Assembly (NCBI GenBank): GCA_018268055.1
Contig: JAFDXF010000057.1
Location: 1 to 64,000, forward strand
Length of the DNA: 64,000 nucleotides
Direction: 5' to 3'
Source: Bacteroidota bacterium
GTDB taxonomy: Bacteria; Bacteroidota; Bacteroidia; Chitinophagales; Chitinophagaceae
The notes below the pieces were generated by a model that saw only the letters and a program-made list of their open reading frames with translations, made no database searches and had not been told where the DNA came from. The position numbers and the translations under genes were made by a program. Of this stretch, positions 1 to 64,000 are shown in pieces (position 1 is the stretch's first letter; the number at the start of each line of letters is the position of its first letter).

Positions 1-36
1 CAATAATCTGGGCAAACAATGTTAAGTTTGTCATGA

Positions 37-105
37 GAGAAAGTTTGGTTTGTTCTGCAACCTCAAAGCTAACCTTTGAGTTACATTCAAAACTTTCTCT
101 TTTTT
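37..105 (+). terminator. Two-tier hairpin terminator upstream of the caspase gene
   Basis: GAGAAAGTTT (37-46) pairs perfectly with AAACTTTCTC (90-99), followed by a run of six T (100-105). Inside the loop a second hairpin forms from CTCAAAG (62-68) and CTTTGAG (74-80). It most likely ends transcription of a plus-strand gene lying left of the window. The nested arrangement is unusual for a plain intrinsic terminator, but no gene upstream is visible to judge it. Confidence 0.6.
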
Positions 106-152
106 ATTCGTTTAGGACGCTATTGATTAATAAGCTATAATGTAAATGGTTT

Positions 153-2012
153 ATGAAAAAGAATTTACAAGTTCTGTTTATTTTTTCATTTATTCTTTTT
201 TTTGGACAATTATTTGCTCAAAAAAAATATGCCTTGATTGTAGGGATTAATCAATATTACGACCAGCCGGGCGTTTTACATGGCTCACGTTTGCGAGGTT
301 GTGTAAATGATGCCAACTCAATGAAAGGCTTACTCACTTCTCGCTTTGCTTTTGAGGATAATAATATTATAGAATTAACTGATGAGCAGGCAAGTAGAAA
401 TAATGTTGAAACGGCTATTCAGCAAATATTGAAAAAGGTTAAGGCGGGCGATGCCTTTGTTTTTTTCTTTTCCGGTCATGGTGTATGGATGGATAATAAT
501 ATGCAGAATGAATATGATCGGAAACTAAAGCTGGGCATGAACCAGGCGATCGTGTTAAGCAATTTATATGCCGATAGTTTAAAATGCCTTTTTAGAGACG
601 CTGATGTAAAAAAAATGTTTAATAAATTCATTGATAAAAAAGTAATTGCAACAGCCATTCTGGATTGTTGTTTTTCCGGAAATTTATCAATGGGCTTCAC
701 CTTGAATGCACACAATCCATATAGTTTCTTCACACAAAATTTATCTGAAAGATCTATGAGCTTTGAAGAGGTTGTATTAAATTATAAAAGAACACATTCA
801 TCTATTGCCGATCCCAAAGATGCAAAATGGTACTCTGTCCTTTCTGCGTTTGTTGATGATGATGATGAAGGAACGAAAGGGTTTAATTTAAAAGACAATT
901 TGAATATTTCAGATTCTATATTTATTGCTCGCCCATCTGAGCGGCCACATTCAGGATTTTTATCCGTTGCCGGTACCAATGAATATCAGAAGGGTGAAGA
1001 GATGAAGGATGCAAGTGGAGCATATCATGGCGTATTTACAGAAGCGCTATTGCAAGTAATGGAAAATAGTCCTACAGATATTCCTGTGTCTGATTTATTT
1101 AAGCAGATTAGTAGCACAATAGCGAAAAATGGATTTAATCAAACACCGGTACGCCATCAAGACCCGATAAGAGATAATCAAAACTTAATTGGTGTTCAAT
1201 CTGTTGGATTTAAAAATAATATTGAATTACGATTGAAAGCTATAGATAAAAATGGTTATAGTTTTGATAAGGGCAGTACAATTGGTATTAAACAAGGTAA
1301 TATCTTCTCTTTAAACGGCGATAAAAATAAAGCACAAGTACAAATTATTAAAGTGGAGGATCATACAGCATTGGCCCGTTTAATAAAGGGGAGTAATGCT
1401 TCAATTAAACTCAATGACTTATTTGTACGTACAGACAATTATTCCAAAACAAATCCTTTGATTAAGTTGTATATTTCATTGCTACCGATAACGGTTATTG
1501 ATTTTGAAAAAAATATGCAACAAAAAGTAATTCCATTATCACAATTACCAACTTATCGTCATTATTCCGATTGGAATATCTATGATTTGAATCGTTACTT
1601 GTTTTACAATCAAACCGGTTTTTCACATGATACCCTAAGTGCTCGTTTTTTAAACGGCTTTTATAAATTGCCGTTTTTTGTATTTCTGCCTTTGCCCAAT
1701 GAAGTTTTTGCCGATTTTCAAAAAGCATTACAATTAAATCAAAATATTGAATTGGTTAATAAACCGGAAAAAGCAGATCTTGTTTTGTATTTGAATTATA
1801 TAAAAAATGGATTTGCGCTTACTTGGGCGCCATATATTTCTGCTGCTAAAAAAAGTCCGGTATTATATAATAATCATTTGGAGATAGCTCAATTACCGCA
1901 TACTAAAAGTGAAATCGAAATACTTACAAAAAATTTGATGAATTTTACAACAACAATGATACAAAACGCAACAGGAGTGTGGCTCAATGATCAACAATTG
2001 AAGCGGAGGTAG
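153..2012 (+). CDS. Secreted caspase-family (C14) cysteine peptidase
   Basis: A 619-residue protein with a signal peptide (about residues 1-22, ending LFAQ). The caspase-like fold occupies about residues 24-350: the N-terminal strand reads KKYALIVGINQY, the catalytic His is H109 in FFFSGHG and the nucleophile is C173 in LDCCFSG. The DCCFSG form is of the metacaspase/bacterial C14 type, whose members usually cut after Arg or Lys (family knowledge, not visible here). The rest, about 350-619, is beta-rich and matches no domain I recognise. The export signal implies a periplasmic or surface role rather than the cytosolic defence or death role of other bacterial caspases. It stands alone, downstream of a terminator, and faces a convergent gene pair. 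Confidence 0.85.
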   Translation: MKKNLQVLFIFSFILFFGQLFAQKKYALIVGINQYYDQPGVLHGSRLRGCVNDANSMKGLLTSRFAFEDNNIIELTDEQASRNNVETAIQQILKKVKAGDAFVFFFSGHGVWMDNNMQNEYDRKLKLGMNQAIVLSNLYADSLKCLFRDADVKKMFNKFIDKKVIATAILDCCFSGNLSMGFTLNAHNPYSFFTQNLSERSMSFEEVVLNYKRTHSSIADPKDAKWYSVLSAFVDDDDEGTKGFNLKDNLNISDSIFIARPSERPHSGFLSVAGTNEYQKGEEMKDASGAYHGVFTEALLQVMENSPTDIPVSDLFKQISSTIAKNGFNQTPVRHQDPIRDNQNLIGVQSVGFKNNIELRLKAIDKNGYSFDKGSTIGIKQGNIFSLNGDKNKAQVQIIKVEDHTALARLIKGSNASIKLNDLFVRTDNYSKTNPLIKLYISLLPITVIDFEKNMQQKVIPLSQLPTYRHYSDWNIYDLNRYLFYNQTGFSHDTLSARFLNGFYKLPFFVFLPLPNEVFADFQKALQLNQNIELVNKPEKADLVLYLNYIKNGFALTWAPYISAAKKSPVLYNNHLEIAQLPHTKSEIEILTKNLMNFTTTMIQNATGVWLNDQQLKRR

Positions 2013-2046
2013 TGACTTTTAGTTTATGGTAAAAAAAGAAAATATA

Positions 2047-2559
2047 TTACTTGCTCTGTAACTGTAATTTTTGAGCAAGCCAACTTTTATTTACGGGTAT
2101 AATCCATTTATCTTCTAACTCGGCCTTGGTCATTGCTAAATTATTAAAGTACAGTGTTTCATTATTTATAAACCCATTGCTTACGGCATAATTCAATTGA
2201 CTCAATGGCAATAATTCCACTTTGTCTTTAACCATAAACGCCAACATATTTCGGTCGAGCAGACTTACGCCAAATTGTTTTTCTATTTCTTTAATAAGTC
2301 TTAATGAACTATCCATTGTACTGCCACAAAGCGCTTCATCAGTATTGTCTGCTATTAATACAATAAACTGCCCGAAGAAAAGATGAGCTGCGCCTTTTAC
2401 AGCGGCACCATGGCTTTTCCATTTATTTACAAAATCATTGAGTATGTCTTCTATTGCTAAGGCTTCGTTCATGCTGAATAGCCGATTGCTTTGATAAATC
2501 CACACTCTGGATTGTGGATGAAATTCTGCTGACAACAAATGTTTATATGCTAAGTTCAT
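2047..2559 (-). CDS. Conserved Bacteroidota protein of the so-called 'ABC transporter ATPase' family
   Basis: A 170-residue cytosolic protein resembling a short Bacteroidota family that databases often label 'ABC transporter ATPase'. The label does not fit: there is no Walker A, no Walker B and no LSGGQ. Recognisable parts are the N-terminal SRVWIYQSNR, the middle ALCGSTMDSS and the C-terminal segment with LYFNNLAMTKAELEDKW. It starts only 6 nt after the stop of the Fe-S protein gene, so the two are surely co-transcribed. Function unknown; a cofactor or Fe-S related role is only suggested by that neighbour. Confidence 0.8.
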   Translation of the reverse strand: MNLAYKHLLSAEFHPQSRVWIYQSNRLFSMNEALAIEDILNDFVNKWKSHGAAVKGAAHLFFGQFIVLIADNTDEALCGSTMDSSLRLIKEIEKQFGVSLLDRNMLAFMVKDKVELLPLSQLNYAVSNGFINNETLYFNNLAMTKAELEDKWIIPVNKSWLAQKLQLQSK

Positions 2560-2565
2560 ATTTTA

Positions 2566-3348
2566 TTATTTTAAACTTTCTGCTATGAGTTCTGCTACAT
2601 CCATTACCTTAACGGATTCTTCTTTTTCTGCAAGTTTTACACCGTCTGTCATCATGGTATTGCAATAGGGACAAGCAGATGCAATAATTTGTGCACCTGT
2701 GTCAATCGCTTCATTACTTCTTTCGGCATTCACTCTTGTTGTGCCTTTTTCTTCTTCTTTAAACATTTGAGCACCGCCTGCACCACAGCAAAAACCATTG
2801 CTTTTGCAGCGTTTCATCTCTACTAATTCAGCATCCAATGCTTCTAACACTTTGCGTGGAGCTTCATAAATATTATTAGCACGTCCCAAATAACAACTGT
2901 CGTGGTAGGTTATTTTCTTTCCTTTAAATGTGCCTTCTTCTTTCATTTTTATTTTTCCCTCATCAATCAGCTGTTGTAAGAAGACCGTGTGATGTATTAC
3001 TTCATAATGTCCGCCAAGCTCTGGATATTCGTTTTTGAAAATATTAAAGCAGTGCGGACAGATGGTTACTATTTTTTTTATACCATAATTATTCAGTGTG
3101 TGAATATTTTGATAAGCCATCATCTGAAATAAAAATTCATTACCGGATCTTCGAGCAGGATCACCGGTGCACATTTCTTCTTTTCCCAATATTGCATAGT
3201 TGATGCTGAGCTTATCCAATATAGTGGCAAATGCTTTGGTTATTTTTTGCGCTCGCTGATCAAAACTTCCGGCACAACCAACCCAAAATAAAATATCAGG
3301 CGATTTTCCTTCGGCAAAGAGTGCAGCAACGGTGGGTACATTCATCAT
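2566..3348 (-). CDS. CCG-domain Fe-S oxidoreductase (HdrB/GlpC/LutA-like)
   Basis: A 260-residue protein with two cysteine-rich CCG domains: C25, C60 and CPHC (97-100) in the first, then SCYLG (C152), FCCGAGG (C187, C188) and CPYC (226-229) in the second. This is the C-terminal half of heterodisulfide-reductase-like and lactate/glycerol-phosphate oxidase subunits, where the cysteines hold a non-cubane Fe-S cluster or relay electrons. In Bacteroidota a protein of this length commonly follows a separate ferredoxin-domain subunit; that partner is not next to it here. Two Met codons open the frame (3348 and 3345); either may be used. Confidence 0.88.
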   Translation of the reverse strand: MMNVPTVAALFAEGKSPDILFWVGCAGSFDQRAQKITKAFATILDKLSINYAILGKEEMCTGDPARRSGNEFLFQMMAYQNIHTLNNYGIKKIVTICPHCFNIFKNEYPELGGHYEVIHHTVFLQQLIDEGKIKMKEEGTFKGKKITYHDSCYLGRANNIYEAPRKVLEALDAELVEMKRCKSNGFCCGAGGAQMFKEEEKGTTRVNAERSNEAIDTGAQIIASACPYCNTMMTDGVKLAEKEESVKVMDVAELIAESLK

Positions 3349-3418
3349 TTATAAATTTGCATCAAAACTAAAACATTTAATCAAAAAATTGTTTTCCTTC
3401 TTGAAAGACAAAAAAACA

Positions 3419-3426
3419 TATTTTTG
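3419..3426 (+). promoter_or_regulatory. Candidate -7 element (TATTTTTG) of the ATP-grasp/LysE operon
   Basis: TATTTTTG fits the Bacteroidota -7 consensus TAnnTTTG and lies 9 nt before the ATG at 3436. No well-spaced TTG -33 box is present (the nearest, 3401-3403, leaves 15 bp). A possible TTG start codon at 3424 falls inside this element, which argues for the ATG at 3436 as the real start. Confidence 0.45.
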
Positions 3427-3435
3427 TTACAATTG

Positions 3436-4479
3436 ATGAAGATTAAAAAAGCTTTTCAACGCATCTTTAAGTGGGAATTATGGAACTTCTATGTATTGTA
3501 TGCACCAATTTTTCCGGTATGGATATGGTATATAATACGTAGCAGAGCCGTATGGTATTTTACACCCTCCAATCCTACGATCACTTTTGGCGGTTTTCAT
3601 GGCGAAGGAAAGAAAGAAATGTACGATCAATTACCGACCCATTTAGTTCCCAAAACAATTTTCATCATGCATGATTTACCTTTTGATGAGGTAAAGAAAA
3701 AAATACTTGAAGCCGGCTTTACTTATCCTTTCATCGTAAAACCTGATGTGGGTATGAAAGGTATTTTATTCAGAAAAATTGATAATGAAGATCAATTTCA
3801 TAAATACCATGAGAAAGTTCCGGTTGAATATATCGTTCAGGAGTTGATAGAATTGCCTTATGAAGTGAGTGTATTTTATTATCGGTATCCGAATGAACAG
3901 AAAGGCGTTGTCAGCGGGTTTATTCATAAAGAATTATTGCAGGTAAAAGGCGATGGCGTATCTACATTAAAAGAATTGATAACCCAACATTCAAGAGCTA
4001 AATTTCGGATGGAAGAAATGGAACACCGGCATGGGCATCGGTTTGATAGAGTGATTCCCCAAGATGAAATATTTTATTTGTCTTATGCCGGCAATCATAA
4101 TCGCGGAGCACATTTTACCAACTTATATAAAGAAATAGATGAAAACTTGCTGAAAGTTTTTGATGAATTGAGCCATTTTAATGGAAAGTTTTTCTATGGT
4201 CGTTATGATATTAAGACGACTTCAATAGAAAATTTAAAGCAAGGTAAAAATTTTTATATATTGGAGTATAATGGCTGTGGTGCCGAGCCCAATCATATTT
4301 ACGATTGCGGTATGAGTCTTTGGAAAGCTTATGGTGTGATATTGCAACACTGGAAAGCCTTGTACAAAATAAGCCGATATAACAATAACAATGGAACGCC
4401 TTATTGGTCTTTTAATAAAGGCAGAAAGTTTTTGCGAGATGCTGAGAAGCATTTTCGCCTTTTAGAAAAATATGATTAG
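3436..4479 (+). CDS. ATP-grasp ligase, first copy of tandem pair
   Basis: A 347-residue ATP-grasp protein, distantly like D-Ala-D-Ala ligase. Visible features: an aromatic N-terminal segment (FKWELWNF) shared with the second copy, WYFTPSNPT, then PFIVKPDVGMKG with the ATP-binding Lys, GDGVSTLKEL, AGNHNRGAHF, and the metal-binding end of the fold in ILEYNGCGAEPNH. Family knowledge: ATP-grasp enzymes join a carboxylate to an amine or thiol through an acyl phosphate. The substrate is unknown. The start at 3436 matches the start of the paralogue at 5238. The next gene encodes a LysE-like exporter, suggesting that the product leaves the cell. Confidence 0.82.
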   Translation: MKIKKAFQRIFKWELWNFYVLYAPIFPVWIWYIIRSRAVWYFTPSNPTITFGGFHGEGKKEMYDQLPTHLVPKTIFIMHDLPFDEVKKKILEAGFTYPFIVKPDVGMKGILFRKIDNEDQFHKYHEKVPVEYIVQELIELPYEVSVFYYRYPNEQKGVVSGFIHKELLQVKGDGVSTLKELITQHSRAKFRMEEMEHRHGHRFDRVIPQDEIFYLSYAGNHNRGAHFTNLYKEIDENLLKVFDELSHFNGKFFYGRYDIKTTSIENLKQGKNFYILEYNGCGAEPNHIYDCGMSLWKAYGVILQHWKALYKISRYNNNNGTPYWSFNKGRKFLRDAEKHFRLLEKYD

Positions 4480-4519
4480 TTTTTTCGGAGCAAATTACTG
4501 ATGTTTGAAAATTGATTAA

Positions 4520-5230
4520 ATGCCACCTCTGTTACGAATATTTTTTACCGGTTTACTCATTAGTTTTCTTGGCTCATTGCCATTGGCAACAATGAATGTG
4601 GCAGCAATGCAAATTGCTGTATCGGATACTATCATAGCAGCTATGTTATTTTCTTTAGGTTCGCTATTGGTCGAAATGTTTTACGTACGTCTTTCATTGG
4701 TTGCATTGAGTTGGATAAGTCATCAACGAAAACTATTTCGTGTTTTAGAATATGTTACATTGATTATTGTATTGGCATTGGCCGTTGCTGAGTTTTATGC
4801 AGCTTCTCAACCATCCGAAGCAAAAAATATTGTACTAAGCAGTACGCTGCCCAAATTTATTTTAGGTGCATTGATGTGTGCATTAAGTCCGGGGCAAATT
4901 CCTTTTTGGCTGGGATGGAGCACCGTTTTATTTTCAAAAAAAATTTTGCAGCCCAAGAGCAGCTTTTATAATTTCTATATTTTAGGCATTGGCATTGGCA
5001 CATTTTTGGGGAATTGTATCTTTATTTTTGGAGGAATGTTGATTGCCAATACAATTAATACCAATCAAAAAATATTGCATTGGATAATCGGCGCAATATT
5101 TTTGGGCACAGCTTTATATCAAGCAGTGAAAATGATTATGAGAAAAGGACCGGCAACTTTAATAGCACCTGCGGGAGAAAGACTGATGCAAATGGAAACC
5201 TTACTGAAACGCATTAAAAAAGACTACTGA
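4520..5230 (+). CDS. LysE-family exporter, first copy
   Basis: A 236-residue integral membrane protein with about six hydrophobic segments, of the LysE/RhtB amino-acid exporter superfamily. The N-terminal segment reads ISFLGSLPLATMN, in the place where typical members have a G-P-G-P type turn, so it is a divergent branch. A second conserved stretch, LSPGQIPFWLGWST, is shared with the copy at 6284. The C-terminal tail (about 205-236) is basic and cytosolic. It lies between two ATP-grasp genes, 40 nt after one and 7 nt before the other. Confidence 0.78.
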   Translation: MPPLLRIFFTGLLISFLGSLPLATMNVAAMQIAVSDTIIAAMLFSLGSLLVEMFYVRLSLVALSWISHQRKLFRVLEYVTLIIVLALAVAEFYAASQPSEAKNIVLSSTLPKFILGALMCALSPGQIPFWLGWSTVLFSKKILQPKSSFYNFYILGIGIGTFLGNCIFIFGGMLIANTINTNQKILHWIIGAIFLGTALYQAVKMIMRKGPATLIAPAGERLMQMETLLKRIKKDY

Positions 5231-5237
5231 GGATAGC

Positions 5238-6287
5238 ATGAAATTTAATTTTAAAAATATATTTAATTGGGAACGGTGGTCTTATGACGTTATTTATCTT
5301 CCTATTGATATTTTCTGGCTTTGGTATGCAATCAAAGCAAGACATTTCTGGTATTTCACTCCCGTAAACCCCACTTTAATTTTTGCAGGCTTCGAAGGTG
5401 GAAGTAAAAAAGAAATGTATGAGCAATTGCCCAAATGGAGTTATCCTACAAGTATTTTTATTGAGCCTTCTGAAAGTATTGAGCAGGTAAAAAATAAAAT
5501 GAATGAAGCCGGACTTATTTTTCCTGTAGTGGTTAAACCTGATTCGGGAATGGCCGGAGTTTTGTTTCGTATTATTAAAGATGAGGCACATTTAAAAATA
5601 TATCATGAAGCGGTAGGAGAGTTATATGTGTTGCAAAAATGTATTGACACCGGATTGGAATACAGTGTATTTTACATTCGATTCCCTGGTGAAAAAAAGG
5701 GGTTTATTACTGGACTTATTGTAAAAGATTATTTGCATGTGATTGGGAATGGCAGACATTCTTTATCTGAATTGGTGAATGAGCATCCGGTTGCAAAATT
5801 CAAAGTACAACAGTTGAAAAAGATGCATGCTTCAAAATGGAATGAAATTATTCCTACAGGAACAAACTATTTATTGAATCCTGCGGGGAATCATAATACC
5901 GGCGCAAAGTTTGTAAACCTGAATCATGAAATAGACCAACAACTTTGCGATGTCTTTGATAAAATTTCAGATGAAGCAGGGCAATACTATTTCGGACGCT
6001 ATGATTTAAAATGCACTTCGTTGGGTGATTTAAAGAGTGGGAAAAATATCGACATCCTTGAGTTCAATGGCGCAGGTGCAGCAATTACACATGTGTTCGA
6101 CCGCAATATGAGTTATTTTTCAGCGCTGAAAGAAATTGTTCGCCATTGGCGATATTTATATAAAATCGGAAAAATAAATAATAAGAAAGGGGTAGCTTAT
6201 TGGGGTTTTTGGAAAGGGTATCAATTTATGCAAAAAGCAAAAAAGAATTTTAAAAGAATGTCTGCCATAGATAAAAGAATACCATGA
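5238..6287 (+). CDS. ATP-grasp ligase, second copy of tandem pair
   Basis: A 349-residue paralogue of the protein at 3436, alike along its whole length: FNWERWSY at the start, WYFTPVNPT, KKEMYEQLP, FPVVVKPDSGMAG with the ATP-binding Lys, AGNHNTGAKF, YYFGRYDLK and ILEFNGAGAAITH. Both copies keep the Lys and the E-x-N metal ligands, so both should be active. Differences near the end of the fold (GAGAAITH against GCGAEPNH in copy one) may reflect different substrates. Its stop overlaps the next start as ATGA, so this ligase and the following exporter are translationally coupled. Confidence 0.82.
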   Translation: MKFNFKNIFNWERWSYDVIYLPIDIFWLWYAIKARHFWYFTPVNPTLIFAGFEGGSKKEMYEQLPKWSYPTSIFIEPSESIEQVKNKMNEAGLIFPVVVKPDSGMAGVLFRIIKDEAHLKIYHEAVGELYVLQKCIDTGLEYSVFYIRFPGEKKGFITGLIVKDYLHVIGNGRHSLSELVNEHPVAKFKVQQLKKMHASKWNEIIPTGTNYLLNPAGNHNTGAKFVNLNHEIDQQLCDVFDKISDEAGQYYFGRYDLKCTSLGDLKSGKNIDILEFNGAGAAITHVFDRNMSYFSALKEIVRHWRYLYKIGKINNKKGVAYWGFWKGYQFMQKAKKNFKRMSAIDKRIP

Positions 6288-6922
6288 TTGAAGTTTTTTT
6301 CACTGCAATGATGATTAGCTTTTTAGGTCAGCTGCCTTTTGGCAATATGAACCTTACTGCTACTCAACTTGCCGTGCAGGAAGGCCTTGGCAATGCTTGG
6401 AAATATAGTATTGGTATTGTCATTGTAGAAGTAGTGTATCTACGTTTGGCACTTACAGCAATGGATTGGGTCGTTCAAAATCAAATGCTGTTTAAAATAA
6501 TGAGTTGGCTTACTGTAATTGTTTTTTTAGCATTGGGCGTATTGAGTATTTTTATTGCACGAAAACAAACTCAAGAAAAGAAAGGATTGTTGCTGAATAA
6601 TAAGATGGATAGGTTTCTGTTAGGTGTAAGTGTTTCAGCAATCAATCCGGTGCAAATACCTTTTTGGTTTATCTGGAGTACACAGCTTTTAAACAGTCAT
6701 ATTTTAAAAACTACGAATGCATATTTTAATATGTTCACCGGAGGCGCGGCAATAGGTTCGTTAGCAGGGTTAGCGGTTTATGTATATGGCGGTCGTTGGG
6801 TAATTCAAAAAATGAAAGCCAGTAATAAGCAGCTAAATATCTTTATGGGCATTGTATTTATCATTGCTGCTTTATGGCAGCTTTACAATATTTTATTTAA
6901 ACCCGGATTAATTAAAGCTTAA
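6284..6922 (+). CDS. LysE-family exporter, second copy
   Basis: A 212-residue membrane protein paralogous to the one at 4520. Shared pieces are ISFLGQLPFGNMN near the N-terminus, VEVVYLRLALTAMDW, and INPVQIPFWFIWST in the middle; about six membrane segments are visible. It lacks the basic C-terminal tail of the first copy. The ATG lies within the end of the ATP-grasp gene (4-nt overlap), the classic sign of coupled expression of partners. Confidence 0.78.
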   Translation: MIEVFFTAMMISFLGQLPFGNMNLTATQLAVQEGLGNAWKYSIGIVIVEVVYLRLALTAMDWVVQNQMLFKIMSWLTVIVFLALGVLSIFIARKQTQEKKGLLLNNKMDRFLLGVSVSAINPVQIPFWFIWSTQLLNSHILKTTNAYFNMFTGGAAIGSLAGLAVYVYGGRWVIQKMKASNKQLNIFMGIVFIIAALWQLYNILFKPGLIKA

Positions 6923-6954
6923 TTTTACATTTTAATACAGAAACAATTAATATT

Positions 6955-7449
6955 ATGGCAATCAAAGAAGCACTGATATCAGAATTAAAACGTGAGTCGG
7001 AATCGACTAAGAAAATGCTAGAGCGAGTTCCAATGGATAATAGCGATTGGAAGCCGCACGAAAAATCCATGTCTATTGGGAAATTAGCCACACATATTGC
7101 CGCCATCCCGCTTTGGATTTCTTCGATAATTAATATGGATGATTATGATATTGCAAAACATTACAAAAATGTCCATGCATCTACACAGGAAGAATTGATG
7201 AAATTGTTTCAGGATAGCTTAAATGACGCAATTGAAAATTTAGAAAAAATTGAGGATGCCGATTTGTTTAAAACATGGATCTTTAGAAATGGAGATCATA
7301 TAATTGCCAATGCGCCTAAAATAGGAGTGATGCGTTCATTATCGATGAGCCATTTAATACATCATAGAGGTCAGTTGTCTGTTTACTTGCGTCTATTAGA
7401 TGTGCCTGTGCCGGGTATGTATGGTCCAAGCGCCGATGATCAACATTAG
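6955..7449 (+). CDS. DinB-family metal-binding four-helix protein
   Basis: A 164-residue DinB/YfiT-like protein. The expected metal-ligand histidines are present: H47 in LATHIAAIP, then H133 and H137 in MSHLIHHRGQ. The family folds as a four-helix bundle and includes thiol transferases that use bacillithiol or similar thiols, though most members have no known substrate. It begins 32 nt after the second exporter gene and may share its transcript. Confidence 0.85.
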   Translation: MAIKEALISELKRESESTKKMLERVPMDNSDWKPHEKSMSIGKLATHIAAIPLWISSIINMDDYDIAKHYKNVHASTQEELMKLFQDSLNDAIENLEKIEDADLFKTWIFRNGDHIIANAPKIGVMRSLSMSHLIHHRGQLSVYLRLLDVPVPGMYGPSADDQH

Positions 7450-7487
7450 TGAAGCACTTGCTGTAAAAAAATATTCAACCTTTTAAT

Positions 7488-7994
7488 ATGGAATCTGAAA
7501 TATTGTTTTCCGAAAGACAAAGGTTTAAACAATGGTGGATCTGGTTGCTTATTTTATGTATCAATGGGCTTTTTCTCTTTGGTGTGTTCAAGCAAATAAT
7601 CAATGGTCAGCCGTTTGGTGATAAACCCATGAGCAATTCAGGACTTTTATTTGCAACAAGTATTACTTTACTCTGTTCGCTTTTATTTTTAAGCATACGC
7701 TTAGATTCACAGATAAGATCAGATGGCGTATATGTTCGCTATTTCCCTTTTCGTTTAAAGTTAAAAAAATACACTTGGTCGGAAATAAGTCAATGCTATG
7801 TGCGGCAATATTCGCCTATTGCTGAATATGGTGGTTGGGGCTATAGAATCGGATTATTTGGAAAGGGTAGAGCATTGAATGTATCGGGAAATAAAGGATT
7901 GCAACTTGAATTTACTAATGGTAAGAAATTGTTGATAGGCACAAATAAACCCGAAGAAATTACTGAAGTCTTGAGGAAGATAAAGCAAGTTTAA
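7488..7994 (+). CDS. Small membrane protein with PH-like C-terminal domain (DUF6141-like)
   Basis: A 168-residue protein with two hydrophobic helices (about 17-36 and 52-68) followed by a soluble beta-rich part containing RSDGVYVRYFPF, YTWSEISQCYVR, GYRIGLFGKGRALNVSGNKGLQL and a final helix. This order resembles small PH-like membrane proteins of unknown role (DUF6141). Not recognised more precisely. It starts 38 nt after the DinB gene. Confidence 0.6.
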   Translation: MESEILFSERQRFKQWWIWLLILCINGLFLFGVFKQIINGQPFGDKPMSNSGLLFATSITLLCSLLFLSIRLDSQIRSDGVYVRYFPFRLKLKKYTWSEISQCYVRQYSPIAEYGGWGYRIGLFGKGRALNVSGNKGLQLEFTNGKKLLIGTNKPEEITEVLRKIKQV

Positions 7995-8114
7995 TAGCCC
8001 TATTTTATTCCAAATTATCAACCTTTTTTCCGTTCATCCCAAATATAGATTGTAGAGCAGTCTTTATATTATGCATTACGTATCTTTCAGCGATAATTTT
8101 TAAAATTTATTAAA

Positions 8115-10667
8115 ATGTATTCCATTTCATTACGCACTTTATTTTTAAGTGGATTTATTGCGGCAGCAACTGTTTCTTATACACAACAAATGCCGACTAA
8201 TATGCCACAAAGACCAACCGTTGACACTACTAAAAAGCCCGGTGGCCCATCAAATGGTATGAAGCCTTATAAGGAACTGATTACTGCAAAAGCTGTTTCT
8301 CAAAAAGGTATGTTTTCTGTTCATAAAGCAGAGGATAAATTTTATTTCGAAATTCCGGATTCACTTTTTGGTAGAGATATTCTGATTGTGAATCGTATTT
8401 CCAAGGCTTCGGCCGGTATGCGAGCGCCGGGTAGTTTCTTTGGTTATGGAGGCGATCAAATTGGTCAGAATGTTATACGATTTGAAAAAGGACCAAACAA
8501 TAAAGTCTTTTTAAGAACAATCTCTTTTGCAGAATATGCTAAGGATTCTACTTCGCCAATGTTTACAGCGGTTACAAATTCTAATGTGCAACCGATCATG
8601 CAGGCATTTGATATTAAATCATTGGGAAAAGACTCAAGTGGTGCAGTAGTAGATGTTACAGATTTTATCAACAGCGATAATGATGTTTTAAATTTCAATA
8701 GTTTCTTTAAATCTAATTTGAGATTGGGAATGGTGCAGCCTGATAAGTCTTACATCGTGAGTGTAAAATCATATCCCATAAATATTGAAATCAAAACGGT
8801 GAAAACCTATGGGAGAACACCGGCACCTGCGTCTGCAGCAGGAGGTTTTGGCGGAGCTTCTTCAGGCGGCGGCAATATGACAATGGAGTTGAACAGTTCA
8901 ATGGTATTATTGCCAAAAGTTCCAATGCAGGCAAGATATTTTGATCCTCGTGTTGGTTATTTCGCTGTGGGTTATACAGATTATGATGCAAATCCACAAG
9001 GCGTAAAAAATATTTCATTGGTAAAACGTTGGAGGTTAGAACCCAAAGATGGGGAGATGGATAAGTATTTAAGAGGAGAACTGGTAGAACCAAAGAATCC
9101 AATTGTTTATTACATAGATCCGGCAACTCCTAAAAAGTGGGTACCTTATTTAATTCAAGGCGTGAACGATTGGCAAATTGCATTTGAAAAAGCAGGATTT
9201 AAAAATGCAGTGATTGCTAAATTAGCTCCTACAAAAGAGCAAGATAGCACTTGGAGTTTGGATGATGCACGTCATTCAGCAATTGTATATAAACCATCCA
9301 ATATTGCAAATGCAAGTGGCCCGAGTATTTCTGACCCGCGCAGCGGTGAGATAATAGAAAGCCATATCAACTGGTATCACAATGTTATGCAGTTGATTCA
9401 TGATTGGTATTTTATTCAAACTGCTGCCGTAGATCCCAAAGCAAGGAAGATGGAATATGATGATGAGTTGATGGGGCAACTGATTCGTTTTGTGTCTTCT
9501 CATGAAGTAGGGCACACTTTAGGCCTTCGTCACAATTTTGGTTCAAGCTCTACCGTACCTGTTGAAAAATTAAGAGACAAAGCATGGGTAGAAGCGAACG
9601 GTCATACCCCTTCTATCATGGATTATGCACGTTTCAATTATGTAGCACAGCCGGAAGATAATATCAATGAATCAGGACTTTTCCCTCGTATTGGCGATTA
9701 TGATAAATGGGCGATAGAATGGGGTTATAAATTATTACCTCAATACAAAGATGCAGAAGCCGAAAAAACGTTTGTCAATAAATGGATAATGGAAAAACTA
9801 AAAGATAATCGTCTTTGGTTTGGAACAGAATCTAACCCTGATGATCCACGCAGCCAAAGCGAGCAAGTGGGTGATGATGCAATGAAAGCAAGTTTTTATG
9901 GTATTAAAAACCTGCAACGCATTCTACCAAAGTTGATGGAATGGACAAAAGAACCTAACGAAGATTATAGCAATTTGACCAATATGTATAACCAACTTAC
10001 CGGACAATTTGGAAGATATATGGGACATGTGTCTAAGTATATTGGCGGCATAATGGAAACACCGAAAAGTGTTGAGGAGACAGGCCCCGTTTATGAAATT
10101 GTTGCGAAAGCAAAACAAAAAGAAGCAGTTGATTTTTTAAATAAAAATTTATTTGCAACACCTACATGGTTGATCAATCAGGATATTTACAGTCGTACCG
10201 GTTTGGATGGACTTACAGTTATTGGTGGATTACAAGACAGAACTTTTGGTAGAATATTAAGTGCAAACACATTAGGTAAATTAGTAAATGCAGAAGCATC
10301 TCTTGCCAATAATACTTATTTAGTTACTGATTATCTGAATGATTTAAAGAAAGGAGTGTGGAGTGAATTAGCATCACGCAAGCCGATAGATATTTATCGC
10401 AGAAATCTTCAAAAGTCTTATGTAAACAGTTTGATAAGTTTAATACAGCCTGCAGCTTCATCATCATCATCATCCGGTGGTGGTGTTACAGTTTCTATAT
10501 CAGGCGGAAATGACAAGAATGATGTGACCAGTGTTGTAAAAGCTCATTTGGCTTCTTTGCGCAATGAAATAAATGCAGCAGCAGCCGGCACAGCCGATTT
10601 AATGACTAAATATCACCTTCAAGATTTAAGTAAAAGAATTGATAATGCTTTGAATCCCAAAGGATAA
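8115..10667 (+). CDS. Secreted zinc-dependent metalloprotease (DUF5117/DUF4953 type)
   Basis: An 850-residue exported protein with a hydrophobic signal (about 1-24) and a low-complexity Pro-rich stretch after it. The zinc site is SSHEVGHTLGLRHNFG, an extended HExxHxxxxxH with H463, E464, H467 and H473. This belongs to the large Bacteroidota family with DUF5118, DUF5117 and DUF4953 domains in order. Two Gly/Ser-rich linkers are visible, one near residues 235-250 and one near 785-795 (a serine run encoded by tca/tcc codons). The substrate is unknown; the family is predicted to act in the periplasm or on the surface. A hairpin terminator follows. Confidence 0.9.
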   Translation: MYSISLRTLFLSGFIAAATVSYTQQMPTNMPQRPTVDTTKKPGGPSNGMKPYKELITAKAVSQKGMFSVHKAEDKFYFEIPDSLFGRDILIVNRISKASAGMRAPGSFFGYGGDQIGQNVIRFEKGPNNKVFLRTISFAEYAKDSTSPMFTAVTNSNVQPIMQAFDIKSLGKDSSGAVVDVTDFINSDNDVLNFNSFFKSNLRLGMVQPDKSYIVSVKSYPINIEIKTVKTYGRTPAPASAAGGFGGASSGGGNMTMELNSSMVLLPKVPMQARYFDPRVGYFAVGYTDYDANPQGVKNISLVKRWRLEPKDGEMDKYLRGELVEPKNPIVYYIDPATPKKWVPYLIQGVNDWQIAFEKAGFKNAVIAKLAPTKEQDSTWSLDDARHSAIVYKPSNIANASGPSISDPRSGEIIESHINWYHNVMQLIHDWYFIQTAAVDPKARKMEYDDELMGQLIRFVSSHEVGHTLGLRHNFGSSSTVPVEKLRDKAWVEANGHTPSIMDYARFNYVAQPEDNINESGLFPRIGDYDKWAIEWGYKLLPQYKDAEAEKTFVNKWIMEKLKDNRLWFGTESNPDDPRSQSEQVGDDAMKASFYGIKNLQRILPKLMEWTKEPNEDYSNLTNMYNQLTGQFGRYMGHVSKYIGGIMETPKSVEETGPVYEIVAKAKQKEAVDFLNKNLFATPTWLINQDIYSRTGLDGLTVIGGLQDRTFGRILSANTLGKLVNAEASLANNTYLVTDYLNDLKKGVWSELASRKPIDIYRRNLQKSYVNSLISLIQPAASSSSSSGGGVTVSISGGNDKNDVTSVVKAHLASLRNEINAAAAGTADLMTKYHLQDLSKRIDNALNPKG

Positions 10668-10696
10668 TAAAAAGGTTTCATTTTCAGATTTGGTTT

Positions 10697-10730
10697 AAAA
10701 TGGGAGGTTGAAAAATCTCCCATTTTTCTT
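10697..10730 (+). terminator. Intrinsic terminator after the zinc metalloprotease
   Basis: AAAATGGGAG (10697-10706) pairs with CTCCCATTTT (10717-10726), followed by more T residues. It separates the metalloprotease from the ribosomal protein operon. Confidence 0.8.
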
Positions 10731-10739
10731 TTGTAACAC

Positions 10740-10770
10740 TTTGTCATTGAAAAAATCAGCCTTATCTTTG
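10740..10770 (+). promoter_or_regulatory. Promoter of rpmI-rplT
   Basis: TTTG (10740-10743), a 19-bp spacer and TATCTTTG (10763-10770) match the Bacteroidota -33/-7 consensus exactly. Transcription would start a few bases later, leaving a leader of roughly 110 nt before rpmI. Confidence 0.8.
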
Positions 10771-10884
10771 CACTCCGTTAAAAAAACGGCAGTTCTTAAT
10801 CAGAACACAGAAATTCCCGAAGAGGTACAATAAGGATTCGGCCTGTGCCGGAACACCTCAAGGATAAACGTTAAAACAGGTATT
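10771..10884 (+). promoter_or_regulatory. Structured rpmI leader, candidate L20 autoregulatory RNA
   Basis: The leader can form GTTCT/AGAAC (10792-10796 with 10802-10806), GAGGT/ACCTC (10822-10826 with 10855-10859) and inside the latter CGGC-CTGT-GCCG (10839-10850). The CTGT loop, extended as CCTGT (10842-10846), is complementary to ACAGG at 10876-10880, just before the ATG at 10885, which would make a pseudoknot over the ribosome entry site. An alternative pairing CCGAA/TTCGG (10817-10821 with 10837-10841) competes. L20 is known to repress this operon through leader pseudoknots in other bacteria; the role here is inferred. Confidence 0.5.
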
Positions 10885-11082
10885 ATGCCTAAAGTAAAAA
10901 CAAACTCTAGTGCCAAAAAAAGGTTTAAAGTAACCGGCACCGGAAAGATCATGCACCAAAAAGCATTTAAGCGCCACATTCTTACAAAAAAATCTAAAAA
11001 GCGTAAACGCAACATGCGTAAAGACGGTCAGGTAGCTAATGCAAATTTACATTTTGTAAAACGTCTATTACGTCTGAAATAA
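10885..11082 (+). CDS. rpmI: Ribosomal protein L35 (bL35)
   Basis: A 65-residue, very basic protein of the large ribosomal subunit. The N-terminus [15 protein letters not shown] and the middle [12 protein letters not shown] are typical of bL35, and the length is normal. It precedes rplT by 52 nt, the usual order. infC, which sits directly upstream in most bacteria, is absent here; the operon has its own promoter and long leader instead. Confidence 0.97.
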
Positions 11083-11134
11083 TCAGATGTAATATTGCTT
11101 CAATCAATTTATAAAAATTTAAACTTATTTAGAT

Positions 11135-11479
11135 ATGCCTCGTTCAAAAAATGCCGTTGCTTCCAAAGCACGCCGCAAAAAAATATTAAAGCAAGCCAAA
11201 GGTTTTTATGGCAAGCGTAAAAATGTACTCACCGTTGCTAAAAACGTTGTAGAAAAAGGTATGACCTATATGTTTGTAGGTCGTAAATTAAAGAAAAGAG
11301 AATACCGTTCTTTGTGGATTGCTCGTATCAATGCAGCCGTTCGTGAAGAAGGAATGACCTATTCTCAGTTCATCAACAAATTGAATGCAAAAGGTATTGA
11401 ATTAGACAGAAAAGTTTTGGCTGATTTGGCTATGAATAATCCTGAAACGTTCAAAAACTTAGTAGCTTCTGTAAAATAA
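11135..11479 (+). CDS. rplT: Ribosomal protein L20 (bL20)
   Basis: A 114-residue protein needed for early assembly of the 50S subunit. It opens [20 protein letters not shown], and the globular C-terminal part includes [20 protein letters not shown], both typical of bL20. Length is normal. In several bacteria L20 also represses its own operon by binding mRNA that mimics its 23S rRNA site; the structured leader upstream of rpmI is the natural candidate target here. A strong terminator follows 26 nt after the stop. Confidence 0.97.
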
Positions 11480-11505
11480 TTCCCTTGCAGATAGAGAAAG
11501 AATTT

Positions 11506-11532
11506 CCCATCCATTTGGATGGGATTTTTTTT
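11506..11532 (+). terminator. Terminator of rpmI-rplT
   Basis: CCCATCCA (11506-11513) and TGGATGGG (11516-11523) form an 8-bp stem with a very short TT loop, followed by eight T (11525-11532). Confidence 0.92.
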
Positions 11533-11560
11533 AATTTTATCTAACCAAAAACTTGCAGTA

Positions 11561-12271
11561 ATGCACACACCCGAACAAGAAAATTACCTGGTTAACTTTT
11601 GTGAAGAACACTTTGTACGCAGCTATGATGTGCGCTTAGCAATTGCATCGGATATGGCTAAAGAAGTAACGGATAAAATGAATACAGATGTTTCATTGTC
11701 TTTTGAAACAGCAGTACAAAGAGTGTATGAAAGCTATGGCGTTACAGGGTTTTCAAAAGCTATTGAAGCAAAAGAAAATAAGATACAATTACTACAAAAG
11801 AAAATGAAATGGGAGTTGTTTAAAAAAATGTTCACACCAAAAAATATTGCCATCCTATTAATCGCAATAATTGTTTTTATTATTACTCTATTAAATTTCA
11901 AAACAGAATATGTGTTATTTGGCCTTGTGATTTTAAGTTTTGTTTTAATCACAATCAGTTTTATAAGCGTATCTAAACGGAAGAAACTATTTAGCAAGCA
12001 ACAAAAAGAACTTTCCATTACTTTGGATGCTAAAACAAGCAGTAATTTTTCTCTGTATGCTATCCCGATACCGATACTTGTTATTGTGCAAATTGTTTCT
12101 GAGACCAATAAGGAGGTCAGCATAATGGCGCTTGCATTTCTTTTTATTATAATTATTTATGGAATTATAGATGTTGTTGTTACAAGCAAGTATGTCAATC
12201 ATATTTATCAAATGGCGAAGGATCAATATCCGGAAGCGTTTATAGGAAGTGATAATCTTAAAAATGAATAG
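11561..12271 (+). CDS. Uncharacterised membrane protein
   Basis: A 236-residue protein. The frame stays open upstream to 11519, but that part lies in the rplT terminator, so the ATG at 11561 is chosen. Residues 1-90 are soluble and helical and resemble the N-terminal coiled region of small Bacteroidota membrane proteins (ENYLVNFCEEHFVRSYDVR). Four hydrophobic segments follow (about 95-115, 118-137, 165-185 and 188-210), with a basic stretch KRKKLFSKQQK between the pairs. No family recognised. Its 3' end overlaps the convergent gene by 14 bp. Confidence 0.7.
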   Translation: MHTPEQENYLVNFCEEHFVRSYDVRLAIASDMAKEVTDKMNTDVSLSFETAVQRVYESYGVTGFSKAIEAKENKIQLLQKKMKWELFKKMFTPKNIAILLIAIIVFIITLLNFKTEYVLFGLVILSFVLITISFISVSKRKKLFSKQQKELSITLDAKTSSNFSLYAIPIPILVIVQIVSETNKEVSIMALAFLFIIIIYGIIDVVVTSKYVNHIYQMAKDQYPEAFIGSDNLKNE

Positions 12272-13418
12272 TATGCAGTTTTACTCCATACCGAGAAAAT
12301 TCAATAGAAGGTAATGGAAATTTAAAGGCACTCAATACGGTAAATAAAAATTTAACTCCTTTGTGTTTTGTTTTGATACGAGTGAAATCTATATCCGGTG
12401 CAATATACCATTGACGATAACGCCTGATATCACTACGATCAAAAATAATGTTACCATTTTTATCTCTTCCTATATTATCCATAGCGCCAAACATTCCTTC
12501 GGCTCCATAACCAACGGAAAACGCTAACCACTTTGGAAGATTTACTGTTGGAAAAAAATCTTTTATAACTGCACTTGCCCAATAAGTTTGCCCATTATAA
12601 TCTTTTAAAAAACGTTCGGGCGAACTTTTTCCAAAGATGTCATCACTTCTCTGATTGAGTGATGCATCACTATATGATTTACGATGAAAAGACCATTTTA
12701 ATTTAATGCGTTGATCATTCCAAGCTAACTCTTGTGATATGAAAGCAGCACTTCCAATAATATTTGCGGCAAAATCACTCCAACTCCAGCCCCATTCGGC
12801 ACTGAACCCGTCTAATGTTTCAATCACTGTTTGATAGACTGCGCCGCTCATACCACCCAACCAAATTCTGGTTTTATTCTTGATGCCGGTCCATTTCCAT
12901 AGTTCGCTACTTGCACGACTTTCTATATATGCGCCATACATGTGGCCGGTTTTATCTACTTGCAACCATTCTTTGTGATCGTCAAAGAAATGAAAACTGC
13001 TTTTGGGATAGTTTTTATACCATGCTGCAGAAAGTGCTACCATTACTCCACTATAACCAATTACGTTTGCAGAAGCAACCAGCCAGATTCTTCTTTTCTT
13101 TTGCAGTGCAGTAAGACTATCAACTGTGTTTGACTGTAAGAAATTATTTTTAAAAATAATTGGGTCTTTTTTAGGCAGATGTATTGAAAAAGCTTGATTG
13201 GTTAATTCATGATTAGTGAAAGTGCTTTTCTGTAAATCATCTGACTCCCTGCTGGAGAAGGATGCTGATTGATTATATTCCGTACTATCTACTGAAATGT
13301 TTTGTGCCAGACTAGATGTATTGAAAGAACATAAAAGCAAAAAAGAACTATACAAAAAACGGAGGTTGTAAGAATATTCTTTTAACCATTGGATTATTCG
13401 AATAAGAGTAGTCTTCAT
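12258..13418 (-). CDS. DUF2279-family exported protein (YfiM-like)
   Basis: A 386-residue protein. The frame extends further upstream, but the Met at 13418 puts a signal peptide (hydrophobic stretch ending SLAQ, about residues 22-39) at a normal distance and is preferred. Middle and C-terminal parts contain VDKTGHMYGAYIESRASSELWKWTG, the GHMYGAY region typical of DUF2279, then EWGWSWSDFAANIIGSAAF. The family is predicted to be envelope-associated; its role is unknown. It converges on and overlaps the membrane-protein gene by 14 bp, so the two transcripts would be antisense at their ends. Confidence 0.75.
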   Translation of the reverse strand: MKTTLIRIIQWLKEYSYNLRFLYSSFLLLCSFNTSSLAQNISVDSTEYNQSASFSSRESDDLQKSTFTNHELTNQAFSIHLPKKDPIIFKNNFLQSNTVDSLTALQKKRRIWLVASANVIGYSGVMVALSAAWYKNYPKSSFHFFDDHKEWLQVDKTGHMYGAYIESRASSELWKWTGIKNKTRIWLGGMSGAVYQTVIETLDGFSAEWGWSWSDFAANIIGSAAFISQELAWNDQRIKLKWSFHRKSYSDASLNQRSDDIFGKSSPERFLKDYNGQTYWASAVIKDFFPTVNLPKWLAFSVGYGAEGMFGAMDNIGRDKNGNIIFDRSDIRRYRQWYIAPDIDFTRIKTKHKGVKFLFTVLSAFKFPLPSIEFSRYGVKLHTIHF

Positions 13419-13509
13419 CGGGTGTAAAATTAAGGGACAAATTTTATAACAATTGAAAACTGAAAATTTTATAACTTCATCCCCGTCATTTAACAATCAA
13501 TTAAATACT

Positions 13510-15237
13510 ATGAACGAGACAATACAAAAAAAAGTAGAAATGTGGCTTACCGGAAATTATGATACAACTACAAAAGAGGCCATTAAAAAATTGCAGCATG
13601 AAAATCCTGATGAGCTTACAGAAGCATTTTATCAGAACTTAGAATTTGGAACGGGTGGCTTGCGAGGAATTATGGGAGTAGGTACAAATCGTATGAATAA
13701 ATATACAGTGGGCATGGCAACGCAGGGATATGTCAATTATTTAAAAAGTGTATTTGGCGAAGTGAAAGTTGCTATTGCACATGATTGCAGAAATAATAGT
13801 CGCTTCTTCGCTGAAACCGCTGCAAATGTTTTTGCTGCCAATGGAGCCAAAGTTTATTTGTTTGAGGACTTACGTCCTACACCAGAACTTTCGTTTGCTA
13901 TTCGTACACTCGGATGCCAAGGTGGTGTAGTGTGTACTGCATCACACAATCCAAAGGAATATAACGGGTATAAAGCATATTGGAATGATGGCTCACAATT
14001 GGTACCACCACATGATAAAAATGTAATAGCCGAAGTTGATAAAATCGCTTCAGTAGATGATGTGAAATGGAGTGGGGGAGAGCAGAATATTACCATTATC
14101 GGAAAAGAAATGGATGAACAATATATTCAAATGGTGAAAGGCCTGAGTGTGTATCCTGAAGTAATTGGTAAACATAAAGATTTGAAAATTGTTTACACCT
14201 CTATTCACGGAACAGGCATAAAATTAGTGCCTACTGTTTTAGAGCGATTCGGATTTACTAATGTGCATATTGTAAAAGAGCAAATGATCCCTGATGGAAA
14301 TTTTCCGACAGTAATCTATCCAAACCCTGAAGAAAGTGAAGCAATGAGTTTAGGTTTGAAACTTGCAGCAGAAATTGACGCAGATATTTTATGCGGTACC
14401 GATCCTGATGCTGATAGAATTGCTATTGGTATTAAAGATGATAAAGGCAATTGGGTTTTAATGAACGGGAATCAAACGGCTGCTTTGGCCTTTAATTACT
14501 TGACAGAAGCAAGAAAAGCAAAAGGGATAGCTCAGCCCAACGATATGGTGATTACGACAATCGTTACTACACCCATGATTGATGAAATTGCTAAAGGAAA
14601 CAATGTTTCATGTTACAGAGTGCTTACCGGTTTTAAATGGATAGCTGAATTGATTAGAGAAAAAGAAGGAAAAGAAAATTATATCATTGGTGGCGAAGAA
14701 AGTTTTGGATTGATGATTGGAGATAAAATCAGAGATAAGGATGGAATAAGTGCTGTAGCATTACTTTGTGAAATGGCCGCTTATGAAAAAGAAAAGGGCA
14801 GAAGCCTTTATGAAAAAATGATTGATTTGTATGTGCAATATGGATTTTACAAAGAACATTTAATCTCCATTACCAAAAAAGGGATGGATGGGCAGCAACA
14901 AATAGCTGCAATGATGGAAGGCTATCGCAAAAATCCGCCCACTCACATTAACGGGCAAGAGGTGGTAACACTTTCTGATTTTCAATTGCAAGTAAGTACT
15001 CATTTAAAAACAGGAGAACAAACAAAATTGACTTTGCCTAAGTCTAATGTATTGCAATTTGTTTTGGCTGACAAAACAGTGATTGCTGCAAGACCTAGTG
15101 GCACAGAACCAAAAATTAAATTCTATTTTTCTGTAAATGATAAACTAGAAAAAGCCGCTGACTTTGATAAAGTAAATGCCTCATTGGATGAAAAAATTAA
15201 AGCAGTAATAAAGGATATGAACTCCAACGGAATATAG
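13510..15237 (+). CDS. Phosphohexomutase (phosphoglucomutase/phosphomannomutase)
   Basis: A 575-residue alpha-D-phosphohexomutase of the long PGM2/PgcA-like type that interconverts hexose 1- and 6-phosphates. The catalytic phosphoserine is S145 in TASHNPKEYNGYK, the metal loop is GTDPDADR, the sugar loop is GGEESFG and the phosphate loop is RPSGTEPKIK. The ATG at 13510 is preferred over an upstream TTG (13453) because the family start is MN-type and near here. The last residues after KAVIKDM (NSNGI) coincide with the beginning of an IS110 transposase remnant read in another frame, so the native stop may have been replaced. Confidence 0.92.
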   Translation: MNETIQKKVEMWLTGNYDTTTKEAIKKLQHENPDELTEAFYQNLEFGTGGLRGIMGVGTNRMNKYTVGMATQGYVNYLKSVFGEVKVAIAHDCRNNSRFFAETAANVFAANGAKVYLFEDLRPTPELSFAIRTLGCQGGVVCTASHNPKEYNGYKAYWNDGSQLVPPHDKNVIAEVDKIASVDDVKWSGGEQNITIIGKEMDEQYIQMVKGLSVYPEVIGKHKDLKIVYTSIHGTGIKLVPTVLERFGFTNVHIVKEQMIPDGNFPTVIYPNPEESEAMSLGLKLAAEIDADILCGTDPDADRIAIGIKDDKGNWVLMNGNQTAALAFNYLTEARKAKGIAQPNDMVITTIVTTPMIDEIAKGNNVSCYRVLTGFKWIAELIREKEGKENYIIGGEESFGLMIGDKIRDKDGISAVALLCEMAAYEKEKGRSLYEKMIDLYVQYGFYKEHLISITKKGMDGQQQIAAMMEGYRKNPPTHINGQEVVTLSDFQLQVSTHLKTGEQTKLTLPKSNVLQFVLADKTVIAARPSGTEPKIKFYFSVNDKLEKAADFDKVNASLDEKIKAVIKDMNSNGI

Positions 15238-15496
15238 CAGTGGCAACAGTATAAAAGGCAACAATAGAATTTACAAAAAAGGAGGCAAAGCATTACGAGA
15301 TGTATTGTATATGTGTGCGATGAATGCCAAACAAACCAATCCTGCCTGCAAGGCACTTTTTGATCGCTTAAAAGCAAATGGAAAAACAGGAAAACAAGCA
15401 TTAATAACTGTAATGAATAAGCAACTCAAACAGGTTTTTGCGGTAGTAAAAAACGGAACCATTTATCAACCCAATTACTGTTCACAAAAACCATAA
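15221..15496 (+). pseudogene. IS110-family transposase C-terminal remnant
   Basis: One frame from 15221 to the stop at 15496 (91 codons) reads like the C-terminal part of IS110 transposases (Transposase_20 domain): TEYSSGNSIKGNNRIYKKGG, LRDVLYMCAMNAK, then TNPACKALFDRLKANGK and QALITVMNKQLKQVFAVVKNG. The N-terminal DEDD catalytic domain, most of the gene and both ends of the element are missing, and an in-frame TGA lies just before 15221. The remnant overlaps the last codons of the phosphohexomutase gene in a different frame. It is not functional. Confidence 0.8.
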
Positions 15497-15614
15497 AATT
15501 TATTTGGTTTTATGCACAGTTCATGTTATAGGCTGTGGCTTCTATGTCTGTCGTTTGTTTTTCATTTTTTGTAGTGCCGTTTTTGCCGTCTTTTTGCTCT
15601 GTCTGTGCGTTGGC
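15238..15614. other. 377-nt gap between phosphohexomutase and Fic genes
   Basis: This stretch holds the IS110 remnant to 15496, then about 118 nt with only an A/T-rich potential hairpin (ATAAAA near 15493 with TTTTAT near 15508), which could end the minus-strand Fic transcript or belong to the old element. I see no intact gene. Confidence 0.6.
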
Positions 15615-16634
15615 TTATTTTTCAATTACTTTCCAATGTCCTGTTTTGTCGCTTCCGATGCGTTCTATTTTTCGGTTGTCTCTAAGTTCTTTAATCTTTC
15701 GTCTTACGGTACTTAAACTCATTTTCAAACATTCTCCAATTTCAGTTGCTGTTATTTTGTTATCCTGTTTAATCAATGAAAATACAGTGTCATTTACAGT
15801 GTCATTGTGAGGTTTTACAGTGTCAGTAAGAATGTGCATTTCTCGGTTTTTGAGCGAATAATTTTCTTTGAGCAATAAGTTTGAAAGAAAACGTATCAAA
15901 AACTTTTCTGTCTTATAAATGCTCTTTGATAAATCTTCGTAGTTCGCTCTTACAAGTGCGTTACGGAAATACCAAGAGTTGTTGGCAAATAATTCGTTAT
16001 TTACGTTTTTGAAACCAAGTTTTCGTAGATACTTGATTAAGAAAAGGGCTGTTGTTCGTGTGTTGCCCTCGCCAAAAATGTGGATTTGCCATAAGTAAGA
16101 AATGAAATGTGCAATGTGTTCAATGATTTCCTGTTCGCTTAATCCTTTGTAGCTAAATTTTTTCTCTTGCTCAAAATCATATTCCAACGTTGCTTTCAAA
16201 CTGTCGGCACTTGCATAGAGAACCGTTTCGCCATTTAACACCCATTCTTTTTTAGTGATGTTGTAATCACGGATTTTTCCTGCGAATTTGTAAATACCTT
16301 GAAACAATCGGCGATGAATTGATAAGTATTCGGCAGGCGAAAATGTAAAAGTTTGTTCGCTCAACATTTCGGCAATTCGTGCCGAAACTTTGTCGGCCTC
16401 TTCGGTGCGATCTTCGTCTGTTTTTGTTGGATGCTGTTGATAGTAACTGTCAATACGTTTTTTTACTTCGTTAATAGTAATGTCGCCTTCAATGTTTTGT
16501 TTGGCAGTTTCAATCAAATATTCAGATGGTTTTAAACCGTCCACTTGTTGCAAGCCGATTGCCGTTTTCCAAACTTTTGCTTTTTCTGCTTTGTTCGGTT
16601 CGCCTTGTCTTAAATATTCATCAAAGTTTTCCAT
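15615..16634 (-). CDS. Fic-domain protein with C-terminal winged helix
   Basis: A 339-residue Fic/DOC protein. An N-terminal helical part (1-95) precedes the Fic fold; the active loop is HIFGEGNTRTTALF with catalytic H185. The second Arg of the canonical HxFx(D/E)GNxRxxR motif is replaced by Ala, as I recall for one common Bacteroidota subgroup. Residues about 266-339 form a winged helix (TATEIGECLKMSLSTVRRKIKEL). Family knowledge: Fic enzymes transfer AMP or other groups from nucleotides to hydroxyl side chains of target proteins; the target is unknown. The gene lies between an IS110 remnant and a resolvase HTH remnant and looks horizontally acquired. Confidence 0.9.
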   Translation of the reverse strand: MENFDEYLRQGEPNKAEKAKVWKTAIGLQQVDGLKPSEYLIETAKQNIEGDITINEVKKRIDSYYQQHPTKTDEDRTEEADKVSARIAEMLSEQTFTFSPAEYLSIHRRLFQGIYKFAGKIRDYNITKKEWVLNGETVLYASADSLKATLEYDFEQEKKFSYKGLSEQEIIEHIAHFISYLWQIHIFGEGNTRTTALFLIKYLRKLGFKNVNNELFANNSWYFRNALVRANYEDLSKSIYKTEKFLIRFLSNLLLKENYSLKNREMHILTDTVKPHNDTVNDTVFSLIKQDNKITATEIGECLKMSLSTVRRKIKELRDNRKIERIGSDKTGHWKVIEK

Positions 16635-17138
16635 TTTACCAACTCTTCCTGTATTCTATGTTTTGTGATTCTGACACTTTTACAAAGGTAGCACTTTTCA
16701 AAAGTAAGCTACTGTGTTTGTGTTTAGTTCTTCTCTTTTCACAAAACTGCTCACGGTCAAACGATGCACACCCAAAATCCTACCAATAGCGGAATACGAA
16801 ACTTTTTTGTCTAAGAGTTCCCGGATTTTCTTTTCCTGCCTCGTCCTAAAAATAGTTGACAATTTTTGTTGTTAAATCCTACGATAGGTTTACGATTGGT
16901 TTTTAGTCCTGCAGTAGGTTCACTTTTCAAAGATAGTGATGTAGATGAAAAAAAATATTTTGTAGCCCTTTGCATTTATCTTTTTATTTTTTGCCATATT
17001 TTATTCTTTCAAACTGCAAAGCTACAAAAAAGCAAAGCTTACGTTTATTCTAGTTTGTAGCTGTAAATGAGTTTGTCTTTAAAAGCAATTTTGATTTTCT
17101 CATTGTTGCAAATGCATCTTTAAATATATTGCAGCGGT
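16635..17138. other. 504-nt gap between Fic and pcm
   Basis: Besides the resolvase HTH remnant (16698-16847) this gap holds near-repeats of the type ACGATAGG/ACGATTGG (about 16881-16900) and about 200 nt of AT-rich sequence without a credible gene. The two divergent genes (Fic leftwards, pcm rightwards) must have their promoters here, but no clear consensus pair stands out. Confidence 0.5.
16698..16847 (-). pseudogene. Resolvase-type helix-turn-helix remnant
   Basis: Read on the minus strand from 16847 to a TGA at 16698-16700, 49 codons encode RTRQEKKIRELLDKK followed by VSYSAIGRILGVHRLTVSSF, which looks like the C-terminal DNA-binding helix-turn-helix of a serine recombinase/resolvase. The frame is closed by a stop about 15 codons further upstream and there is no catalytic domain, so this is a decayed fragment. 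It lies just upstream of the Fic gene and marks the right edge of the small island. Confidence 0.55.
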
Positions 17139-17798
17139 ATGAGCAGACCAACAGAAGACACATATAGACATCAAGGACTTCGTAGAAAATTAGTTCAAGC
17201 GTTGCATAAAAAAGGAATCAGTGATGATAGAGTACTTGATGCATTGCTCGAAGTACCTCGTCACTTTTTTTTAGATTCTGCATTTGATGAAGTAGCTTAT
17301 GAGGATAGAGCTTTTCCAATTGGCGAGGGGCAAACTATTTCGCAACCTTATACTGTTGCCTATCAAAGCCAATTGTTAGAAGCATCGCCGGAAATGCGCA
17401 TTTTGGAAGTAGGTACAGGCAGCGCATACCAAGCCGTTGTACTTGCTGAAATGGGCTTAGAGGTTTTTACAATTGAACGACAAAAAAAATTATACGATGC
17501 TAATCAGGAATTTAATTTTTTAAAAAGGTACAATACAATTCATTTTAATTATGGTGATGGATATGAAGGCTTACCGGAACTTGCACCATTCGACCGAGTG
17601 TTGATTACTGCTGCTGCACCATTTATACCACCAAGTTTGGTAGCGCAATTGAAAACAGGAGGGATGATGGTGCTCCCTGTTGGTGAAGGTGATGTGCAAG
17701 AGATGATGCGTCTTACAAAAATGGAAGACGGCTCTATAAAAGAAGAAGTGTTTGATCGCTTTTCTTTTGTACCTATGGTGAAAGGTAAGAATGAGTAA
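17139..17798 (+). CDS. pcm: Protein-L-isoaspartate O-methyltransferase
   Basis: A 219-residue SAM-dependent enzyme that methylates L-isoaspartyl residues in damaged proteins and starts their repair. The SAM motif I is ILEVGTGSAYQAVVLAEMG, and the preceding GEGQTISQPYTVA is a family hallmark, as is VLITAAAPFIPPSLVAQL. Length and start are normal. It stands alone, 5 nt from the convergent DUF2207 gene with no hairpin between them. Confidence 0.95.
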   Translation: MSRPTEDTYRHQGLRRKLVQALHKKGISDDRVLDALLEVPRHFFLDSAFDEVAYEDRAFPIGEGQTISQPYTVAYQSQLLEASPEMRILEVGTGSAYQAVVLAEMGLEVFTIERQKKLYDANQEFNFLKRYNTIHFNYGDGYEGLPELAPFDRVLITAAAPFIPPSLVAQLKTGGMMVLPVGEGDVQEMMRLTKMEDGSIKEEVFDRFSFVPMVKGKNE

Positions 17799-17803
17799 AT
17801 ATC

Positions 17804-19495
17804 TTACCAACGACCACCACCGCCACCACCAAAACCACCACCGGAAAAACCACCGCCACCGCCCCAGCTGCCACCACTACTACCACCACTACTGCTCGGT
17901 GGTGTACTATAAAAACTTTCAGACATTTTGTTCATTGAATTATCTAAACTATTCATGAACATGTAAGTATTAAATCCTGCATAGTTACCGGCATACCAAG
18001 TGGGTGGTGGAATATCGAGATCTTTTAATTTGTCTTTCCATTTATCTGCTACATCAAATACTATTGCAAAGGGTAGTACTGTGTCAAAATAGTTTGGGTC
18101 TTGTTTTAAAAATAATTCCAGTCTTGATTTCTCCACTTTGGTGATAAATTCCTTGAAGCCGGCAAGTTTTACATAAAGCTCGTTGCCCTCGCTTGTTTTT
18201 TTAGCCATCTTAGATCCGAAGATCATAGTGATAATGCCACTTGCCATCATAGCAATAGGAAACCAATAGGGCTCATCTCCCCAATATGCGATCAAGCGAT
18301 AACCTCCATAGACTAATAATACAAGTCCCAATAAAACAAAGAAAGCCGCTAAACCTCTGGAGCCTTTTTCGTAATAATGTCTTTTATCTACCTCAGCTTC
18401 TAATTGAGACTTTGCACTGTTCATTGTAGTATAAAAAGAATTCTTAAGAGCACTGAGTAATACAGGATTGCCAAAACCGAATATCCCATCAAACATGGTT
18501 TTTTCAAAACTCATTGCTGTGTCAGGTAAGTCTTTTACTTTGGTAAATTCAAAATCTTTTCCCTTTTCAGATACTTTAATATATCCATTAGCACCCCAAT
18601 AGGGGACTAATGCAGTAAGATCTCTTTTGTCTAAGCTGTCATCTATTACATAGCCGCAAATGCTTGGACTCACATCTTTGGGGGGATAAAATTCAGTAGT
18701 AATGGTGACCGGATCATCTTTGCCCCATCTCTTCCATATATAAAACATACAGAAAAATACAATCGGTATCATCCACAGCCATTTGATACCTCTTATTGTG
18801 TAATCCTGTTTTGTTAAATAATCTTTTGGGAAGCTGATTCCAAGCGTTACACCTTGAAAATTTGTTAATGGCTCTGTTGTATTGCCTGTCAATGTTTGGT
18901 TATTACTCCAAGTTGAAGTGGTGTGATTTTCTTGCGAGCCGATAACTCCCGTTGCAATAAAATAAGCGGGTGCTTGTGATAATGGAGTGTATAGCTGAAC
19001 TTTGAAATTCACTTTATTAATAGGTACATTCCATTGATCACCGATTAAGTTGAAATAAAATTCAGACCGGTCTTTGAAAAAATTGATCGCATTGAGCACA
19101 CGATAGCTGATAGTATATTCCTGATCGCCATCCACCATTTTGTCGCTGCTACCGATTTTTATTTCTTGATAGCCATTGGTTTTTCGTGTGGTGAAATCCC
19201 AGCCTTGTACATTTATATTTTCAATAATCAATCTTGTATAACCGCCTGCTTCCAATTGACGATCGGCCTTCTCTTGTCCTGCAGGTAGTTTATTCAATTT
19301 ATATTTATACGGAATCATTCTATAAATTCCGTGGCTGGAAATATCAAAATGCACAGATATATTTTCAGTAATATCTAATGATGCGTCTTTATTCACCAGA
19401 ATATTCACATCATAGTTGCTGATGCTGTATCCATCCTGTGCCTGTGCTACAATGAAAGTACAGGCAAGGATCAGACTTGCTATAAATTTTTTCAC
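17804..19495 (-). CDS. DUF2207 membrane protein with glycine-rich tail
   Basis: A 563-residue protein: signal peptide (about 1-19), an extracytoplasmic beta-rich DUF2207 domain (about 20-230, with a conserved GIYRMIPYKYK), a first membrane helix near 240-255, a cytosolic part, then two adjacent helices near 375-420, and a C-terminal tail almost entirely Gly, Ser and Trp/Phe. This is the family of predicted membrane proteins that goes with LemA; the lemA gene lies 12 nt upstream on the same strand. Gly-rich tails are normal in this family. The role is unknown, proposed to be in envelope upkeep. Confidence 0.85.
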   Translation of the reverse strand: MKKFIASLILACTFIVAQAQDGYSISNYDVNILVNKDASLDITENISVHFDISSHGIYRMIPYKYKLNKLPAGQEKADRQLEAGGYTRLIIENINVQGWDFTTRKTNGYQEIKIGSSDKMVDGDQEYTISYRVLNAINFFKDRSEFYFNLIGDQWNVPINKVNFKVQLYTPLSQAPAYFIATGVIGSQENHTTSTWSNNQTLTGNTTEPLTNFQGVTLGISFPKDYLTKQDYTIRGIKWLWMIPIVFFCMFYIWKRWGKDDPVTITTEFYPPKDVSPSICGYVIDDSLDKRDLTALVPYWGANGYIKVSEKGKDFEFTKVKDLPDTAMSFEKTMFDGIFGFGNPVLLSALKNSFYTTMNSAKSQLEAEVDKRHYYEKGSRGLAAFFVLLGLVLLVYGGYRLIAYWGDEPYWFPIAMMASGIITMIFGSKMAKKTSEGNELYVKLAGFKEFITKVEKSRLELFLKQDPNYFDTVLPFAIVFDVADKWKDKLKDLDIPPPTWYAGNYAGFNTYMFMNSLDNSMNKMSESFYSTPPSSSGGSSGGSWGGGGGFSGGGFGGGGGGRW

Positions 19496-19507
19496 CTGAA
19501 TTTGAGT

Positions 19508-20065
19508 TTAGAATTTTACTTCTACGTTTTTTGCTTCGTTTTTATCTTCCAGTTCAAAGAATTCACGAGCTTTGAAACCACCAAAATTTGCAATGATAGA
19601 GCCCGGAAACTGTTGAATAGCTGTATTGAAATCTCTTACAGTAGCATTGTAAAAACGACGGCTGTTACCTAATTCCCCTTCAATATTCTGAAGTGCATTT
19701 TGCAACTCAAGGAATTGTGAATCGGCTTTCAGATTAGGATAATTTTCAGCGATAGCAAGTAAACCTCTTAATGCAGAAGTAACGCCTTGATTGGCTGCTG
19801 CAACAGCCGCTACATCTCCCGATGGTGCGGCTACAGCGGCACTTCGAGCTTTTACTATATTCTCTAAAGTTTGACTCTCGTGTGCAGCATAACCCTTTAC
19901 TGTGTTTACAAGATTTGGAATAAGGTCAAATCTCTTTTTTAAGAAAACACTGATATCGCTCCATGCATTATCAATTTGTATTTTCTTTCTAACCATGCCA
20001 TTGTACATCCCAATGACAGTAATAACCAATAAAGCGATAACGCCAAGAACAATCCAAAGTGTCAT
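19508..20065 (-). CDS. lemA: LemA family protein
   Basis: A 185-residue protein with one N-terminal membrane helix (about 4-22) and a cytoplasmic or periplasmic four-helix coiled domain. Family features visible: IDNAWSDISVFLKKRFDLIPNLVNTVKGYA, YPNLKADSQFLELQNAL, and NIEGELGNSRRFYNATVRDFN near the C-terminus. Function is unknown; LemA proteins are often paired with DUF2207/TPM-type membrane proteins, as here (12 nt apart). Confidence 0.93.
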   Translation of the reverse strand: MTLWIVLGVIALLVITVIGMYNGMVRKKIQIDNAWSDISVFLKKRFDLIPNLVNTVKGYAAHESQTLENIVKARSAAVAAPSGDVAAVAAANQGVTSALRGLLAIAENYPNLKADSQFLELQNALQNIEGELGNSRRFYNATVRDFNTAIQQFPGSIIANFGGFKAREFFELEDKNEAKNVEVKF

Positions 20066-20189
20066 AATAATTAAGTTTTAGTGTTTTAAAATAGTCGTTT
20101 TAATTTTTAAAAATGGAAGAATAAAAGTAAAGAAATATTATCAGGTAAAAATATAAAACCTTCTTATCTTTCGCTGATATTTAACAATT

Positions 20190-22658
20190 ATGCGAATAAT
20201 TCCATTTGTAGTTTCTACAGTTGTTACAGCCGGTCTTGTTTTTGCCATGAATAAGCAGTGGGGAAAAATACCTCCGATGGGTAAGTTTCTAAGTCCGCAA
20301 CACGGCATCTGGCAAAATGCTGAGCCCGTTAATCAAAGCTATAGTTCCGAACTTAAATTTGATGGGCTGAAAGGAAAGTCATCTGTCTATTTTGATGATA
20401 GATTGGTGCCACATGTCTTTGCTGAGAATGACGAAGATTTATATTTTATTCAAGGCTATTTGCATGCTAAGTTCCGATTGTTTCAGATGGACTTGCAAAC
20501 CAAAGCAGCTGCAGGCCGTGCAAGTGAAATTGCAGGAAGTAAAGCAATAGAATACGATCGTAAACAAAGAAGAGCGGGAATGGTGTATGCTGCTGAAAAT
20601 GCAATGAAAGAGATGGAAAAAGATCCTGCTACGCTATCTTTATTTTCCGCTTATACCAATGGGATCAATGCCTATATCTCCTCAATGAAGGAAAGTGAGT
20701 TACCGATAGAATATAAATTGCTCAACCTAAAGCCTGAAAAGTGGAGTAATCTTAGAACAGCATTGCTCTTGAAAATGATGGCAAATATGTTGGCCGGTGA
20801 TACTGAAAAAGATTTATTCAATACAAATGCCAAGCATTTGCTGATACCTGATGAACTAAAACAACTTTACCCTCAAGTGTTTGATTCATTAGTTCCGATT
20901 GTACCCAAAGGGACATCTTTTGAAAAACCCGGAATTGTACCGGTTCAACCTAAGTCTGCCGATTCTGTTTATTTTACAAACCAAGATTTAATCGTTACCA
21001 AAGATTTTAAAGAACAAGATGCAGTGAATGGAAGTAACAATTGGGTAGTAGCCGGCAGCAAAACAAAGAGCGGTGCACCGATTCTTTGCAATGATCCACA
21101 CTTGGAGCTTTCTCTACCTTCTATATGGTATGAAATGCAATTAAGTTCTCCGAAAAGTAATGTATATGGTGCTACACTTCCGGGTAGCCCATTTGTAATA
21201 ATCGGTTTTAATGATAGCATCGCATGGGGCGTTACCAATTCTCAGCGTGATGTAAAAGATTATTATGAAATAAAATTTAAAGACAACACAAAACATGAAT
21301 ACTGGTTCAATGGCAAATGGGAAAAAGCAACACAAAAGATTGAAACCATAAACGTAAAAGATGGAGCTACGGTTTATGATACAGTTGCCTACACTATTTT
21401 TGGTCCGGTGATGTATGATGATAGTTTTAGAGATACTTCATCTTCATTACATAGAAATCTCGCTGTTCGCTGGACAGCACATGATCCGAGTAATGAAGGC
21501 ATAGCTATTTACCATTTGAACAGAGCAAAAAATTATGATGAATATGTTAATGCCATAAAAACTTTTGATTGCCCCGGACAAAATTTTGTATTCGCTTCAA
21601 AATCCGGCGATATAGCTATTTGGCAGCAAGGAAAATTTCCTGCAAGATGGAAAGGCCAAGGGCTTTATGTAATGCCCGGAACAGATAGCAGTTATATGTG
21701 GCAAGGGTTTATTCCGCAAGGAGAAAATCCACATGCCAAAAATCCGGCACGAGGGTTTTTAGAAAGCGCCAATCAACGACCTGCTGATTCTACATATCCA
21801 TATTTTATTCCCGGTGGATATATTACTGCAAGAGGAATAACGATTGAACACTATCTTTCACAGATGAATGGTATCACACCGGAGGATATGATGAAATTGC
21901 AAAACAATTATTTTAATACGACGGCTGAAGATGTGCGTCCTATATTATTAAAGTATGTTGATAAATCCGGATTGACTGCAAAAGAAAATGAGTATCTCGA
22001 TATTTTTAAAAATTGGGATTTGATGGCAACTGCAGATTCTAAAGGACAAACTGTTTATACTTATTGGTGGCAAGCCTTGCGCAACGAAGTTTGGAACAAT
22101 CTTACAAAAAATGCCGGTGACTTGAAGTCAAAGATGCCGGTGATAGAAGGACAAACACTATTAGAGTTATTGAAGAGAGATACTTTATTTTTTGAAAAAG
22201 GAATACCTGCTTGGAATTTGCCTCCCGATCAAAATGCAGTAACCAATTCATTGAAAAATGCAGTAGCAAAATTAGAAGATCTACAGTCTAAAAATAAAGA
22301 AACAGGTCTGGAATGGAGAAAATTCAACAAGCCGGGTATTTATCATCTCTTGGATAAATCCAAGAAAGACTTGCTTCCGTTTGATCGCCCAAATTTAAAC
22401 ACTGGCGGAGCTGGAGATATTGTTAATGCAATTTCTGGAAGTCATGGTCCAAGTTGGAGAATGATCGTTCAGATGACTGAAACGACTGAGGCTTATGGCT
22501 TATATCCGGGTGGACAAAGCGGCAACCCCGGTAGTAAATTTTATGATAATATGGTTGATTATTGGGTAGAAGGGAAATATTATAAACTTTGGTTTATGCA
22601 TGATGCCGACAGAACTGATAAGAATATTAAATGGACAATGAACTTCAGCAGCAAGTAA
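20190..22658 (+). CDS. Penicillin acylase family Ntn-hydrolase
   Basis: An 822-residue exported precursor of the penicillin G acylase/acyl-homoserine-lactone acylase family. An N-terminal helix (1-20) serves as signal. The proenzyme should cleave itself between G281 and S282 in NGSNNWVVAG, making Ser282 the N-terminal nucleophile of the beta chain; the alpha-chain part includes YFIQGYLHAKFRLFQMDL. NDPHL and GVTN follow as expected of the family. Substrates range from beta-lactams to quorum signals and lipid amides and cannot be read from the sequence. The following 115-residue gene starts 30 nt downstream and may be co-transcribed. Confidence 0.9.
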   Translation: MRIIPFVVSTVVTAGLVFAMNKQWGKIPPMGKFLSPQHGIWQNAEPVNQSYSSELKFDGLKGKSSVYFDDRLVPHVFAENDEDLYFIQGYLHAKFRLFQMDLQTKAAAGRASEIAGSKAIEYDRKQRRAGMVYAAENAMKEMEKDPATLSLFSAYTNGINAYISSMKESELPIEYKLLNLKPEKWSNLRTALLLKMMANMLAGDTEKDLFNTNAKHLLIPDELKQLYPQVFDSLVPIVPKGTSFEKPGIVPVQPKSADSVYFTNQDLIVTKDFKEQDAVNGSNNWVVAGSKTKSGAPILCNDPHLELSLPSIWYEMQLSSPKSNVYGATLPGSPFVIIGFNDSIAWGVTNSQRDVKDYYEIKFKDNTKHEYWFNGKWEKATQKIETINVKDGATVYDTVAYTIFGPVMYDDSFRDTSSSLHRNLAVRWTAHDPSNEGIAIYHLNRAKNYDEYVNAIKTFDCPGQNFVFASKSGDIAIWQQGKFPARWKGQGLYVMPGTDSSYMWQGFIPQGENPHAKNPARGFLESANQRPADSTYPYFIPGGYITARGITIEHYLSQMNGITPEDMMKLQNNYFNTTAEDVRPILLKYVDKSGLTAKENEYLDIFKNWDLMATADSKGQTVYTYWWQALRNEVWNNLTKNAGDLKSKMPVIEGQTLLELLKRDTLFFEKGIPAWNLPPDQNAVTNSLKNAVAKLEDLQSKNKETGLEWRKFNKPGIYHLLDKSKKDLLPFDRPNLNTGGAGDIVNAISGSHGPSWRMIVQMTETTEAYGLYPGGQSGNPGSKFYDNMVDYWVEGKYYKLWFMHDADRTDKNIKWTMNFSSK

Positions 22659-22688
22659 ATGATTAACTAACTGAATAATTTTTTTGAT

Positions 22689-23036
22689 ATGAAATTTTTT
22701 ACAGCAATAATATTGACAGCCTTACTTTCTTTTATTAGCGGGTTATATTTTCCTTGGTGGATTATTGCAGTCATTGCTTTTTTAGTAGCTATATTAGTTC
22801 ATCAAAAAGCATGGAAGGCATTTTGGTCGGGATTTTTTGGACTATTCATACTTTGGGGAATTCTGGCTTTTTGGATTGATATACAAAATGATCATTTACT
22901 CTCTAAAAAAATTGCAGGAATTTTGCCGTTCGGTGGCAATTCCTATTTACTAATATTGGCAACTGGTGTCATTGGAGGTTTAGTAGCAGGTTTTGGAGCA
23001 CTAAGCGGACACTACTTACGCACTTCACACAAGTAA
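22689..23036 (+). CDS. Small multi-pass membrane protein, unknown
   Basis: A 115-residue, strongly hydrophobic protein with about four membrane segments (1-18, 21-40, 44-65, and 83-105), separated by a short polar stretch IDIQNDHLLSKK. I do not recognise a family. It begins 30 nt after the penicillin-acylase-like gene and probably belongs to its transcript. Confidence 0.65.
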   Translation: MKFFTAIILTALLSFISGLYFPWWIIAVIAFLVAILVHQKAWKAFWSGFFGLFILWGILAFWIDIQNDHLLSKKIAGILPFGGNSYLLILATGVIGGLVAGFGALSGHYLRTSHK

Positions 23037-23039
23037 TAG

Positions 23040-23113
23040 TATCTTTGTGCTGCTTTGGAATTTTGCCCAACATGCAATTGGGATTCTTTGGCAAGAATTA
23101 AAATTCTTACATT
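23040..23113 (+). promoter_or_regulatory. -7 element and folded leader of trhO
   Basis: TATCTTTG (23040-23047) fits the -7 consensus; its -33 partner is weak. The roughly 60-nt leader can fold with GAATTTT (23058-23064) against AAAATTC (23100-23106), enclosing CCCAA/TTGGG (23066-23070 with 23078-23082). The outer strand ends 7 nt before the ATG. Confidence 0.4.
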
Positions 23114-24172
23114 ATGGCAGCTTTACACAATCGTGTTTCCAGAAAGGAACTGAAAGAGCGTATTTTAAATGATAATACCCCTCGCACTACCATCTCGTTT
23201 TATTGCTATTTTAAAATTGACGAACCTGTTTCGTTTAGGAATAAACTTTATCAGGACTTAAATGAATTAAATGTTTTAGGCCGTATTTACCTGGCCAAAG
23301 AAGGAATCAATGCACAAATCAGTATTCCGACCGCACAGTTAGAAAACTTTAAGTTTTATCTTAATGCTTATCCTGCTTTAAAAAACCTCCGATTGAATAT
23401 TGCAGTAGATGAAGAAACTAAATTGAATGACACTGTAACAAAAGGAAAAAGCTTTTATGTATTGGATGTAAAAGTGCGAAATAAAATAGTGGCCGATGGT
23501 ATTGACGATCCTTTATTTGATATGGCAAATAAAGGAAAATATGTTAATGCAGAAGAATTTAATAAATTGACCAATGAGCCTGATACAGTAGTAATTGACA
23601 TGCGTAATCATTATGAATACGAAGTAGGCCATTTTGAAAATGCCATTGAAATACCAAGCGATACATTCAGAGAACAATTGCCGATGGCGGCAGAAATGAT
23701 GAATGCGGATAAAGAAAAAAATATCATTATGTATTGCACCGGCGGCATACGCTGCGAAAAAGCATCAGCTTATATGTTGCACAAAGGGTTTAAAAACGTA
23801 TTTCATCTGGAAGGGGGTATAATCAATTATGTTAATCAAGCGAAAGAAAAACAATTGCCCAATAAATTTCATGGTAAGAATTTTGTTTTTGACCAACGCC
23901 TTGGCGAACGAATTACTGAAGAAATAATATCAACTTGTCATCAATGCGGCAAACCGGCTGATACGCATACCAATTGTGTTAATGATGCTTGTCATCTTTT
24001 ATTCATTCAATGTGATGAATGTAAAACAAAAATGGAAGGCACTTGCAGCAATGAATGTTTAGCAATCATACAGTTACCTTTAGAAGAACAAAAAAAAATA
24101 CGAAGCGGGATCGACAAAGGCAGAAATGTTTTTAATAAAGCTAAAGAAAGATTGAAACAGTTTAAGCCTTAG
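23114..24172 (+). CDS. trhO: tRNA uridine(34) hydroxylase TrhO (rhodanese-like)
   Basis: A 352-residue protein of the TrhO/YceA family, which makes 5-hydroxyuridine at tRNA position 34 with dioxygen. An N-terminal ferredoxin-like domain (about 25-110) is followed by a rhodanese domain (about 120-235) with active Cys208 in [11 protein letters not shown], and then a cysteine-rich C-terminal region (about 270-325: CHQCG, CVNDACH, CDECK, CSNEC) that probably binds zinc, as in many family members. Length is normal. Confidence 0.94.
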
Positions 24173-24280
24173 CGGCAACCGAACTTTTACTTTACATTTC
24201 TCCAAAATTTTAACATAGCAATTTCAGTTTTTCTAAAAACTGGCACACTCTTTACATTAAATGAAGAAAATAATTCACTT

Positions 24281-24697
24281 ATGAAAAGAGTAATCGCTTT
24301 ATCGGTAATACTTTCTGTTGTAGGTTTAGTGATTGCAGGTTGTACCAAATATGGCAGTGGAACTTATGATGAACAAAACTATTGGTTGTCTAAAGAAAGA
24401 GGCAGGGTAGTGTATAGCAGCAATTCCTGCAATTATTTTGTAGTAGAAACCAATTATGGATACACCATCATTCGTTCTTATGGATATTATAAACCTTATG
24501 AGCGAAGTATTGTTTATGGAGATTTTAGCCGCAATGGCAATCGAGATTTTTATAATTATTCAACAGGTATTGTATTTAGCGGTACTGTTACAGATTATTG
24601 GCTGAACTATGTGCAGGCTCAAACGATATTGGATTATTATTGCCCATTCGGTAAAGGAGCAAGAGCATTTGCAATTGATAATAGTGAATCAAACTAA
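24281..24697 (+). CDS. Small tyrosine-rich lipoprotein, unknown
   Basis: A 138-residue protein with a lipoprotein signal (lipobox VIAGC, Cys about residue 21). The mature part is rich in Tyr, Ser and Asn and reads like a small beta domain (NYFVVETNYGYTIIRSYGYYKPYERSIVYGDF). No family recognised. It ends 5 nt from the convergent heptose adenylyltransferase gene. Confidence 0.7.
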   Translation: MKRVIALSVILSVVGLVIAGCTKYGSGTYDEQNYWLSKERGRVVYSSNSCNYFVVETNYGYTIIRSYGYYKPYERSIVYGDFSRNGNRDFYNYSTGIVFSGTVTDYWLNYVQAQTILDYYCPFGKGARAFAIDNSESN

Positions 24698-24702
24698 TTT
24701 AT

Positions 24703-25191
24703 TTATTCCCGCATTTTTTTAATAATTCCAGTTGTTGAAAACCCTTCTAATGTTTGATTGATGATTACTTTTCCGCCATTGGCGATTATTTCTTTTGCAC
24801 CGGCTATTTGGTCTATGGTATAGTCGCCTCCTTTGATTAATACATCTGGCATGATAGTTTTTATCAAATCAAGTGGTGTATCTTCTTCGAAAACGATTAC
24901 TGCATCTACCATAATTAGTGATGCTAAAACTATTGCTCTTGATTGCTGTGCATTTACCGGACGTTCAGATCCTTTCAGTCTTTTTGTAGAAGCATCGCTA
25001 TTCAATCCGACAATCAGATAATCTGCTTCTTTTGCAGCTTGTGATAATGAATAAATATGGCCTTCATGCAAAATATCAAATATGCCATTGGTAAAAGCAA
25101 TCGTTTTTCCATTGATACGCCATTGCGCAGCCGAATGTTTTGCCTGCTCGATATTTATAATCTTTTGAATGATTAAATCAGCTCTTTTCAT
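24703..25191 (-). CDS. rfaE2: D-glycero-beta-D-manno-heptose 1-phosphate adenylyltransferase
   Basis: A 162-residue nucleotidyltransferase equal to the C-terminal half of HldE. It activates heptose 1-phosphate to ADP-heptose for lipopolysaccharide core. The HIGH-type motif is FTNGIFDILHEGHIYSL, followed by GLNSDASTKRLKGSERPVN and the end LEGFSTTGIIKKM, all typical. The kinase half is not next to it. Its start overlaps the end of the upstream flippase-like gene by 14 nt, so both are translated from one message. Confidence 0.92.
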   Translation of the reverse strand: MKRADLIIQKIINIEQAKHSAAQWRINGKTIAFTNGIFDILHEGHIYSLSQAAKEADYLIVGLNSDASTKRLKGSERPVNAQQSRAIVLASLIMVDAVIVFEEDTPLDLIKTIMPDVLIKGGDYTIDQIAGAKEIIANGGKVIINQTLEGFSTTGIIKKMRE

Positions 25192-26221
25192 AAGTGTTTG
25201 TTTCTTCCGGTTTTTGTTTTGTAGTTTTTTTGTTGAGCAAAGGCATTAATATAAAGCTAAGTATGCCGCCGAATGTGGTAGTGACAACTTGTGCCAACCA
25301 CAACGCCCATCCATAAGCGAGGGCGAATCCTTTTTCAAGGCCATACAACATCATGCCTTGTTGTAGCATAATCGGATATGCGCCTATGCCTCCCGGTGTG
25401 GCTATCATACCAATGCTGCCAGCTGAAAGTACAGTAAATGCTTCCGGTATTCCATAATGCCTTGTTTCTTTGAAAGCGAGAAATCCTATGTATCCGCCCA
25501 GTAGATAGATGGACCAGATGGCAATCGTAAGTAATATGAACTCCCATCTTCTTTTCAAATGACGAATAGCACCAACGCCTTGTAAAACATTTTGCCATGC
25601 TTTTTTTAAAATCTGACGGATATCGGTGAAGTTTTTTTTCTTCACAATCATCCAGCCAAATAAACTGATTAATGCAATACCAATGATGATAAAAAAAATA
25701 ATCTGTCCTGTATGGTTTGCTACTTCCTTGCCATGTGATTTATTGTAAAAAAGTGTATTAACGATTTCAGTATATAAATCGGGTTGTATGGCAAGCGTGA
25801 TGATAAAAACCAATATCAAACATAAAGCATCAATCACTCTTTCTAAAATAATCGTACCAATCAGCTTTTCAACAGGTATTTTTTCATAACGAGATAGAAT
25901 AGTGCATTTCAATATTTCTCCAAAACGTGGCAATGCTTCATTGGTAAAATAGCCAATCAGCACACCGAAAAAAGTATTTTTCTTTTGCACTTTATAACCT
26001 AATGAATCAATCAACAATTTCCATCGCAGACCTCTGGCAAAATGGCTAAGGCCCAGTAGTATAATCACCGGCGGTACTAAACGATAGTCAAGTGATTTTA
26101 GGGCCTGTCTGATTTCAGATTCTTGTTCCGCACTCAAATCTCTAATAGACCACCATGCCAAAAATATTCCTAAGCCAAAGAAAAATGTATATTGAAATAT
26201 GGTGCGAAGTTTTTTGTTCAT
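25178..26221 (-). CDS. Flippase-like integral membrane protein (UPF0104/LPG-synthase TM type)
   Basis: A 347-residue membrane protein with about eight hydrophobic segments, of the lysylphosphatidylglycerol synthase TM-region/UPF0104 superfamily. Diagnostic parts: RGLRWKLLIDSLG near residue 65, FFGVLIGYFTNEALPRFGEILKC, and the C-terminal GGIGAYPIMLQQGM. Members move or modify lipids or are adjacent to glycolipid pathways; here it overlaps the ADP-heptose gene, which hints at an envelope glycolipid job without proving it. Confidence 0.85.
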   Translation of the reverse strand: MNKKLRTIFQYTFFFGLGIFLAWWSIRDLSAEQESEIRQALKSLDYRLVPPVIILLGLSHFARGLRWKLLIDSLGYKVQKKNTFFGVLIGYFTNEALPRFGEILKCTILSRYEKIPVEKLIGTIILERVIDALCLILVFIITLAIQPDLYTEIVNTLFYNKSHGKEVANHTGQIIFFIIIGIALISLFGWMIVKKKNFTDIRQILKKAWQNVLQGVGAIRHLKRRWEFILLTIAIWSIYLLGGYIGFLAFKETRHYGIPEAFTVLSAGSIGMIATPGGIGAYPIMLQQGMMLYGLEKGFALAYGWALWLAQVVTTTFGGILSFILMPLLNKKTTKQKPEETNTYEKS

Positions 26222-26264
26222 TTCTACGAAATTACTTACGAAATGTACAAAAAGTATTTCGAAA

Positions 26265-27116
26265 CTAATTTAAAATCATATTATCTATGAGTCTTACTTC
26301 ATTTAAATATACTGCAATAAGTGCTACTGATTTTTGTTTGCCATCCCATTCAGTTAAAGGTGTAAGGGTATTTGCATCTGCAATTTCTACATAATCTATG
26401 CGAAAATCTTTATGTTCAAGCATTATAATAGCTTTACGTTTTAACTCGTTCATATCTCCTTTAGCAAGTTTGTTTTTTATCAATTCCAGGCTTTGAAAAA
26501 TTGTTAGGGCAATATTTTTTTCTTTTTCGCTAAGGCGCATATTTCGGCTGCTCATTGCCAGTCCGCTTGCTTCACGAAGGGTGGGGCAGATGTTTATTTG
26601 TATATTGCTTTGTTGGTCCATCAGTTTCACCAAATGAGCAATGACCATACACTGCTGATAATCTTTCTGGCCGAGATAAAGATTATTCGGTACTACAATT
26701 TCTAATAATCTTTCTACTACCCGGCATACACCCTGAAAGTGTCCGGGCCTGTATTTGCCTTCCAAAACAGTTTCTAAAAAACCCAAGTCATATTGTTTGG
26801 CTTCTGAAAACCCCTCAGGATAAATTTCTGAAACGGATGGCAAAAATAAAACATCGCAGTCTGCCATTTCAAGCATTTCAATATCCCTTTCAATTGTAAT
26901 CGGGTATTTTTCAAAATCTTTTGGATCATTGAATTGAGCAGGGTTTACGAATATGCTGCAAACAGTAATGCTATTATGGTGTTTTGATTCTTGAATTAAA
27001 GAAATATGTCCTTGATGAAGTGCACCCATTGTGGGAACAAAACCAACAGAAAAAGAGATTTTATTCAAACTATTTAACCAATCCTTCAGGACAGCTGTTT
27101 TTTTAAAAATGCGCAT
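26265..27116 (-). CDS. panC: Pantothenate synthetase
   Basis: A 283-residue enzyme that joins pantoate and beta-alanine with ATP in coenzyme A synthesis. The N-terminal ATP motif is VPTMGALHQGHISL (M30-H37), then IFVNPAQFN, the pantoate-binding region and the SSRNMRLS loop near residues 180-190. Length is normal. panD is not adjacent in the window. It is divergent from the half-length GT5 gene, an arrangement I recall from other Bacteroidota. Confidence 0.96.
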   Translation of the reverse strand: MRIFKKTAVLKDWLNSLNKISFSVGFVPTMGALHQGHISLIQESKHHNSITVCSIFVNPAQFNDPKDFEKYPITIERDIEMLEMADCDVLFLPSVSEIYPEGFSEAKQYDLGFLETVLEGKYRPGHFQGVCRVVERLLEIVVPNNLYLGQKDYQQCMVIAHLVKLMDQQSNIQINICPTLREASGLAMSSRNMRLSEKEKNIALTIFQSLELIKNKLAKGDMNELKRKAIIMLEHKDFRIDYVEIADANTLTPLTEWDGKQKSVALIAVYLNEVRLIDNMILN

Positions 27117-27164
27117 TCGGAGCAGTGTTTTTGTAGAAATAATATAATTACGGTCAAAAAGAGC

Positions 27165-27172
27165 TAACTTTG
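27165..27172 (+). promoter_or_regulatory. Candidate -7 element (TAACTTTG) for the GT5-like gene
   Basis: TAACTTTG matches the -7 consensus and lies 57 nt before the ATG at 27230. A -33 TTG at the right distance is not seen. A longer open frame from 27170 would begin inside this element, which supports the later start. Confidence 0.45.
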
Positions 27173-27229
27173 CACACCTTTTACAGTTTGCCTTGTAGCA
27201 AATTTGTATGGTACAAAATAGTGTTGCTT

Positions 27230-28045
27230 ATGTCAGCAAAGAAAAGGATTTTATTTATTGCTAATGAAATGTCACCCTACCTGGAGTTGACAGAGTTTTC
27301 GGAGATTGTAAATAAATTAGCCATTAAGTCTAATGATAGCGGAATGGAAGTTCGCTGCATTATGCCCCGTTTTGGTGTAATCAATGAGCGTCGTCACCGA
27401 TTACATGAAGTGGTCCGACTTTCGGGTATCAATGTAACAGTGGACAATGACGATATGCCTTTGCAGATAAAAGTAGCTTCATTGCCCAGTGCCCGTTTGC
27501 AAGTTTATTTTTTAGATAATGAAGAGCTGTTCAAAAGAAAATTCGTTTTTCATGATGAAAATGAAAAATGGTTTGAGGATAATGCTTTAAGAACAATATT
27601 TTATTGTAAAGGCGCATTGGAAACTGTGAAAAAGTTTGGTTGGGCACCGGATATCATTCATTGCAGTGGCTGGATGACCGGTTTGATACCTGCATATTTA
27701 AAAACAGTGTACAAAAAAGAGCCTGTTTTCTTACACAGCAAAACGGTTTTCACCATTGGTCAAAATACCTTCAAGGAGAAACTGGGTGCTGAGTTTATGA
27801 AAATGGCATTGATTCATCCTTCGATCAAAGAAAAAGATTTAGAACTGTACAAAGACAGAACAAATACCGCAATGTACCGCGGTGGCGCAAGCTATGCTGA
27901 TGCAATCACTTTTGGAGCAGCTAAGCCCGATAAAAAATTGCTGGAGGAGTTTTCTAAAGTGAAGGGCAAAAAGACATTGTCTTTTCAAGAAGAAGGAGAT
28001 TTAACAGACTATTTACAACTCTATAACGACCTTGCAGGCAAATAA
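27230..28045 (+). CDS. GT5 starch/glycogen-synthase N-terminal-like protein, probably not a synthase
   Basis: A 271-residue protein resembling the N-terminal Rossmann half of GT5 glycogen synthases: KKRILFIANEMSPY at the start, GMEVRCIMPRFG, and PDIIHCSGWMTGLIPAYL. Two things are missing: the K-x-G-G nucleotide-sugar motif after the first strand (replaced by LELTEFSEIV) and the entire C-terminal half. It therefore should not make glycogen. Similar short proteins are common next to panC in Bacteroidota as I recall, so it is probably a conserved protein with another role rather than a fresh truncation. DUF4270 follows at 28 nt. Confidence 0.75.
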   Translation: MSAKKRILFIANEMSPYLELTEFSEIVNKLAIKSNDSGMEVRCIMPRFGVINERRHRLHEVVRLSGINVTVDNDDMPLQIKVASLPSARLQVYFLDNEELFKRKFVFHDENEKWFEDNALRTIFYCKGALETVKKFGWAPDIIHCSGWMTGLIPAYLKTVYKKEPVFLHSKTVFTIGQNTFKEKLGAEFMKMALIHPSIKEKDLELYKDRTNTAMYRGGASYADAITFGAAKPDKKLLEEFSKVKGKKTLSFQEEGDLTDYLQLYNDLAGK

Positions 28046-28073
28046 ATTAAAACCTCATTTTTAAAACTGATTT

Positions 28074-29549
28074 GTGAAGAAAAATTATATTTCTCTTTCT
28101 CTGTTCACCTTCGTTTTAGCTACTATTTTAATTACTATTGGTTGTCGAAAAATCAATGAGGCAACAGACGTGGGTGGTGATTTGATTCCGGCTGTTGATA
28201 ATATTACCACCTTTGATACAACTATTTCCGTAGAAGCATACAATGACTCTTTCACTTTTGCCAACGATTCGCAATATCTTGCTCGTGGCGAAGAAGTATT
28301 TTTAGGCAGAATAAACAATGATCCATTCTTCGGGAAAACAGATGCTCAAATGTTTTTTGAGTTGAAGCCAACAGCTTATGGCATTTATCCTTTTGTACGA
28401 AAAGACAGTGTAAAAATTGATTCTATTGTAATGGTGTTGGACTATCTCGAAACTTATGGCGATACCAACATGGCTCAAACTTTCAAAGTATATGAATTAG
28501 ACCAAAGCAATAACTTCACCAGCGATTCTGCTTATTTAATCAGGAAGCAAAACTTTACTTTCAATACAGCTTTTCCATTAAGTTTACCCGGTCAGTCATT
28601 TATACCCAGAAAATTAAAAGATTCGGTAAAAGCATTCAGGGATACAACCGCAAGTCAGTTACGTATCCAATTGGATACAAACTTTGCCAGAAGACTTTTT
28701 AATTATGATACTACCAATGCGTATAAATCTGATTCCATTTTCCGTTCAATGTTCAAAGGCTTTGCAGTAAGATCTGAAGGAGCGGGAAATGCTATAATGG
28801 GATTCAATCTTGGGGGATATAATACAAAACTTGCTATTTATTACAATTATCCAAAAGTTGGCGGAGGAGGTAGAGATACTACAGTAAATTATTTTGCTTT
28901 CACCACTTATTCTGCAATGGCCAATTATGTCGGACGTGACTATACCGGAACTCCTTTTGCAGCAGTTGCCGGAGGTACAAGTCCCTCGCCACTAGTTTAT
29001 CTTCAAAACTCTCCCGGCACCTATGCTACTATTAAAATACCTGCATTGCCGGGCTTGAGTAATCGGTTAGTGCATCGTGCAGAGTTGATAGCAGAGCAGA
29101 TTTATGATGTTAGCGACAGCATGTTCCTTTCACCTCAGTTACTTTATCTGGATGCAAATGACCCTGCAATCACAAGCAATAAAAAATTCCGTTCCATTCC
29201 TTTTGACGTACTATTTAATTTACCCAATTTAGGCTCGCCTTCCAATCTCAATGCTTTTGGTGTAAATCCGGTTTATGCTTTAGATCCTAATGGTCAAAGA
29301 ATACGTACTTGGCATTTCAATATATCCAGATATGTTCAAAATATATTAACCGGTAAAAGACCGCTTTATAATCTACGTTTATCTGCACCTTTCTTTGTTA
29401 CTAATATGTATGAAAATGGTACAAGTGAAGCAACTTCATTATCTGTAATAGGCTTAAACCCCACTATTGCCAAAGGAAGAATTAGACTAGGTGGAGGAAA
29501 TCATCCTACGCAGAAGATGCGTTTAAGAATCATATATTCAAAACTATAA
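28074..29549 (+). CDS. DUF4270 lipoprotein
   Basis: A 491-residue exported lipoprotein with a GTG start; the lipobox is TIGC (Cys about 24). The opening of the mature part, ATDVGGDLIPAVDNITTFDTT, and the later DSIVMVLDYL and the C-terminal RIIYSKL are typical of DUF4270, a Bacteroidota outer-surface family of unknown function. It sits 28 nt after the GT5-like gene and a terminator follows, so these two form an operon. Confidence 0.88.
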   Translation: MKKNYISLSLFTFVLATILITIGCRKINEATDVGGDLIPAVDNITTFDTTISVEAYNDSFTFANDSQYLARGEEVFLGRINNDPFFGKTDAQMFFELKPTAYGIYPFVRKDSVKIDSIVMVLDYLETYGDTNMAQTFKVYELDQSNNFTSDSAYLIRKQNFTFNTAFPLSLPGQSFIPRKLKDSVKAFRDTTASQLRIQLDTNFARRLFNYDTTNAYKSDSIFRSMFKGFAVRSEGAGNAIMGFNLGGYNTKLAIYYNYPKVGGGGRDTTVNYFAFTTYSAMANYVGRDYTGTPFAAVAGGTSPSPLVYLQNSPGTYATIKIPALPGLSNRLVHRAELIAEQIYDVSDSMFLSPQLLYLDANDPAITSNKKFRSIPFDVLFNLPNLGSPSNLNAFGVNPVYALDPNGQRIRTWHFNISRYVQNILTGKRPLYNLRLSAPFFVTNMYENGTSEATSLSVIGLNPTIAKGRIRLGGGNHPTQKMRLRIIYSKL

Positions 29550-29575
29550 TCAATAACTTTTTAAGATATGTGTAT

Positions 29576-29608
29576 AAGCCCCTTATTTTATTGTAATGGG
29601 CTTTTTTC
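29576..29608 (+). terminator. Terminator after the DUF4270 gene
   Basis: AAGCCC (29576-29581) pairs with GGGCTT (29598-29603) across a 16-nt loop, followed by a T run. It separates the DUF4270 operon from metK. Confidence 0.75.
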
Positions 29609-29625
29609 GTTTTAATATCACACTT

Positions 29626-29633
29626 ATCTTTGC
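29626..29633 (+). promoter_or_regulatory. -7 element (TATCTTTG) of metK
   Basis: TATCTTTG lies 18 nt before the metK ATG, giving a very short leader. The upstream box is only a T-rich stretch at about 29603-29606. There is no room for a SAM riboswitch between this element and the start codon. Confidence 0.55.
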
Positions 29634-29651
29634 ACCCTAAAATTTTTACTA

Positions 29652-30929
29652 ATGCCTTACTTATTTACTTCAGAATCTGTTAGTGAAGGTCATCCGGATA
29701 AAGTGGCTGACCAAATATCAGATGCGCTTATTGATAACTTTCTTGCTTACGATCCTAATAGTAAAGTAGCCTGCGAAACTTTAGTAACTACCGGTCAGGT
29801 AGTATTAGCCGGCGAAGTGAAATCAAAGACTTATTTGGATGTGCAAGACATCGCTAGAGATGTAATACGCAATATCGGCTATACAAAGGCTGAATACATG
29901 TTTGAAGCAAACAGTTGTGGCATTCTTTCTGCAATTCACGAGCAGAGTGCCGACATCAATCGTGGTGTGGATAGAAGTGTAAAGAAACTTAGTTTTGAAG
30001 CGAAGGCAAATGCACAAGGTGCCGGCGATCAGGGTATGATGTTCGGTTATGCTACAAAAGAAACTGACAACTATATGCCTTTGGCATTAGATCTGGCGCA
30101 TAAGATTTTGCAAGAACTTTCTAAAACTCGTCGTGCGGGTAAAGAATTAAAATACTTGAGACCGGATGCAAAAAGTCAAGTCACCATCGAATACGATGAT
30201 AATAACAAACCGGTTCGCATAGATACAATTGTAGTATCTACACAGCATGATGATTTTGATACAGATAAAAAAATGCTTGAGAAAATTAGAAAAGATATAA
30301 TTGGAATCATCATTCCAAGAGTGAAGAAGCAATTGAAGCCATCTATTCAAAAATTATTTGATAATAAAATAACTTATCATATCAATCCTACCGGAAAGTT
30401 TGTAATCGGCGGGCCACATGGAGATACAGGACTCACAGGACGTAAAATCATTGTGGACACTTACGGCGGAAAAGGTGCACATGGAGGTGGAGCATTTAGT
30501 GGTAAAGATCCTTCTAAAGTAGATCGTTCAGCAGCTTATGCTACAAGACATATTGCTAAAAACTTGGTAGCTGCAGGTGTGTGTGATGAGGTATTGGTGC
30601 AGGTATCTTATGCGATTGGAGTAGCAAAACCTTGTGGTCTGTTTATAGATACAAATGGTACTTCAAAAGTATTTATGACCGATGGAGAAATTGCAAAAAT
30701 TGTTGCTGAAGTATTTGATATGCGTCCTTACGCTATTGAGCAACGTTTGAAATTGCGCAATCCCATTTATGCAGAAACAGCAGCTTATGGACACATGGGA
30801 CGCAAGCCTCGCTTCGTTACTAAAGTGTTCAACAAAGGAAAGGAAAACGAAAAGAAAATTGAAGTAGAATTATTTACATGGGAGAAATTGGATTATGTAA
30901 ATAAAGTGAAGAAAGCGTTTGACATTTAA
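29652..30929 (+). CDS. metK: S-adenosylmethionine synthetase
   Basis: A 425-residue enzyme making S-adenosylmethionine from methionine and ATP. The N-terminal [13 protein letters not shown], the signature [12 protein letters not shown] and the glycine loop [20 protein letters not shown] are all present. It is slightly longer than the 380-400 residues common elsewhere, with inserts around residues 185-230, as is usual in Bacteroidota. A good terminator follows. Confidence 0.97.
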
Positions 30930-30951
30930 TTTTCAGAAGCATTATATTTTA

Positions 30952-30991
30952 AAACCCCTGAATGAGATCAAAGACATTCGGGGGTTTCTTT
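30952..30991 (+). terminator. Terminator of metK
   Basis: AAACCCCTGAATG (30952-30964) pairs with CATTCGGGGGTTT (30975-30987), a 13-bp stem with one G-T pair, then a T-rich tail. Confidence 0.9.
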
Positions 30992-31025
30992 TCTCCCGAA
31001 TACGAACAGATACATTTTAATCTAC

Positions 31026-31033
31026 TATTTTTG
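31026..31033 (+). promoter_or_regulatory. -7 element (TATTTTTG) abutting the rlmB start
   Basis: TATTTTTG ends 4 nt before the GTG start codon at 31038. If used, transcription would begin at or next to the start codon (leaderless mRNA). No clear -33 TTG is found 19-21 bp upstream. Confidence 0.45.
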
Positions 31034-31037
31034 AACT

Positions 31038-31805
31038 GTGAAAGATTTCAGACACCAACATAGACCAAAGAAGAGCACCTTGATCATTGGCAAGGAAGCA
31101 GTACTGGCAGCATTAGCAAGTGGAAAACAATTAGATAGGATTTATTTAGACACCCGATTGCAAAACACCTCTATAAATGAGGTAAAATCTTTAGCCGGTA
31201 AAATAGGCGTGCCAATCAATTATGTACCCAAAGCAAAATTGGATGGGTTTAATATTGCAAATCACGAAGGCATTGTAGCACAAATTGCCAAAGTGCAGTA
31301 TCAAAATTTGCAGGACATCATTTCATTCGTAATCGATAAAGGAGAATCGCCATTGTTTTTAATTCTTGATGGCATCACAGATATTAGAAATATTGGCGGA
31401 ATAGCTCGCACTGCCTATTGCACCGGTGTAAATGCATTGATTATACCTGATAAGGGAGTAGGCGCATTGAATGAAGATGCAATATTAACTTCCGCTGGAG
31501 CTTTGGAAAAGATAGCTGTTTGTAGAGTTAACAGTTTAATGAAAGCTGTGGATGAACTTCATCTGAATGGAATAAAAGTCTTTGCAAGTGAAATGACTGC
31601 TGAGAAAAATATTGATACAGTAAATTTTACGGAGCCTTGTGCTATTATAATGGGTAGCGAGGAAAAAGGAATTTATCCGGCACTCATGAAGGTATGTGAT
31701 GAAAAAATAAAAATCCCCATGAAAGGGGATTTTGAAAGTCTTAATGTATCTGTCGCTACAGGAATGATACTTTACGAAGTTATGCGTCAAAGAATCAATA
31801 GCTGA
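31038..31805 (+). CDS. rlmB: TrmH-family 23S rRNA 2'-O-ribose methyltransferase (RlmB-like)
   Basis: A 255-residue SPOUT methyltransferase with a GTG start. An L30e-like substrate domain (about 15-95) precedes the knotted domain with NIGGIARTAYCTGV, AILTSAGALEKI, IMGSEEKGI and the C-terminal SLNVSVATGMILYE, which are the three TrmH motifs. RlmB methylates G2251 of 23S rRNA in E. coli; the gene name is by similarity and other TrmH-type targets are possible. Confidence 0.88.
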   Translation: MKDFRHQHRPKKSTLIIGKEAVLAALASGKQLDRIYLDTRLQNTSINEVKSLAGKIGVPINYVPKAKLDGFNIANHEGIVAQIAKVQYQNLQDIISFVIDKGESPLFLILDGITDIRNIGGIARTAYCTGVNALIIPDKGVGALNEDAILTSAGALEKIAVCRVNSLMKAVDELHLNGIKVFASEMTAEKNIDTVNFTEPCAIIMGSEEKGIYPALMKVCDEKIKIPMKGDFESLNVSVATGMILYEVMRQRINS

Positions 31806-31815
31806 GCGTAAAAAA

Positions 31816-32226
31816 TTATAAACCTATTTTGAAACTCAAAGCAGGATAAGATTGGTAAACCAAGCTTCCTTTTTGAACCTGCTGTGTATTTTCCATTTTA
31901 AAACTAAAAGCTTGAGCTTTGTTTTTATTTCTTCTGGCAGCAGCAAATAAAATAGTACCTACTGTAACAGAAGAAAGGCCGGCAACAACTGCAGCAACTC
32001 TTGGCGTGTTTTCAGAATTGTTTTCAGAATGTGATGCTCTGTTTGTTGCAAAGCCAAGAGTAGTAAGGCCTACACCGGCACCCATAAAGCACCAAGCAGC
32101 CGTTTCCTGACTTTTACTTTTTTTCAGATAGTCTTGTTTTGTAAGCGGAGCAGAAGTAGGTGTTTGCTGGCTATAAGAAGTGCCTGCAATCAATAATAGT
32201 GCTACACAAGCAATAATTTGTTTCAT
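31816..32226 (-). CDS. Small exported protein with two hydrophobic helices, unknown
   Basis: A 136-residue protein with a signal peptide ending GTSYSQ. Two membrane-like segments follow (about 44-60 and 77-96), the first with CFMGAGVGLTTLGFA. Not recognised. It is convergent with rlmB (10 nt apart) and divergent from the HMG-CoA-lyase-like operon. Confidence 0.65.
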   Translation of the reverse strand: MKQIIACVALLLIAGTSYSQQTPTSAPLTKQDYLKKSKSQETAAWCFMGAGVGLTTLGFATNRASHSENNSENTPRVAAVVAGLSSVTVGTILFAAARRNKNKAQAFSFKMENTQQVQKGSLVYQSYPALSFKIGL

Positions 32227-32357
32227 TTTTTTTGTTTTGGTTTTAAGAAATCGTGTTGTCGTATTTATGACTTCAAGAATAAAGATAATTAGTTTTTAGA
32301 GATTTACTAAAAAATATTAGCCCAAAATGTACCTTGTTTTTAAGGCACAGAAAAAAT

Positions 32358-32388
32358 AATTAGCACACTATGCTTATTTGAGCTAATT
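32358..32388. promoter_or_regulatory. Inverted repeat upstream of the HMG-CoA-lyase-like operon
   Basis: AATTAGC (32358-32364) and GCTAATT (32382-32388) are perfect inverted copies with 17 nt between. The repeat lies about 50 bp upstream of the -33 box of the downstream operon, a position suitable for an activator site. The T-run of a terminator is missing. Function not established. Confidence 0.3.
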
Positions 32389-32439
32389 CTAATACTATTT
32401 TAATAACCAATTTTTGCATCATACAAAATAGGTGGCGGG

Positions 32440-32470
32440 GTTGTGAAGTGTAGAATCACCCATAACTTTG
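32440..32470 (+). promoter_or_regulatory. Promoter of the HMG-CoA-lyase-like/GSCFA/galK operon
   Basis: GTTG (32440-32443), a 19-bp spacer and TAACTTTG (32463-32470) form a near-perfect Bacteroidota promoter. The -7 element ends only 4 nt before the ATG at 32475, so transcription should begin at or beside the start codon, predicting a leaderless mRNA. Confidence 0.7.
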
Positions 32471-32474
32471 TAAA

Positions 32475-33335
32475 ATGCAGTATGGAAATATAAAGTTCAT
32501 AGAATGTCCTAGAGATGCAATGCAAGGCTGGAAACATCCCATTGCTACTGAAAAGAAAATAGCGTATATCAATTCGCTACTTGCCGTTGGTTTTGACACC
32601 ATTGATTTTGGAAGTTTTGTGTCGCCAAAGACGATACCTCAAATGGCTGACACGGCAGCCGTATTGAAAGGTTTGCAACTTGCAACATCAAAAAGTAAAC
32701 TATTGGCAATTATTGCAAACCAACGTGGGGCAGAAGCTGCTTGCGCATTTGACGAAATTAATTATTTAGGCTACCCTTTTTCTGTTTCTGAAACTTTTCA
32801 ATATCGAAATACTAATACATCTATTACCGAATCAATCAATAGGGTAGAAGAAATACAAAACCTTTGTATAAAGACGGGAAAGCAAATGGTCGTTTATATT
32901 TCAATGGCTTTTGGCAACCCCTACGGTGATGTTTATGATGAAGACATCGTTTTCGAATGGGTGAATAAATTAGTTGGTATGGATATTCGTATTGTTTCAC
33001 TTGCCGATACTGTTGGATTGGCAACACCCCAACAAGTTTATGAAATGACCAGCTATCTAATTGATTCACTTCCCGAAACTGAAATTGGGGTACATCTTCA
33101 TTCTACTCCGGCTAATTGGCAGGAAAAACTAAAAGCTGCTGTAAGAGCAGGATGCAAACGATTTGATGGTGCAATAAAAGGAATTGGTGGTTGCCCTATG
33201 GCTGAAGATGAACTGGTAGGAAATATGAACACCGAATGGATGATTGATTACTTTGAGAAAAATAATATAATAACTAACCTCAATAAAGAAGCTTTAGCAA
33301 AAAGCATTTTATTGGCAGATGAAATATTTATATAA
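32475..33335 (+). CDS. Hydroxymethylglutaryl-CoA lyase-like protein
   Basis: A 286-residue TIM-barrel protein of the HMG-CoA lyase family (HMG-CoA to acetoacetate and acetyl-CoA in the reference enzyme). Diagnostic residues are present: ECPRDAMQGW at the N-terminus with the catalytic Arg-Asp, IDFGSFVSPKTIPQMAD, FGNPYGDVY, VGLATP, VHLHSTP with the metal His pair, and the catalytic Cys in IGGCPMAEDE. Its stop codon overlaps the next start by one base (TAATG). The true substrate might differ, since no leucine degradation genes are nearby. Confidence 0.88.
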   Translation: MQYGNIKFIECPRDAMQGWKHPIATEKKIAYINSLLAVGFDTIDFGSFVSPKTIPQMADTAAVLKGLQLATSKSKLLAIIANQRGAEAACAFDEINYLGYPFSVSETFQYRNTNTSITESINRVEEIQNLCIKTGKQMVVYISMAFGNPYGDVYDEDIVFEWVNKLVGMDIRIVSLADTVGLATPQQVYEMTSYLIDSLPETEIGVHLHSTPANWQEKLKAAVRAGCKRFDGAIKGIGGCPMAEDELVGNMNTEWMIDYFEKNNIITNLNKEALAKSILLADEIFI

Positions 33336-34336
33336 TGCAGTTTCAAATACCCATAGATATAAAACTTTTAGCAGAGCCAATCAGTTATGGGCAAAAAATT
33401 TTGTTGATGGGTTCTTGCTTTACAGAGCATATTGGAAATGCCTTAGCTGATTTAAAATTTCAAGTATTACAAAACCCAAACGGAATTCTTTTTGCTCCTG
33501 AAGCTGTTTGTAATAGCCTTTTGTCCTATAAAAATAATAAGCAGTATTACGAAAGTGATCTTTTTCAACTAAACGAAGTGTGGCATAGTTGGGATCATCA
33601 TTCCAGATTATCAGGAGTGGACAAAGCAGATACTTTAAAAACAATTAATCAAGCACAGTATCAGGCACATCAATATTTAAAAGAGGCAGAATGGCTCATT
33701 ATAACGTTAGGCTCTTCATTCAGCTACCATCTTACAAAAGAAGCAGACACTGCATCTTTAGAATTAGGAAGTGGTGTAGCAAATTGTCATCGAGCACCAG
33801 CATCTTGGTTTACAAAGCAAATGTTGGAGATAGAGGATATCAAACTTATGCTTGAAACAACTTTGAAAGAGCTTAAAGCATTTAATCCTAATTTGAAGTT
33901 CATATTCACTATTAGCCCCGTTAGGCACATAAGAGATGGGGTAATTGATAATAACAGAAGCAAAGCCAGACTGATTGAAGCAGTACATTTTATATGTCAA
34001 AAGTTTGAAGCAGCATCTTATTTCCCGGCTTATGAGCTTGTGATTGACGTGCTGCGTGATTATCGTTTTTATGATGTTGACTTAGTGCATCCCAATTATC
34101 CGGCAACAGAATTTGTATTAGAAAAATTTACTGAATCTTGCATTGATACTTCATCAAGAGAGTTAATGAAAGAAGTACGCCAATTGGTTATTGCAAGAAA
34201 ACACAGAGCGTTTCAACCGGAAACTAAAGCACATCAAAAATTTTTGCAAACCAATTTTGAAAAAGCGAAAGAATTAAAATTGAAATACCCATTTTTGGAT
34301 TTAGAAAACGAAATTGAGTATTTCTCAAGAACATAA
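33335..34336 (+). CDS. GSCFA domain protein (SGNH-like)
   Basis: A 333-residue protein of the GSCFA family, named after the motif seen here as MGSCFTEHIGNAL (about residues 30-42). Further landmarks are ITLGSSFSYHL, FTISPVRHIRDG and DVDLVHPNYPA near residue 245-255, which look like the Ser and Asp-x-x-His blocks of SGNH hydrolases. Substrate is unknown. It is coupled to the HMG-CoA-lyase-like gene by a one-base overlap and followed by galK after 11 nt. Confidence 0.9.
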   Translation: MQFQIPIDIKLLAEPISYGQKILLMGSCFTEHIGNALADLKFQVLQNPNGILFAPEAVCNSLLSYKNNKQYYESDLFQLNEVWHSWDHHSRLSGVDKADTLKTINQAQYQAHQYLKEAEWLIITLGSSFSYHLTKEADTASLELGSGVANCHRAPASWFTKQMLEIEDIKLMLETTLKELKAFNPNLKFIFTISPVRHIRDGVIDNNRSKARLIEAVHFICQKFEAASYFPAYELVIDVLRDYRFYDVDLVHPNYPATEFVLEKFTESCIDTSSRELMKEVRQLVIARKHRAFQPETKAHQKFLQTNFEKAKELKLKYPFLDLENEIEYFSRT

Positions 34337-34347
34337 TACCTCGTACA

Positions 34348-35508
34348 ATGGAGTTGACATTACTAATTGAAGAATTTAAAAAAACTTACCATAAACTGCC
34401 TGAAAAAATTTTCTTTTGCCCGGGACGTGTAAACTTGATTGGCGAACATATTGATTATAATGGCGGAAATGTATTGCCTTGTGCTATTACAATGGGAACA
34501 TGGCTGGCTGTTGCCAAAAATACGGAGAAGGTAATTCGTTTTCAGAGTTTTAATTTTCAGGAACAAGATTCGCTGCATCTGCAGGAATCTTATTCAAAAA
34601 CCGGAGCGCAATGGTTTAACTACCCGCTGGGCGTCTTAAATGAATTTTTAAAAGATAATATCAACTTGTCAGGGTTAGATTTATTTTTTTATGGCAATTT
34701 ACCTGTTGGTGCAGGGCTTTCATCTTCTGCATCTATAGAAGTGCTGATGGCTTATGCCATTTCAAATTTATTCGGAGTAAACAAAGACGGAAAAGAAATT
34801 GCACTGCTTGCCAAAAAAGTGGAGAATGAATTTATAGGTGTGAATTGTGGCATAATGGATCAGTTTGCGGTAGCAATGGGTAAAAAAGAAAACGCTATTC
34901 TATTAAATTGTGACACGTTGGATTATGAATATTTTCCATTTCATTCTGAAAAATATTCATTGACAATTATCAATACAAACAAACAACGAAAATTAGTCGA
35001 TTCCAAATATAATGAACGCTTTGCTGAATGTAGGAATGCACTTGCTTTGTTGCAAAAAAAACTTAGCGTTTCAAACTTATGTGAAATTAGCCCCGCATCC
35101 TTTGAATTAACTAAGTTATTGATTGAAAACGAAGTTGTCAGAAGAAGAGCACAGCATGTAATCAGCGAAAATCAAAGAGTAAAAGATGCAGTACTTGCAC
35201 TTCAAATGAATGATTGGGAAATCTTTGGGAAATTAATGTATGCTTCGCATCAATCACTGCAAGTCGATTATGAAGTAAGCGGCATTGAGTTAGACACTAT
35301 TATTGATTTCTGCAAATCTTTTGCAGGATGTATAGGAGCAAGAATGACCGGTGCAGGGTTTGGCGGTTGTGCCGTTGCTTTAGTTGCTGAAAATAGATTA
35401 GATGATTTCAAAACAAAGCTCATAAAGCATTACCAAACCATAATAGGTTATACTCCCGATGTTTTTCTTACATCGGCAGAAGATGGTGTTAAAGAGATTG
35501 CATTTTGA
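34348..35508 (+). CDS. galK: Galactokinase
   Basis: A 386-residue GHMP kinase that phosphorylates galactose at C1. The galactokinase signature PGRVNLIGEHIDYNGGNVLP lies near residues 25-44, the ATP loop is LPVGAGLSSSAS near 110-120, and the third GHMP motif is MTGAGFGGCAVALV near 335. Catalytic Asp is in NCGIMDQFA. Length is normal. It is the last gene of the HMG-CoA-lyase-like/GSCFA operon and overlaps the convergent kinase gene by 20 bp; galT and galE are not in the window. Confidence 0.94.
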   Translation: MELTLLIEEFKKTYHKLPEKIFFCPGRVNLIGEHIDYNGGNVLPCAITMGTWLAVAKNTEKVIRFQSFNFQEQDSLHLQESYSKTGAQWFNYPLGVLNEFLKDNINLSGLDLFFYGNLPVGAGLSSSASIEVLMAYAISNLFGVNKDGKEIALLAKKVENEFIGVNCGIMDQFAVAMGKKENAILLNCDTLDYEYFPFHSEKYSLTIINTNKQRKLVDSKYNERFAECRNALALLQKKLSVSNLCEISPASFELTKLLIENEVVRRRAQHVISENQRVKDAVLALQMNDWEIFGKLMYASHQSLQVDYEVSGIELDTIIDFCKSFAGCIGARMTGAGFGGCAVALVAENRLDDFKTKLIKHYQTIIGYTPDVFLTSAEDGVKEIAF

Positions 35509-36580
35509 AATTAAATTCTTCTTCCAGAAATGTTTCTAATTTTTTCAGTAGCGTAAATTGGTTGAAGGCTCTATCAAAATTTTGCTCTGTATAAGAAATT
35601 TTATAATAGATATCTCCATTTAGATAATCCGTTAAAAAACGAAGTGCTTGCATATAAATCATCATTAACCCTGCGCAATGAATATGTTTTTTTTCAGCAT
35701 CAGTTAGTAAATGATTCATTGCTTCGGTATAGCCGTCAATAATGGCTTTGTAATAATCCTTGATAATTTGCATTTTATCGAATGCCGTACTTGCTTCATC
35801 ATGACTGCAAGTCATAGAGCGTATCATGTCACCCAAATCAGAAAAAAAATATCCGGGCATTGTCGTGTCAAAATCTACCGGACAAATAACTTCGCCGTTA
35901 TGAACTGCGGAAAGCACATTGGCAATCTTAGCATCGTGGTGCATTACCCTTTTTGGAAAATCGTTGGAGCCGGTAATAAAAATATAAAAAGATTTGTAGG
36001 CAATTCTTTGTTGTAATTCTTTAATCAATTCTGATGCTTTTTCTTTTCTTGTACCACTTGCATTTTTTAAAGCTTGTTCAAATTCTGTGTATCGATAAGC
36101 GAGGTTGTGAAAATTAGGTATTGTCTCTTTCAGAAGCGCAGCATCAAACTGATGAAAGGATGCAGTAAACCGGGCAAATGTTTTAGCTGCCATATAAACC
36201 TGGCTACTATTAGACGCAATTGATAAAGAACAAGTGTCCGGAATAAACTCAAAGGCTCGCCAGCATTTTCCTGTTTGATCTACATATAGTAAGGCTTTAT
36301 TCTTTGGATAAACAGGTAAAGGCATTAAAAAGTGAATGCTCTTATTTTGTAAATGTTGCCAAAGATGAAAATAGTTTTCTTGAATATAGTTTGGCGTTTT
36401 AAAAACATTTGTATTGATCTGTTGCACAAAAATGCTTTTCCCTTCCGGATAAGTTACTTTGAATGACTGATTGATTAATCCATTACCAAAAGCAGTTACA
36501 TCGAAAGAAATTGTAGGATGTGCATTAGGGTATGCCGGTTCAAATGCAGATAATACTTCTTGTGGGATTTCTAAATACAT
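35489..36580 (-). CDS. APH-fold sugar kinase (N-acetylhexosamine 1-kinase-like)
   Basis: A 363-residue kinase of the aminoglycoside phosphotransferase/choline kinase fold. The nucleotide region includes NGLINQSFKVTYPEGKSIFVQQIN, the catalytic loop is VMHHDAKIANVL (HxDxxxxN) and the metal Asp is in CPVDFDTTMPGYFFSDLGDM. This set resembles N-acetylhexosamine 1-kinase (NahK) and related Bacteroidota kinases. With galK beside it, a role in making sugar 1-phosphates is likely, but the substrate is inferred. The last 20 bp overlap the end of galK on the other strand. Confidence 0.8.
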   Translation of the reverse strand: MYLEIPQEVLSAFEPAYPNAHPTISFDVTAFGNGLINQSFKVTYPEGKSIFVQQINTNVFKTPNYIQENYFHLWQHLQNKSIHFLMPLPVYPKNKALLYVDQTGKCWRAFEFIPDTCSLSIASNSSQVYMAAKTFARFTASFHQFDAALLKETIPNFHNLAYRYTEFEQALKNASGTRKEKASELIKELQQRIAYKSFYIFITGSNDFPKRVMHHDAKIANVLSAVHNGEVICPVDFDTTMPGYFFSDLGDMIRSMTCSHDEASTAFDKMQIIKDYYKAIIDGYTEAMNHLLTDAEKKHIHCAGLMMIYMQALRFLTDYLNGDIYYKISYTEQNFDRAFNQFTLLKKLETFLEEEFNFKMQSL

Positions 36581-36642
36581 CAGGTGTTGAAAGTAGCAAA
36601 CTTTTTCAGCTTTCCTTACTTCAATCGTTTGCGGAATTTTAT

Positions 36643-37251
36643 TTAATGAATTCTGTCTCCTCGTACTTCTATATTGGTGATAACCTTTGCTTCATAATCC
36701 AACCATTCACTCCATCGGGATCGTACTTTTTCTTTTGCGATGTATGTTTCTGCAAGCTCAATGAATAATGTATAATGTCCTGCTTCGCTTTCCATAAAAC
36801 GGCGGTAAAAATTTCTAAGGTATTCGTCATTTAATCCTTCACTAAGCCGTTTAAATCGTTCACAACTTCTTGCTTCTATCAAGGCCATCGTTAGTAATTG
36901 ATCCAAAAGTCTGCCTTCTTCATTGCCACCCTTTTGTTGAAATTCTATTAAAGCATTTACGTATTCATCTTTTCTTTGAAGACCTAATTTTAAATTTCGC
37001 TTTTTCAACTCAGCAAGTACCAATCTGAAATGTCCCCACTCCTCAGTAACTATTGGCGAAAGCTCGGTTACTAATTTTTCTTTTTGATTATACCGTTGAA
37101 TCAATGTGATGCAAGTTGTAGCTGCTTTTTGTTCGCAATAGGCGTGATCCGTAAGAATTTCACTTAATGACAAACTTGCTAAATCTACCCAACGTGGATC
37201 GGTGGGGAGCTGCAAACCAAGGATATTTTTAGTATCTTGTGATAAATCCAT
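36643..37251 (-). CDS. miaE: tRNA-(ms2io6A37) hydroxylase MiaE-like
   Basis: A 202-residue ferritin-like di-iron protein. The first metal block is CEQKAATTCITLI with the next EEWGHFRLVLAEL (ExxH), and the second set is IEARSCERFKRL and ESEAGHYTLFIELA (ExxH again), the MiaE pattern. MiaE hydroxylates the isopentenyl-type group on A37 of certain tRNAs. Length is normal. A TAGTTTTG box on the minus strand ends 4 nt before the ATG. It is divergent from rpsO. Confidence 0.9.
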   Translation of the reverse strand: MDLSQDTKNILGLQLPTDPRWVDLASLSLSEILTDHAYCEQKAATTCITLIQRYNQKEKLVTELSPIVTEEWGHFRLVLAELKKRNLKLGLQRKDEYVNALIEFQQKGGNEEGRLLDQLLTMALIEARSCERFKRLSEGLNDEYLRNFYRRFMESEAGHYTLFIELAETYIAKEKVRSRWSEWLDYEAKVITNIEVRGDRIH

Positions 37252-37255
37252 TTTG

Positions 37256-37263
37256 CAAAACTA
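37256..37263 (-). promoter_or_regulatory. -7 element (TAGTTTTG) abutting the miaE start
   Basis: On the minus strand TAGTTTTG (37263 to 37256) ends 4 nt before the miaE ATG at 37251. A TTG at 37282-37280 is the only -33 candidate and leaves 16 bp, shorter than usual. The spacing to the start codon is the same as for the HMG-CoA-lyase-like gene and rlmB. Confidence 0.45.
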
Positions 37264-37326
37264 AGAAAGTACTGAAAATCAAGCTAAAACACATTTGGCA
37301 GGTCTAAAAAATGGAGTCTTTATTTC

Positions 37327-37357
37327 TTTGCGATTCAGGAAAGTAGCCTTAACTTTG
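37327..37357 (+). promoter_or_regulatory. Promoter of rpsO
   Basis: TTTG (37327-37330), 19 bp, TAACTTTG (37350-37357): an exact match to the Bacteroidota consensus. The leader to the ATG at 37410 is about 48 nt. Confidence 0.82.
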
Positions 37358-37409
37358 CCGCCTAAAATATTTGATGAAAAAATCGGATGAAATTTAAAAA
37401 TTAAACAAG

Positions 37410-37679
37410 ATGCCCTTAACAAAAGAAAAAAAAGCAGAAGTTATTAAAAATTTTGGTGGTGCTACCACTAACACAGGTTCTATCGAAGGCCAGATTGCAT
37501 TGCTTACTGAAAGAATCAGTCAGATCAGCAGCCATCTCCAGCAGAACAAAAAAGATTTTTCTACGCATCGTGGATTGATGCAATTAGTTGGTAAGCGTAA
37601 GCGGTTATTGACTTATTTGCAAAAGCATAACCTAACCGGTTATCGCCAATTGATCGAGAAGCTTGGACTAAGAAAATAA
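37410..37679 (+). CDS. rpsO: Ribosomal protein S15 (uS15)
   Basis: An 89-residue protein of the 30S subunit that binds the central domain of 16S rRNA. Typical elements: TGSIEGQIALLTERI, SSHLQQNKKDFSTHRGL and LVGKRKRLLTYLQKHN. Length is normal. It precedes pnp, the usual neighbour, but a terminator and 243 nt separate them. Confidence 0.97.
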   Translation: MPLTKEKKAEVIKNFGGATTNTGSIEGQIALLTERISQISSHLQQNKKDFSTHRGLMQLVGKRKRLLTYLQKHNLTGYRQLIEKLGLRK

Positions 37680-37757
37680 AATCCTGAACCCAAAAAAGGT
37701 TGGGGAAGTTGAATTAGTTCTTGACGATTACTCAGAAAAGTAAATTAAGATATATAC

Positions 37758-37794
37758 ATTCCCAATGTTCTCCGGATATTGGGAATATTTTTTT
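37758..37794 (+). terminator. Terminator between rpsO and pnp
   Basis: ATTCCCAAT (37758-37766) pairs perfectly with ATTGGGAAT (37778-37786), followed by A and a run of T. rpsO and pnp are thus at least partly separate transcripts; the stem could also be an RNase III site as in the E. coli pnp leader. Confidence 0.8.
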
Positions 37795-37922
37795 ACGGAC
37801 TTGAGTATATCTTGACTCTAAGCTGTTTCAGTATTTCTTTTTTAACAATGCTGAATCAGAGCAATAAAAATCTTTCTAAAAAATTCTTCATTGGGCTATG
37901 CCCTAAAAAATTAGTTAATATT

Positions 37923-40070
37923 ATGTTACAACAACCTATTCGTAAAACATTTGATATAGGCGGTGGTCGTATGGTTTCAATAGAAACCGGACGTCTTGCT
38001 CGCCAGGCCGATGGCGCTGTTACAGTAAGCCAAGGCAATTGTATGATTTTGGCAACTGTTTGTGCCAATAAAGAGCCACGTGAAGGCCAGAGTTTTTTCC
38101 CTTTATCTGTAGATTATCAAGAAAAATTTGCTGCAGCTGGTCGTATTCCAGGCTCATTCTTCAAAAGAGAAGCAAAGTTGAATGACTATGAAGTATTGAC
38201 GAGTCGCTTAATAGATCGTGCACTTCGCCCATTATTTCCGGAAGATTACTTCTGCGACGTTCAAGTATTAGTATCGCTTATATCAAGCGATCCAGAGGTA
38301 ATGCCTGATGCCTTAGCTTGCTTAGCAGCATCTGCAGCATTGGCTGTTTCTGATATTCCTATTAAAGAAATTATATCTGAAGTAAGAGTATCCAGAGTGA
38401 ATGGCGAATTTGTAGTAAATCCAACGCGTTCTGAAATGGAAAAATCCGATATGGATTTCATAATAGCTGCCACCGATAAAAACCTGATGATGGTAGAAGG
38501 TGAGGCACAAGAATGTAGCGAAGCAGACTTAGTAAAAGCTTTAGAAATTGCACACGATGCTATCCGTATTCAAGTAAAAGCGCAAGAAGAGTTGAGAGAC
38601 CTTGCAGGCGTAAAAAGCAAACGTGAATACACTAAACCTGCTACCGATGAAGTGCTGAAGGAAAAAGTGTATTCTTTTGCAAAACAAAAAGCTTATGAGG
38701 TAGCTAAAGGCAAGTTGAGTAAACACGAAAGAAGCGATCGTTTTGAAGCGATTAAAAAAGAACTGGACGAATATCTGAAGAAAGAATACAACGTAGCAGA
38801 AGGCGAAAGTTTGCCGGATGTAACCAAAAAATTAGCTTCCACATATTATGGTGATTTACAATACGATGTGGTGAGAGATATGATTTTGGATGAAAGAGTA
38901 AGGCTTGACGGACGTGATTTAGTAACCGTTCGTCCATTGGATATGGAAGTGGATGTATTGCCTTCTCCGCATGGAGCGTCTTTGTTTACAAGAGGTGAAA
39001 CTCAATCAATTAGCACTGTTACCTTAGGAACTCCTTTAGATGAATTATTGGTAGAAAGTGCTGCAAAATCTGTTGATTCTAAATTCTATTTGCATTATAA
39101 TTTTCCACCGTTTTCAACAGGTGAGGTAAAAATGATGCGTGGTCAAAGTCGCCGCGAAATCGGGCATGGTAACCTGGCTCAGCGTTCATTAAAGATGATG
39201 ATGCCGAACAGCGATTATCCTTATACCGTTAGGGTGGTAAGTGATATTCTGGAATCAAATGGTTCTTCTTCTATGGCGACTGTGTGTGCAGGCTCATTAG
39301 CATTGATGGATGCAGGAGTACCTATTCCAAAACACGTTAGCGGTGTAGCGATGGGATTGATTACAAAAGGCGAAAAATTTGCGATACTTACTGATATATT
39401 GGGAGATGAGGATCATTTGGGAGATATGGACTTCAAAGTGACCGGTACAAGAGATGGCATCTGCGGTGTTCAAATGGACATTAAAGTAGATGGTCTCAAA
39501 ATGGAAGTAATGAGTCAAGCATTGAATCAGGCAAGAGAGGGAAGATTGCAGATTTTGGATAAAATGTATGAATGTATTGATGCTGCACGGTCTGAAGTGA
39601 AAGCGCATGCACCAAGGATGGTTAAGTTGTTTATCGAAAAAGAGTTTATCGGTGCTGTTATCGGGCCAGGAGGTAAAGTGATTCAAGAAATACAAAGAGA
39701 AACAGGTACTACCATAAATCTTGAAGAAGTAAATAATAGAGGGGAGGTAAGTATTTTTAGCGCCAATAAAGATGGTGTAGAAAATGCCGTTGCTTGGATA
39801 AAAGGAATTGTTGCTGTGCCTACAGTTGGTGATGTTTATGATGCAGTGGTGAAGTCAATAATGCCATTTGGTGCATTCGTTGAATTCTTACCTGGCAAAC
39901 AAGGGCTGGTTCATATCAGCGAGATTAGCTGGAAGAGATTAGAAACCCTTGAAGGTATTGTGAAAGAAGGTGATTTAATGAAAGTAAAACTGATTGGAAC
40001 AGATCCTAAATCAGGAAAATTTAAGCTTTCAAGAAAAGCCTTAATTCCAAAACCGGATCAAAATCAATAA
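37923..40070 (+). CDS. pnp: Polyribonucleotide nucleotidyltransferase (PNPase)
   Basis: A 715-residue 3'-5' phosphorolytic RNase. The frame is open further upstream, but that stretch runs from the terminator hairpin and has no family match; the ATG at 37923 (MLQQPIRKTFDIGGG) is the family start. Two RNase PH domains (about 10-140 and 320-540; DYPYTVRVVSDILESNGSSSMATVCAGSLALMDAG in the second) enclose a helical linker, followed by a KH domain (AVIGPGGKVIQEI) and an S1 domain (GAFVEFLPGKQGLVHISEI) at the end. All parts are intact. Confidence 0.96.
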   Translation: MLQQPIRKTFDIGGGRMVSIETGRLARQADGAVTVSQGNCMILATVCANKEPREGQSFFPLSVDYQEKFAAAGRIPGSFFKREAKLNDYEVLTSRLIDRALRPLFPEDYFCDVQVLVSLISSDPEVMPDALACLAASAALAVSDIPIKEIISEVRVSRVNGEFVVNPTRSEMEKSDMDFIIAATDKNLMMVEGEAQECSEADLVKALEIAHDAIRIQVKAQEELRDLAGVKSKREYTKPATDEVLKEKVYSFAKQKAYEVAKGKLSKHERSDRFEAIKKELDEYLKKEYNVAEGESLPDVTKKLASTYYGDLQYDVVRDMILDERVRLDGRDLVTVRPLDMEVDVLPSPHGASLFTRGETQSISTVTLGTPLDELLVESAAKSVDSKFYLHYNFPPFSTGEVKMMRGQSRREIGHGNLAQRSLKMMMPNSDYPYTVRVVSDILESNGSSSMATVCAGSLALMDAGVPIPKHVSGVAMGLITKGEKFAILTDILGDEDHLGDMDFKVTGTRDGICGVQMDIKVDGLKMEVMSQALNQAREGRLQILDKMYECIDAARSEVKAHAPRMVKLFIEKEFIGAVIGPGGKVIQEIQRETGTTINLEEVNNRGEVSIFSANKDGVENAVAWIKGIVAVPTVGDVYDAVVKSIMPFGAFVEFLPGKQGLVHISEISWKRLETLEGIVKEGDLMKVKLIGTDPKSGKFKLSRKALIPKPDQNQ

Positions 40071-40133
40071 AATAAAAAATAAATATATTATTGATTATCA
40101 ATATATATTGAATTTATATTAAAATTCAACTTT

Positions 40134-40171
40134 AATGATAGCTCTGTAAAAAGAGCTATCATTTTAATTTT
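40134..40171 (+). terminator. Terminator of pnp
   Basis: AATGATAGCTCT (40134-40145) and AGAGCTATCATT (40152-40163) form a 12-bp perfect stem followed by TTAATTTT. The region before it (40080-40130) is nearly pure A/T. Confidence 0.9.
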
Positions 40172-40177
40172 AAGTAT

Positions 40178-40999
40178 ATGTCAAATTACATTCAAATTTC
40201 GTTTGAAAACATTCTGCCCGAAGTAAGAGAAATGCTCATTGCTATTTTAGCTGAAATAGGTTTTGAAGGATTTGAAGAAACAGAAAATTCATTAAAGGCT
40301 TTTATCCCCGAAGACAAATTTGATAAGGGTTCCTTGGATGATTTCTTAGGTCAGCTTTCAATACCTTATGTCGAAACAATCATACCTGCTCAAAATTGGA
40401 ATCAATCTTGGGAGTCAAATTTTCAACCGGTGGTGGTGGATTACTTTGCTGCTATCCGGGCATCATTTCATAAGCCGATTTCGAATGTGCAATATGAGAT
40501 TTTGATAACGCCAAAAATGAGTTTTGGTACCGGGCATCACGCTACTACTTATATGATGGTGCAGCAGATGCGCACAATAAATCACTTTGGAAAAACAGTT
40601 TTTGATTTTGGTACCGGAACTGGAATTTTGGCAATTCTTGCTGAAAAATTAGGAGCTGCTTCTGTCATTGCAATAGATAATGATGATTGGAGCATTGAAA
40701 ATGCAACTGAAAATATTGAAGCAAATCATTGTTCAAAAATTAAAATAGGTAAGTCCGATACCCTGAATGAAAATACTCGCTATGACATAATTTTGGCAAA
40801 CATCAATAAAAATGTGCTTTTACAGAATATGAAATCGTTGCGAGATCATTTGCAACATGATGGTGTATTATTAATGAGTGGACTTCTTACAACAGATGAA
40901 ACAGATATTCTAAAATCAGCTTCAGAAAATGGATTGATTATGGTTAATAAAACAGTACGTGATAATTGGATTAGTTTAAGATTTATAAATAAGTCCTGA
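40178..40999 (+). CDS. prmA: Ribosomal protein L11 methyltransferase
   Basis: A 273-residue SAM-dependent enzyme that trimethylates L11. Residues 1-80 form the substrate-recognition domain; the catalytic part shows MSFGTGHHATTYMM and SAM motif I VFDFGTGTGILAILAEKLGA, then NINKNVL as the catalytic NPPY-like block. Length fits the shorter Bacteroidota PrmA. The ATG lies 14 nt after the pnp terminator stem. Confidence 0.93.
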   Translation: MSNYIQISFENILPEVREMLIAILAEIGFEGFEETENSLKAFIPEDKFDKGSLDDFLGQLSIPYVETIIPAQNWNQSWESNFQPVVVDYFAAIRASFHKPISNVQYEILITPKMSFGTGHHATTYMMVQQMRTINHFGKTVFDFGTGTGILAILAEKLGAASVIAIDNDDWSIENATENIEANHCSKIKIGKSDTLNENTRYDIILANINKNVLLQNMKSLRDHLQHDGVLLMSGLLTTDETDILKSASENGLIMVNKTVRDNWISLRFINKS

Positions 41000-41072
41000 T
41001 TATCAAGGAATTAAATATAAGTTTTGGATACTTTTTTTGTCTAAATTTGCAATTCGGTTTTGGTTAAATGCT

Positions 41073-41744
41073 ATGAACGAACTACTTCTAATTATACTGG
41101 CATATCTGATTGGTAGTATTCCTACTTCAGTATGGGTGAGTAAAAAATTTTTCAAAATAGACATAAGGAATTATGGTAGCGGCAATGCAGGTGCTACAAA
41201 CACTTATCGTGTCTTAGGTCCTAAATGGGGCACGATTGTGATGGTTGTTGATATGCTAAAGGGAATGGCAGCGGTTAAACTTGCCTACCTATTACCCGGA
41301 TATGTAGATGGCGAATTAAATATGCTAAATCTTCAAACCTGTTTAGGTTTAGCAGCAGTAGTTGGGCATATATTCCCAATTTGGGCTGAGTTTCGGGGAG
41401 GTAAAGGCGTTGCAACGCTTTTCGGTTTGGTATTAGGAATTTCTCCTTGGACAGCGCTTAGTTGCATTGGTATTTTTGTTTTGGTACTCTACCTTACACG
41501 ATTTGTTTCGCTTAGCTCTATATTGGCCAGCATTGCTTTTCCCATTTTCATATTGGTTATCTTCAACGTAGATAATACTGTTTATAGAATATTTGCAATA
41601 GCTGTTGCATTGATGGTATTACTTACCCATCAAAAAAATATTGGGCGTATTTTTAAGGGCAATGAAAGTAAGGTGCCTATATTAAAACATAGAGATCGCC
41701 GAAGACTACGTAGGAAGAGTGAGTTATTGGAACAAGGCGAATAG
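41073..41744 (+). CDS. plsY: Glycerol-3-phosphate acyltransferase PlsY
   Basis: A 223-residue membrane enzyme that transfers the acyl group of acyl phosphate to glycerol 3-phosphate, the first step of phospholipid synthesis. Family motifs are GSGNAGATNTYRVLG, GHIFPIWAEFRGGKGVAT and the last loop HQKNIGRIFKGNESK. Five or so membrane segments. The start at 41073 is preferred to one 36 nt upstream because it gives the family N-terminus (LAYLIGSIP). A TAAATTTG -7 element lies at 41042-41049. Confidence 0.95.
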   Translation: MNELLLIILAYLIGSIPTSVWVSKKFFKIDIRNYGSGNAGATNTYRVLGPKWGTIVMVVDMLKGMAAVKLAYLLPGYVDGELNMLNLQTCLGLAAVVGHIFPIWAEFRGGKGVATLFGLVLGISPWTALSCIGIFVLVLYLTRFVSLSSILASIAFPIFILVIFNVDNTVYRIFAIAVALMVLLTHQKNIGRIFKGNESKVPILKHRDRRRLRRKSELLEQGE

Positions 41745-41833
41745 CGATAAGTTATATTTTTGTGTACATACATTTATTTTCTTTAATGCCAACTCGGCAT
41801 AACAATTGAACGTCATAAATAAAATTCTCTACA

Positions 41834-42643
41834 ATGAAAGTAAAATCAATTTATTTTTTGTCTTTGACATTGCTTTTCGTTTCGTGTACTAAAAATCCAA
41901 TAACAAGTAGAAGTCAGTTTAAATTATTGCCGGAATCAATGCTTCAATCTATGGCTGCCGGACAGTATCAACAGTTTTTGTCGGAGAATAAAGTAGTCAG
42001 TAATAACAATAACCGTGATGCTGAAATGGTGCGTAGGGTAGGGCAGCGTATTACAAAAGCAGTAACCGAATATTATACAAGCATTGGCAGAGCCAAAGAC
42101 CTAGAAGGTTATAAATGGGAATACAATCTTGTGGATAGTAAAGATGTGAATGCTTGGTGTATGCCTGGAGGTAAAATTGTAGTTTATACCGGATTACTAC
42201 CAATTACACAAAATGAAGCAGCACTCTCAGTCGTAATGGGACATGAAGTATCTCACGCCTTATTTTCACATGGTAATGAGCGTATGAGTCAGGGATTAGT
42301 AGCTGCAGGATTGCAGGAAGGACTTGCATTTGCATTGCAAAATAAGCCACAAGAAACTCGTAACTTGTTTTTAACAGCCTTTGGTTTGGGAGCACAATTA
42401 GGCGTTTTATTACCTTTCTCCAGAAAAGATGAATATGAAGCCGACCATTTCGGACTTTGGTGGGCGGCAATGGCCGGTTACAATCCTGAAGAAGCAATAC
42501 CTCTGTGGGAGAGAATGGAAAAGGCAAGTCAAGGAAACAAGCCACCTGAGTTTTTAAGCACACACCCAAGCGAGGGAAACAGAATAGAGCGGCTGAAAAA
42601 ATATATGCCTGAAGCATTGAACTATTATAAACCAATGAAGTAA
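41834..42643 (+). CDS. M48-family lipoprotein metalloprotease
   Basis: A 269-residue exported peptidase; lipobox FVSC, Cys about residue 19. The zinc site is VVMGHEVSHALFSHG (HExxH) with a third ligand Glu in DEYEADHFG downstream, as in BepA/LoiP and Oma1-like M48 proteases. It has no TPR domain, so it is closer to LoiP/YggG size. Likely role: removal of misfolded outer-membrane proteins (inferred from family). A terminator follows. Confidence 0.9.
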   Translation: MKVKSIYFLSLTLLFVSCTKNPITSRSQFKLLPESMLQSMAAGQYQQFLSENKVVSNNNNRDAEMVRRVGQRITKAVTEYYTSIGRAKDLEGYKWEYNLVDSKDVNAWCMPGGKIVVYTGLLPITQNEAALSVVMGHEVSHALFSHGNERMSQGLVAAGLQEGLAFALQNKPQETRNLFLTAFGLGAQLGVLLPFSRKDEYEADHFGLWWAAMAGYNPEEAIPLWERMEKASQGNKPPEFLSTHPSEGNRIERLKKYMPEALNYYKPMK

Positions 42644-42671
42644 GGTATAAACACTTGAAAATGATTGCATT

Positions 42672-42703
42672 AACCCATTTAGACTTTGTCTGGTGGGTTT
42701 TTT
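42672..42703 (+). terminator. Terminator after the M48 peptidase gene
   Basis: AACCCA (42672-42677) pairs with TGGGTT (42694-42699), with an inner AGAC/GTCT stem around a TTT loop, then a T run. Confidence 0.75.
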
Positions 42704-42734
42704 ATTTTAACGGGGATAAGTAACTTATTTTTTT

Positions 42735-42742
42735 TAACTTTG
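42735..42742 (+). promoter_or_regulatory. Candidate -7 element (TAACTTTG) for the DUF3052-like gene
   Basis: TAACTTTG lies right after the preceding terminator and about 75 nt before the likely start. No good -33 box is seen 19-21 bp upstream. Confidence 0.45.
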
Positions 42743-42816
42743 CATTCTCTATAAAATGTCTCAATGGAGGCTCTGTAGTCAACTTTTTGCCACTTTAATT
42801 AAATTTATTGCAAGCT

Positions 42817-43260
42817 ATGTTACCAACAATGACTGAAAAATTACAACTGGCTGACGAAAAAAATTTGCTTATTCAAGGGTTGCCTTCTTCTATCGAAAAG
42901 CAGTTTAGTAAGTTGTCTTTTTGTAAAAATATGACACCCCTTTTAAAAAGCCGTAAGATTGATTTTGCATTAGTTTTTGCAGTAAATCAGAATCAATTAA
43001 ATGGCATTCTTCAAGATGTAATGCCTTCATTGAAGGAAGAAGCAAAATTTTGGGTTGCTTATCCAAAAACGGCTTCTAAAATTGTAACGGATTTATACCG
43101 TGACTGTAGCTGGGATCGATTGACTGATGGTGGATATGAAAGTACCATTAAAGTAGATTTAGACCATGTTTGGATAGCAATGCGGTTTGAAAAATGTACC
43201 ATTAGCAGCAATCGCAGTAAGCAAACTTCTAAAGAGCAAGCAAGTACGCTGGCCGAATAA
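42817..43260 (+). CDS. DUF3052-like small protein
   Basis: A 147-residue cytosolic protein. The central part reads KIDFALVFAVNQNQLNGIL, AKFWVAYPKTASKIVTDLYRD and a final VDLDHVWIAMRFEK, the order seen in DUF3052 proteins (WVAYPK followed by DLxRD and a Trp-containing last strand). Function unknown. The start could be the ATG at 42817 or the one at 42829; an upstream TTG at 42808 is less likely. A terminator follows. Confidence 0.7.
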   Translation: MLPTMTEKLQLADEKNLLIQGLPSSIEKQFSKLSFCKNMTPLLKSRKIDFALVFAVNQNQLNGILQDVMPSLKEEAKFWVAYPKTASKIVTDLYRDCSWDRLTDGGYESTIKVDLDHVWIAMRFEKCTISSNRSKQTSKEQASTLAE

Positions 43261-43287
43261 AATAATCTTTAATAATATTTATCGAAT

Positions 43288-43333
43288 AGGCTGAGTTAAA
43301 GTGATGAGTGAACGCTTTATCAGCCTTTTTTTA
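43288..43333 (+). terminator. Terminator after the DUF3052-like gene
   Basis: AGGCTGA (43288-43294) with TCAGCCT (43320-43326), extended inside by TAAAG/CTTTA (43297-43301 with 43315-43319), then seven T residues. The next gene starts only about 10 nt later. Confidence 0.85.
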
Positions 43334-43341
43334 TATCATAT

Positions 43342-43860
43342 ATGGAATACCTGAATGTTGAAATAAAAGCAAAATGTCTTTATCCCGAAAAGATTCAAGC
43401 ATATTTAATAAGGAATAATGCTGAGTTTAAAGGGTTGGATATTCAAACCGATACTTACTTCAATGTATTAACAGGACGGCTGAAATTGCGGGAAGGAAAT
43501 ATAGAGAACAATCTTATTTATTATGAACGTAATAATCAGGCAGGGCCCAAAGATTCAAAATTTCAATTGATAAAAGTAGCTGATGCCAAAGGGCTAAAGG
43601 AAATACTTACTAAAACGAATGGAATTAAAGTAGTAGTAAAGAAGAATCGTAAAATATTTTATATCCGTAATGTAAAATTTCATCTTGATGAAGTTCCAGG
43701 GCTGGGCAACTTTGTTGAAATTGAAGCAGGTAATATTTTAGAAAATTTGACCAAAGAACAATTGAAAAATCAATGTGATTTTTATCTAAAAGAGTTTGAG
43801 ATTGCTCCTGCCGATTTAATGGAAAGTTCATATAGTGATATGCTTATGAAAGATAGCTAA
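43342..43860 (+). CDS. CYTH-domain protein (class IV adenylate cyclase-like)
   Basis: A 172-residue protein with the CYTH tunnel fold: VEIKAKC at the start (ExExK-like), DIQTDTYFNVLTGRLKLREG, LIYYERNN, and the late VKFHLDEVPGLGNFVEIEAG. It fits the CyaB/thiamine-triphosphatase type. Enzymatic activity is likely a triphosphate hydrolase or cyclase, which sequence cannot settle. No cAMP-related gene is nearby. Confidence 0.88.
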   Translation: MEYLNVEIKAKCLYPEKIQAYLIRNNAEFKGLDIQTDTYFNVLTGRLKLREGNIENNLIYYERNNQAGPKDSKFQLIKVADAKGLKEILTKTNGIKVVVKKNRKIFYIRNVKFHLDEVPGLGNFVEIEAGNILENLTKEQLKNQCDFYLKEFEIAPADLMESSYSDMLMKDS

Positions 43861-43885
43861 TGCACTATATTTAGCGTTCAATATT

Positions 43886-44818
43886 TTATTTTATTTGTTT
43901 TCGCTTTATTCTGATTGTCGCATTTTTTTCTAAAGTACTTGAAAGCCCAATCTCATATTTTTTCTTTCCATCTTCAATAATCATAAGTGCCGTGTTAGGC
44001 GGTATCAATCCAAGGTTTTCTGCGAACATGGAAATTTCATTGATGTCTGTCGTCTTATCCAGCGGGAGTTTTATTCTGATGGATTTGTGTGTTAATTTCT
44101 GATTGGATAGAATTAATTTGTTATTAAAGAAGATAGAAATAATATCACCGTCTATTTCACCGTTGTCATAAATGCTTGCTGTTAATGTATCGGACTCTAC
44201 TTCTATTTCTTGAGCAACAACATTCTCTCTTTTGGTATATTCATTTTCTGTTGGAATATTTTTAATCTTATTGGGTGGTGGAGTAACATTTAGGGCAACA
44301 AGTGTGTCATCCGGAGTAGGCTTCCATACCTGATAGTTCTCCTTATATTCACTGATGGCTTTGAATACAGAATCTAATTGACTGACTTCGGCATTTTTTT
44401 TAAAATTAAATCCTACTTCGAGGCAAGTGTTTTTATATTCCGGCAAACTAAAAAATGAACCGATAAGATTTGATTCGGCTTGTGACACTCTGAGTGTTGC
44501 CAATAAATTCATAATGCAATCAATCTGAAAATATGAATCTGATGCAAAATAAGTAAGTGGAATATTGTATAAGCTCAACCTTCTGTTTCCGGCATCATAA
44601 TCTCCTTTTACTTCAAAGCTGCGATAGGTATTTTTAAAAAAATAATTGATGACTCCTTTTACATAGTTTTTCTCAGGTTGCAGGATTAGTTCAACCAGAT
44701 AATTATTTGTTGAAGAGGATGTTTTTACATTCGCCGTTCCATACCAATAGCCAAATACTGATTGAGCCGATGTATTGATGCAAAAAAATAATGAAATTAC
44801 AATAGTCAGTTTTTTCAT
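43886..44818 (-). CDS. Exported protein, unknown
   Basis: A 310-residue protein with a signal peptide (about 1-18, ending TSAQS). The N-terminal half (20-150) is beta-rich with FGYWYGTANVKTSSSTNNYLVELIL; the C-terminal half has SIYDNGEIDGDIISIFFNN and SMFAENLGLIPPNTALMIIEDG, a stretch I recall from Bacteroidota extracytoplasmic proteins of unknown role. It follows smpB at 58 nt on the same strand and may be co-transcribed. Confidence 0.7.
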   Translation of the reverse strand: MKKLTIVISLFFCINTSAQSVFGYWYGTANVKTSSSTNNYLVELILQPEKNYVKGVINYFFKNTYRSFEVKGDYDAGNRRLSLYNIPLTYFASDSYFQIDCIMNLLATLRVSQAESNLIGSFFSLPEYKNTCLEVGFNFKKNAEVSQLDSVFKAISEYKENYQVWKPTPDDTLVALNVTPPPNKIKNIPTENEYTKRENVVAQEIEVESDTLTASIYDNGEIDGDIISIFFNNKLILSNQKLTHKSIRIKLPLDKTTDINEISMFAENLGLIPPNTALMIIEDGKKKYEIGLSSTLEKNATIRIKRKQIK

Positions 44819-44876
44819 AGATAACGGAAGGTCACGAAAATTATACCAAAGATAACGACAAGTTATACACAGTATG

Positions 44877-45314
44877 TTATTTTAGATAGCGCTTCATTTC
44901 TCGTTCTACATCTTTTTTGCGAATACTTTCTCTTTTGTCGTGTGCTTTCTTCCCTTTAGCCAAACCAAGTTCAATTTTTGCCAATCCTTTTTCATTAAAA
45001 AAAATACGAAGAGGAATAAGTGTATAACCTTTTTCTTTTAGCTTGGCTTCAATTTTCTTAATTTCTCTTTTTTGCAATAAAAGCTTTCGGTCTCTTAGTG
45101 GCTCATGATTGTTAACTGTTCCGTGCGAATACTCTGCAATATGAAATGATTTTAACCAAACTTCGTTTTTATGTATCAGGCAATAGCTGTCGTTGAAACT
45201 GGCTTTTCCCTCTCTCAACGATTTTACTTCAGTTCCGAGCAACACCATACCTGCTTCATAGCGTGCATCTATGAAATACTCAAAACTTGCTTGTCTGTTT
45301 TTAAGTTCAGCCAT
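44877..45314 (-). CDS. smpB: SsrA-binding protein SmpB
   Basis: A 145-residue RNA-binding protein that brings tmRNA to stalled ribosomes. Family features are ARYEAGMVLLGTEVKSLREGKASFNDSY, EYSHGTVNNHEPLRDRKLLL and the basic tail KGKKAHDKRESIRKKDVEREM. Length is normal. A TAAATTTG box on the minus strand (45362 to 45355) lies 40 nt upstream, overlapping a 12-bp palindrome TTGCTGCAGCAA (45341-45352) in the leader. Confidence 0.96.
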   Translation of the reverse strand: MAELKNRQASFEYFIDARYEAGMVLLGTEVKSLREGKASFNDSYCLIHKNEVWLKSFHIAEYSHGTVNNHEPLRDRKLLLQKREIKKIEAKLKEKGYTLIPLRIFFNEKGLAKIELGLAKGKKAHDKRESIRKKDVEREMKRYLK

Positions 45315-45390
45315 AAGAAATAAAAATATAGATGCTGCCGTTGCTGCAGCAATGCAAATTTACTTGATACTTTTTTGGGATTGATTGAAA

Positions 45391-46305
45391 TTAGTTGCTA
45401 AATAGTTTTAGCACAGTCGCAATTTTTTCTTTCAATTCTTTTCTAGGTACGATGAAGTCCAAAAAACCATGTTCCAAAATAAATTCACTGCGTTGAAAAC
45501 CGGGTGGTAAGTCTTTTTTAATTGTTTCTTTTATAACACGAGGTCCTGCAAAGCCGATGAGTGCCCCGGGTTCTGCAATATTCAAGTCGCCCAGCATACC
45601 AAAGGAGGCGGAGATACCGCCAAATGTCGGGTCGGTGAGTAAAGAAATGTAAGGGAGTTTTGCATCGCTGAGTTGGGACAGTTTGCCGCTCGTTTTGGCC
45701 AATTGCATTAATGAAAATGCACTTTCCATCATACGAGCACCACCGCTTTTGCTGATGACCATATAAGGCATTTTATGCTCCAAACAATAATCTACTGCTC
45801 TTGAAAATTTTTCGCCCATTACACTACCTAATGATCCTCCGATAAATTCAAAATCCATACAAGCAATCACAATATTGTTTCCACCTACTTTGCCTACTGC
45901 TACTCGCATTGAATCGTGTAAATCGGTTTTGCTCCAAATCTCCTCTAATCTTTTTTTGTAAGGTTTTAAATCTGTAAAGCCGAGAAAATCTTTACTGCGT
46001 ATATTGGCAAATAGTTCGGTGTATTCACCATTGTCAAACAAAATATCGTAATAGTCAGAACTACCAATTCTATGGTGATAACCACACTTGGGACATACAA
46101 AAAGATTTTCAGCCAATTCATTTACCGTACAAATATGATTACACTCAGGGCATTTTACCCATAAGCCTTCAGGTGTTTCTTTTTTCTCAGAAGTCTTTGT
46201 GTTTATATTTTTTTTGATACGTCTGAACCAACTTGTTCTGGTCTCTTCGCTTTTACCTTCATCTCCGGTCAGATTGATATCAAAGTCTTCAATTTGCTTT
46301 GCCAT
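45391..46305 (-). CDS. accD: Acetyl-CoA carboxylase carboxyltransferase subunit beta
   Basis: A 304-residue subunit of acetyl-CoA carboxylase, first step of fatty acid synthesis. The N-terminal zinc ribbon has C52, C55, C71 and C74 (CPECNH and CPKCGY), followed by the crotonase-like fold with SKSGGARMMESAFSLMQ and GDLNIAEPGALIGFAGPRVI. Length is normal. accA is not in the window. It sits between mqnE and smpB on the same strand. Confidence 0.96.
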   Translation of the reverse strand: MAKQIEDFDINLTGDEGKSEETRTSWFRRIKKNINTKTSEKKETPEGLWVKCPECNHICTVNELAENLFVCPKCGYHHRIGSSDYYDILFDNGEYTELFANIRSKDFLGFTDLKPYKKRLEEIWSKTDLHDSMRVAVGKVGGNNIVIACMDFEFIGGSLGSVMGEKFSRAVDYCLEHKMPYMVISKSGGARMMESAFSLMQLAKTSGKLSQLSDAKLPYISLLTDPTFGGISASFGMLGDLNIAEPGALIGFAGPRVIKETIKKDLPPGFQRSEFILEHGFLDFIVPRKELKEKIATVLKLFSN

Positions 46306-46377
46306 ATAGGTCTGTTGTATTACAAATATATGAATTGAGTAGAAAGTGAGAATATTTAAACAAAAAAGGGTTTGTTT

Positions 46378-47523
46378 TTATTGTAACACTGCTTGATTGG
46401 CATCTATTTCATTGCTTTGATAGTTTTTAATTTCATTGTATAGTGTATCACGTTCAATAGGTGTTCTCCTGGCCTGTTTAATTAGCGTTACTAACTCTTC
46501 AGTGGTCATGGTGGGGCTTTGTTCTTCGGCGCCGGCCATACTGTAGATTTTTGTACTATCGTCAATAGTGCCATCCATATCATCCACACCAAATGCAAGT
46601 GATAATTGTGCATTTTCTCTCCCCAACATTGGCCAGTAAGCTTTCAGATGCGGGAAATTGTCTAAATAAATTCTGGCAATGGCATACATTCTCATGTCTT
46701 CAATATGTGTACTCTCGGGTACATTGCTCATATCATTATTACCATTTCTAAACTTGAGTGGAATAAAAGTATTAAAGCCTTTGGTACGATCTTGTAGCTC
46801 TCTTAATCTGCGCATGTGGTCTATACGATGCTCATATTTTTCAATGTGGCCAAAGAGCATTGTTGCGTTTGAATGAATGCCGAGTTGATGAGCCGTTTCA
46901 TGTATTAAGAGCCATCCATCAGCATTTACTTTATCTGCACAAATTTTTTCTCTTATCTCTGGATGAAATATTTCTGCGCCACCACCCGGAATAGAACCAA
47001 GGCCGGCAGCAATAAGAAATTTTAATCCTTCTTCTACACTCACTTTTGCTTTGCGAAACATATAGTCGTATTCAACAGCGGTAAATGCTTTGATGTGTAA
47101 GTCAGGGCGATGCTCTTTTATTGCTTTCAGTAAATCAGCAAAGAATTGTAAATCCATTTTAGGATGCACACCACCTACAATATGCACTTCGGTAATTGGT
47201 TTTCCATCGTAATGTTTTACCAGATGCATCATTTGGTCTATGCTGAGCTCCCAGCCTTCATCACGGTGAGCATAAAGACGACTGTATGAGCAAAAATTAC
47301 AACTGAATACACACACATTGGTTGGCTCAATATGAAAATTGCGGTTGAAATAAACCTTATCGCCTTGCAATTTCTCTTTTATATAATTGGCTAAACTACC
47401 CACAAAACCCAAACTGCCCTTTTCAAATAAAAGCAAACAATCATCGTCAGAGATGCGTTGACCTGTTTGGACTTTATCTGCAATGTTTTTCAATTCCGGT
47501 GCAAGTCCTGAAACGTTAATCAT
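46378..47523 (-). CDS. mqnE: Aminofutalosine synthase MqnE
   Basis: A 381-residue radical SAM enzyme of the futalosine route to menaquinone. The 4Fe-4S site is C71, C75 and C78 in CVFSCNFCSY (CxxxCxxC), with EVHIVGGVHP, GGGAEIFHPEIR and the C-terminal SMAGAEEQSPTMTTEEL that distinguishes MqnE from MqnC. Together with related genes elsewhere it would supply the respiratory quinone. No other mqn gene is in the window. Confidence 0.93.
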   Translation of the reverse strand: MINVSGLAPELKNIADKVQTGQRISDDDCLLLFEKGSLGFVGSLANYIKEKLQGDKVYFNRNFHIEPTNVCVFSCNFCSYSRLYAHRDEGWELSIDQMMHLVKHYDGKPITEVHIVGGVHPKMDLQFFADLLKAIKEHRPDLHIKAFTAVEYDYMFRKAKVSVEEGLKFLIAAGLGSIPGGGAEIFHPEIREKICADKVNADGWLLIHETAHQLGIHSNATMLFGHIEKYEHRIDHMRRLRELQDRTKGFNTFIPLKFRNGNNDMSNVPESTHIEDMRMYAIARIYLDNFPHLKAYWPMLGRENAQLSLAFGVDDMDGTIDDSTKIYSMAGAEEQSPTMTTEELVTLIKQARRTPIERDTLYNEIKNYQSNEIDANQAVLQ

Positions 47524-47629
47524 AAATGGCTTATTAAGATATTCCGCAAAATTACGATGTATAAAATTTAATCTTATCTAAAAGTGGAATAACTAAAAAT
47601 CTTATCTTTCAATCTTAAAAAACCGATAT

Positions 47630-48889
47630 ATGAATATTAAGACTCGGCTTACAGTACTTAGTTTCTTCCAATTCTTTGTTTGGGGAGCATGGTTGATAAC
47701 AATTGCCACTTACTTTTTCACTAACAACATGGGAACAGGTGCACAGTTTGGTGCTATATTCTCTACAATGGCTATCTCTTCATTGATTATGCCGGCACTT
47801 ACAGGTATCATAGCCGACAAATGGATGAATGCAGAACGTCTTTATGGCTTATTACATATTTTATATGGTGCTGTTTTGCTATACGTTCCAAGTGTGAAAG
47901 ATGCAGATACACTTTATTATGTGATACTTGTTGCCATGATTTTTTATATGCCTACCATCTCGCTTTCTAATTCAATCTCCTATACTATTTTAAAAAGAGA
48001 AAACTATGACGTAGTAAAGGACTTTCCACCTATAAGAGTTTGGGGTACTATTGGCTTTATAGTAGCTATGTGGGTTACTAATCTTTCAGAAAGTAAAGCT
48101 AATACCAATCAGTTTTTAATAGGAGGAATAGCGGCCATTCTGCTTGGCTTGTATTCTTTTTCACTTCCTAAATGTCCTCCGCAACGTTCTATTTCTAAGG
48201 ATGCTTCAATTATTGAGCAATTGGGTTTGAATGCATTTAAATTATTTGCAAAATATAAAATGGCCTTGTTCTTCATATTTTCTATGTTCTTGGGTGCTGC
48301 ATTACAATTGACCAATATGTATGGTGATACTTTTTTGAATGATTTTAAAGACATCCCTGCTTATGGCCCGGATTCTTTTGTAGTAAAATATTCTACGATT
48401 ATTATGTCCATTTCTCAGATTTCAGAAACAGTATTCATTCTTACAATACCCTTCTTTTTAAAACGGTTTGGGATTAAAAATGTAATGCTGTTTTCAATGA
48501 TTGCATGGGTACTTCGTTTTGGTTTATTTGCTTATGGCAACCCTTCAGATGGACTTTGGATGATTATTCTTTCTTGCATCGTATATGGAATGGCATTTGA
48601 TTTCTTCAATATCTCCGGATCATTATTTGTAGAAACTTCTACCAGTCCTACGATACGCTCCAGTGCACAAGGCTTGTTTATGATGATGACAAATGGAGTA
48701 GGTGCATTTATGGGTAGTTTGGGTAGCGGTTATCTTATTGATAAATTCTTTACGCTTGAAGGCGGTGCAAAAGACTGGCATCATATATGGCTTGCCTTTG
48801 CAGGATATGCATTGGTTATAGCGGTTTTATTTGCTGTTCTATTCAAACATAAGCATGACCCGAATGCGAAGTTGGAAGTAGTGCATTAA
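47630..48889 (+). CDS. MFS nucleoside permease (NupG/XapB-like)
   Basis: A 419-residue MFS transporter with twelve predicted helices. The opening NIKTRLTVLSFFQFFVWGAWLITIATYF and GIIADKWMNAERLY are typical of the nucleoside:H+ symporter family, and ALQLTNMYGDTFLNDF and DFFNISGSLFVETS in the second half fit it as well. Substrate is probably a nucleoside but is inferred. It is divergent from mqnE and ends before a terminator shared with trxA. Confidence 0.85.
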   Translation: MNIKTRLTVLSFFQFFVWGAWLITIATYFFTNNMGTGAQFGAIFSTMAISSLIMPALTGIIADKWMNAERLYGLLHILYGAVLLYVPSVKDADTLYYVILVAMIFYMPTISLSNSISYTILKRENYDVVKDFPPIRVWGTIGFIVAMWVTNLSESKANTNQFLIGGIAAILLGLYSFSLPKCPPQRSISKDASIIEQLGLNAFKLFAKYKMALFFIFSMFLGAALQLTNMYGDTFLNDFKDIPAYGPDSFVVKYSTIIMSISQISETVFILTIPFFLKRFGIKNVMLFSMIAWVLRFGLFAYGNPSDGLWMIILSCIVYGMAFDFFNISGSLFVETSTSPTIRSSAQGLFMMMTNGVGAFMGSLGSGYLIDKFFTLEGGAKDWHHIWLAFAGYALVIAVLFAVLFKHKHDPNAKLEVVH

Positions 48890-48918
48890 TTTTGTTTTTT
48901 GTGATTTCAATATAATAT

Positions 48919-48953
48919 AAAACCCAGCTATTTAGCAGGGTTTTATTTTTTGT
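48919..48953. terminator. Terminator between nupG-like gene and trxA
   Basis: AAAACCC (48919-48925) with GGGTTTT (48938-48944) and, inside, GCTA/TAGC (48927-48930 with 48933-48936) form a long near-perfect hairpin. T-rich sequence follows on the plus strand; on the minus strand the tail is less T-rich, so it acts mainly for the permease. Confidence 0.8.
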
Positions 48954-48964
48954 ACACAAAAAAA

Positions 48965-49282
48965 TTATTTATGTGTTTCAATCTTTTTTACAAAATTTCC
49001 TTTTGGTTGCGCACCAATTAATTTGTCAACTACTTTGCCCTCTTTGATAAAAAGAATAGCAGGTATAGATGTGATACCGTAATTCATAGAAACTTCAGGG
49101 TTATTGTCCACGTTCAGTTTTCCTACGTTTACTTTTCCATCATATTCCTTACTCAGTTCTTCAATAACGGGGCCGATTGCACGACAAGGGCCACACCATT
49201 CTGCCCAAAAGTCAACGATTGTTAACTTATCTGATTCCAAAACATCTTTTTGGAAGTTTGCGTCTGTAAATTCTTTTGCCAT
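48965..49282 (-). CDS. trxA: Thioredoxin
   Basis: A 105-residue thioredoxin with the active site WAEWCGPC (C30 and C33) and cis-Pro in GITSIPAILF. Length is normal and there is no signal, so it is cytosolic. It follows dnaE on the same strand after 138 nt, with its own -7 element TAAATTTG (49323 to 49316, minus strand) and a rare GGAGA Shine-Dalgarno-like site 8-12 nt before the ATG. Confidence 0.97.
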   Translation of the reverse strand: MAKEFTDANFQKDVLESDKLTIVDFWAEWCGPCRAIGPVIEELSKEYDGKVNVGKLNVDNNPEVSMNYGITSIPAILFIKEGKVVDKLIGAQPKGNFVKKIETHK

Positions 49283-49315
49283 TTTATTTTCTCCTTTGTT
49301 TTTTTAATTGGACTG

Positions 49316-49323
49316 CAAATTTA
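49316..49323 (-). promoter_or_regulatory. -7 element (TAAATTTG) of trxA
   Basis: TAAATTTG on the minus strand lies 33 nt before the trxA start; the leader then contains GGAGA, unusual for this phylum. Confidence 0.5.
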
Positions 49324-49420
49324 CTTCCGCTTTATTAATAATGCAGTCTTGTCGTATAATTGTGTAAAACTTGTCATTTTATAGAGATGTCGCTCAATTA
49401 AATCTGAAAAAAAGTCTGTT

Positions 49421-52400
49421 TTATGCAGTGTTTACCTGAATTTCAAAATCAGGACTGTTTTCTAAAAATTGGATCATCTCTTCATTCAGTTCAAAACCCC
49501 AATTCAGTGTTATCAGACTTATTTTAACTTTATTTCTTGGATCATTCAATATAAACTTCAAGCTGGTTTTTCCCGGATATTTTTTAATATTCTGTTCAAT
49601 AAATACAATCATTTTACTGCTGATATCTTTCGGATGTACTTGAATAATAATTTGTTTTGTCAGTGCCCGTTTCATTGTTTCTGCTAATACTACCGAGGTA
49701 ATTTTAAACTCAAATTCATCTTTATTAAATCGCTGTTTAAAGTATCCATAAATCAAAACAGAAGCACCTTGTACAAGCATTGGGGCAAGACGCATATAGT
49801 CTTCACTGAAAAGCATAAAACTGGTTTTCCCGGAATAGTCTTCGACAAAAAAGTTGCCATATTTATTACCATTCTTTGCGATTCTGTGTTGTGCTTCCGT
49901 AACTAAACCTACAATACGAAATTGTCTTCCGGTATTTGATTGTGTTTTTATCGTGTTTTTGAAGTCATTTAATTCAGCAATTGAAGTAATGCCATAATGT
50001 TTCATTTCAAAACTATAATGATCGAGTGGATGGCCACTCAAAAACATACCGGTTACTTCTTTTTCATAATCCAATTGAATCACTAATGGCCAAGGTGTGA
50101 CATCCGGAATTCGTGGTGGTTGAATCTCCATTACAGAAGGCAAATCACCAAATAAGGTATTAGTAGTGGTGGCAGCTTGTGATGATATTGTTTGTCCGTA
50201 TTTAATAATTTTCTCTAAGCCATTGGTATTGTCGCCTTCCGGAGTATGAAAGTATTGTGCTCTATGAAAATCAGTAAAGCAATCAAAGGCGCCAGCATAA
50301 GCAAGGCTTTCTAAAGTTTTTTTATTAACAGCACGCTGATTATTTCTTTTGATGAAATCAAATACATCTTTATAAGCACCATACTTTTGCTTTTCGGCAA
50401 TGATACATTCAACTGCTGCTTCACCTACACCTTTTAAGCCGCCAAGTCCAAAGCGAATCTCGCCTTTATTATTTACAGCAAACCCTTTTAATGATTCATT
50501 AATGTCAGGGCCTAAAACTTTTATTCCCATTCGCTTACATTCCTCCATAAAGAAAGTAATCTTTTCAATATTGCCGGCATTATTCAAAACTGCTGCCATA
50601 TATTCTGCGGGAAAATGTGCTTTCAAATAAGCAGTTTGATAAGCAACGTAGGCATAACAAGTAGAGTGTGATTTGTTAAATGCATATTGCGCAAATGCTT
50701 CCCAATCTGTCCATACTTTTTCCAATTTATCAACAGGGTGGCTGTTTGCTTTTGCGCCGGTCATGAATTTTTCTTTCATTTTGTCCAGCACTTCTTTTTG
50801 CTTTTTCCCCATTGCTTTACGAAGTACATCTGCGTCTCCTTTGCTAAAGCCTGCAAGTTTTTGGGCAAGCAACATCACCTGCTCTTGATATACTGTAATG
50901 CCATAAGTCTCTTCTAAGTATTCCTGCATTTCAATTAAATCGTATTCAATTTCTTCACGCCCATGTTTTCTTTCTATGAAGTTTGGAATGTAGGCAATAG
51001 GGCCGGGACGATACAAGGCATTCATCGCAATCAAGTCTCCAAATTTATCCGGCTTTAAATCTCGTAAATATTTTTGCATACCCGGACTTTCAAACTGAAA
51101 TGTACCGATAGTAGCACCATGTTGGTATAAGTCAAATGTTTTTGCATCATCTAACGGAATGTTGTCTAAATCTATTTCAACATGATGATTCAGTTTGATA
51201 AGTACTAATGCATTTTTAAGAATGGTAAGCGTTTTTAAACCTAAGAAGTCCATTTTAATCACACCGGCATTTTCAATGCTGTTTCCTTCTATCTGTGTTA
51301 CCCACAATGGAGAATCTTTTGCAACAGCTACAGGTATTAACTCTGTTAAGTCTTTGGGTGCGATGATGATTCCTGCAGCATGAATACCGGTGTTTCTTAC
51401 AGAACCTTCTAATCGTTCTGCCTCATGCAATACTTTTCCGGCTAAAGTTTCGGTTTGGTTATAAATCTCTCTTATTTTTTTTACATTCTCTAAGTCATCG
51501 TTTACTAAGCCATCTTTTTCTTCCAATGAATTTTCGCCATCTTTTGTTTTCAAGGGTGCGTGTAGTACTCGCTTCAATTCAATTCCGGGTTTTTCAGGAA
51601 TCAGTTTAGCTAATGCATTAGAATCGGGGAGTGGTAAGTCCATAACCCTTGCTACATCTTTGATACTCATCTTAGCAGCCATTGTGCCATAAGTAATGAT
51701 TTGTGCTACTTGATTCTTGCCATATTTTTCAACTACGTAGTCAATCACTTTTTGTCTTCCCTCATCATCAAAATCCGTATCTATATCGGGCATTGATTTT
51801 CTATCCGGATTTAAGAAACGTTCAAAAAGTAAGTTGTATTTTATGGGGTCAATATTGGTAATGCCAATGCAATAGGCAACTACTGATCCGGCAGCCGAAC
51901 CTCTACCAGGACCAATGAAAACTCCTTTTTCTCTTCCGGCTTTGATGAAATCACTAACGATTAAGAAATAACCGGCAAAACCCATTGTTTTGATAGTAAA
52001 CAGTTCAAAGTTTATTCTTTCTTCAATCTCTTTGGTTACCTCCGAATAACGTTGATATGCGCCGGCATAAGTAATATGTTTCAGGTATTCCCATTGATTG
52101 AGCGATTCAGGAGTGATAATGTTTTTGCCAATCGTTTCTTCTTTACTGTGTATCTGATATTTTTTTTCAATCGGGAAGTTGGGTAATAAAATATCTCTGG
52201 TCAAGTTTAGTAAATCAACTTTATCTACTATTTCATTGGTATTGTCAATAGCTTCCGGTAAATCATGAAATACTTTGGACATTTCATCAGTTGTTTTAAA
52301 ATAAAACTGATCATTGGGAAATGCAAAGCGTTTGTCTTTTACATGCACGTCGTCATCCGTAAACTCACGTAGGGCAGGAGTGTTCACTTTCTCTCCGGTA

Positions 52401-53101
52401 TTGATACAAAGTAAAATGTCATGTGCATTAAAATCGTCTTGCTCTACATAATGTGAATCATTGCTGGCAATAATTTTTACGTTGTATTTTTTTGCAAACT
52501 TTATCAATATCTCATTTACCTGATCCTGCTCCTTCATTCCATGGCGCTGCAGTTCTACATAATAATCATCTTGAAAAATATTCAACCACCATTTGAATTC
52601 ATTTTCTCCTTCTTCTTCCCCTTTTTTCAAAATTGTTTGAGGTACCATTGCACCCAAACAACAAGTAGTCGCAATCAAACCTTTATGATATCGCTGAATC
52701 AATTCTTTATCTATACGCGGATATTTGCTGTACATACCTTCTATAAATCCCAGCGAAGTCAGCTTGATAAGATTGCGATACCCTTCTTCATTTTTTGCCA
52801 ATAAAATTTGATGATGACGAGGATCTTTTTGCTCTTTGGTAAAAGTTTTTCTATGACGGTCGGTAGTGATATAAAACTCACAACCAACAATTGGTTTTAC
52901 TTTTACTTTACCCTGCTCATCTTTGTTTTTGTACGCTTCTGCTACAAATTCAAAAACGCCAAACATATTACCATGGTCGCTGATGGCCAATGCCGGCATT
53001 CCATCTTTCATGGCTTTCTTGTATAACCCCTTAATGGATGCAGCACCATCCAATAACGAATATTGTGTATGTACGTGTAGATGCGAAAATTTGTTGCTCA
53101 C
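49421..53101 (-). CDS. dnaE: DNA polymerase III subunit alpha
   Basis: A 1226-residue replicative polymerase of the DnaE1 type. The N-terminal PHP domain begins HLHVHTQYSLLDGAASIKGL; the palm has the catalytic aspartates in MPDIDTDFDDEGR; further on are ALYRPGPIAYIPNFIERKHG and the tau/clamp-binding region, then an OB-fold domain near residues 1040-1150. Length is typical of Bacteroidota. The gene starts 6 nt after a beta-propeller lipoprotein gene and precedes trxA. Confidence 0.97.
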   Translation of the reverse strand: MSNKFSHLHVHTQYSLLDGAASIKGLYKKAMKDGMPALAISDHGNMFGVFEFVAEAYKNKDEQGKVKVKPIVGCEFYITTDRHRKTFTKEQKDPRHHQILLAKNEEGYRNLIKLTSLGFIEGMYSKYPRIDKELIQRYHKGLIATTCCLGAMVPQTILKKGEEEGENEFKWWLNIFQDDYYVELQRHGMKEQDQVNEILIKFAKKYNVKIIASNDSHYVEQDDFNAHDILLCINTGEKVNTPALREFTDDDVHVKDKRFAFPNDQFYFKTTDEMSKVFHDLPEAIDNTNEIVDKVDLLNLTRDILLPNFPIEKKYQIHSKEETIGKNIITPESLNQWEYLKHITYAGAYQRYSEVTKEIEERINFELFTIKTMGFAGYFLIVSDFIKAGREKGVFIGPGRGSAAGSVVAYCIGITNIDPIKYNLLFERFLNPDRKSMPDIDTDFDDEGRQKVIDYVVEKYGKNQVAQIITYGTMAAKMSIKDVARVMDLPLPDSNALAKLIPEKPGIELKRVLHAPLKTKDGENSLEEKDGLVNDDLENVKKIREIYNQTETLAGKVLHEAERLEGSVRNTGIHAAGIIIAPKDLTELIPVAVAKDSPLWVTQIEGNSIENAGVIKMDFLGLKTLTILKNALVLIKLNHHVEIDLDNIPLDDAKTFDLYQHGATIGTFQFESPGMQKYLRDLKPDKFGDLIAMNALYRPGPIAYIPNFIERKHGREEIEYDLIEMQEYLEETYGITVYQEQVMLLAQKLAGFSKGDADVLRKAMGKKQKEVLDKMKEKFMTGAKANSHPVDKLEKVWTDWEAFAQYAFNKSHSTCYAYVAYQTAYLKAHFPAEYMAAVLNNAGNIEKITFFMEECKRMGIKVLGPDINESLKGFAVNNKGEIRFGLGGLKGVGEAAVECIIAEKQKYGAYKDVFDFIKRNNQRAVNKKTLESLAYAGAFDCFTDFHRAQYFHTPEGDNTNGLEKIIKYGQTISSQAATTTNTLFGDLPSVMEIQPPRIPDVTPWPLVIQLDYEKEVTGMFLSGHPLDHYSFEMKHYGITSIAELNDFKNTIKTQSNTGRQFRIVGLVTEAQHRIAKNGNKYGNFFVEDYSGKTSFMLFSEDYMRLAPMLVQGASVLIYGYFKQRFNKDEFEFKITSVVLAETMKRALTKQIIIQVHPKDISSKMIVFIEQNIKKYPGKTSLKFILNDPRNKVKISLITLNWGFELNEEMIQFLENSPDFEIQVNTA

Positions 53102-53107
53102 AAGTCC

Positions 53108-54325
53108 TTAATTCTTTTTAAAATTATAAATATTGATTGCTCCGTTAGAGTAACTGCAAACCCAAGCCTCAAGATTGTTGTCGTCTTCAAAAATATCAAC
53201 GCCTACAGGATGGCCGGGGCAAGGCAAAGATGCTATTTTTTCAAAGTTGTCTGAATTGATTTTATACACATCTACAAAATCACTGCTGTAACAAGTGACA
53301 AAAATAAATTGGTGATTTTTAGATAATGCGATGGTGCGTGGTTGTGCATGTGTTTTGGCTGTAAATAATGTTTTCCCCGTTCCGGCTTCAAGGCAAGCGA
53401 TAGTTCCTAAACTGTTGTATGAAACAAACAAATGTCCAGATGTATCCATCACTACATGTCGTGGACTGCTCCATACATTCAAAATGCTGTCTGATTTCCA
53501 AGTATTATTATCTACTCGCACTAATGTAGAGCCGCCCATAATAGCGATATATGATTTATTGTGCACATCATCCACAGCGATTCCTCGCGGAATAGCTGAA
53601 ACCGGTATTTCACTGATCACTTTTCCATAAGGATATTCAGCAGCATTCATCGCTAAAATGCTTGTTGTGCGGCTGTGCCAATTACTTACCAATAAAAATT
53701 TACTATCATTAGTACGGGCAATCACCTTTGGCGTTTTTCCTGTTTCTATTAGGGGCACACGAAAACTATCTTTTTTATTGGTTTCAGGATAAATAACCGT
53801 TACAGGTTTAGTCTTTTGACTAATTGTAGTTGCTGCATTATTTTTTGAAAAATCGTTTACCCAAATTGGAACTATTCCTTCAGCGTTGTGCAGTGATATC
53901 CAGAGTATAGAGTCGCCATGGCTGAAGCAAGCTTCTACAGGCTTCTCCTGAAAGGAGGGAATAGGCCGGCTTTTATTGTAATCCCAACCCATACCTTTTG
54001 TTGGAGTGAATTTGAACTCACGTAAAATTTTCCTTCCAGCCTGATCAAATTCATACACACTCATTCCTTCAAGATTCATTGCATACAATTTGGATTGTGA
54101 AGCATTAAAAATTACTGATTTTGTACCCGGTGCAGATATAATCACTTCTTTTTTTTCAAACTCAATTTTATGGTAAGGCTTAGCTGCTTTTGGCAAAGCG
54201 ATAGTATCAACAACGGTAACTTTATTGATTAAGGCAGTATCCTTAATAGCATTTGATGTTCCGCCGGAATTTTGGCAACTGTTTGTCAGTAAAAAAATAA
54301 ATAAAATGGAGATAAGATTTGTCAT
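53108..54325 (-). CDS. YncE-like beta-propeller lipoprotein
   Basis: A 405-residue exported lipoprotein (lipobox LTNSC, Cys about 17). The mature part consists of repeated blade-like segments such as GKTPKVIARTNDSKFLLVSNW, PRGIAVDDVHNKSYIAIMGG, PRHVVMDTSGHLFVSYNS and PRTIALSKNHQFIFVTCYS, typical of YncE-type seven-bladed propellers. Function unknown. It ends only 6 nt before dnaE and must be co-transcribed with it, an odd partner for a replication gene. Confidence 0.85.
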   Translation of the reverse strand: MTNLISILFIFLLTNSCQNSGGTSNAIKDTALINKVTVVDTIALPKAAKPYHKIEFEKKEVIISAPGTKSVIFNASQSKLYAMNLEGMSVYEFDQAGRKILREFKFTPTKGMGWDYNKSRPIPSFQEKPVEACFSHGDSILWISLHNAEGIVPIWVNDFSKNNAATTISQKTKPVTVIYPETNKKDSFRVPLIETGKTPKVIARTNDSKFLLVSNWHSRTTSILAMNAAEYPYGKVISEIPVSAIPRGIAVDDVHNKSYIAIMGGSTLVRVDNNTWKSDSILNVWSSPRHVVMDTSGHLFVSYNSLGTIACLEAGTGKTLFTAKTHAQPRTIALSKNHQFIFVTCYSSDFVDVYKINSDNFEKIASLPCPGHPVGVDIFEDDNNLEAWVCSYSNGAINIYNFKKN

Positions 54326-54525
54326 AGTAAATTAAAATGGTTGAATGATAAAATTAAGTAAGATGTTGTATCTTAATTTTATTATTTTGTAAAATCCAAT
54401 AGTAATTTTAATGCTCTATAAATCAGATATTTACGTGATATACAATTAATCTTTGAAAAATGCGTTTATCATAAGGTTTTTTGAAGCGAAAACCTTATTT
54501 TTGTTCGCCTCCCAAAAGGAAGGCC

Positions 54526-54541
54526 CGTCTGCTGGCAGACG
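54526..54541. repeat. Short palindrome in the NlpC/P60 leader
   Basis: CGTCTGC (54526-54532) and GCAGACG (54535-54541) form a 7-bp hairpin with a TG loop 29 nt before the ATG at 54571. It looks like the GC-rich intergenic palindromes scattered in this group of bacteria; I saw only one copy in the window. Confidence 0.45.
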
Positions 54542-54570
54542 AATTTTTAACCACTCTCAAAAAGAGCCTA

Positions 54571-55389
54571 ATGAATAAACCAATGGTTAAGCAAATAGTA
54601 CCAGCTATAGCAGTTGTTTTCCTTTTAAGCAGTTGCTCAGCTATAAAAACATTGAATTTCTCCGGAAGTAAGCAAGCGTTTTCTGCAACTGCTGCTGTTA
54701 CCGAAACACAGCCTGCAAAATTTATTAATGACATTTCTGTAACGCCTGAAACGACACATGAAAAAACCGTTGTTCGTACGGAGCCGGCTGTTAAAGAATC
54801 AAATCGTACTCAGGTTGCTAAAATTTTACAAAAACCGATTAGCGGCCCAAATGTAGGTGAAGGAGCACTTCGTGAAGAGCCTGCAAAATCAATTGAATTG
54901 GTTAAAGCGACTACTAAAGCAGAAAAATCTGTTATTGAATCGGCTTCTAATGTTCAATTAAAATATGCTATTCTTTTAAAAACGGAGGTAGAATATCTGC
55001 CTAGTAAATCTTTATTAGATGTAGTGGATGAATGGTATGGGGTACGCTATCGCAGTGGTGGTAATACCAAAAGTGGCGTGGATTGCTCCGGATTTACTTT
55101 AGCAGTTTTTGCAGCAGCTTATGGGCTTTCTATTCCAAGAGTATCACGTGAGCAATATAGAGTAAGCCGTAAAGTATCTACTACCGAACTTCAAGAAGGT
55201 GATTTAGTTTTCTTTAATACACAAGGTCGAGGGGTATCTCATGTAGGCGTTTATTTGGGGAATAATAAATTTATACATGCCTCTGTATCTAGGGGAGTAA
55301 TGGTCAATGATTTATTTGAGCCTTATTATATGCAACGGTTTTTAGGCGCCGGAAGAATTGACGACAAACAATTAGTGTCGGCCGAGTAA
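54571..55389 (+). CDS. NlpC/P60 peptidoglycan hydrolase (lipoprotein)
   Basis: A 272-residue exported hydrolase. The ATG at 54571 gives a lipoprotein signal (LLSSC, Cys about 22); the frame is open upstream, but that part crosses a palindromic leader and has no signal. After a low-complexity linker (about 25-140) comes the NlpC/P60 domain with catalytic C172 in VDCSGF, H224 in VSHVGVYL and H236 in FIHAS. The enzyme should cut peptide cross-links in cell-wall peptidoglycan. It abuts the convergent flippase gene with no gap. Confidence 0.92.
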   Translation: MNKPMVKQIVPAIAVVFLLSSCSAIKTLNFSGSKQAFSATAAVTETQPAKFINDISVTPETTHEKTVVRTEPAVKESNRTQVAKILQKPISGPNVGEGALREEPAKSIELVKATTKAEKSVIESASNVQLKYAILLKTEVEYLPSKSLLDVVDEWYGVRYRSGGNTKSGVDCSGFTLAVFAAAYGLSIPRVSREQYRVSRKVSTTELQEGDLVFFNTQGRGVSHVGVYLGNNKFIHASVSRGVMVNDLFEPYYMQRFLGAGRIDDKQLVSAE

Positions 55390-56898
55390 TTATTTTTTTG
55401 CTATCCCAAGTCTTTTTTTAATTACCTGAATTATTGGTAAAATATCGGGTGATAATTTCAAAACAATCGCACCTGTACCATACAGTAATATAAATGCAAT
55501 ACTTCTGCCGAACATACCCGGAAAGCCATGTATGCTTTTAAAAGCGAACCAACAAATGAAATAACAGGTGACTGCAAGTAAAACGGTTTGCAAACTTTGA
55601 ATGGTAAATGGAAAGAGTTTGAAATTTTTCCATAGAAATATAATACGAATACTGTTGTAAATAGTGACTGAAATGAGTGTGGCGATAGCCGGGCCATTCA
55701 ATCCTATTCTTTTTGTCAGCACATAAGTAAGCGGTAGCATAATAATTAGCAGGATAACACCGCTCATTAGTTCAAAACGCCAACGTGTAGAAGTAGAAAT
55801 AATTTGCGCATTAACACCTGTGCCCATATCTACAATTCTGGTAAGACCTAAGAAAAAGAAAACCCATGCTCCATCTAAATAGGCCGGTTTAATTCCGAAT
55901 GTATTGATCGCATCAGAATAGTTCATCCAGATAAGTAAAAAAACACCGCATGCAAAAAGTAGCTGATTGATGGATGAACGTTGATAAATTTTTTGCAGCA
56001 AAGGCATGTTTTTATCTTTCCATGCTTTAGATAAGTGTGTTATAGATGCAGCTACAATTCCTCTTTGCGGTGCCTGAATGATACTGGTAACAACCGTGGC
56101 AAACCCAAAAATTCCGGCCAGTTTGAGCCCGTTTTCCAAAACTGAAGCAATCACAAAAGTGTCAAATACCTGCGATAAAGTAAATATGAATGTGCCTCCA
56201 TAAAAAAAAGCGCAAAGTGTGATTATATGTTTAAAATAACGCCGACTTACTTTGCTAATATTAAAGGTGAATTGAATTTTCTTTTTATAAATTAACCAGA
56301 CCAATAAAGCAACAGCAATGAACGGATAACCAAAAGAATATAACTTAATGAATAAATCAAAATCCTTAATTACGTTGAGCATCATCAATACAATCAATAC
56401 AGTGGTAAATATTCTCCACTGTACTTCTCTTAAAAAAGTAGTCAACACTGATGCATGTTTGCTCCACGCATAAGCTTCCAATACTGAATAGATAGTGAGG
56501 CCAAAACCCATGGGGAATATCCATTGGTAATAAGTAATCAATTCAGGAGAATTTGCACCGAACTTTCTAATGACAAGATGTTTGAATATATAACCTGCAA
56601 CTATTACCAATACAAATCCAATCGTGCAAACCATCAATGCCCATGTTATCATATCGTTTTTCTTGGGCGGAAGAAGATCTTCGTAATAAGGATGAAACTT
56701 AAAAATAAATGAAGGCATTGCCAGAGAAGCAATCGCCATCATCATTGTGGAAATAGCAATGAAAATTGTAGTAAGACCATATTCTGCTTCAGTAAAAAGC
56801 CCTTGCTTCGTAAAGAAGTAAGTATTTAATAGCCCCACAGCAAAACCTACATAGATAATCAGTGAAGATATAATGCTTTGGCGGCGAATGTTCGACAT
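55390..56898 (-). CDS. Polysaccharide flippase (oligosaccharide-lipid transporter, MOP superfamily)
   Basis: A 502-residue membrane protein with about fourteen helices, starting MSNIRRQSIISSLIIYVGFAVGLLNTYFF, typical of Wzx/PST transporters of the MOP superfamily. GLTRIVDMGTGVNAQIISTS in the middle is a conserved Bacteroidota form. The lipid-linked substrate is unknown, and no glycosyltransferases are adjacent. It shares an exact end-to-end junction with the NlpC/P60 gene. Confidence 0.87.
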   Translation of the reverse strand: MSNIRRQSIISSLIIYVGFAVGLLNTYFFTKQGLFTEAEYGLTTIFIAISTMMMAIASLAMPSFIFKFHPYYEDLLPPKKNDMITWALMVCTIGFVLVIVAGYIFKHLVIRKFGANSPELITYYQWIFPMGFGLTIYSVLEAYAWSKHASVLTTFLREVQWRIFTTVLIVLMMLNVIKDFDLFIKLYSFGYPFIAVALLVWLIYKKKIQFTFNISKVSRRYFKHIITLCAFFYGGTFIFTLSQVFDTFVIASVLENGLKLAGIFGFATVVTSIIQAPQRGIVAASITHLSKAWKDKNMPLLQKIYQRSSINQLLFACGVFLLIWMNYSDAINTFGIKPAYLDGAWVFFFLGLTRIVDMGTGVNAQIISTSTRWRFELMSGVILLIIMLPLTYVLTKRIGLNGPAIATLISVTIYNSIRIIFLWKNFKLFPFTIQSLQTVLLAVTCYFICWFAFKSIHGFPGMFGRSIAFILLYGTGAIVLKLSPDILPIIQVIKKRLGIAKK

Positions 56899-56928
56899 AG
56901 TACTTTATTAGTATAGAATTGTGTGAAA

Positions 56929-58644
56929 CTAATCTACCTTTTTTGAATCCACATAAAAATTTTTATTAATACTGAATGTTGCCGGAGTAATCCCTTTTCC
57001 TAATTTAATAGTTTGCCAATTTTCTGTTGGTGTAACCCATCGCTCAGTACCTTTTACAGAAATTTTTAAGGGCATATTGAACCCATTAATACAATTTGTC
57101 CAGCGATATTCAAGAGTTTTGCCTTTCAATTTATATTCAAAAACAGGAATTTTAGTTGTTCTAAGGAATTGATCAAAAATTTTGCTCAAATCTTTTCGAG
57201 ATTGAGTGCTTATATAGTTTTCAATTTCTTGAGTGGTAACTGTTTGATGATAGAAAGTACTGTTGAGGCCACGCAAAATATTTCTGAATAAATTATCGTC
57301 ATTGATAATTTGACGTATAGTGTGTATCATGTTAGCTCCTTTATTATACATATCGCCGCTGCCTTCTTTGTTTACACCATAAGGCCCAATCAATGGAGTA
57401 GAATTGGAGATACTTTTTCTCAATCCAATAAGATATTCATCTGCTGCTTTTTTACCATAATAATATTCTGTGAATAATGCTTCGGAATACATGGTGAATC
57501 CTTCATGCACCCACATATCCGCAATGTCTTTTGTAGTAATATTATTGCCAAACCATTCGTGTCCGCTTTCGTGGATAATAATATAATCCCATTTCAAGCC
57601 CCATCCGGTTCCCGAAAGATCTCTGCCTAAATAGCCATTCAAATATTTATTGCCATAAGCTACTGCGCTTTGATGCTCCATACCCAAATGAGACGACTCA
57701 ACTAATTTATAACTGTCTTCATAAAAAGGATAGGGGCCAAACCAATACTCAAAAGCACGGAGCATTGCTTTTACATCTCGCCCAAATTGTTTTTTTGCTT
57801 TTTCTAAATTGTAATCCATCACCCAATAGCTGATGTCTAACTTTCCTTTCTCACCCATTAACGTATCAGTGAAGTTTACATATTTGCCAATGTAGGGGAT
57901 GATGTCATAATTATTGATAGGGTTTTTCACTTCCCAAAGCCAAGTAGTAGTTCCGTTTTGGTTGTTTCTTTTCTCTATTAATCTTCCATTTCCTACAGCA
58001 GTAAGTGAATCAATTGCTGTAATAGATAAGGATGCACCTAAATCAGGCTCGTCGCTTTGATGATCTTTGCAAGGATACCAAACGCTTGCACCCAAACCTT
58101 GACAAGCTACTGTCATCCATGGACGACCTTCAGCATCTTTTGTAAATATCCATCCGCCATCCCATGGAGGATAAGACGCTACTCGAGGCTTGCCATGATA
58201 ATAAATCATAATGGAATATTGGAGTGCCTTATGATTCATTTCGTTGGTATTACTTGGAGTTTTTCCAAATGTGTAGTCACCAAAGTCCACAAAATAGGCA
58301 TTACCATCTCTTTTAAGTGATGTGATATTTTTATTAAAGAAAATAATACTATCAATCATTAATGGTTCTTGCAAATCAATCTGCATTATTTTATTTGCTC
58401 CCGGCTTTGTTATGCCAAATACAATCTGAACAGAACCTTTAATAGACTTTGCTACATAATCCGGCTCTGTACTGATATTATACTGTAATACATCCCACCA
58501 ATCTCTGCCGGGCCCGATGCTGCCTCTTAAAGTGTCCTGATGTGTGTAGTTTGTTTTTCCTTTTAATAATTGTGCATTTGAAGCAAAAGGCAAGTTGCTA
58601 AAAGCAACAAATAGTATAAAAAAAGATAAAATGTATTTATGCAT
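56929..58644 (-). CDS. M1-family aminopeptidase
   Basis: A 571-residue exported metallopeptidase with signal peptide (about 1-24). The zinc site is IIIHESGHEWFGNNI (HExxH) with the third ligand E in WVHEGFTMYSEAL. It lacks the long C-terminal helical domain of full-size M1 enzymes, as do many Bacteroidota members of this length. The exopeptidase motif GxMEN is altered (LGMEHQSAVAYG). It likely trims peptides in the periplasm. Confidence 0.9.
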   Translation of the reverse strand: MHKYILSFFILFVAFSNLPFASNAQLLKGKTNYTHQDTLRGSIGPGRDWWDVLQYNISTEPDYVAKSIKGSVQIVFGITKPGANKIMQIDLQEPLMIDSIIFFNKNITSLKRDGNAYFVDFGDYTFGKTPSNTNEMNHKALQYSIMIYYHGKPRVASYPPWDGGWIFTKDAEGRPWMTVACQGLGASVWYPCKDHQSDEPDLGASLSITAIDSLTAVGNGRLIEKRNNQNGTTTWLWEVKNPINNYDIIPYIGKYVNFTDTLMGEKGKLDISYWVMDYNLEKAKKQFGRDVKAMLRAFEYWFGPYPFYEDSYKLVESSHLGMEHQSAVAYGNKYLNGYLGRDLSGTGWGLKWDYIIIHESGHEWFGNNITTKDIADMWVHEGFTMYSEALFTEYYYGKKAADEYLIGLRKSISNSTPLIGPYGVNKEGSGDMYNKGANMIHTIRQIINDDNLFRNILRGLNSTFYHQTVTTQEIENYISTQSRKDLSKIFDQFLRTTKIPVFEYKLKGKTLEYRWTNCINGFNMPLKISVKGTERWVTPTENWQTIKLGKGITPATFSINKNFYVDSKKVD

Positions 58645-58679
58645 AATAAATTGTGTTGCTGTAAATTTAAGGCCTGTAA

Positions 58680-60320
58680 ATGAAGAATTACGTTAAAAAT
58701 ATTTCAGCTAAACTAATCATTATTTTAACGGCGGCAATAGCGCTTTTGGGGTGCTATAATCCAGGGAAGAATAAGGAAAGAATTTTTCATTACAATGAAT
58801 ATAATGGAATTGCATCCTTAGACCCTGCTTTTGCCAAAAGTCAGTCCACTATGTGGCCGGCACATCAGCTTTTTAATACGCTGGTAGAAGTGGATGATAA
58901 TTTGCATATCATCCCTTCATTAGCTACCCGTTGGGAAATTTCAAGTGATAAAAAAACGATTTTGTTTTATCTTAGAAATGATGTTTTCTTTCATGATGAT
59001 CGATGTTTTTCAAATGGCATAGGCCGAAGAGTTACAGCGCAAGATGTTGCATATAGTTTCTACAGAATTATTGATAAGAAAACTGCAAGCCCAGGCTCGT
59101 GGATATTTAATAGAAAAGTGGATACACTAAACCCTTTTACTGCGTTAAATGATTCAGTATTTCAATTAAAATTATTAAACCCTTATCAACCTATTTTAGG
59201 AATATTATCAATGCAATATTGTTCGATAGTCCCAAAGGAAGCAGTTGATTCTTATGGAGTTGATTTCAGGAGGCATCCCGTTGGTAGTGGCCCATTCAGT
59301 TTTGTGGCATGGGAAGAAGGTCAGGCATTAATTTTGAAAAAAAATGCTAACTATTTTGAAAAAGACAGCATCGGTAATCGCTTACCTTACTTAGATGGTA
59401 TTTATATTTCATTTTACGATAGCAGAGCCACTGAGTTTTTATTATTTCGCCAAAAGAAACTTGACTTTATCAATGATATTGAAGCTTCATTTAAAGATGA
59501 AGTATTAACCAAGCGTGGCACTTTGAGAGAAGATTGGGCAGGGAAAATAAATTTACAAACAGGGCCTTATCTGAATATTGAATACTTAGGAATTTTGATG
59601 GATGTAAAAAACGACTTAATTAAAAATTCACCATTAAGATTAAAACAGATAAGACAAGCGATCAACTATGGTTTTGACCGAAGAAAAATGATTTTATACT
59701 TACGTAATTCTTTGGGTACTCCTGCCGAATCCGGTTTTGTTCCTTTTGGGCTGCCTTCCTATGATACGAATGTTGTAAAAGGTTATCATTATGACCCTGT
59801 GAAATGTAGGCAACTTCTTGCGGATGCAGGATTTCCGGATGGTAAAGGTTTGCCTTCAATAAAGCTGACTACTATATCTGTTTATGCAGAGATGGCAAAC
59901 TTCATTGCTCGTCAATTGGAAGAGTCGGGTATAAAAGTGCAAGTAGATGTAGTGCAGAAATCTCTTTTGTTAGAACTGACATCAGGCTCAAAGGTTTCTT
60001 TTTTTCGCGGCAGTTGGATAGCAGATTATCCTGATGCAGAAAATTATCTTGCTGTTTTTTATTCGAAAAATCCTGCACCGCCCAATTATACTCGGTATAA
60101 TAATCCTGCTTATGATGTGTTATTTGAAAAAGCGATTAGCGAAACGAATGACTCAATGCGGTATCAACTGTATCAACAAGCCGATCAAATGATTATTGAT
60201 GATGCACCTATCGTGCCTTTGTGGTATGATAAGGTTGTCAGATTGGTACAAACGAATGTAATCGGATTTACAACAAATGCTCTAAACCTACTGGAACTTC
60301 GTAAAGTAAAATTGAAATGA
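58680..60320 (+). CDS. Oligopeptide-binding lipoprotein (SBP family 5)
   Basis: A 546-residue solute-binding protein of the OppA/DppA type. The lipobox is LLGC (Cys about 25); the mature part begins with YNEYNGIASLDPAFAKSQSTMWPAHQLFNTLV and contains RRVTAQDVAYSFYRI, VGSGPFSFVAWEEGQAL and PNYTRYNNPAYDVLFEKA, typical of family 5. Usually it feeds an ABC permease, but no permease or ATPase genes lie nearby. Confidence 0.9.
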   Translation: MKNYVKNISAKLIIILTAAIALLGCYNPGKNKERIFHYNEYNGIASLDPAFAKSQSTMWPAHQLFNTLVEVDDNLHIIPSLATRWEISSDKKTILFYLRNDVFFHDDRCFSNGIGRRVTAQDVAYSFYRIIDKKTASPGSWIFNRKVDTLNPFTALNDSVFQLKLLNPYQPILGILSMQYCSIVPKEAVDSYGVDFRRHPVGSGPFSFVAWEEGQALILKKNANYFEKDSIGNRLPYLDGIYISFYDSRATEFLLFRQKKLDFINDIEASFKDEVLTKRGTLREDWAGKINLQTGPYLNIEYLGILMDVKNDLIKNSPLRLKQIRQAINYGFDRRKMILYLRNSLGTPAESGFVPFGLPSYDTNVVKGYHYDPVKCRQLLADAGFPDGKGLPSIKLTTISVYAEMANFIARQLEESGIKVQVDVVQKSLLLELTSGSKVSFFRGSWIADYPDAENYLAVFYSKNPAPPNYTRYNNPAYDVLFEKAISETNDSMRYQLYQQADQMIIDDAPIVPLWYDKVVRLVQTNVIGFTTNALNLLELRKVKLK

Positions 60321-60333
60321 TCGTATTTTAGAT

Positions 60334-60891
60334 TTATTTCTTATTGTCGGTTTTTTCTTTTAATTTATTTTGAAATACTTTTTTAAACTTATCTACTTTA
60401 GGTCTTACAACCATTTGACAATATGGATTACTCTGTTCATTATTTTCAAAATATTGATGATGGTAATCTTCGGCAGGGTAGAAGAGTTCAAAAGGTACAA
60501 TTGCTGTCACGATGGGATTTTCAAAGGCGCCACTTTTATCTAATTCAGTTTTGATTTTTTCCGATAATTCTTTTTGTTCGATGTTATGATAAAAAATAGC
60601 GCTTCGATATTGGGTACCTACATCCCCGCCTTGTCTATTTAGTGTTGTTGGGTCATGTGTTTTCCAAAAAACTTCCAAAAGCTCTTCAAAGCTAATTTCG
60701 TTGGGATGATAAGTGATATGTAAACATTCAGCATGGCCTGTACTTCCGGAACAAACCTCTTTGTATGTTGGATTTTTCGTGTGCCCTCCTGAATAGCCGG
60801 GTTCCACTTTAGTTACTCCTTTTAGGTTGGAGAAAACCGCTTCGGTACACCAGAAGCAGCCGTTGGCTAATGTAGCAGTTTCAATACTCAT
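60334..60891 (-). CDS. msrA: Peptide methionine-S-sulfoxide reductase
   Basis: A 185-residue MsrA that reduces the S form of methionine sulfoxide. The active site is GCFWCTEAVF with C12, and the substrate region shows GYSGGHTKNPTYKEVCSGSTGHAE, DPTTLNRQGGDVGTQYRSAIF and AEDYHHQYF. No signal peptide, so it acts in the cytosol. msrB is not adjacent. Convergent with the peptide-binding gene (13 nt apart). Confidence 0.96.
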   Translation of the reverse strand: MSIETATLANGCFWCTEAVFSNLKGVTKVEPGYSGGHTKNPTYKEVCSGSTGHAECLHITYHPNEISFEELLEVFWKTHDPTTLNRQGGDVGTQYRSAIFYHNIEQKELSEKIKTELDKSGAFENPIVTAIVPFELFYPAEDYHHQYFENNEQSNPYCQMVVRPKVDKFKKVFQNKLKEKTDNKK

Positions 60892-61091
60892 AGTGAATTA
60901 AATTATTGTGCAATTTAATTGAAAGTTTGCCAATGTTTTTACGTCTAATTTCAGTTTATTTATTATATAAATCGTTGATGATAAAGGTTATATTCGACAT
61001 TGATTTATAACGGTATAAATTTGGATATAATTATATTTTTTTGAAATCAGAACAAGTGAATATTAGTTTAACTATCTTACATATATAAAGC

Positions 61092-62102
61092 ATGAATCAA
61101 AAGCCTGCTACCATAAAAGAAATTGCGAAGCGATTACACGTTTCGGTGTCCACTGTTTCCAGAGCGTTGCACGATCATCCCAGTATTGGCTTAGGTACTA
61201 AAATAAAAATTAGAAAACTCGCTGAAGAATTAAATTATGAGCCCAATCAGGCAGCTATTTCATTCAAGCAAGGCAAAACAAAAACAATCGGGGTAATATT
61301 ACCTGGTCTTGTAGAAGATTTTTTTGTAGCAGCTATTAATGCTATAGAAGATGTGGCAATGAAAAAAGGATATACAGTGCTCATTGGCCAATCGCATGAT
61401 GATGTGGAGCGAGAAATACAGATTGCCGATGCAATGCGTAGGCAAAGGGTAGATGGCATTATTGTTTCTTTGGCCAAATCAACCCGAAACTTTGATCATT
61501 TTTCGCAGCTGAAAAAATTTAATGTACCGGTTGTTTTTTTCGATCGTATTCCCGATATGGAAGATGCATATACTGTCTCTTGTAACTTGGAAAATAGCTC
61601 TGAGGAGTTGGTGAACTGGTTAGTAACGCAAGGGTATAAAAAAATTGCATTTATAAAAGGCCCGGACACATTGATTCATTCCAAACAAAGGTTAGATGGC
61701 TATTATGAAGGCCTGAAGAAAAATAATTTAAAAGCAGATGCTTCATTAATAGTGAGCACAGATCTTACTGCTCAAAAGACAACCGATGCAATGCATAAAT
61801 TATTGGTACTAAAGAAAAGGCCTGATGCAGTTATTGCTTTTAATGATTATGTAGCATTGGATGCGATTAAATATGCACGTTCTGAAGGAATAAAAATTAA
61901 TAAAGATATTTGTTTTGTGAGCTATGCCAATCTTCCAATCACTTCCTATTTAGATACACCTCCGGCTGCTTCGGTAGAGCAATTTCCACATCAACAGGCT
62001 GAAAAAGCAGCTGAGATATTATTCCAATTAATCGATACAAAACCAGATGAAGATATTCCGCACAAGGTAATTTTGGAGAGTGAGGTGGTGGTTAATAGAT
62101 AA
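61092..62102 (+). CDS. LacI-family transcriptional regulator
   Basis: A 336-residue regulator: an N-terminal helix-turn-helix ATIKEIAKRLHVSVSTVSRALHDHP, the hinge LAEELNYEPNQAA, then the periplasmic-binding-like ligand domain with TIGVILPG, VDGIIVSLAK, PDAVIAFNDYVALDAIKYA and SVEQFPHQQAEKAAEIL. The ligand is probably a sugar, but no sugar genes are adjacent, so targets lie elsewhere. A terminator follows 8 nt after the stop. Confidence 0.94.
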   Translation: MNQKPATIKEIAKRLHVSVSTVSRALHDHPSIGLGTKIKIRKLAEELNYEPNQAAISFKQGKTKTIGVILPGLVEDFFVAAINAIEDVAMKKGYTVLIGQSHDDVEREIQIADAMRRQRVDGIIVSLAKSTRNFDHFSQLKKFNVPVVFFDRIPDMEDAYTVSCNLENSSEELVNWLVTQGYKKIAFIKGPDTLIHSKQRLDGYYEGLKKNNLKADASLIVSTDLTAQKTTDAMHKLLVLKKRPDAVIAFNDYVALDAIKYARSEGIKINKDICFVSYANLPITSYLDTPPAASVEQFPHQQAEKAAEILFQLIDTKPDEDIPHKVILESEVVVNR

Positions 62103-62110
62103 ACAAAAAA

Positions 62111-62136
62111 CCCTCTGCAAATGCAAAGGGCTTTTT
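62111..62136. terminator. Terminator between the LacI gene and the CHRD lipoprotein gene
   Basis: CCCTcTGCA (62111-62119) and TGCAaAGGG (62122-62130) pair with one mismatch; A-runs on the left and T-runs on the right let it work for both convergent genes. Confidence 0.8.
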
Positions 62137-62154
62137 AAAAAATAACTTATTTAC

Positions 62155-62640
62155 TTATTGAAATGAAATTTGTGCTCTGATTTCTCCGGCAGGGTAAGCA
62201 GCAGTTCTCAATTGAATATAATAATTGCCATTGAGTATATCCTGCTCTTTTACTACAGAACCATCAGCTAATAATGTACCACTGTAAGTACCTGTAGAAG
62301 TTAAGCCAGTTGTGCTGATTGTTTGTACAGGTGCAGTAGGAGATACTGCATAACCTTCGGGCGCAAGGCCATAAACGCCAATGCCTACACTTGGATTACC
62401 ACTAAGGCCTGACCATGTAAAGCTATAGCTGAGCATTCTTGTTTCTTTTGTGTAAAACACATTCAGATTACCCAATGCCGGTGATGCGCTTGTAGGCACA
62501 ACTTTCGCACCTGTCATAGGGATATTATTTCTCTGATAATCGGTAGTCTTCTTTTTCTCTGCATTTTTTTCGCAGGAAGTAGCAGTTACTAATAGTGCAA
62601 AAGCTAATGAGGTTAAAGCAGTTAGTCTTAAAAGTTTCAT
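62155..62640 (-). CDS. CHRD-domain lipoprotein
   Basis: A 161-residue exported protein. The Met at 62640 is preferred because it gives a clean lipoprotein signal (TATSC, Cys about 23). The mature part fits the CHRD domain: IPMTGAKVVPTSASPALGNLNVFY, then LSYSFTWSGLSG and the closing NGNYYIQLRTAAYPAGEIRAQI. CHRD domains occur in chordin and in bacterial surface proteins of unknown role. Confidence 0.83.
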   Translation of the reverse strand: MKLLRLTALTSLAFALLVTATSCEKNAEKKKTTDYQRNNIPMTGAKVVPTSASPALGNLNVFYTKETRMLSYSFTWSGLSGNPSVGIGVYGLAPEGYAVSPTAPVQTISTTGLTSTGTYSGTLLADGSVVKEQDILNGNYYIQLRTAAYPAGEIRAQISFQ

Positions 62641-62747
62641 CTGTTTGGTATTTGGGGTAAAAATAAGAAGTTTTTGCAAATGTGCATATTTTTAGTGCAA
62701 AAGAAAATTTGGTGTGTGGAAAACCCTAAAATTATAGCTCATAATGC

Positions 62748-64000
62748 TTATTTCAGTTTATTTTTTATCTCTTGAAGTTTCAACAATGCTTCCACCGGTG
62801 TCAACCGATTAATATCAACATCTTCCAGCAGTTTTCTTATTTCATCAAATGTTTCACTATGAGCATCAAAAATGGATAACTGCATCTTTGGAGTATTGAG
62901 TTTTGAGATACCTGTTAAATCTGTTTTATGCTTACTTTTTACCTTTTCATCGTTTTCGTGCAAGCTTTCAAGATGTTGTAATATTTCAGTAGCTCTTTGT
63001 ATCAAAGCCGGAGGCATTCCGGCCATTCGGGCTACGTGAATACCAAAACTGTGTGTGCTTCCTCCACGAGCTAATTTGCGTAAGAAAATAATTTTATTGG
63101 CTACCTCACGATTCGTAACGTGATAATTTTTTGCTCTTGAAAATTTTTCTTCCAGTTCATTCAATTCGTGGTAGTGTGTGGCAAATAAAGTTTTAGGTTG
63201 CTGTGGCGATTCATGCAAATACTCGGCAATGCTCCATGCTATGGAAATACCATCGTAAGTGGAAGTGCCTCTTCCTATTTCATCCAATAAAATCAAACTT
63301 CTTTCTGTGATATTGTTGATGATACTCGCTGTTTCATTCATTTCTACCATAAAAGTAGATTCACCGCCGGATAAATTATCAGATGCACCTACACGAGTAA
63401 AGATTTTATCGGTCAATGATATTTTTGCTTCTGCTGCCGGCACAAAACTTCCAATGTGTGCCATCAATGTTATCAACGCTGTTTGACGCAGTAGTGCAGA
63501 CTTACCACTCATATTCGGTCCGGTAAGTATGATCAGTTGCTGCTCTGTTTTGTTTAATTCTACATCATTGCTGATATAGTTTTCACCCATCGGCATATTT
63601 CTTTCTATCACCGGATGACGGCCATCTTTGATGATAAGTGCATCATCGGTATGTAAATAAGGTTTTTTATATTGATAATGGATTGCATTGTGTGCAAAGC
63701 AATAAAGACAATCCATAATGGCCAATAAGTTTCCATTGGTTTGAACGGGTGCTAAATAATCAAACAATTCATTCAGCAATGCTTCAAACAATTCTAATTC
63801 AATTTTTAAAATCTTTTCTTCAGCACCTGTTATTTTCTCTTCATACTCTTTTAATTCCGGTGTGATGTAGCGCTCTGCATTGGTCAATGTTTGCTTGCGC
63901 ATCCAATCGGCGGGCACTTTGTCTTTATGTACATTCGTTACTTCCAAATAATAGCCAAATACGTTGTTGAAGCCGATTTTCAGTGAACTGATTCCGGTTC
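62748..64000 (-). CDS. mutS: DNA mismatch repair protein MutS (3' part; runs off the window)
   Basis: About 416 residues of the C-terminal half are visible; the frame stays open to the right edge, where it reads [18 protein letters not shown], the end of the core domain. The ATPase is intact: Walker A in [18 protein letters not shown], signature [16 protein letters not shown] and Walker B in [16 protein letters not shown], then the dimerisation helices and a short C-terminal tail. The N-terminal mismatch-binding domain is outside the window, so MutS1 is assumed from the match of the core segment. Confidence 0.95.

Follow-up and report, generated by a model that had tools for sequence, protein, structure and literature searches.

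Here we report that the window, by which we mean the whole 64,000-nucleotide stretch of Chitinophagaceae DNA that was analysed, carries two pairs of genes, each consisting of an ATP-grasp ligase and a divergent LysE-family exporter, and that such a pair probably makes and exports an amino-acid conjugate, perhaps a lipid. By their trees, the two pairs are separate clades of co-inherited ligase and exporter. Across the Bacteroidota, a transporter at the membrane is the recurring partner of this ligase family, either as a neighbouring LysE gene or as a VTT domain fused to the ligase itself.

Gene order and origin of the two pairs

LigA (plus strand, 3436..4479, ATG at 3436; 347 aa) is a putative amide ligase of the cyanophycin synthetase/GshF ATP-grasp type from the common Chitinophagaceae lineage, and its N-terminus bears the uncharged aromatic stretch LWNFYVLYAPIFPVWIWYII; a TTG at 3424 lies in frame upstream of the ATG. 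On the same strand follow LysE-A (4520..5230; 236 aa), a divergent exporter of the LysE family (PF01810), LigB (5238..6287; 349 aa), a second ATP-grasp ligase from a separate clade common to Segetibacter and Parafilimonas, and LysE-B (6284..6922; 212 aa), a second exporter whose separate clade largely matches that of LigB. The alternation of ligase and exporter described in the original prediction is real: all four genes are plus-strand open reading frames, and LysE-A and LysE-B score 41.2 and 49.0 bits against Pfam LysE (cut-off 25.6). The junctions are also as described, with 7 nt between the end of LysE-A and LigB and an ATGA overlap joining LigB to LysE-B. The claimed whole-length likeness of the copies agrees with the alignments: an ungapped alignment of 345 aa gives 46% identity for the ligases (E 3e-116), and one of 208 aa gives 35% for the exporters (E 4e-50).

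Compared with near relatives, all four genes have a pN (0.11-0.14) well below their pS (0.69-0.83), so both pairs are under purifying selection and have been kept functional. Together with the invariant candidate active-site residues described below, this bears out the claim that both copies are intact. The genome holds just four LysE genes and two genes for the ligase, and each of the two ligase genes is followed immediately by a LysE gene, so that the pairing is not a matter of chance. The same ligase-exporter-ligase-exporter order occurs in six further genomes (loci L032-L037, of which two are truncated at a contig end), and in some of these a CRP or YCEI gene is inserted within the locus.

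The two-gene unit had been proposed to have arisen by duplication. One part of this proposal stands, in that each ligase keeps its own exporter lineage, but a recent in-place tandem duplication was set aside as the simplest reading, since each copy falls in a supported clade of its own, together with its exporter. In the ligase tree LigA lies in the common Chitinophagaceae clade, while LigB lies in a separate clade (support 99), and in Segetibacter and Parafilimonas the locus has a copy from this clade and no other. For most rows the exporter tree is consistent with the ligase tree. Copies from unrelated clades had been named beforehand as counting against a joint origin; the clades do differ, yet they belong to one family. 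In the tree of a LutA-like neighbour gene the genomes with LigB only form one group (support 86), next to Lacibacter, whose LigA is in the LigA clade, and the tandem genomes fall outside it. LysE-A groups with the exporter that follows LigC, a third ligase, in a long ancestral-type cluster, and by this grouping it appears to have once stood behind LigC there. The two pairs were either brought together by horizontal transfer or retained from an old duplication, as paralogues with differential loss.

Fold and conserved residues of the ligase and the exporter

Profile searches with the ligase match CphA2, CphA1 and GshF (E 6.6e-5 for GshF), including the GDG-ST-LI region. The AlphaFold model of LigB (pLDDT 91.8) has a predicted ATP-grasp fold, with its best match in the ATP-grasp domain of CphA1 (Z 17.9 over 274 residues) and further matches in GshF (Z 15.7) and LysX/ArgX/RimK (Z about 14); among amino-acid and peptide ligase folds it is also near Ddl. 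As judged from sequence and model, the ligase is closest to the ATP-grasp domains of cyanophycin synthetase and GshF. Five residues (K100, R254, D256, E275 and N277 in LigB numbering) are invariant in 54 relatives and both window copies, and are candidate ATP/Mg ligands or active-site residues (Lys, Arg, Asp and Glu-x-Asn), roles that we take from the alignment and from general knowledge of the fold. LigA and LigB both score under the curated cut-offs of the Pfam ATP-grasp models, which match a few of the 54 members, and those weakly, although such a cut-off is a recognition test and not part of the definition of the fold. One fused relative does exceed the Pfam RimK cut-off (29.4 bits vs 21). 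Most members of the family are missed by Pfam, and the ligase is present in about half (97 of 195) of the sampled genomes of the same taxonomic family.

The CphA proteins share the ATP-grasp core and extend a chain by an amino acid via an acyl phosphate, but they are about 580-910 aa long, with extra domains and a polymer product, whereas each window ligase consists of this one domain, carries an aromatic helix at its N-terminus and has an exporter as neighbour. At 347 and 349 aa, with a single ATP-grasp unit, the window ligases do not have the cyanophycin synthetase architecture of N and Mur-ligase-like domains. GshF (GshAB), whose glutathione synthetase domain gives the likeness and which adds an amino acid at the carboxylate of a dipeptide, is a bifunctional soluble protein of 750 aa, and the window ligases are without its glutamate-cysteine ligase half. 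An uncharged aromatic N-terminal helix is conserved throughout the ligase family: the longest charge-free run has a median of 20 residues in the N-terminal 65 vs 13 elsewhere, and is longer in that region in 132 of 149 proteins. The helix of LigB, which contains two Asp, resembles a membrane helix less than any other inspected.

By sequence, both exporters are true members of the LysE family, though divergent ones. Besides the Pfam scores, the model of LysE-B has the six predicted helices of the family, arranged as 3+3, with breaks at P-F-G-N-M-N and N-P-V-Q-I-P-F-W. LysE of C. glutamicum has an Asp in helix 2 and both N-P and an Asp in helix 4 (PMC4608589). The family exporters carry an acidic residue in helix 2 (E49 in 98%, replacing Asp) and N121-P122 in helix 4 (about 87%), but no conserved Asp at the lysine-binding position of helix 4, where VQIPFW is found instead. 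The usual G-P-G-P turn is absent, as had been noted for the two window copies (PGP in the first 60 residues of 0 of 97 family exporters), and S/Q-L-P-L-G-x-L-N stands in its place. The conserved motifs are P-L-G-x-L-N and N-P-x-Q-I-P-F-W, and the full set of residues of a C. glutamicum-type lysine exporter is absent. A sequence search found no solved relative of the exporter, and a relative by fold was rejected as not convincing, since the best match (Z 8.9) is within the range expected of helical membrane proteins.

Partners of the ligase in related genomes

Of 141 unfused relatives of the ligase, 100 have a LysE gene in their run of same-strand genes. This count is in line with the predicted conservation of the pairing and speaks against a ligase usually encoded without an exporter; nor was any known cytosolic pathway found to which the enzyme belongs. 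In the literature searched there was no paper on ATP-grasp with LysE in Bacteroidetes, none on TANGO2 with ATP-grasp and nothing relevant on a DoxX/YHS/DinB cluster.

Distant families instead encode a hydrolase–VTT(DedA)–ligase fusion whose C-terminal domain is the ligase; the VTT domain is part of the same chain (Pfam 4.7e-16), and the fused ligases form one clade (support 100). Of the ten fused loci read, all have an Acetyltransf_5 GNAT as a neighbour and nine have PlsC, and in one an MlaE permease comes next; judged by coordinates, each of the 30 genomes with the fusion has the GNAT no more than 5 kb away. These neighbours are OlsB/GlsB-like and PlsC, and by gene content the fused ligase is located in an aminolipid-type operon resembling the GlsB/GlsA and OlsB/OlsA systems (glycine, ornithine and flavolipin-type lipids). 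The window genome differs in having no Acetyltransf_5 gene, the N-acyltransferase of GlsAB and OlsAB, so that a GlsB-made N-acyl-glycine precursor would not be available in the host. Such a gene occurs in 20 of 195 genomes of the same family, mostly as weak matches, and many GNAT-bearing genomes are without the ligase. In family f8 the genomes with the ligase and those with a clear GNAT barely overlap, and it is only in the fused lineage that Acetyltransf_5 adjoins the ligase. An obligate link to GlsB/OlsB was accordingly rejected for the family of the host.

Possible products of the pair

We tentatively prefer, at somewhat short of an even chance, the reading in which a membrane-associated amide ligase makes an amino-acid conjugate, probably amphiphilic, and the paired LysE exports it. 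Each pair would then be a make-and-export unit. The ligase would bind ATP, convert a carboxylate to an acyl phosphate and couple this to an amino acid at the amino group, in the manner of cyanophycin synthetase and GshF, and is probably docked at the inner membrane through its N-terminal helix. Because of this probable docking, and because the fused relatives stand in acyltransferase operons, the carboxylate substrate is most likely amphiphilic, either an N-acyl amino acid or a fatty-acid-like lipid. The exporter would carry the product out of the cytoplasm, a role that the fused VTT/DedA domain may fill in the distant lineages. By the trees, the window holds the usual unit of the locus and a diverged, co-inherited one, and the two might differ in amino acids or acyl partners. 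Points against this mechanism are the host without Acetyltransf_5, the family f8 genomes, a subclade without an exporter (see below) and the two Asp in the LigB helix.

A rather less probable but still appreciable possibility is that the product is small and water-soluble, either a dipeptide or an amino-acid conjugate, like those of the ATP-grasp ligases of small-peptide natural products, and that LysE exports it. The fold near CphA, GshF, RimK and Ddl fits such a product, as do the missing OlsB-type acyltransferase and the classical role of LysE/RhtB proteins in amino-acid export, although members of the superfamily export peptidoglycolipids as well as amino acids (PMC4608589). Water-soluble chemistry is suggested by one subclade (L107/L110/L111/L165), whose ligases have DUF1989 and a YqcI/YcgG family protein as neighbours but no exporter; HDO-type oxidases with ATP-grasp ligases yield peptides such as mangotoxin (PMC13185094). 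The mangotoxin cluster likewise has two ATP-grasp ligases, MboC and MboD, and such oxidase-plus-ligase clusters resemble this subclade, but the ligase context differs, and the text searched names no dedicated LysE pairing. A soluble product is harder to reconcile with the VTT/DedA fusion in its GNAT and PlsC operon, the family-wide N-terminal helix and the unconserved lysine-binding Asp.

Two further readings are less probable. Across Bacteroidia the ligase is commonly found near the end of a YHS-(DM13)-DoxX-DinB-TANGO2-ligase-LysE cluster, at times with a Crp-type regulator, and the pair could be what is left of a module for redox, metal or heme stress, with the ligase producing a ligand or altering a cofactor used there. 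A bacterial TANGO2 homologue has been reported to traffic heme (PMC10470608), although the structure of human TANGO2 points to an Ntn hydrolase that binds heme nonspecifically (PMC13044924), and metal exporters exist among LysE relatives. We consider this improbable, as in the window and most Chitinophagaceae the cluster genes are not beside the ligase and yet ligase and exporter are kept, and the fused lineage is without these genes, DinB excepted. It is very unlikely that ligase and exporter are adjacent through inheritance alone and function separately: roughly 25 of 48 unfused ligases at loci from sampled genomes (L132-L180) have no LysE in the downstream run, but the two trees place the window pairs in largely matching clades, the pairing has outlasted the loss of the intervening cluster genes, and elsewhere the ligase forms one chain with a transporter domain.

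Within the preferred reading of an exported, probably amphiphilic conjugate, a more specific proposal, which we regard as unlikely, is that the family includes the ligase extending N-acyl amino acid lipids to dipeptide lipids, most clearly in the fused lineage, that LysE or VTT moves the finished aminolipid across the inner membrane, and that the two window pairs serve two conjugates. The dipeptide aminolipids of Bacteroidota are immune-active, and the ligase that adds the amino acid, serine in the case of glycine lipids, has been reported as unidentified (PMC12746155, PMC10191378). A widespread family tied to transporters, mostly missed by Pfam and in one lineage DedA-fused within an acyltransferase operon, is a concrete candidate for this enzyme, if only in some lineages; should the product be a soluble peptide, the pair would still be an uncharacterised biosynthesis-and-export unit. 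The exchange of LysE for VTT could also serve as a natural experiment on the transport of amphiphiles by LysE relatives.

A DinB-family protein (6955..7449, same strand) is encoded 32 nt past LysE-B, and a DinB-family gene follows LysE in many Chitinophagaceae relatives, making it a possible member of the ligase-exporter unit. It belongs to a different subfamily from the DinB of the long cluster.

Two maintained ligase–exporter pairs

The ligase–exporter unit is real and conserved and, as far as the literature searched shows, undescribed, in agreement with the original prediction that no system of this form was known. Two ATP-grasp ligases, LigA (3436..4479, +) and LigB (5238..6287, +), are each followed by a LysE-type exporter, LysE-A (4520..5230, +) and LysE-B (6284..6922, +), and the predicted layout holds: gene positions, ATGA overlap and 7-nt spacing all agree. 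In pairwise protein comparison the ligases are 46% identical in an ungapped alignment of 345 residues, and the exporters 35% identical over 208 residues. Pfam placed both exporters above the LysE cut-off and gave neither LigA nor LigB a match above cut-off. Chance adjacency is negligible, as this 100% complete, 3.2-Mb genome encodes only these two ligases of the family, and LysE-A and LysE-B account for two of its four LysE genes. Compared with near relatives, all four genes combine a pN of 0.11–0.14 with a pS of 0.69–0.83, near or at saturation; both pairs are therefore maintained under purifying selection, and the expectation that both copies were kept with intact active-site residues was correct. 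Upstream of the unit, and outside it, lies a gene for a Peptidase_C14 caspase-like protein (153-2012, +; Pfam E 1e-21).

Neighbourhoods and origin

We mapped the neighbourhoods of 151 distinct ligases, counting LysE neighbours as had been proposed with the original prediction. A LysE gene shares the same-strand run with 100 of the 141 unfused ligases, a count favoured by the choice of named loci for their similarity to LigB; among loci taken from the sampled genomes (L132–L180) pairing is about 23/48. By group, it occurs in 27/27 of the LigB clade, 48/68 of the LigA group, 22/34 of the LigC group (a third lineage), 3/12 deep ligases and 0/10 ligases fused to other domains.

A longer locus (LigA–Crp–YHS–DoxX–(YceI)–DinB–TANGO2–LigC–LysE) occurs in Lacibacter, Terrimonas and others, while many genomes have LigA–LysE alone, at times with a Crp or YceI gene left between them, which fits stepwise loss from the longer cluster. 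Family f5, which we take to be Flavobacteriaceae-like, and other Bacteroidia carry (Crp)–YHS–DoxX–DinB–TANGO2–ligase–LysE. The two-ligase cluster, with its Crp regulator, YHS, DoxX, DinB and TANGO2 genes, is seen at L067 (7947-14372), L085 (7941-13908) and L105 (7959-14248). Two distinct DinB subfamilies recur beside ligases (for example window 6955-7449 and L133 3800-4288), one downstream of LysE in Chitinophagaceae, the other upstream of TANGO2 or adjoining a fused ligase.

In a quick ligase tree with SH-aLRT support only, LigA and LigB fall in separate clades of 40 and 25 rows, respectively (support 99 each). In the exporter tree LysE-A joins exporters that lie behind LigC in the long cluster, and LysE-B joins those of most LigB genomes, with a few exceptional rows (e.g., Segetibacter, L045, L039/L041). 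Segetibacter and Parafilimonas have a single-copy LigB-type pair at the same site beside a LutA-like gene; in the tree of that gene LigB-only genomes form one group (support 86) that excludes the five tandem genomes carrying the gene, which are scattered and weakly supported. The second pair therefore either came from another lineage as a co-inherited unit or is an old paralogue. Of the proposed duplication of a two-gene unit, the relatedness of the pairs and their co-inheritance with their own exporter clades stand; the separate ligase clades, largely matched by the exporter tree, speak against a recent duplication in place.

Ligase and exporter identity

The family has a ligase fold with conserved active-site residues. 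A profile of 54 relatives matches CphA2 (E 5e-8), another CphA-type synthetase (2e-7), GshF (7e-5) and CphA1 (3e-4), with the CphA/GshF alignments spanning the ATP-grasp core and GDG-ST-LI region. The best fold match of the LigB AlphaFold model (pLDDT 91.8) is the CphA1 ATP-grasp domain (Z 17.9, 274 residues), followed by GshF (Z 15.7), LysX/ArgX/RimK (about 14) and Ddl (about 13). Enzymes of known function in this set convert a carboxylate to an acyl phosphate and then join it to an amine, and our ligases would likewise form an amide bond. Pfam matched only a handful of the 54 members, and those weakly; Pfam-based searches would therefore miss the family. The N-terminal 65 residues include an aromatic stretch free of charged residues (median length 20, versus 13 in the rest of the protein), which helix 16–34 spans in the LigB model and which may dock the ligase on the membrane; LigB is the least membrane-like member inspected.

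The exporters were predicted to lack the G-P-G-P turn of LysE, and PGP is indeed absent from all 97 family exporters. In its place they carry S/Q-L-P-L-G-x-L-N near the N terminus, along with N-P-x-Q-I-P-F-W in the second half and a near-invariant Glu at position 49; in the model, the two motifs lie where the first helix of the respective three-helix half is broken. C. glutamicum LysE requires an acid (Asp) in helix 2, N-P, and Asp in helix 4 (PMC4608589). The family keeps N-P, but has Glu for the helix-2 Asp and lacks the helix-4 Asp, residue differences that make lysine export unlikely. LysE superfamily substrates also include neutral amino acids, peptidoglycolipids and metals (PMC4608589). 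The paired LysE would export the ligase product.

Fused ligases and candidate products

In the distant families f24, f30, f42 and f45 the ligase sits at the C-terminal end of a longer protein (818–905 aa) that also contains an alpha/beta hydrolase region and a VTT/DedA domain, as in L122 (4837-7305), L125 (4920-7538), L128 (4969-7533) and seven others. The hydrolase is clear in L125 and was not detected in a Pfam search of L122. The ten mapped fused ligases form one clade (support 100). Upstream lie an OlsB/GlsB-like Acetyltransf_5 GNAT (10/10 mapped loci), a PlsC acyltransferase (9/10) and DinB (8/10); coordinate comparison places a GNAT within 5 kb of the fused ligase in 30/30 fused genomes, and in L125 an MlaE permease adjoins the operon. 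The same GNAT and PlsC arrangement is found in GlsB/GlsA glycine-lipid and OlsB/OlsA ornithine-lipid synthesis. According to published work, the enzyme that adds serine in dipeptide-lipid synthesis has yet to be identified (PMC12746155, PMC10191378), and Chitinophaga produces both Gly-Ser and Gly-Ser-Orn lipids (PMC8433624).

The pairing, fusion and operon contexts are observed directly, and beside them we set the reading, which we hold to be rather unlikely, that the family includes a ligase making dipeptide lipids, that LysE or VTT carries the aminolipid over the inner membrane, and that the window pairs serve two conjugates. The ligase might act on an acylated substrate, and the two window pairs might make different products. 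Against a lipid product, the window's own genome has no GNAT, GNAT is rare in its family, and ligase and GNAT genomes overlap poorly in family f8. Soluble chemistry resembling that of mangotoxin clusters is the alternative, which we regard as a possibility of perhaps one-third weight; a ligase subclade accompanied by YqcI/YcgG family and DUF1989 proteins points to it, mangotoxin-type clusters being the comparison (PMC13185094). A lipid product without GNAT would nevertheless be possible by analogy, because ATP-grasp enzymes of Legionella reportedly attach fatty acids directly to histidine (PMC11631085). In the subclade just mentioned the ligase, without LysE, is followed by the YqcI/YcgG and DUF1989 genes at L107 (1094-3489), L110 (7983-10320), L111 (875-3202) and L165 (4423-7426), possibly as a small-molecule cluster.
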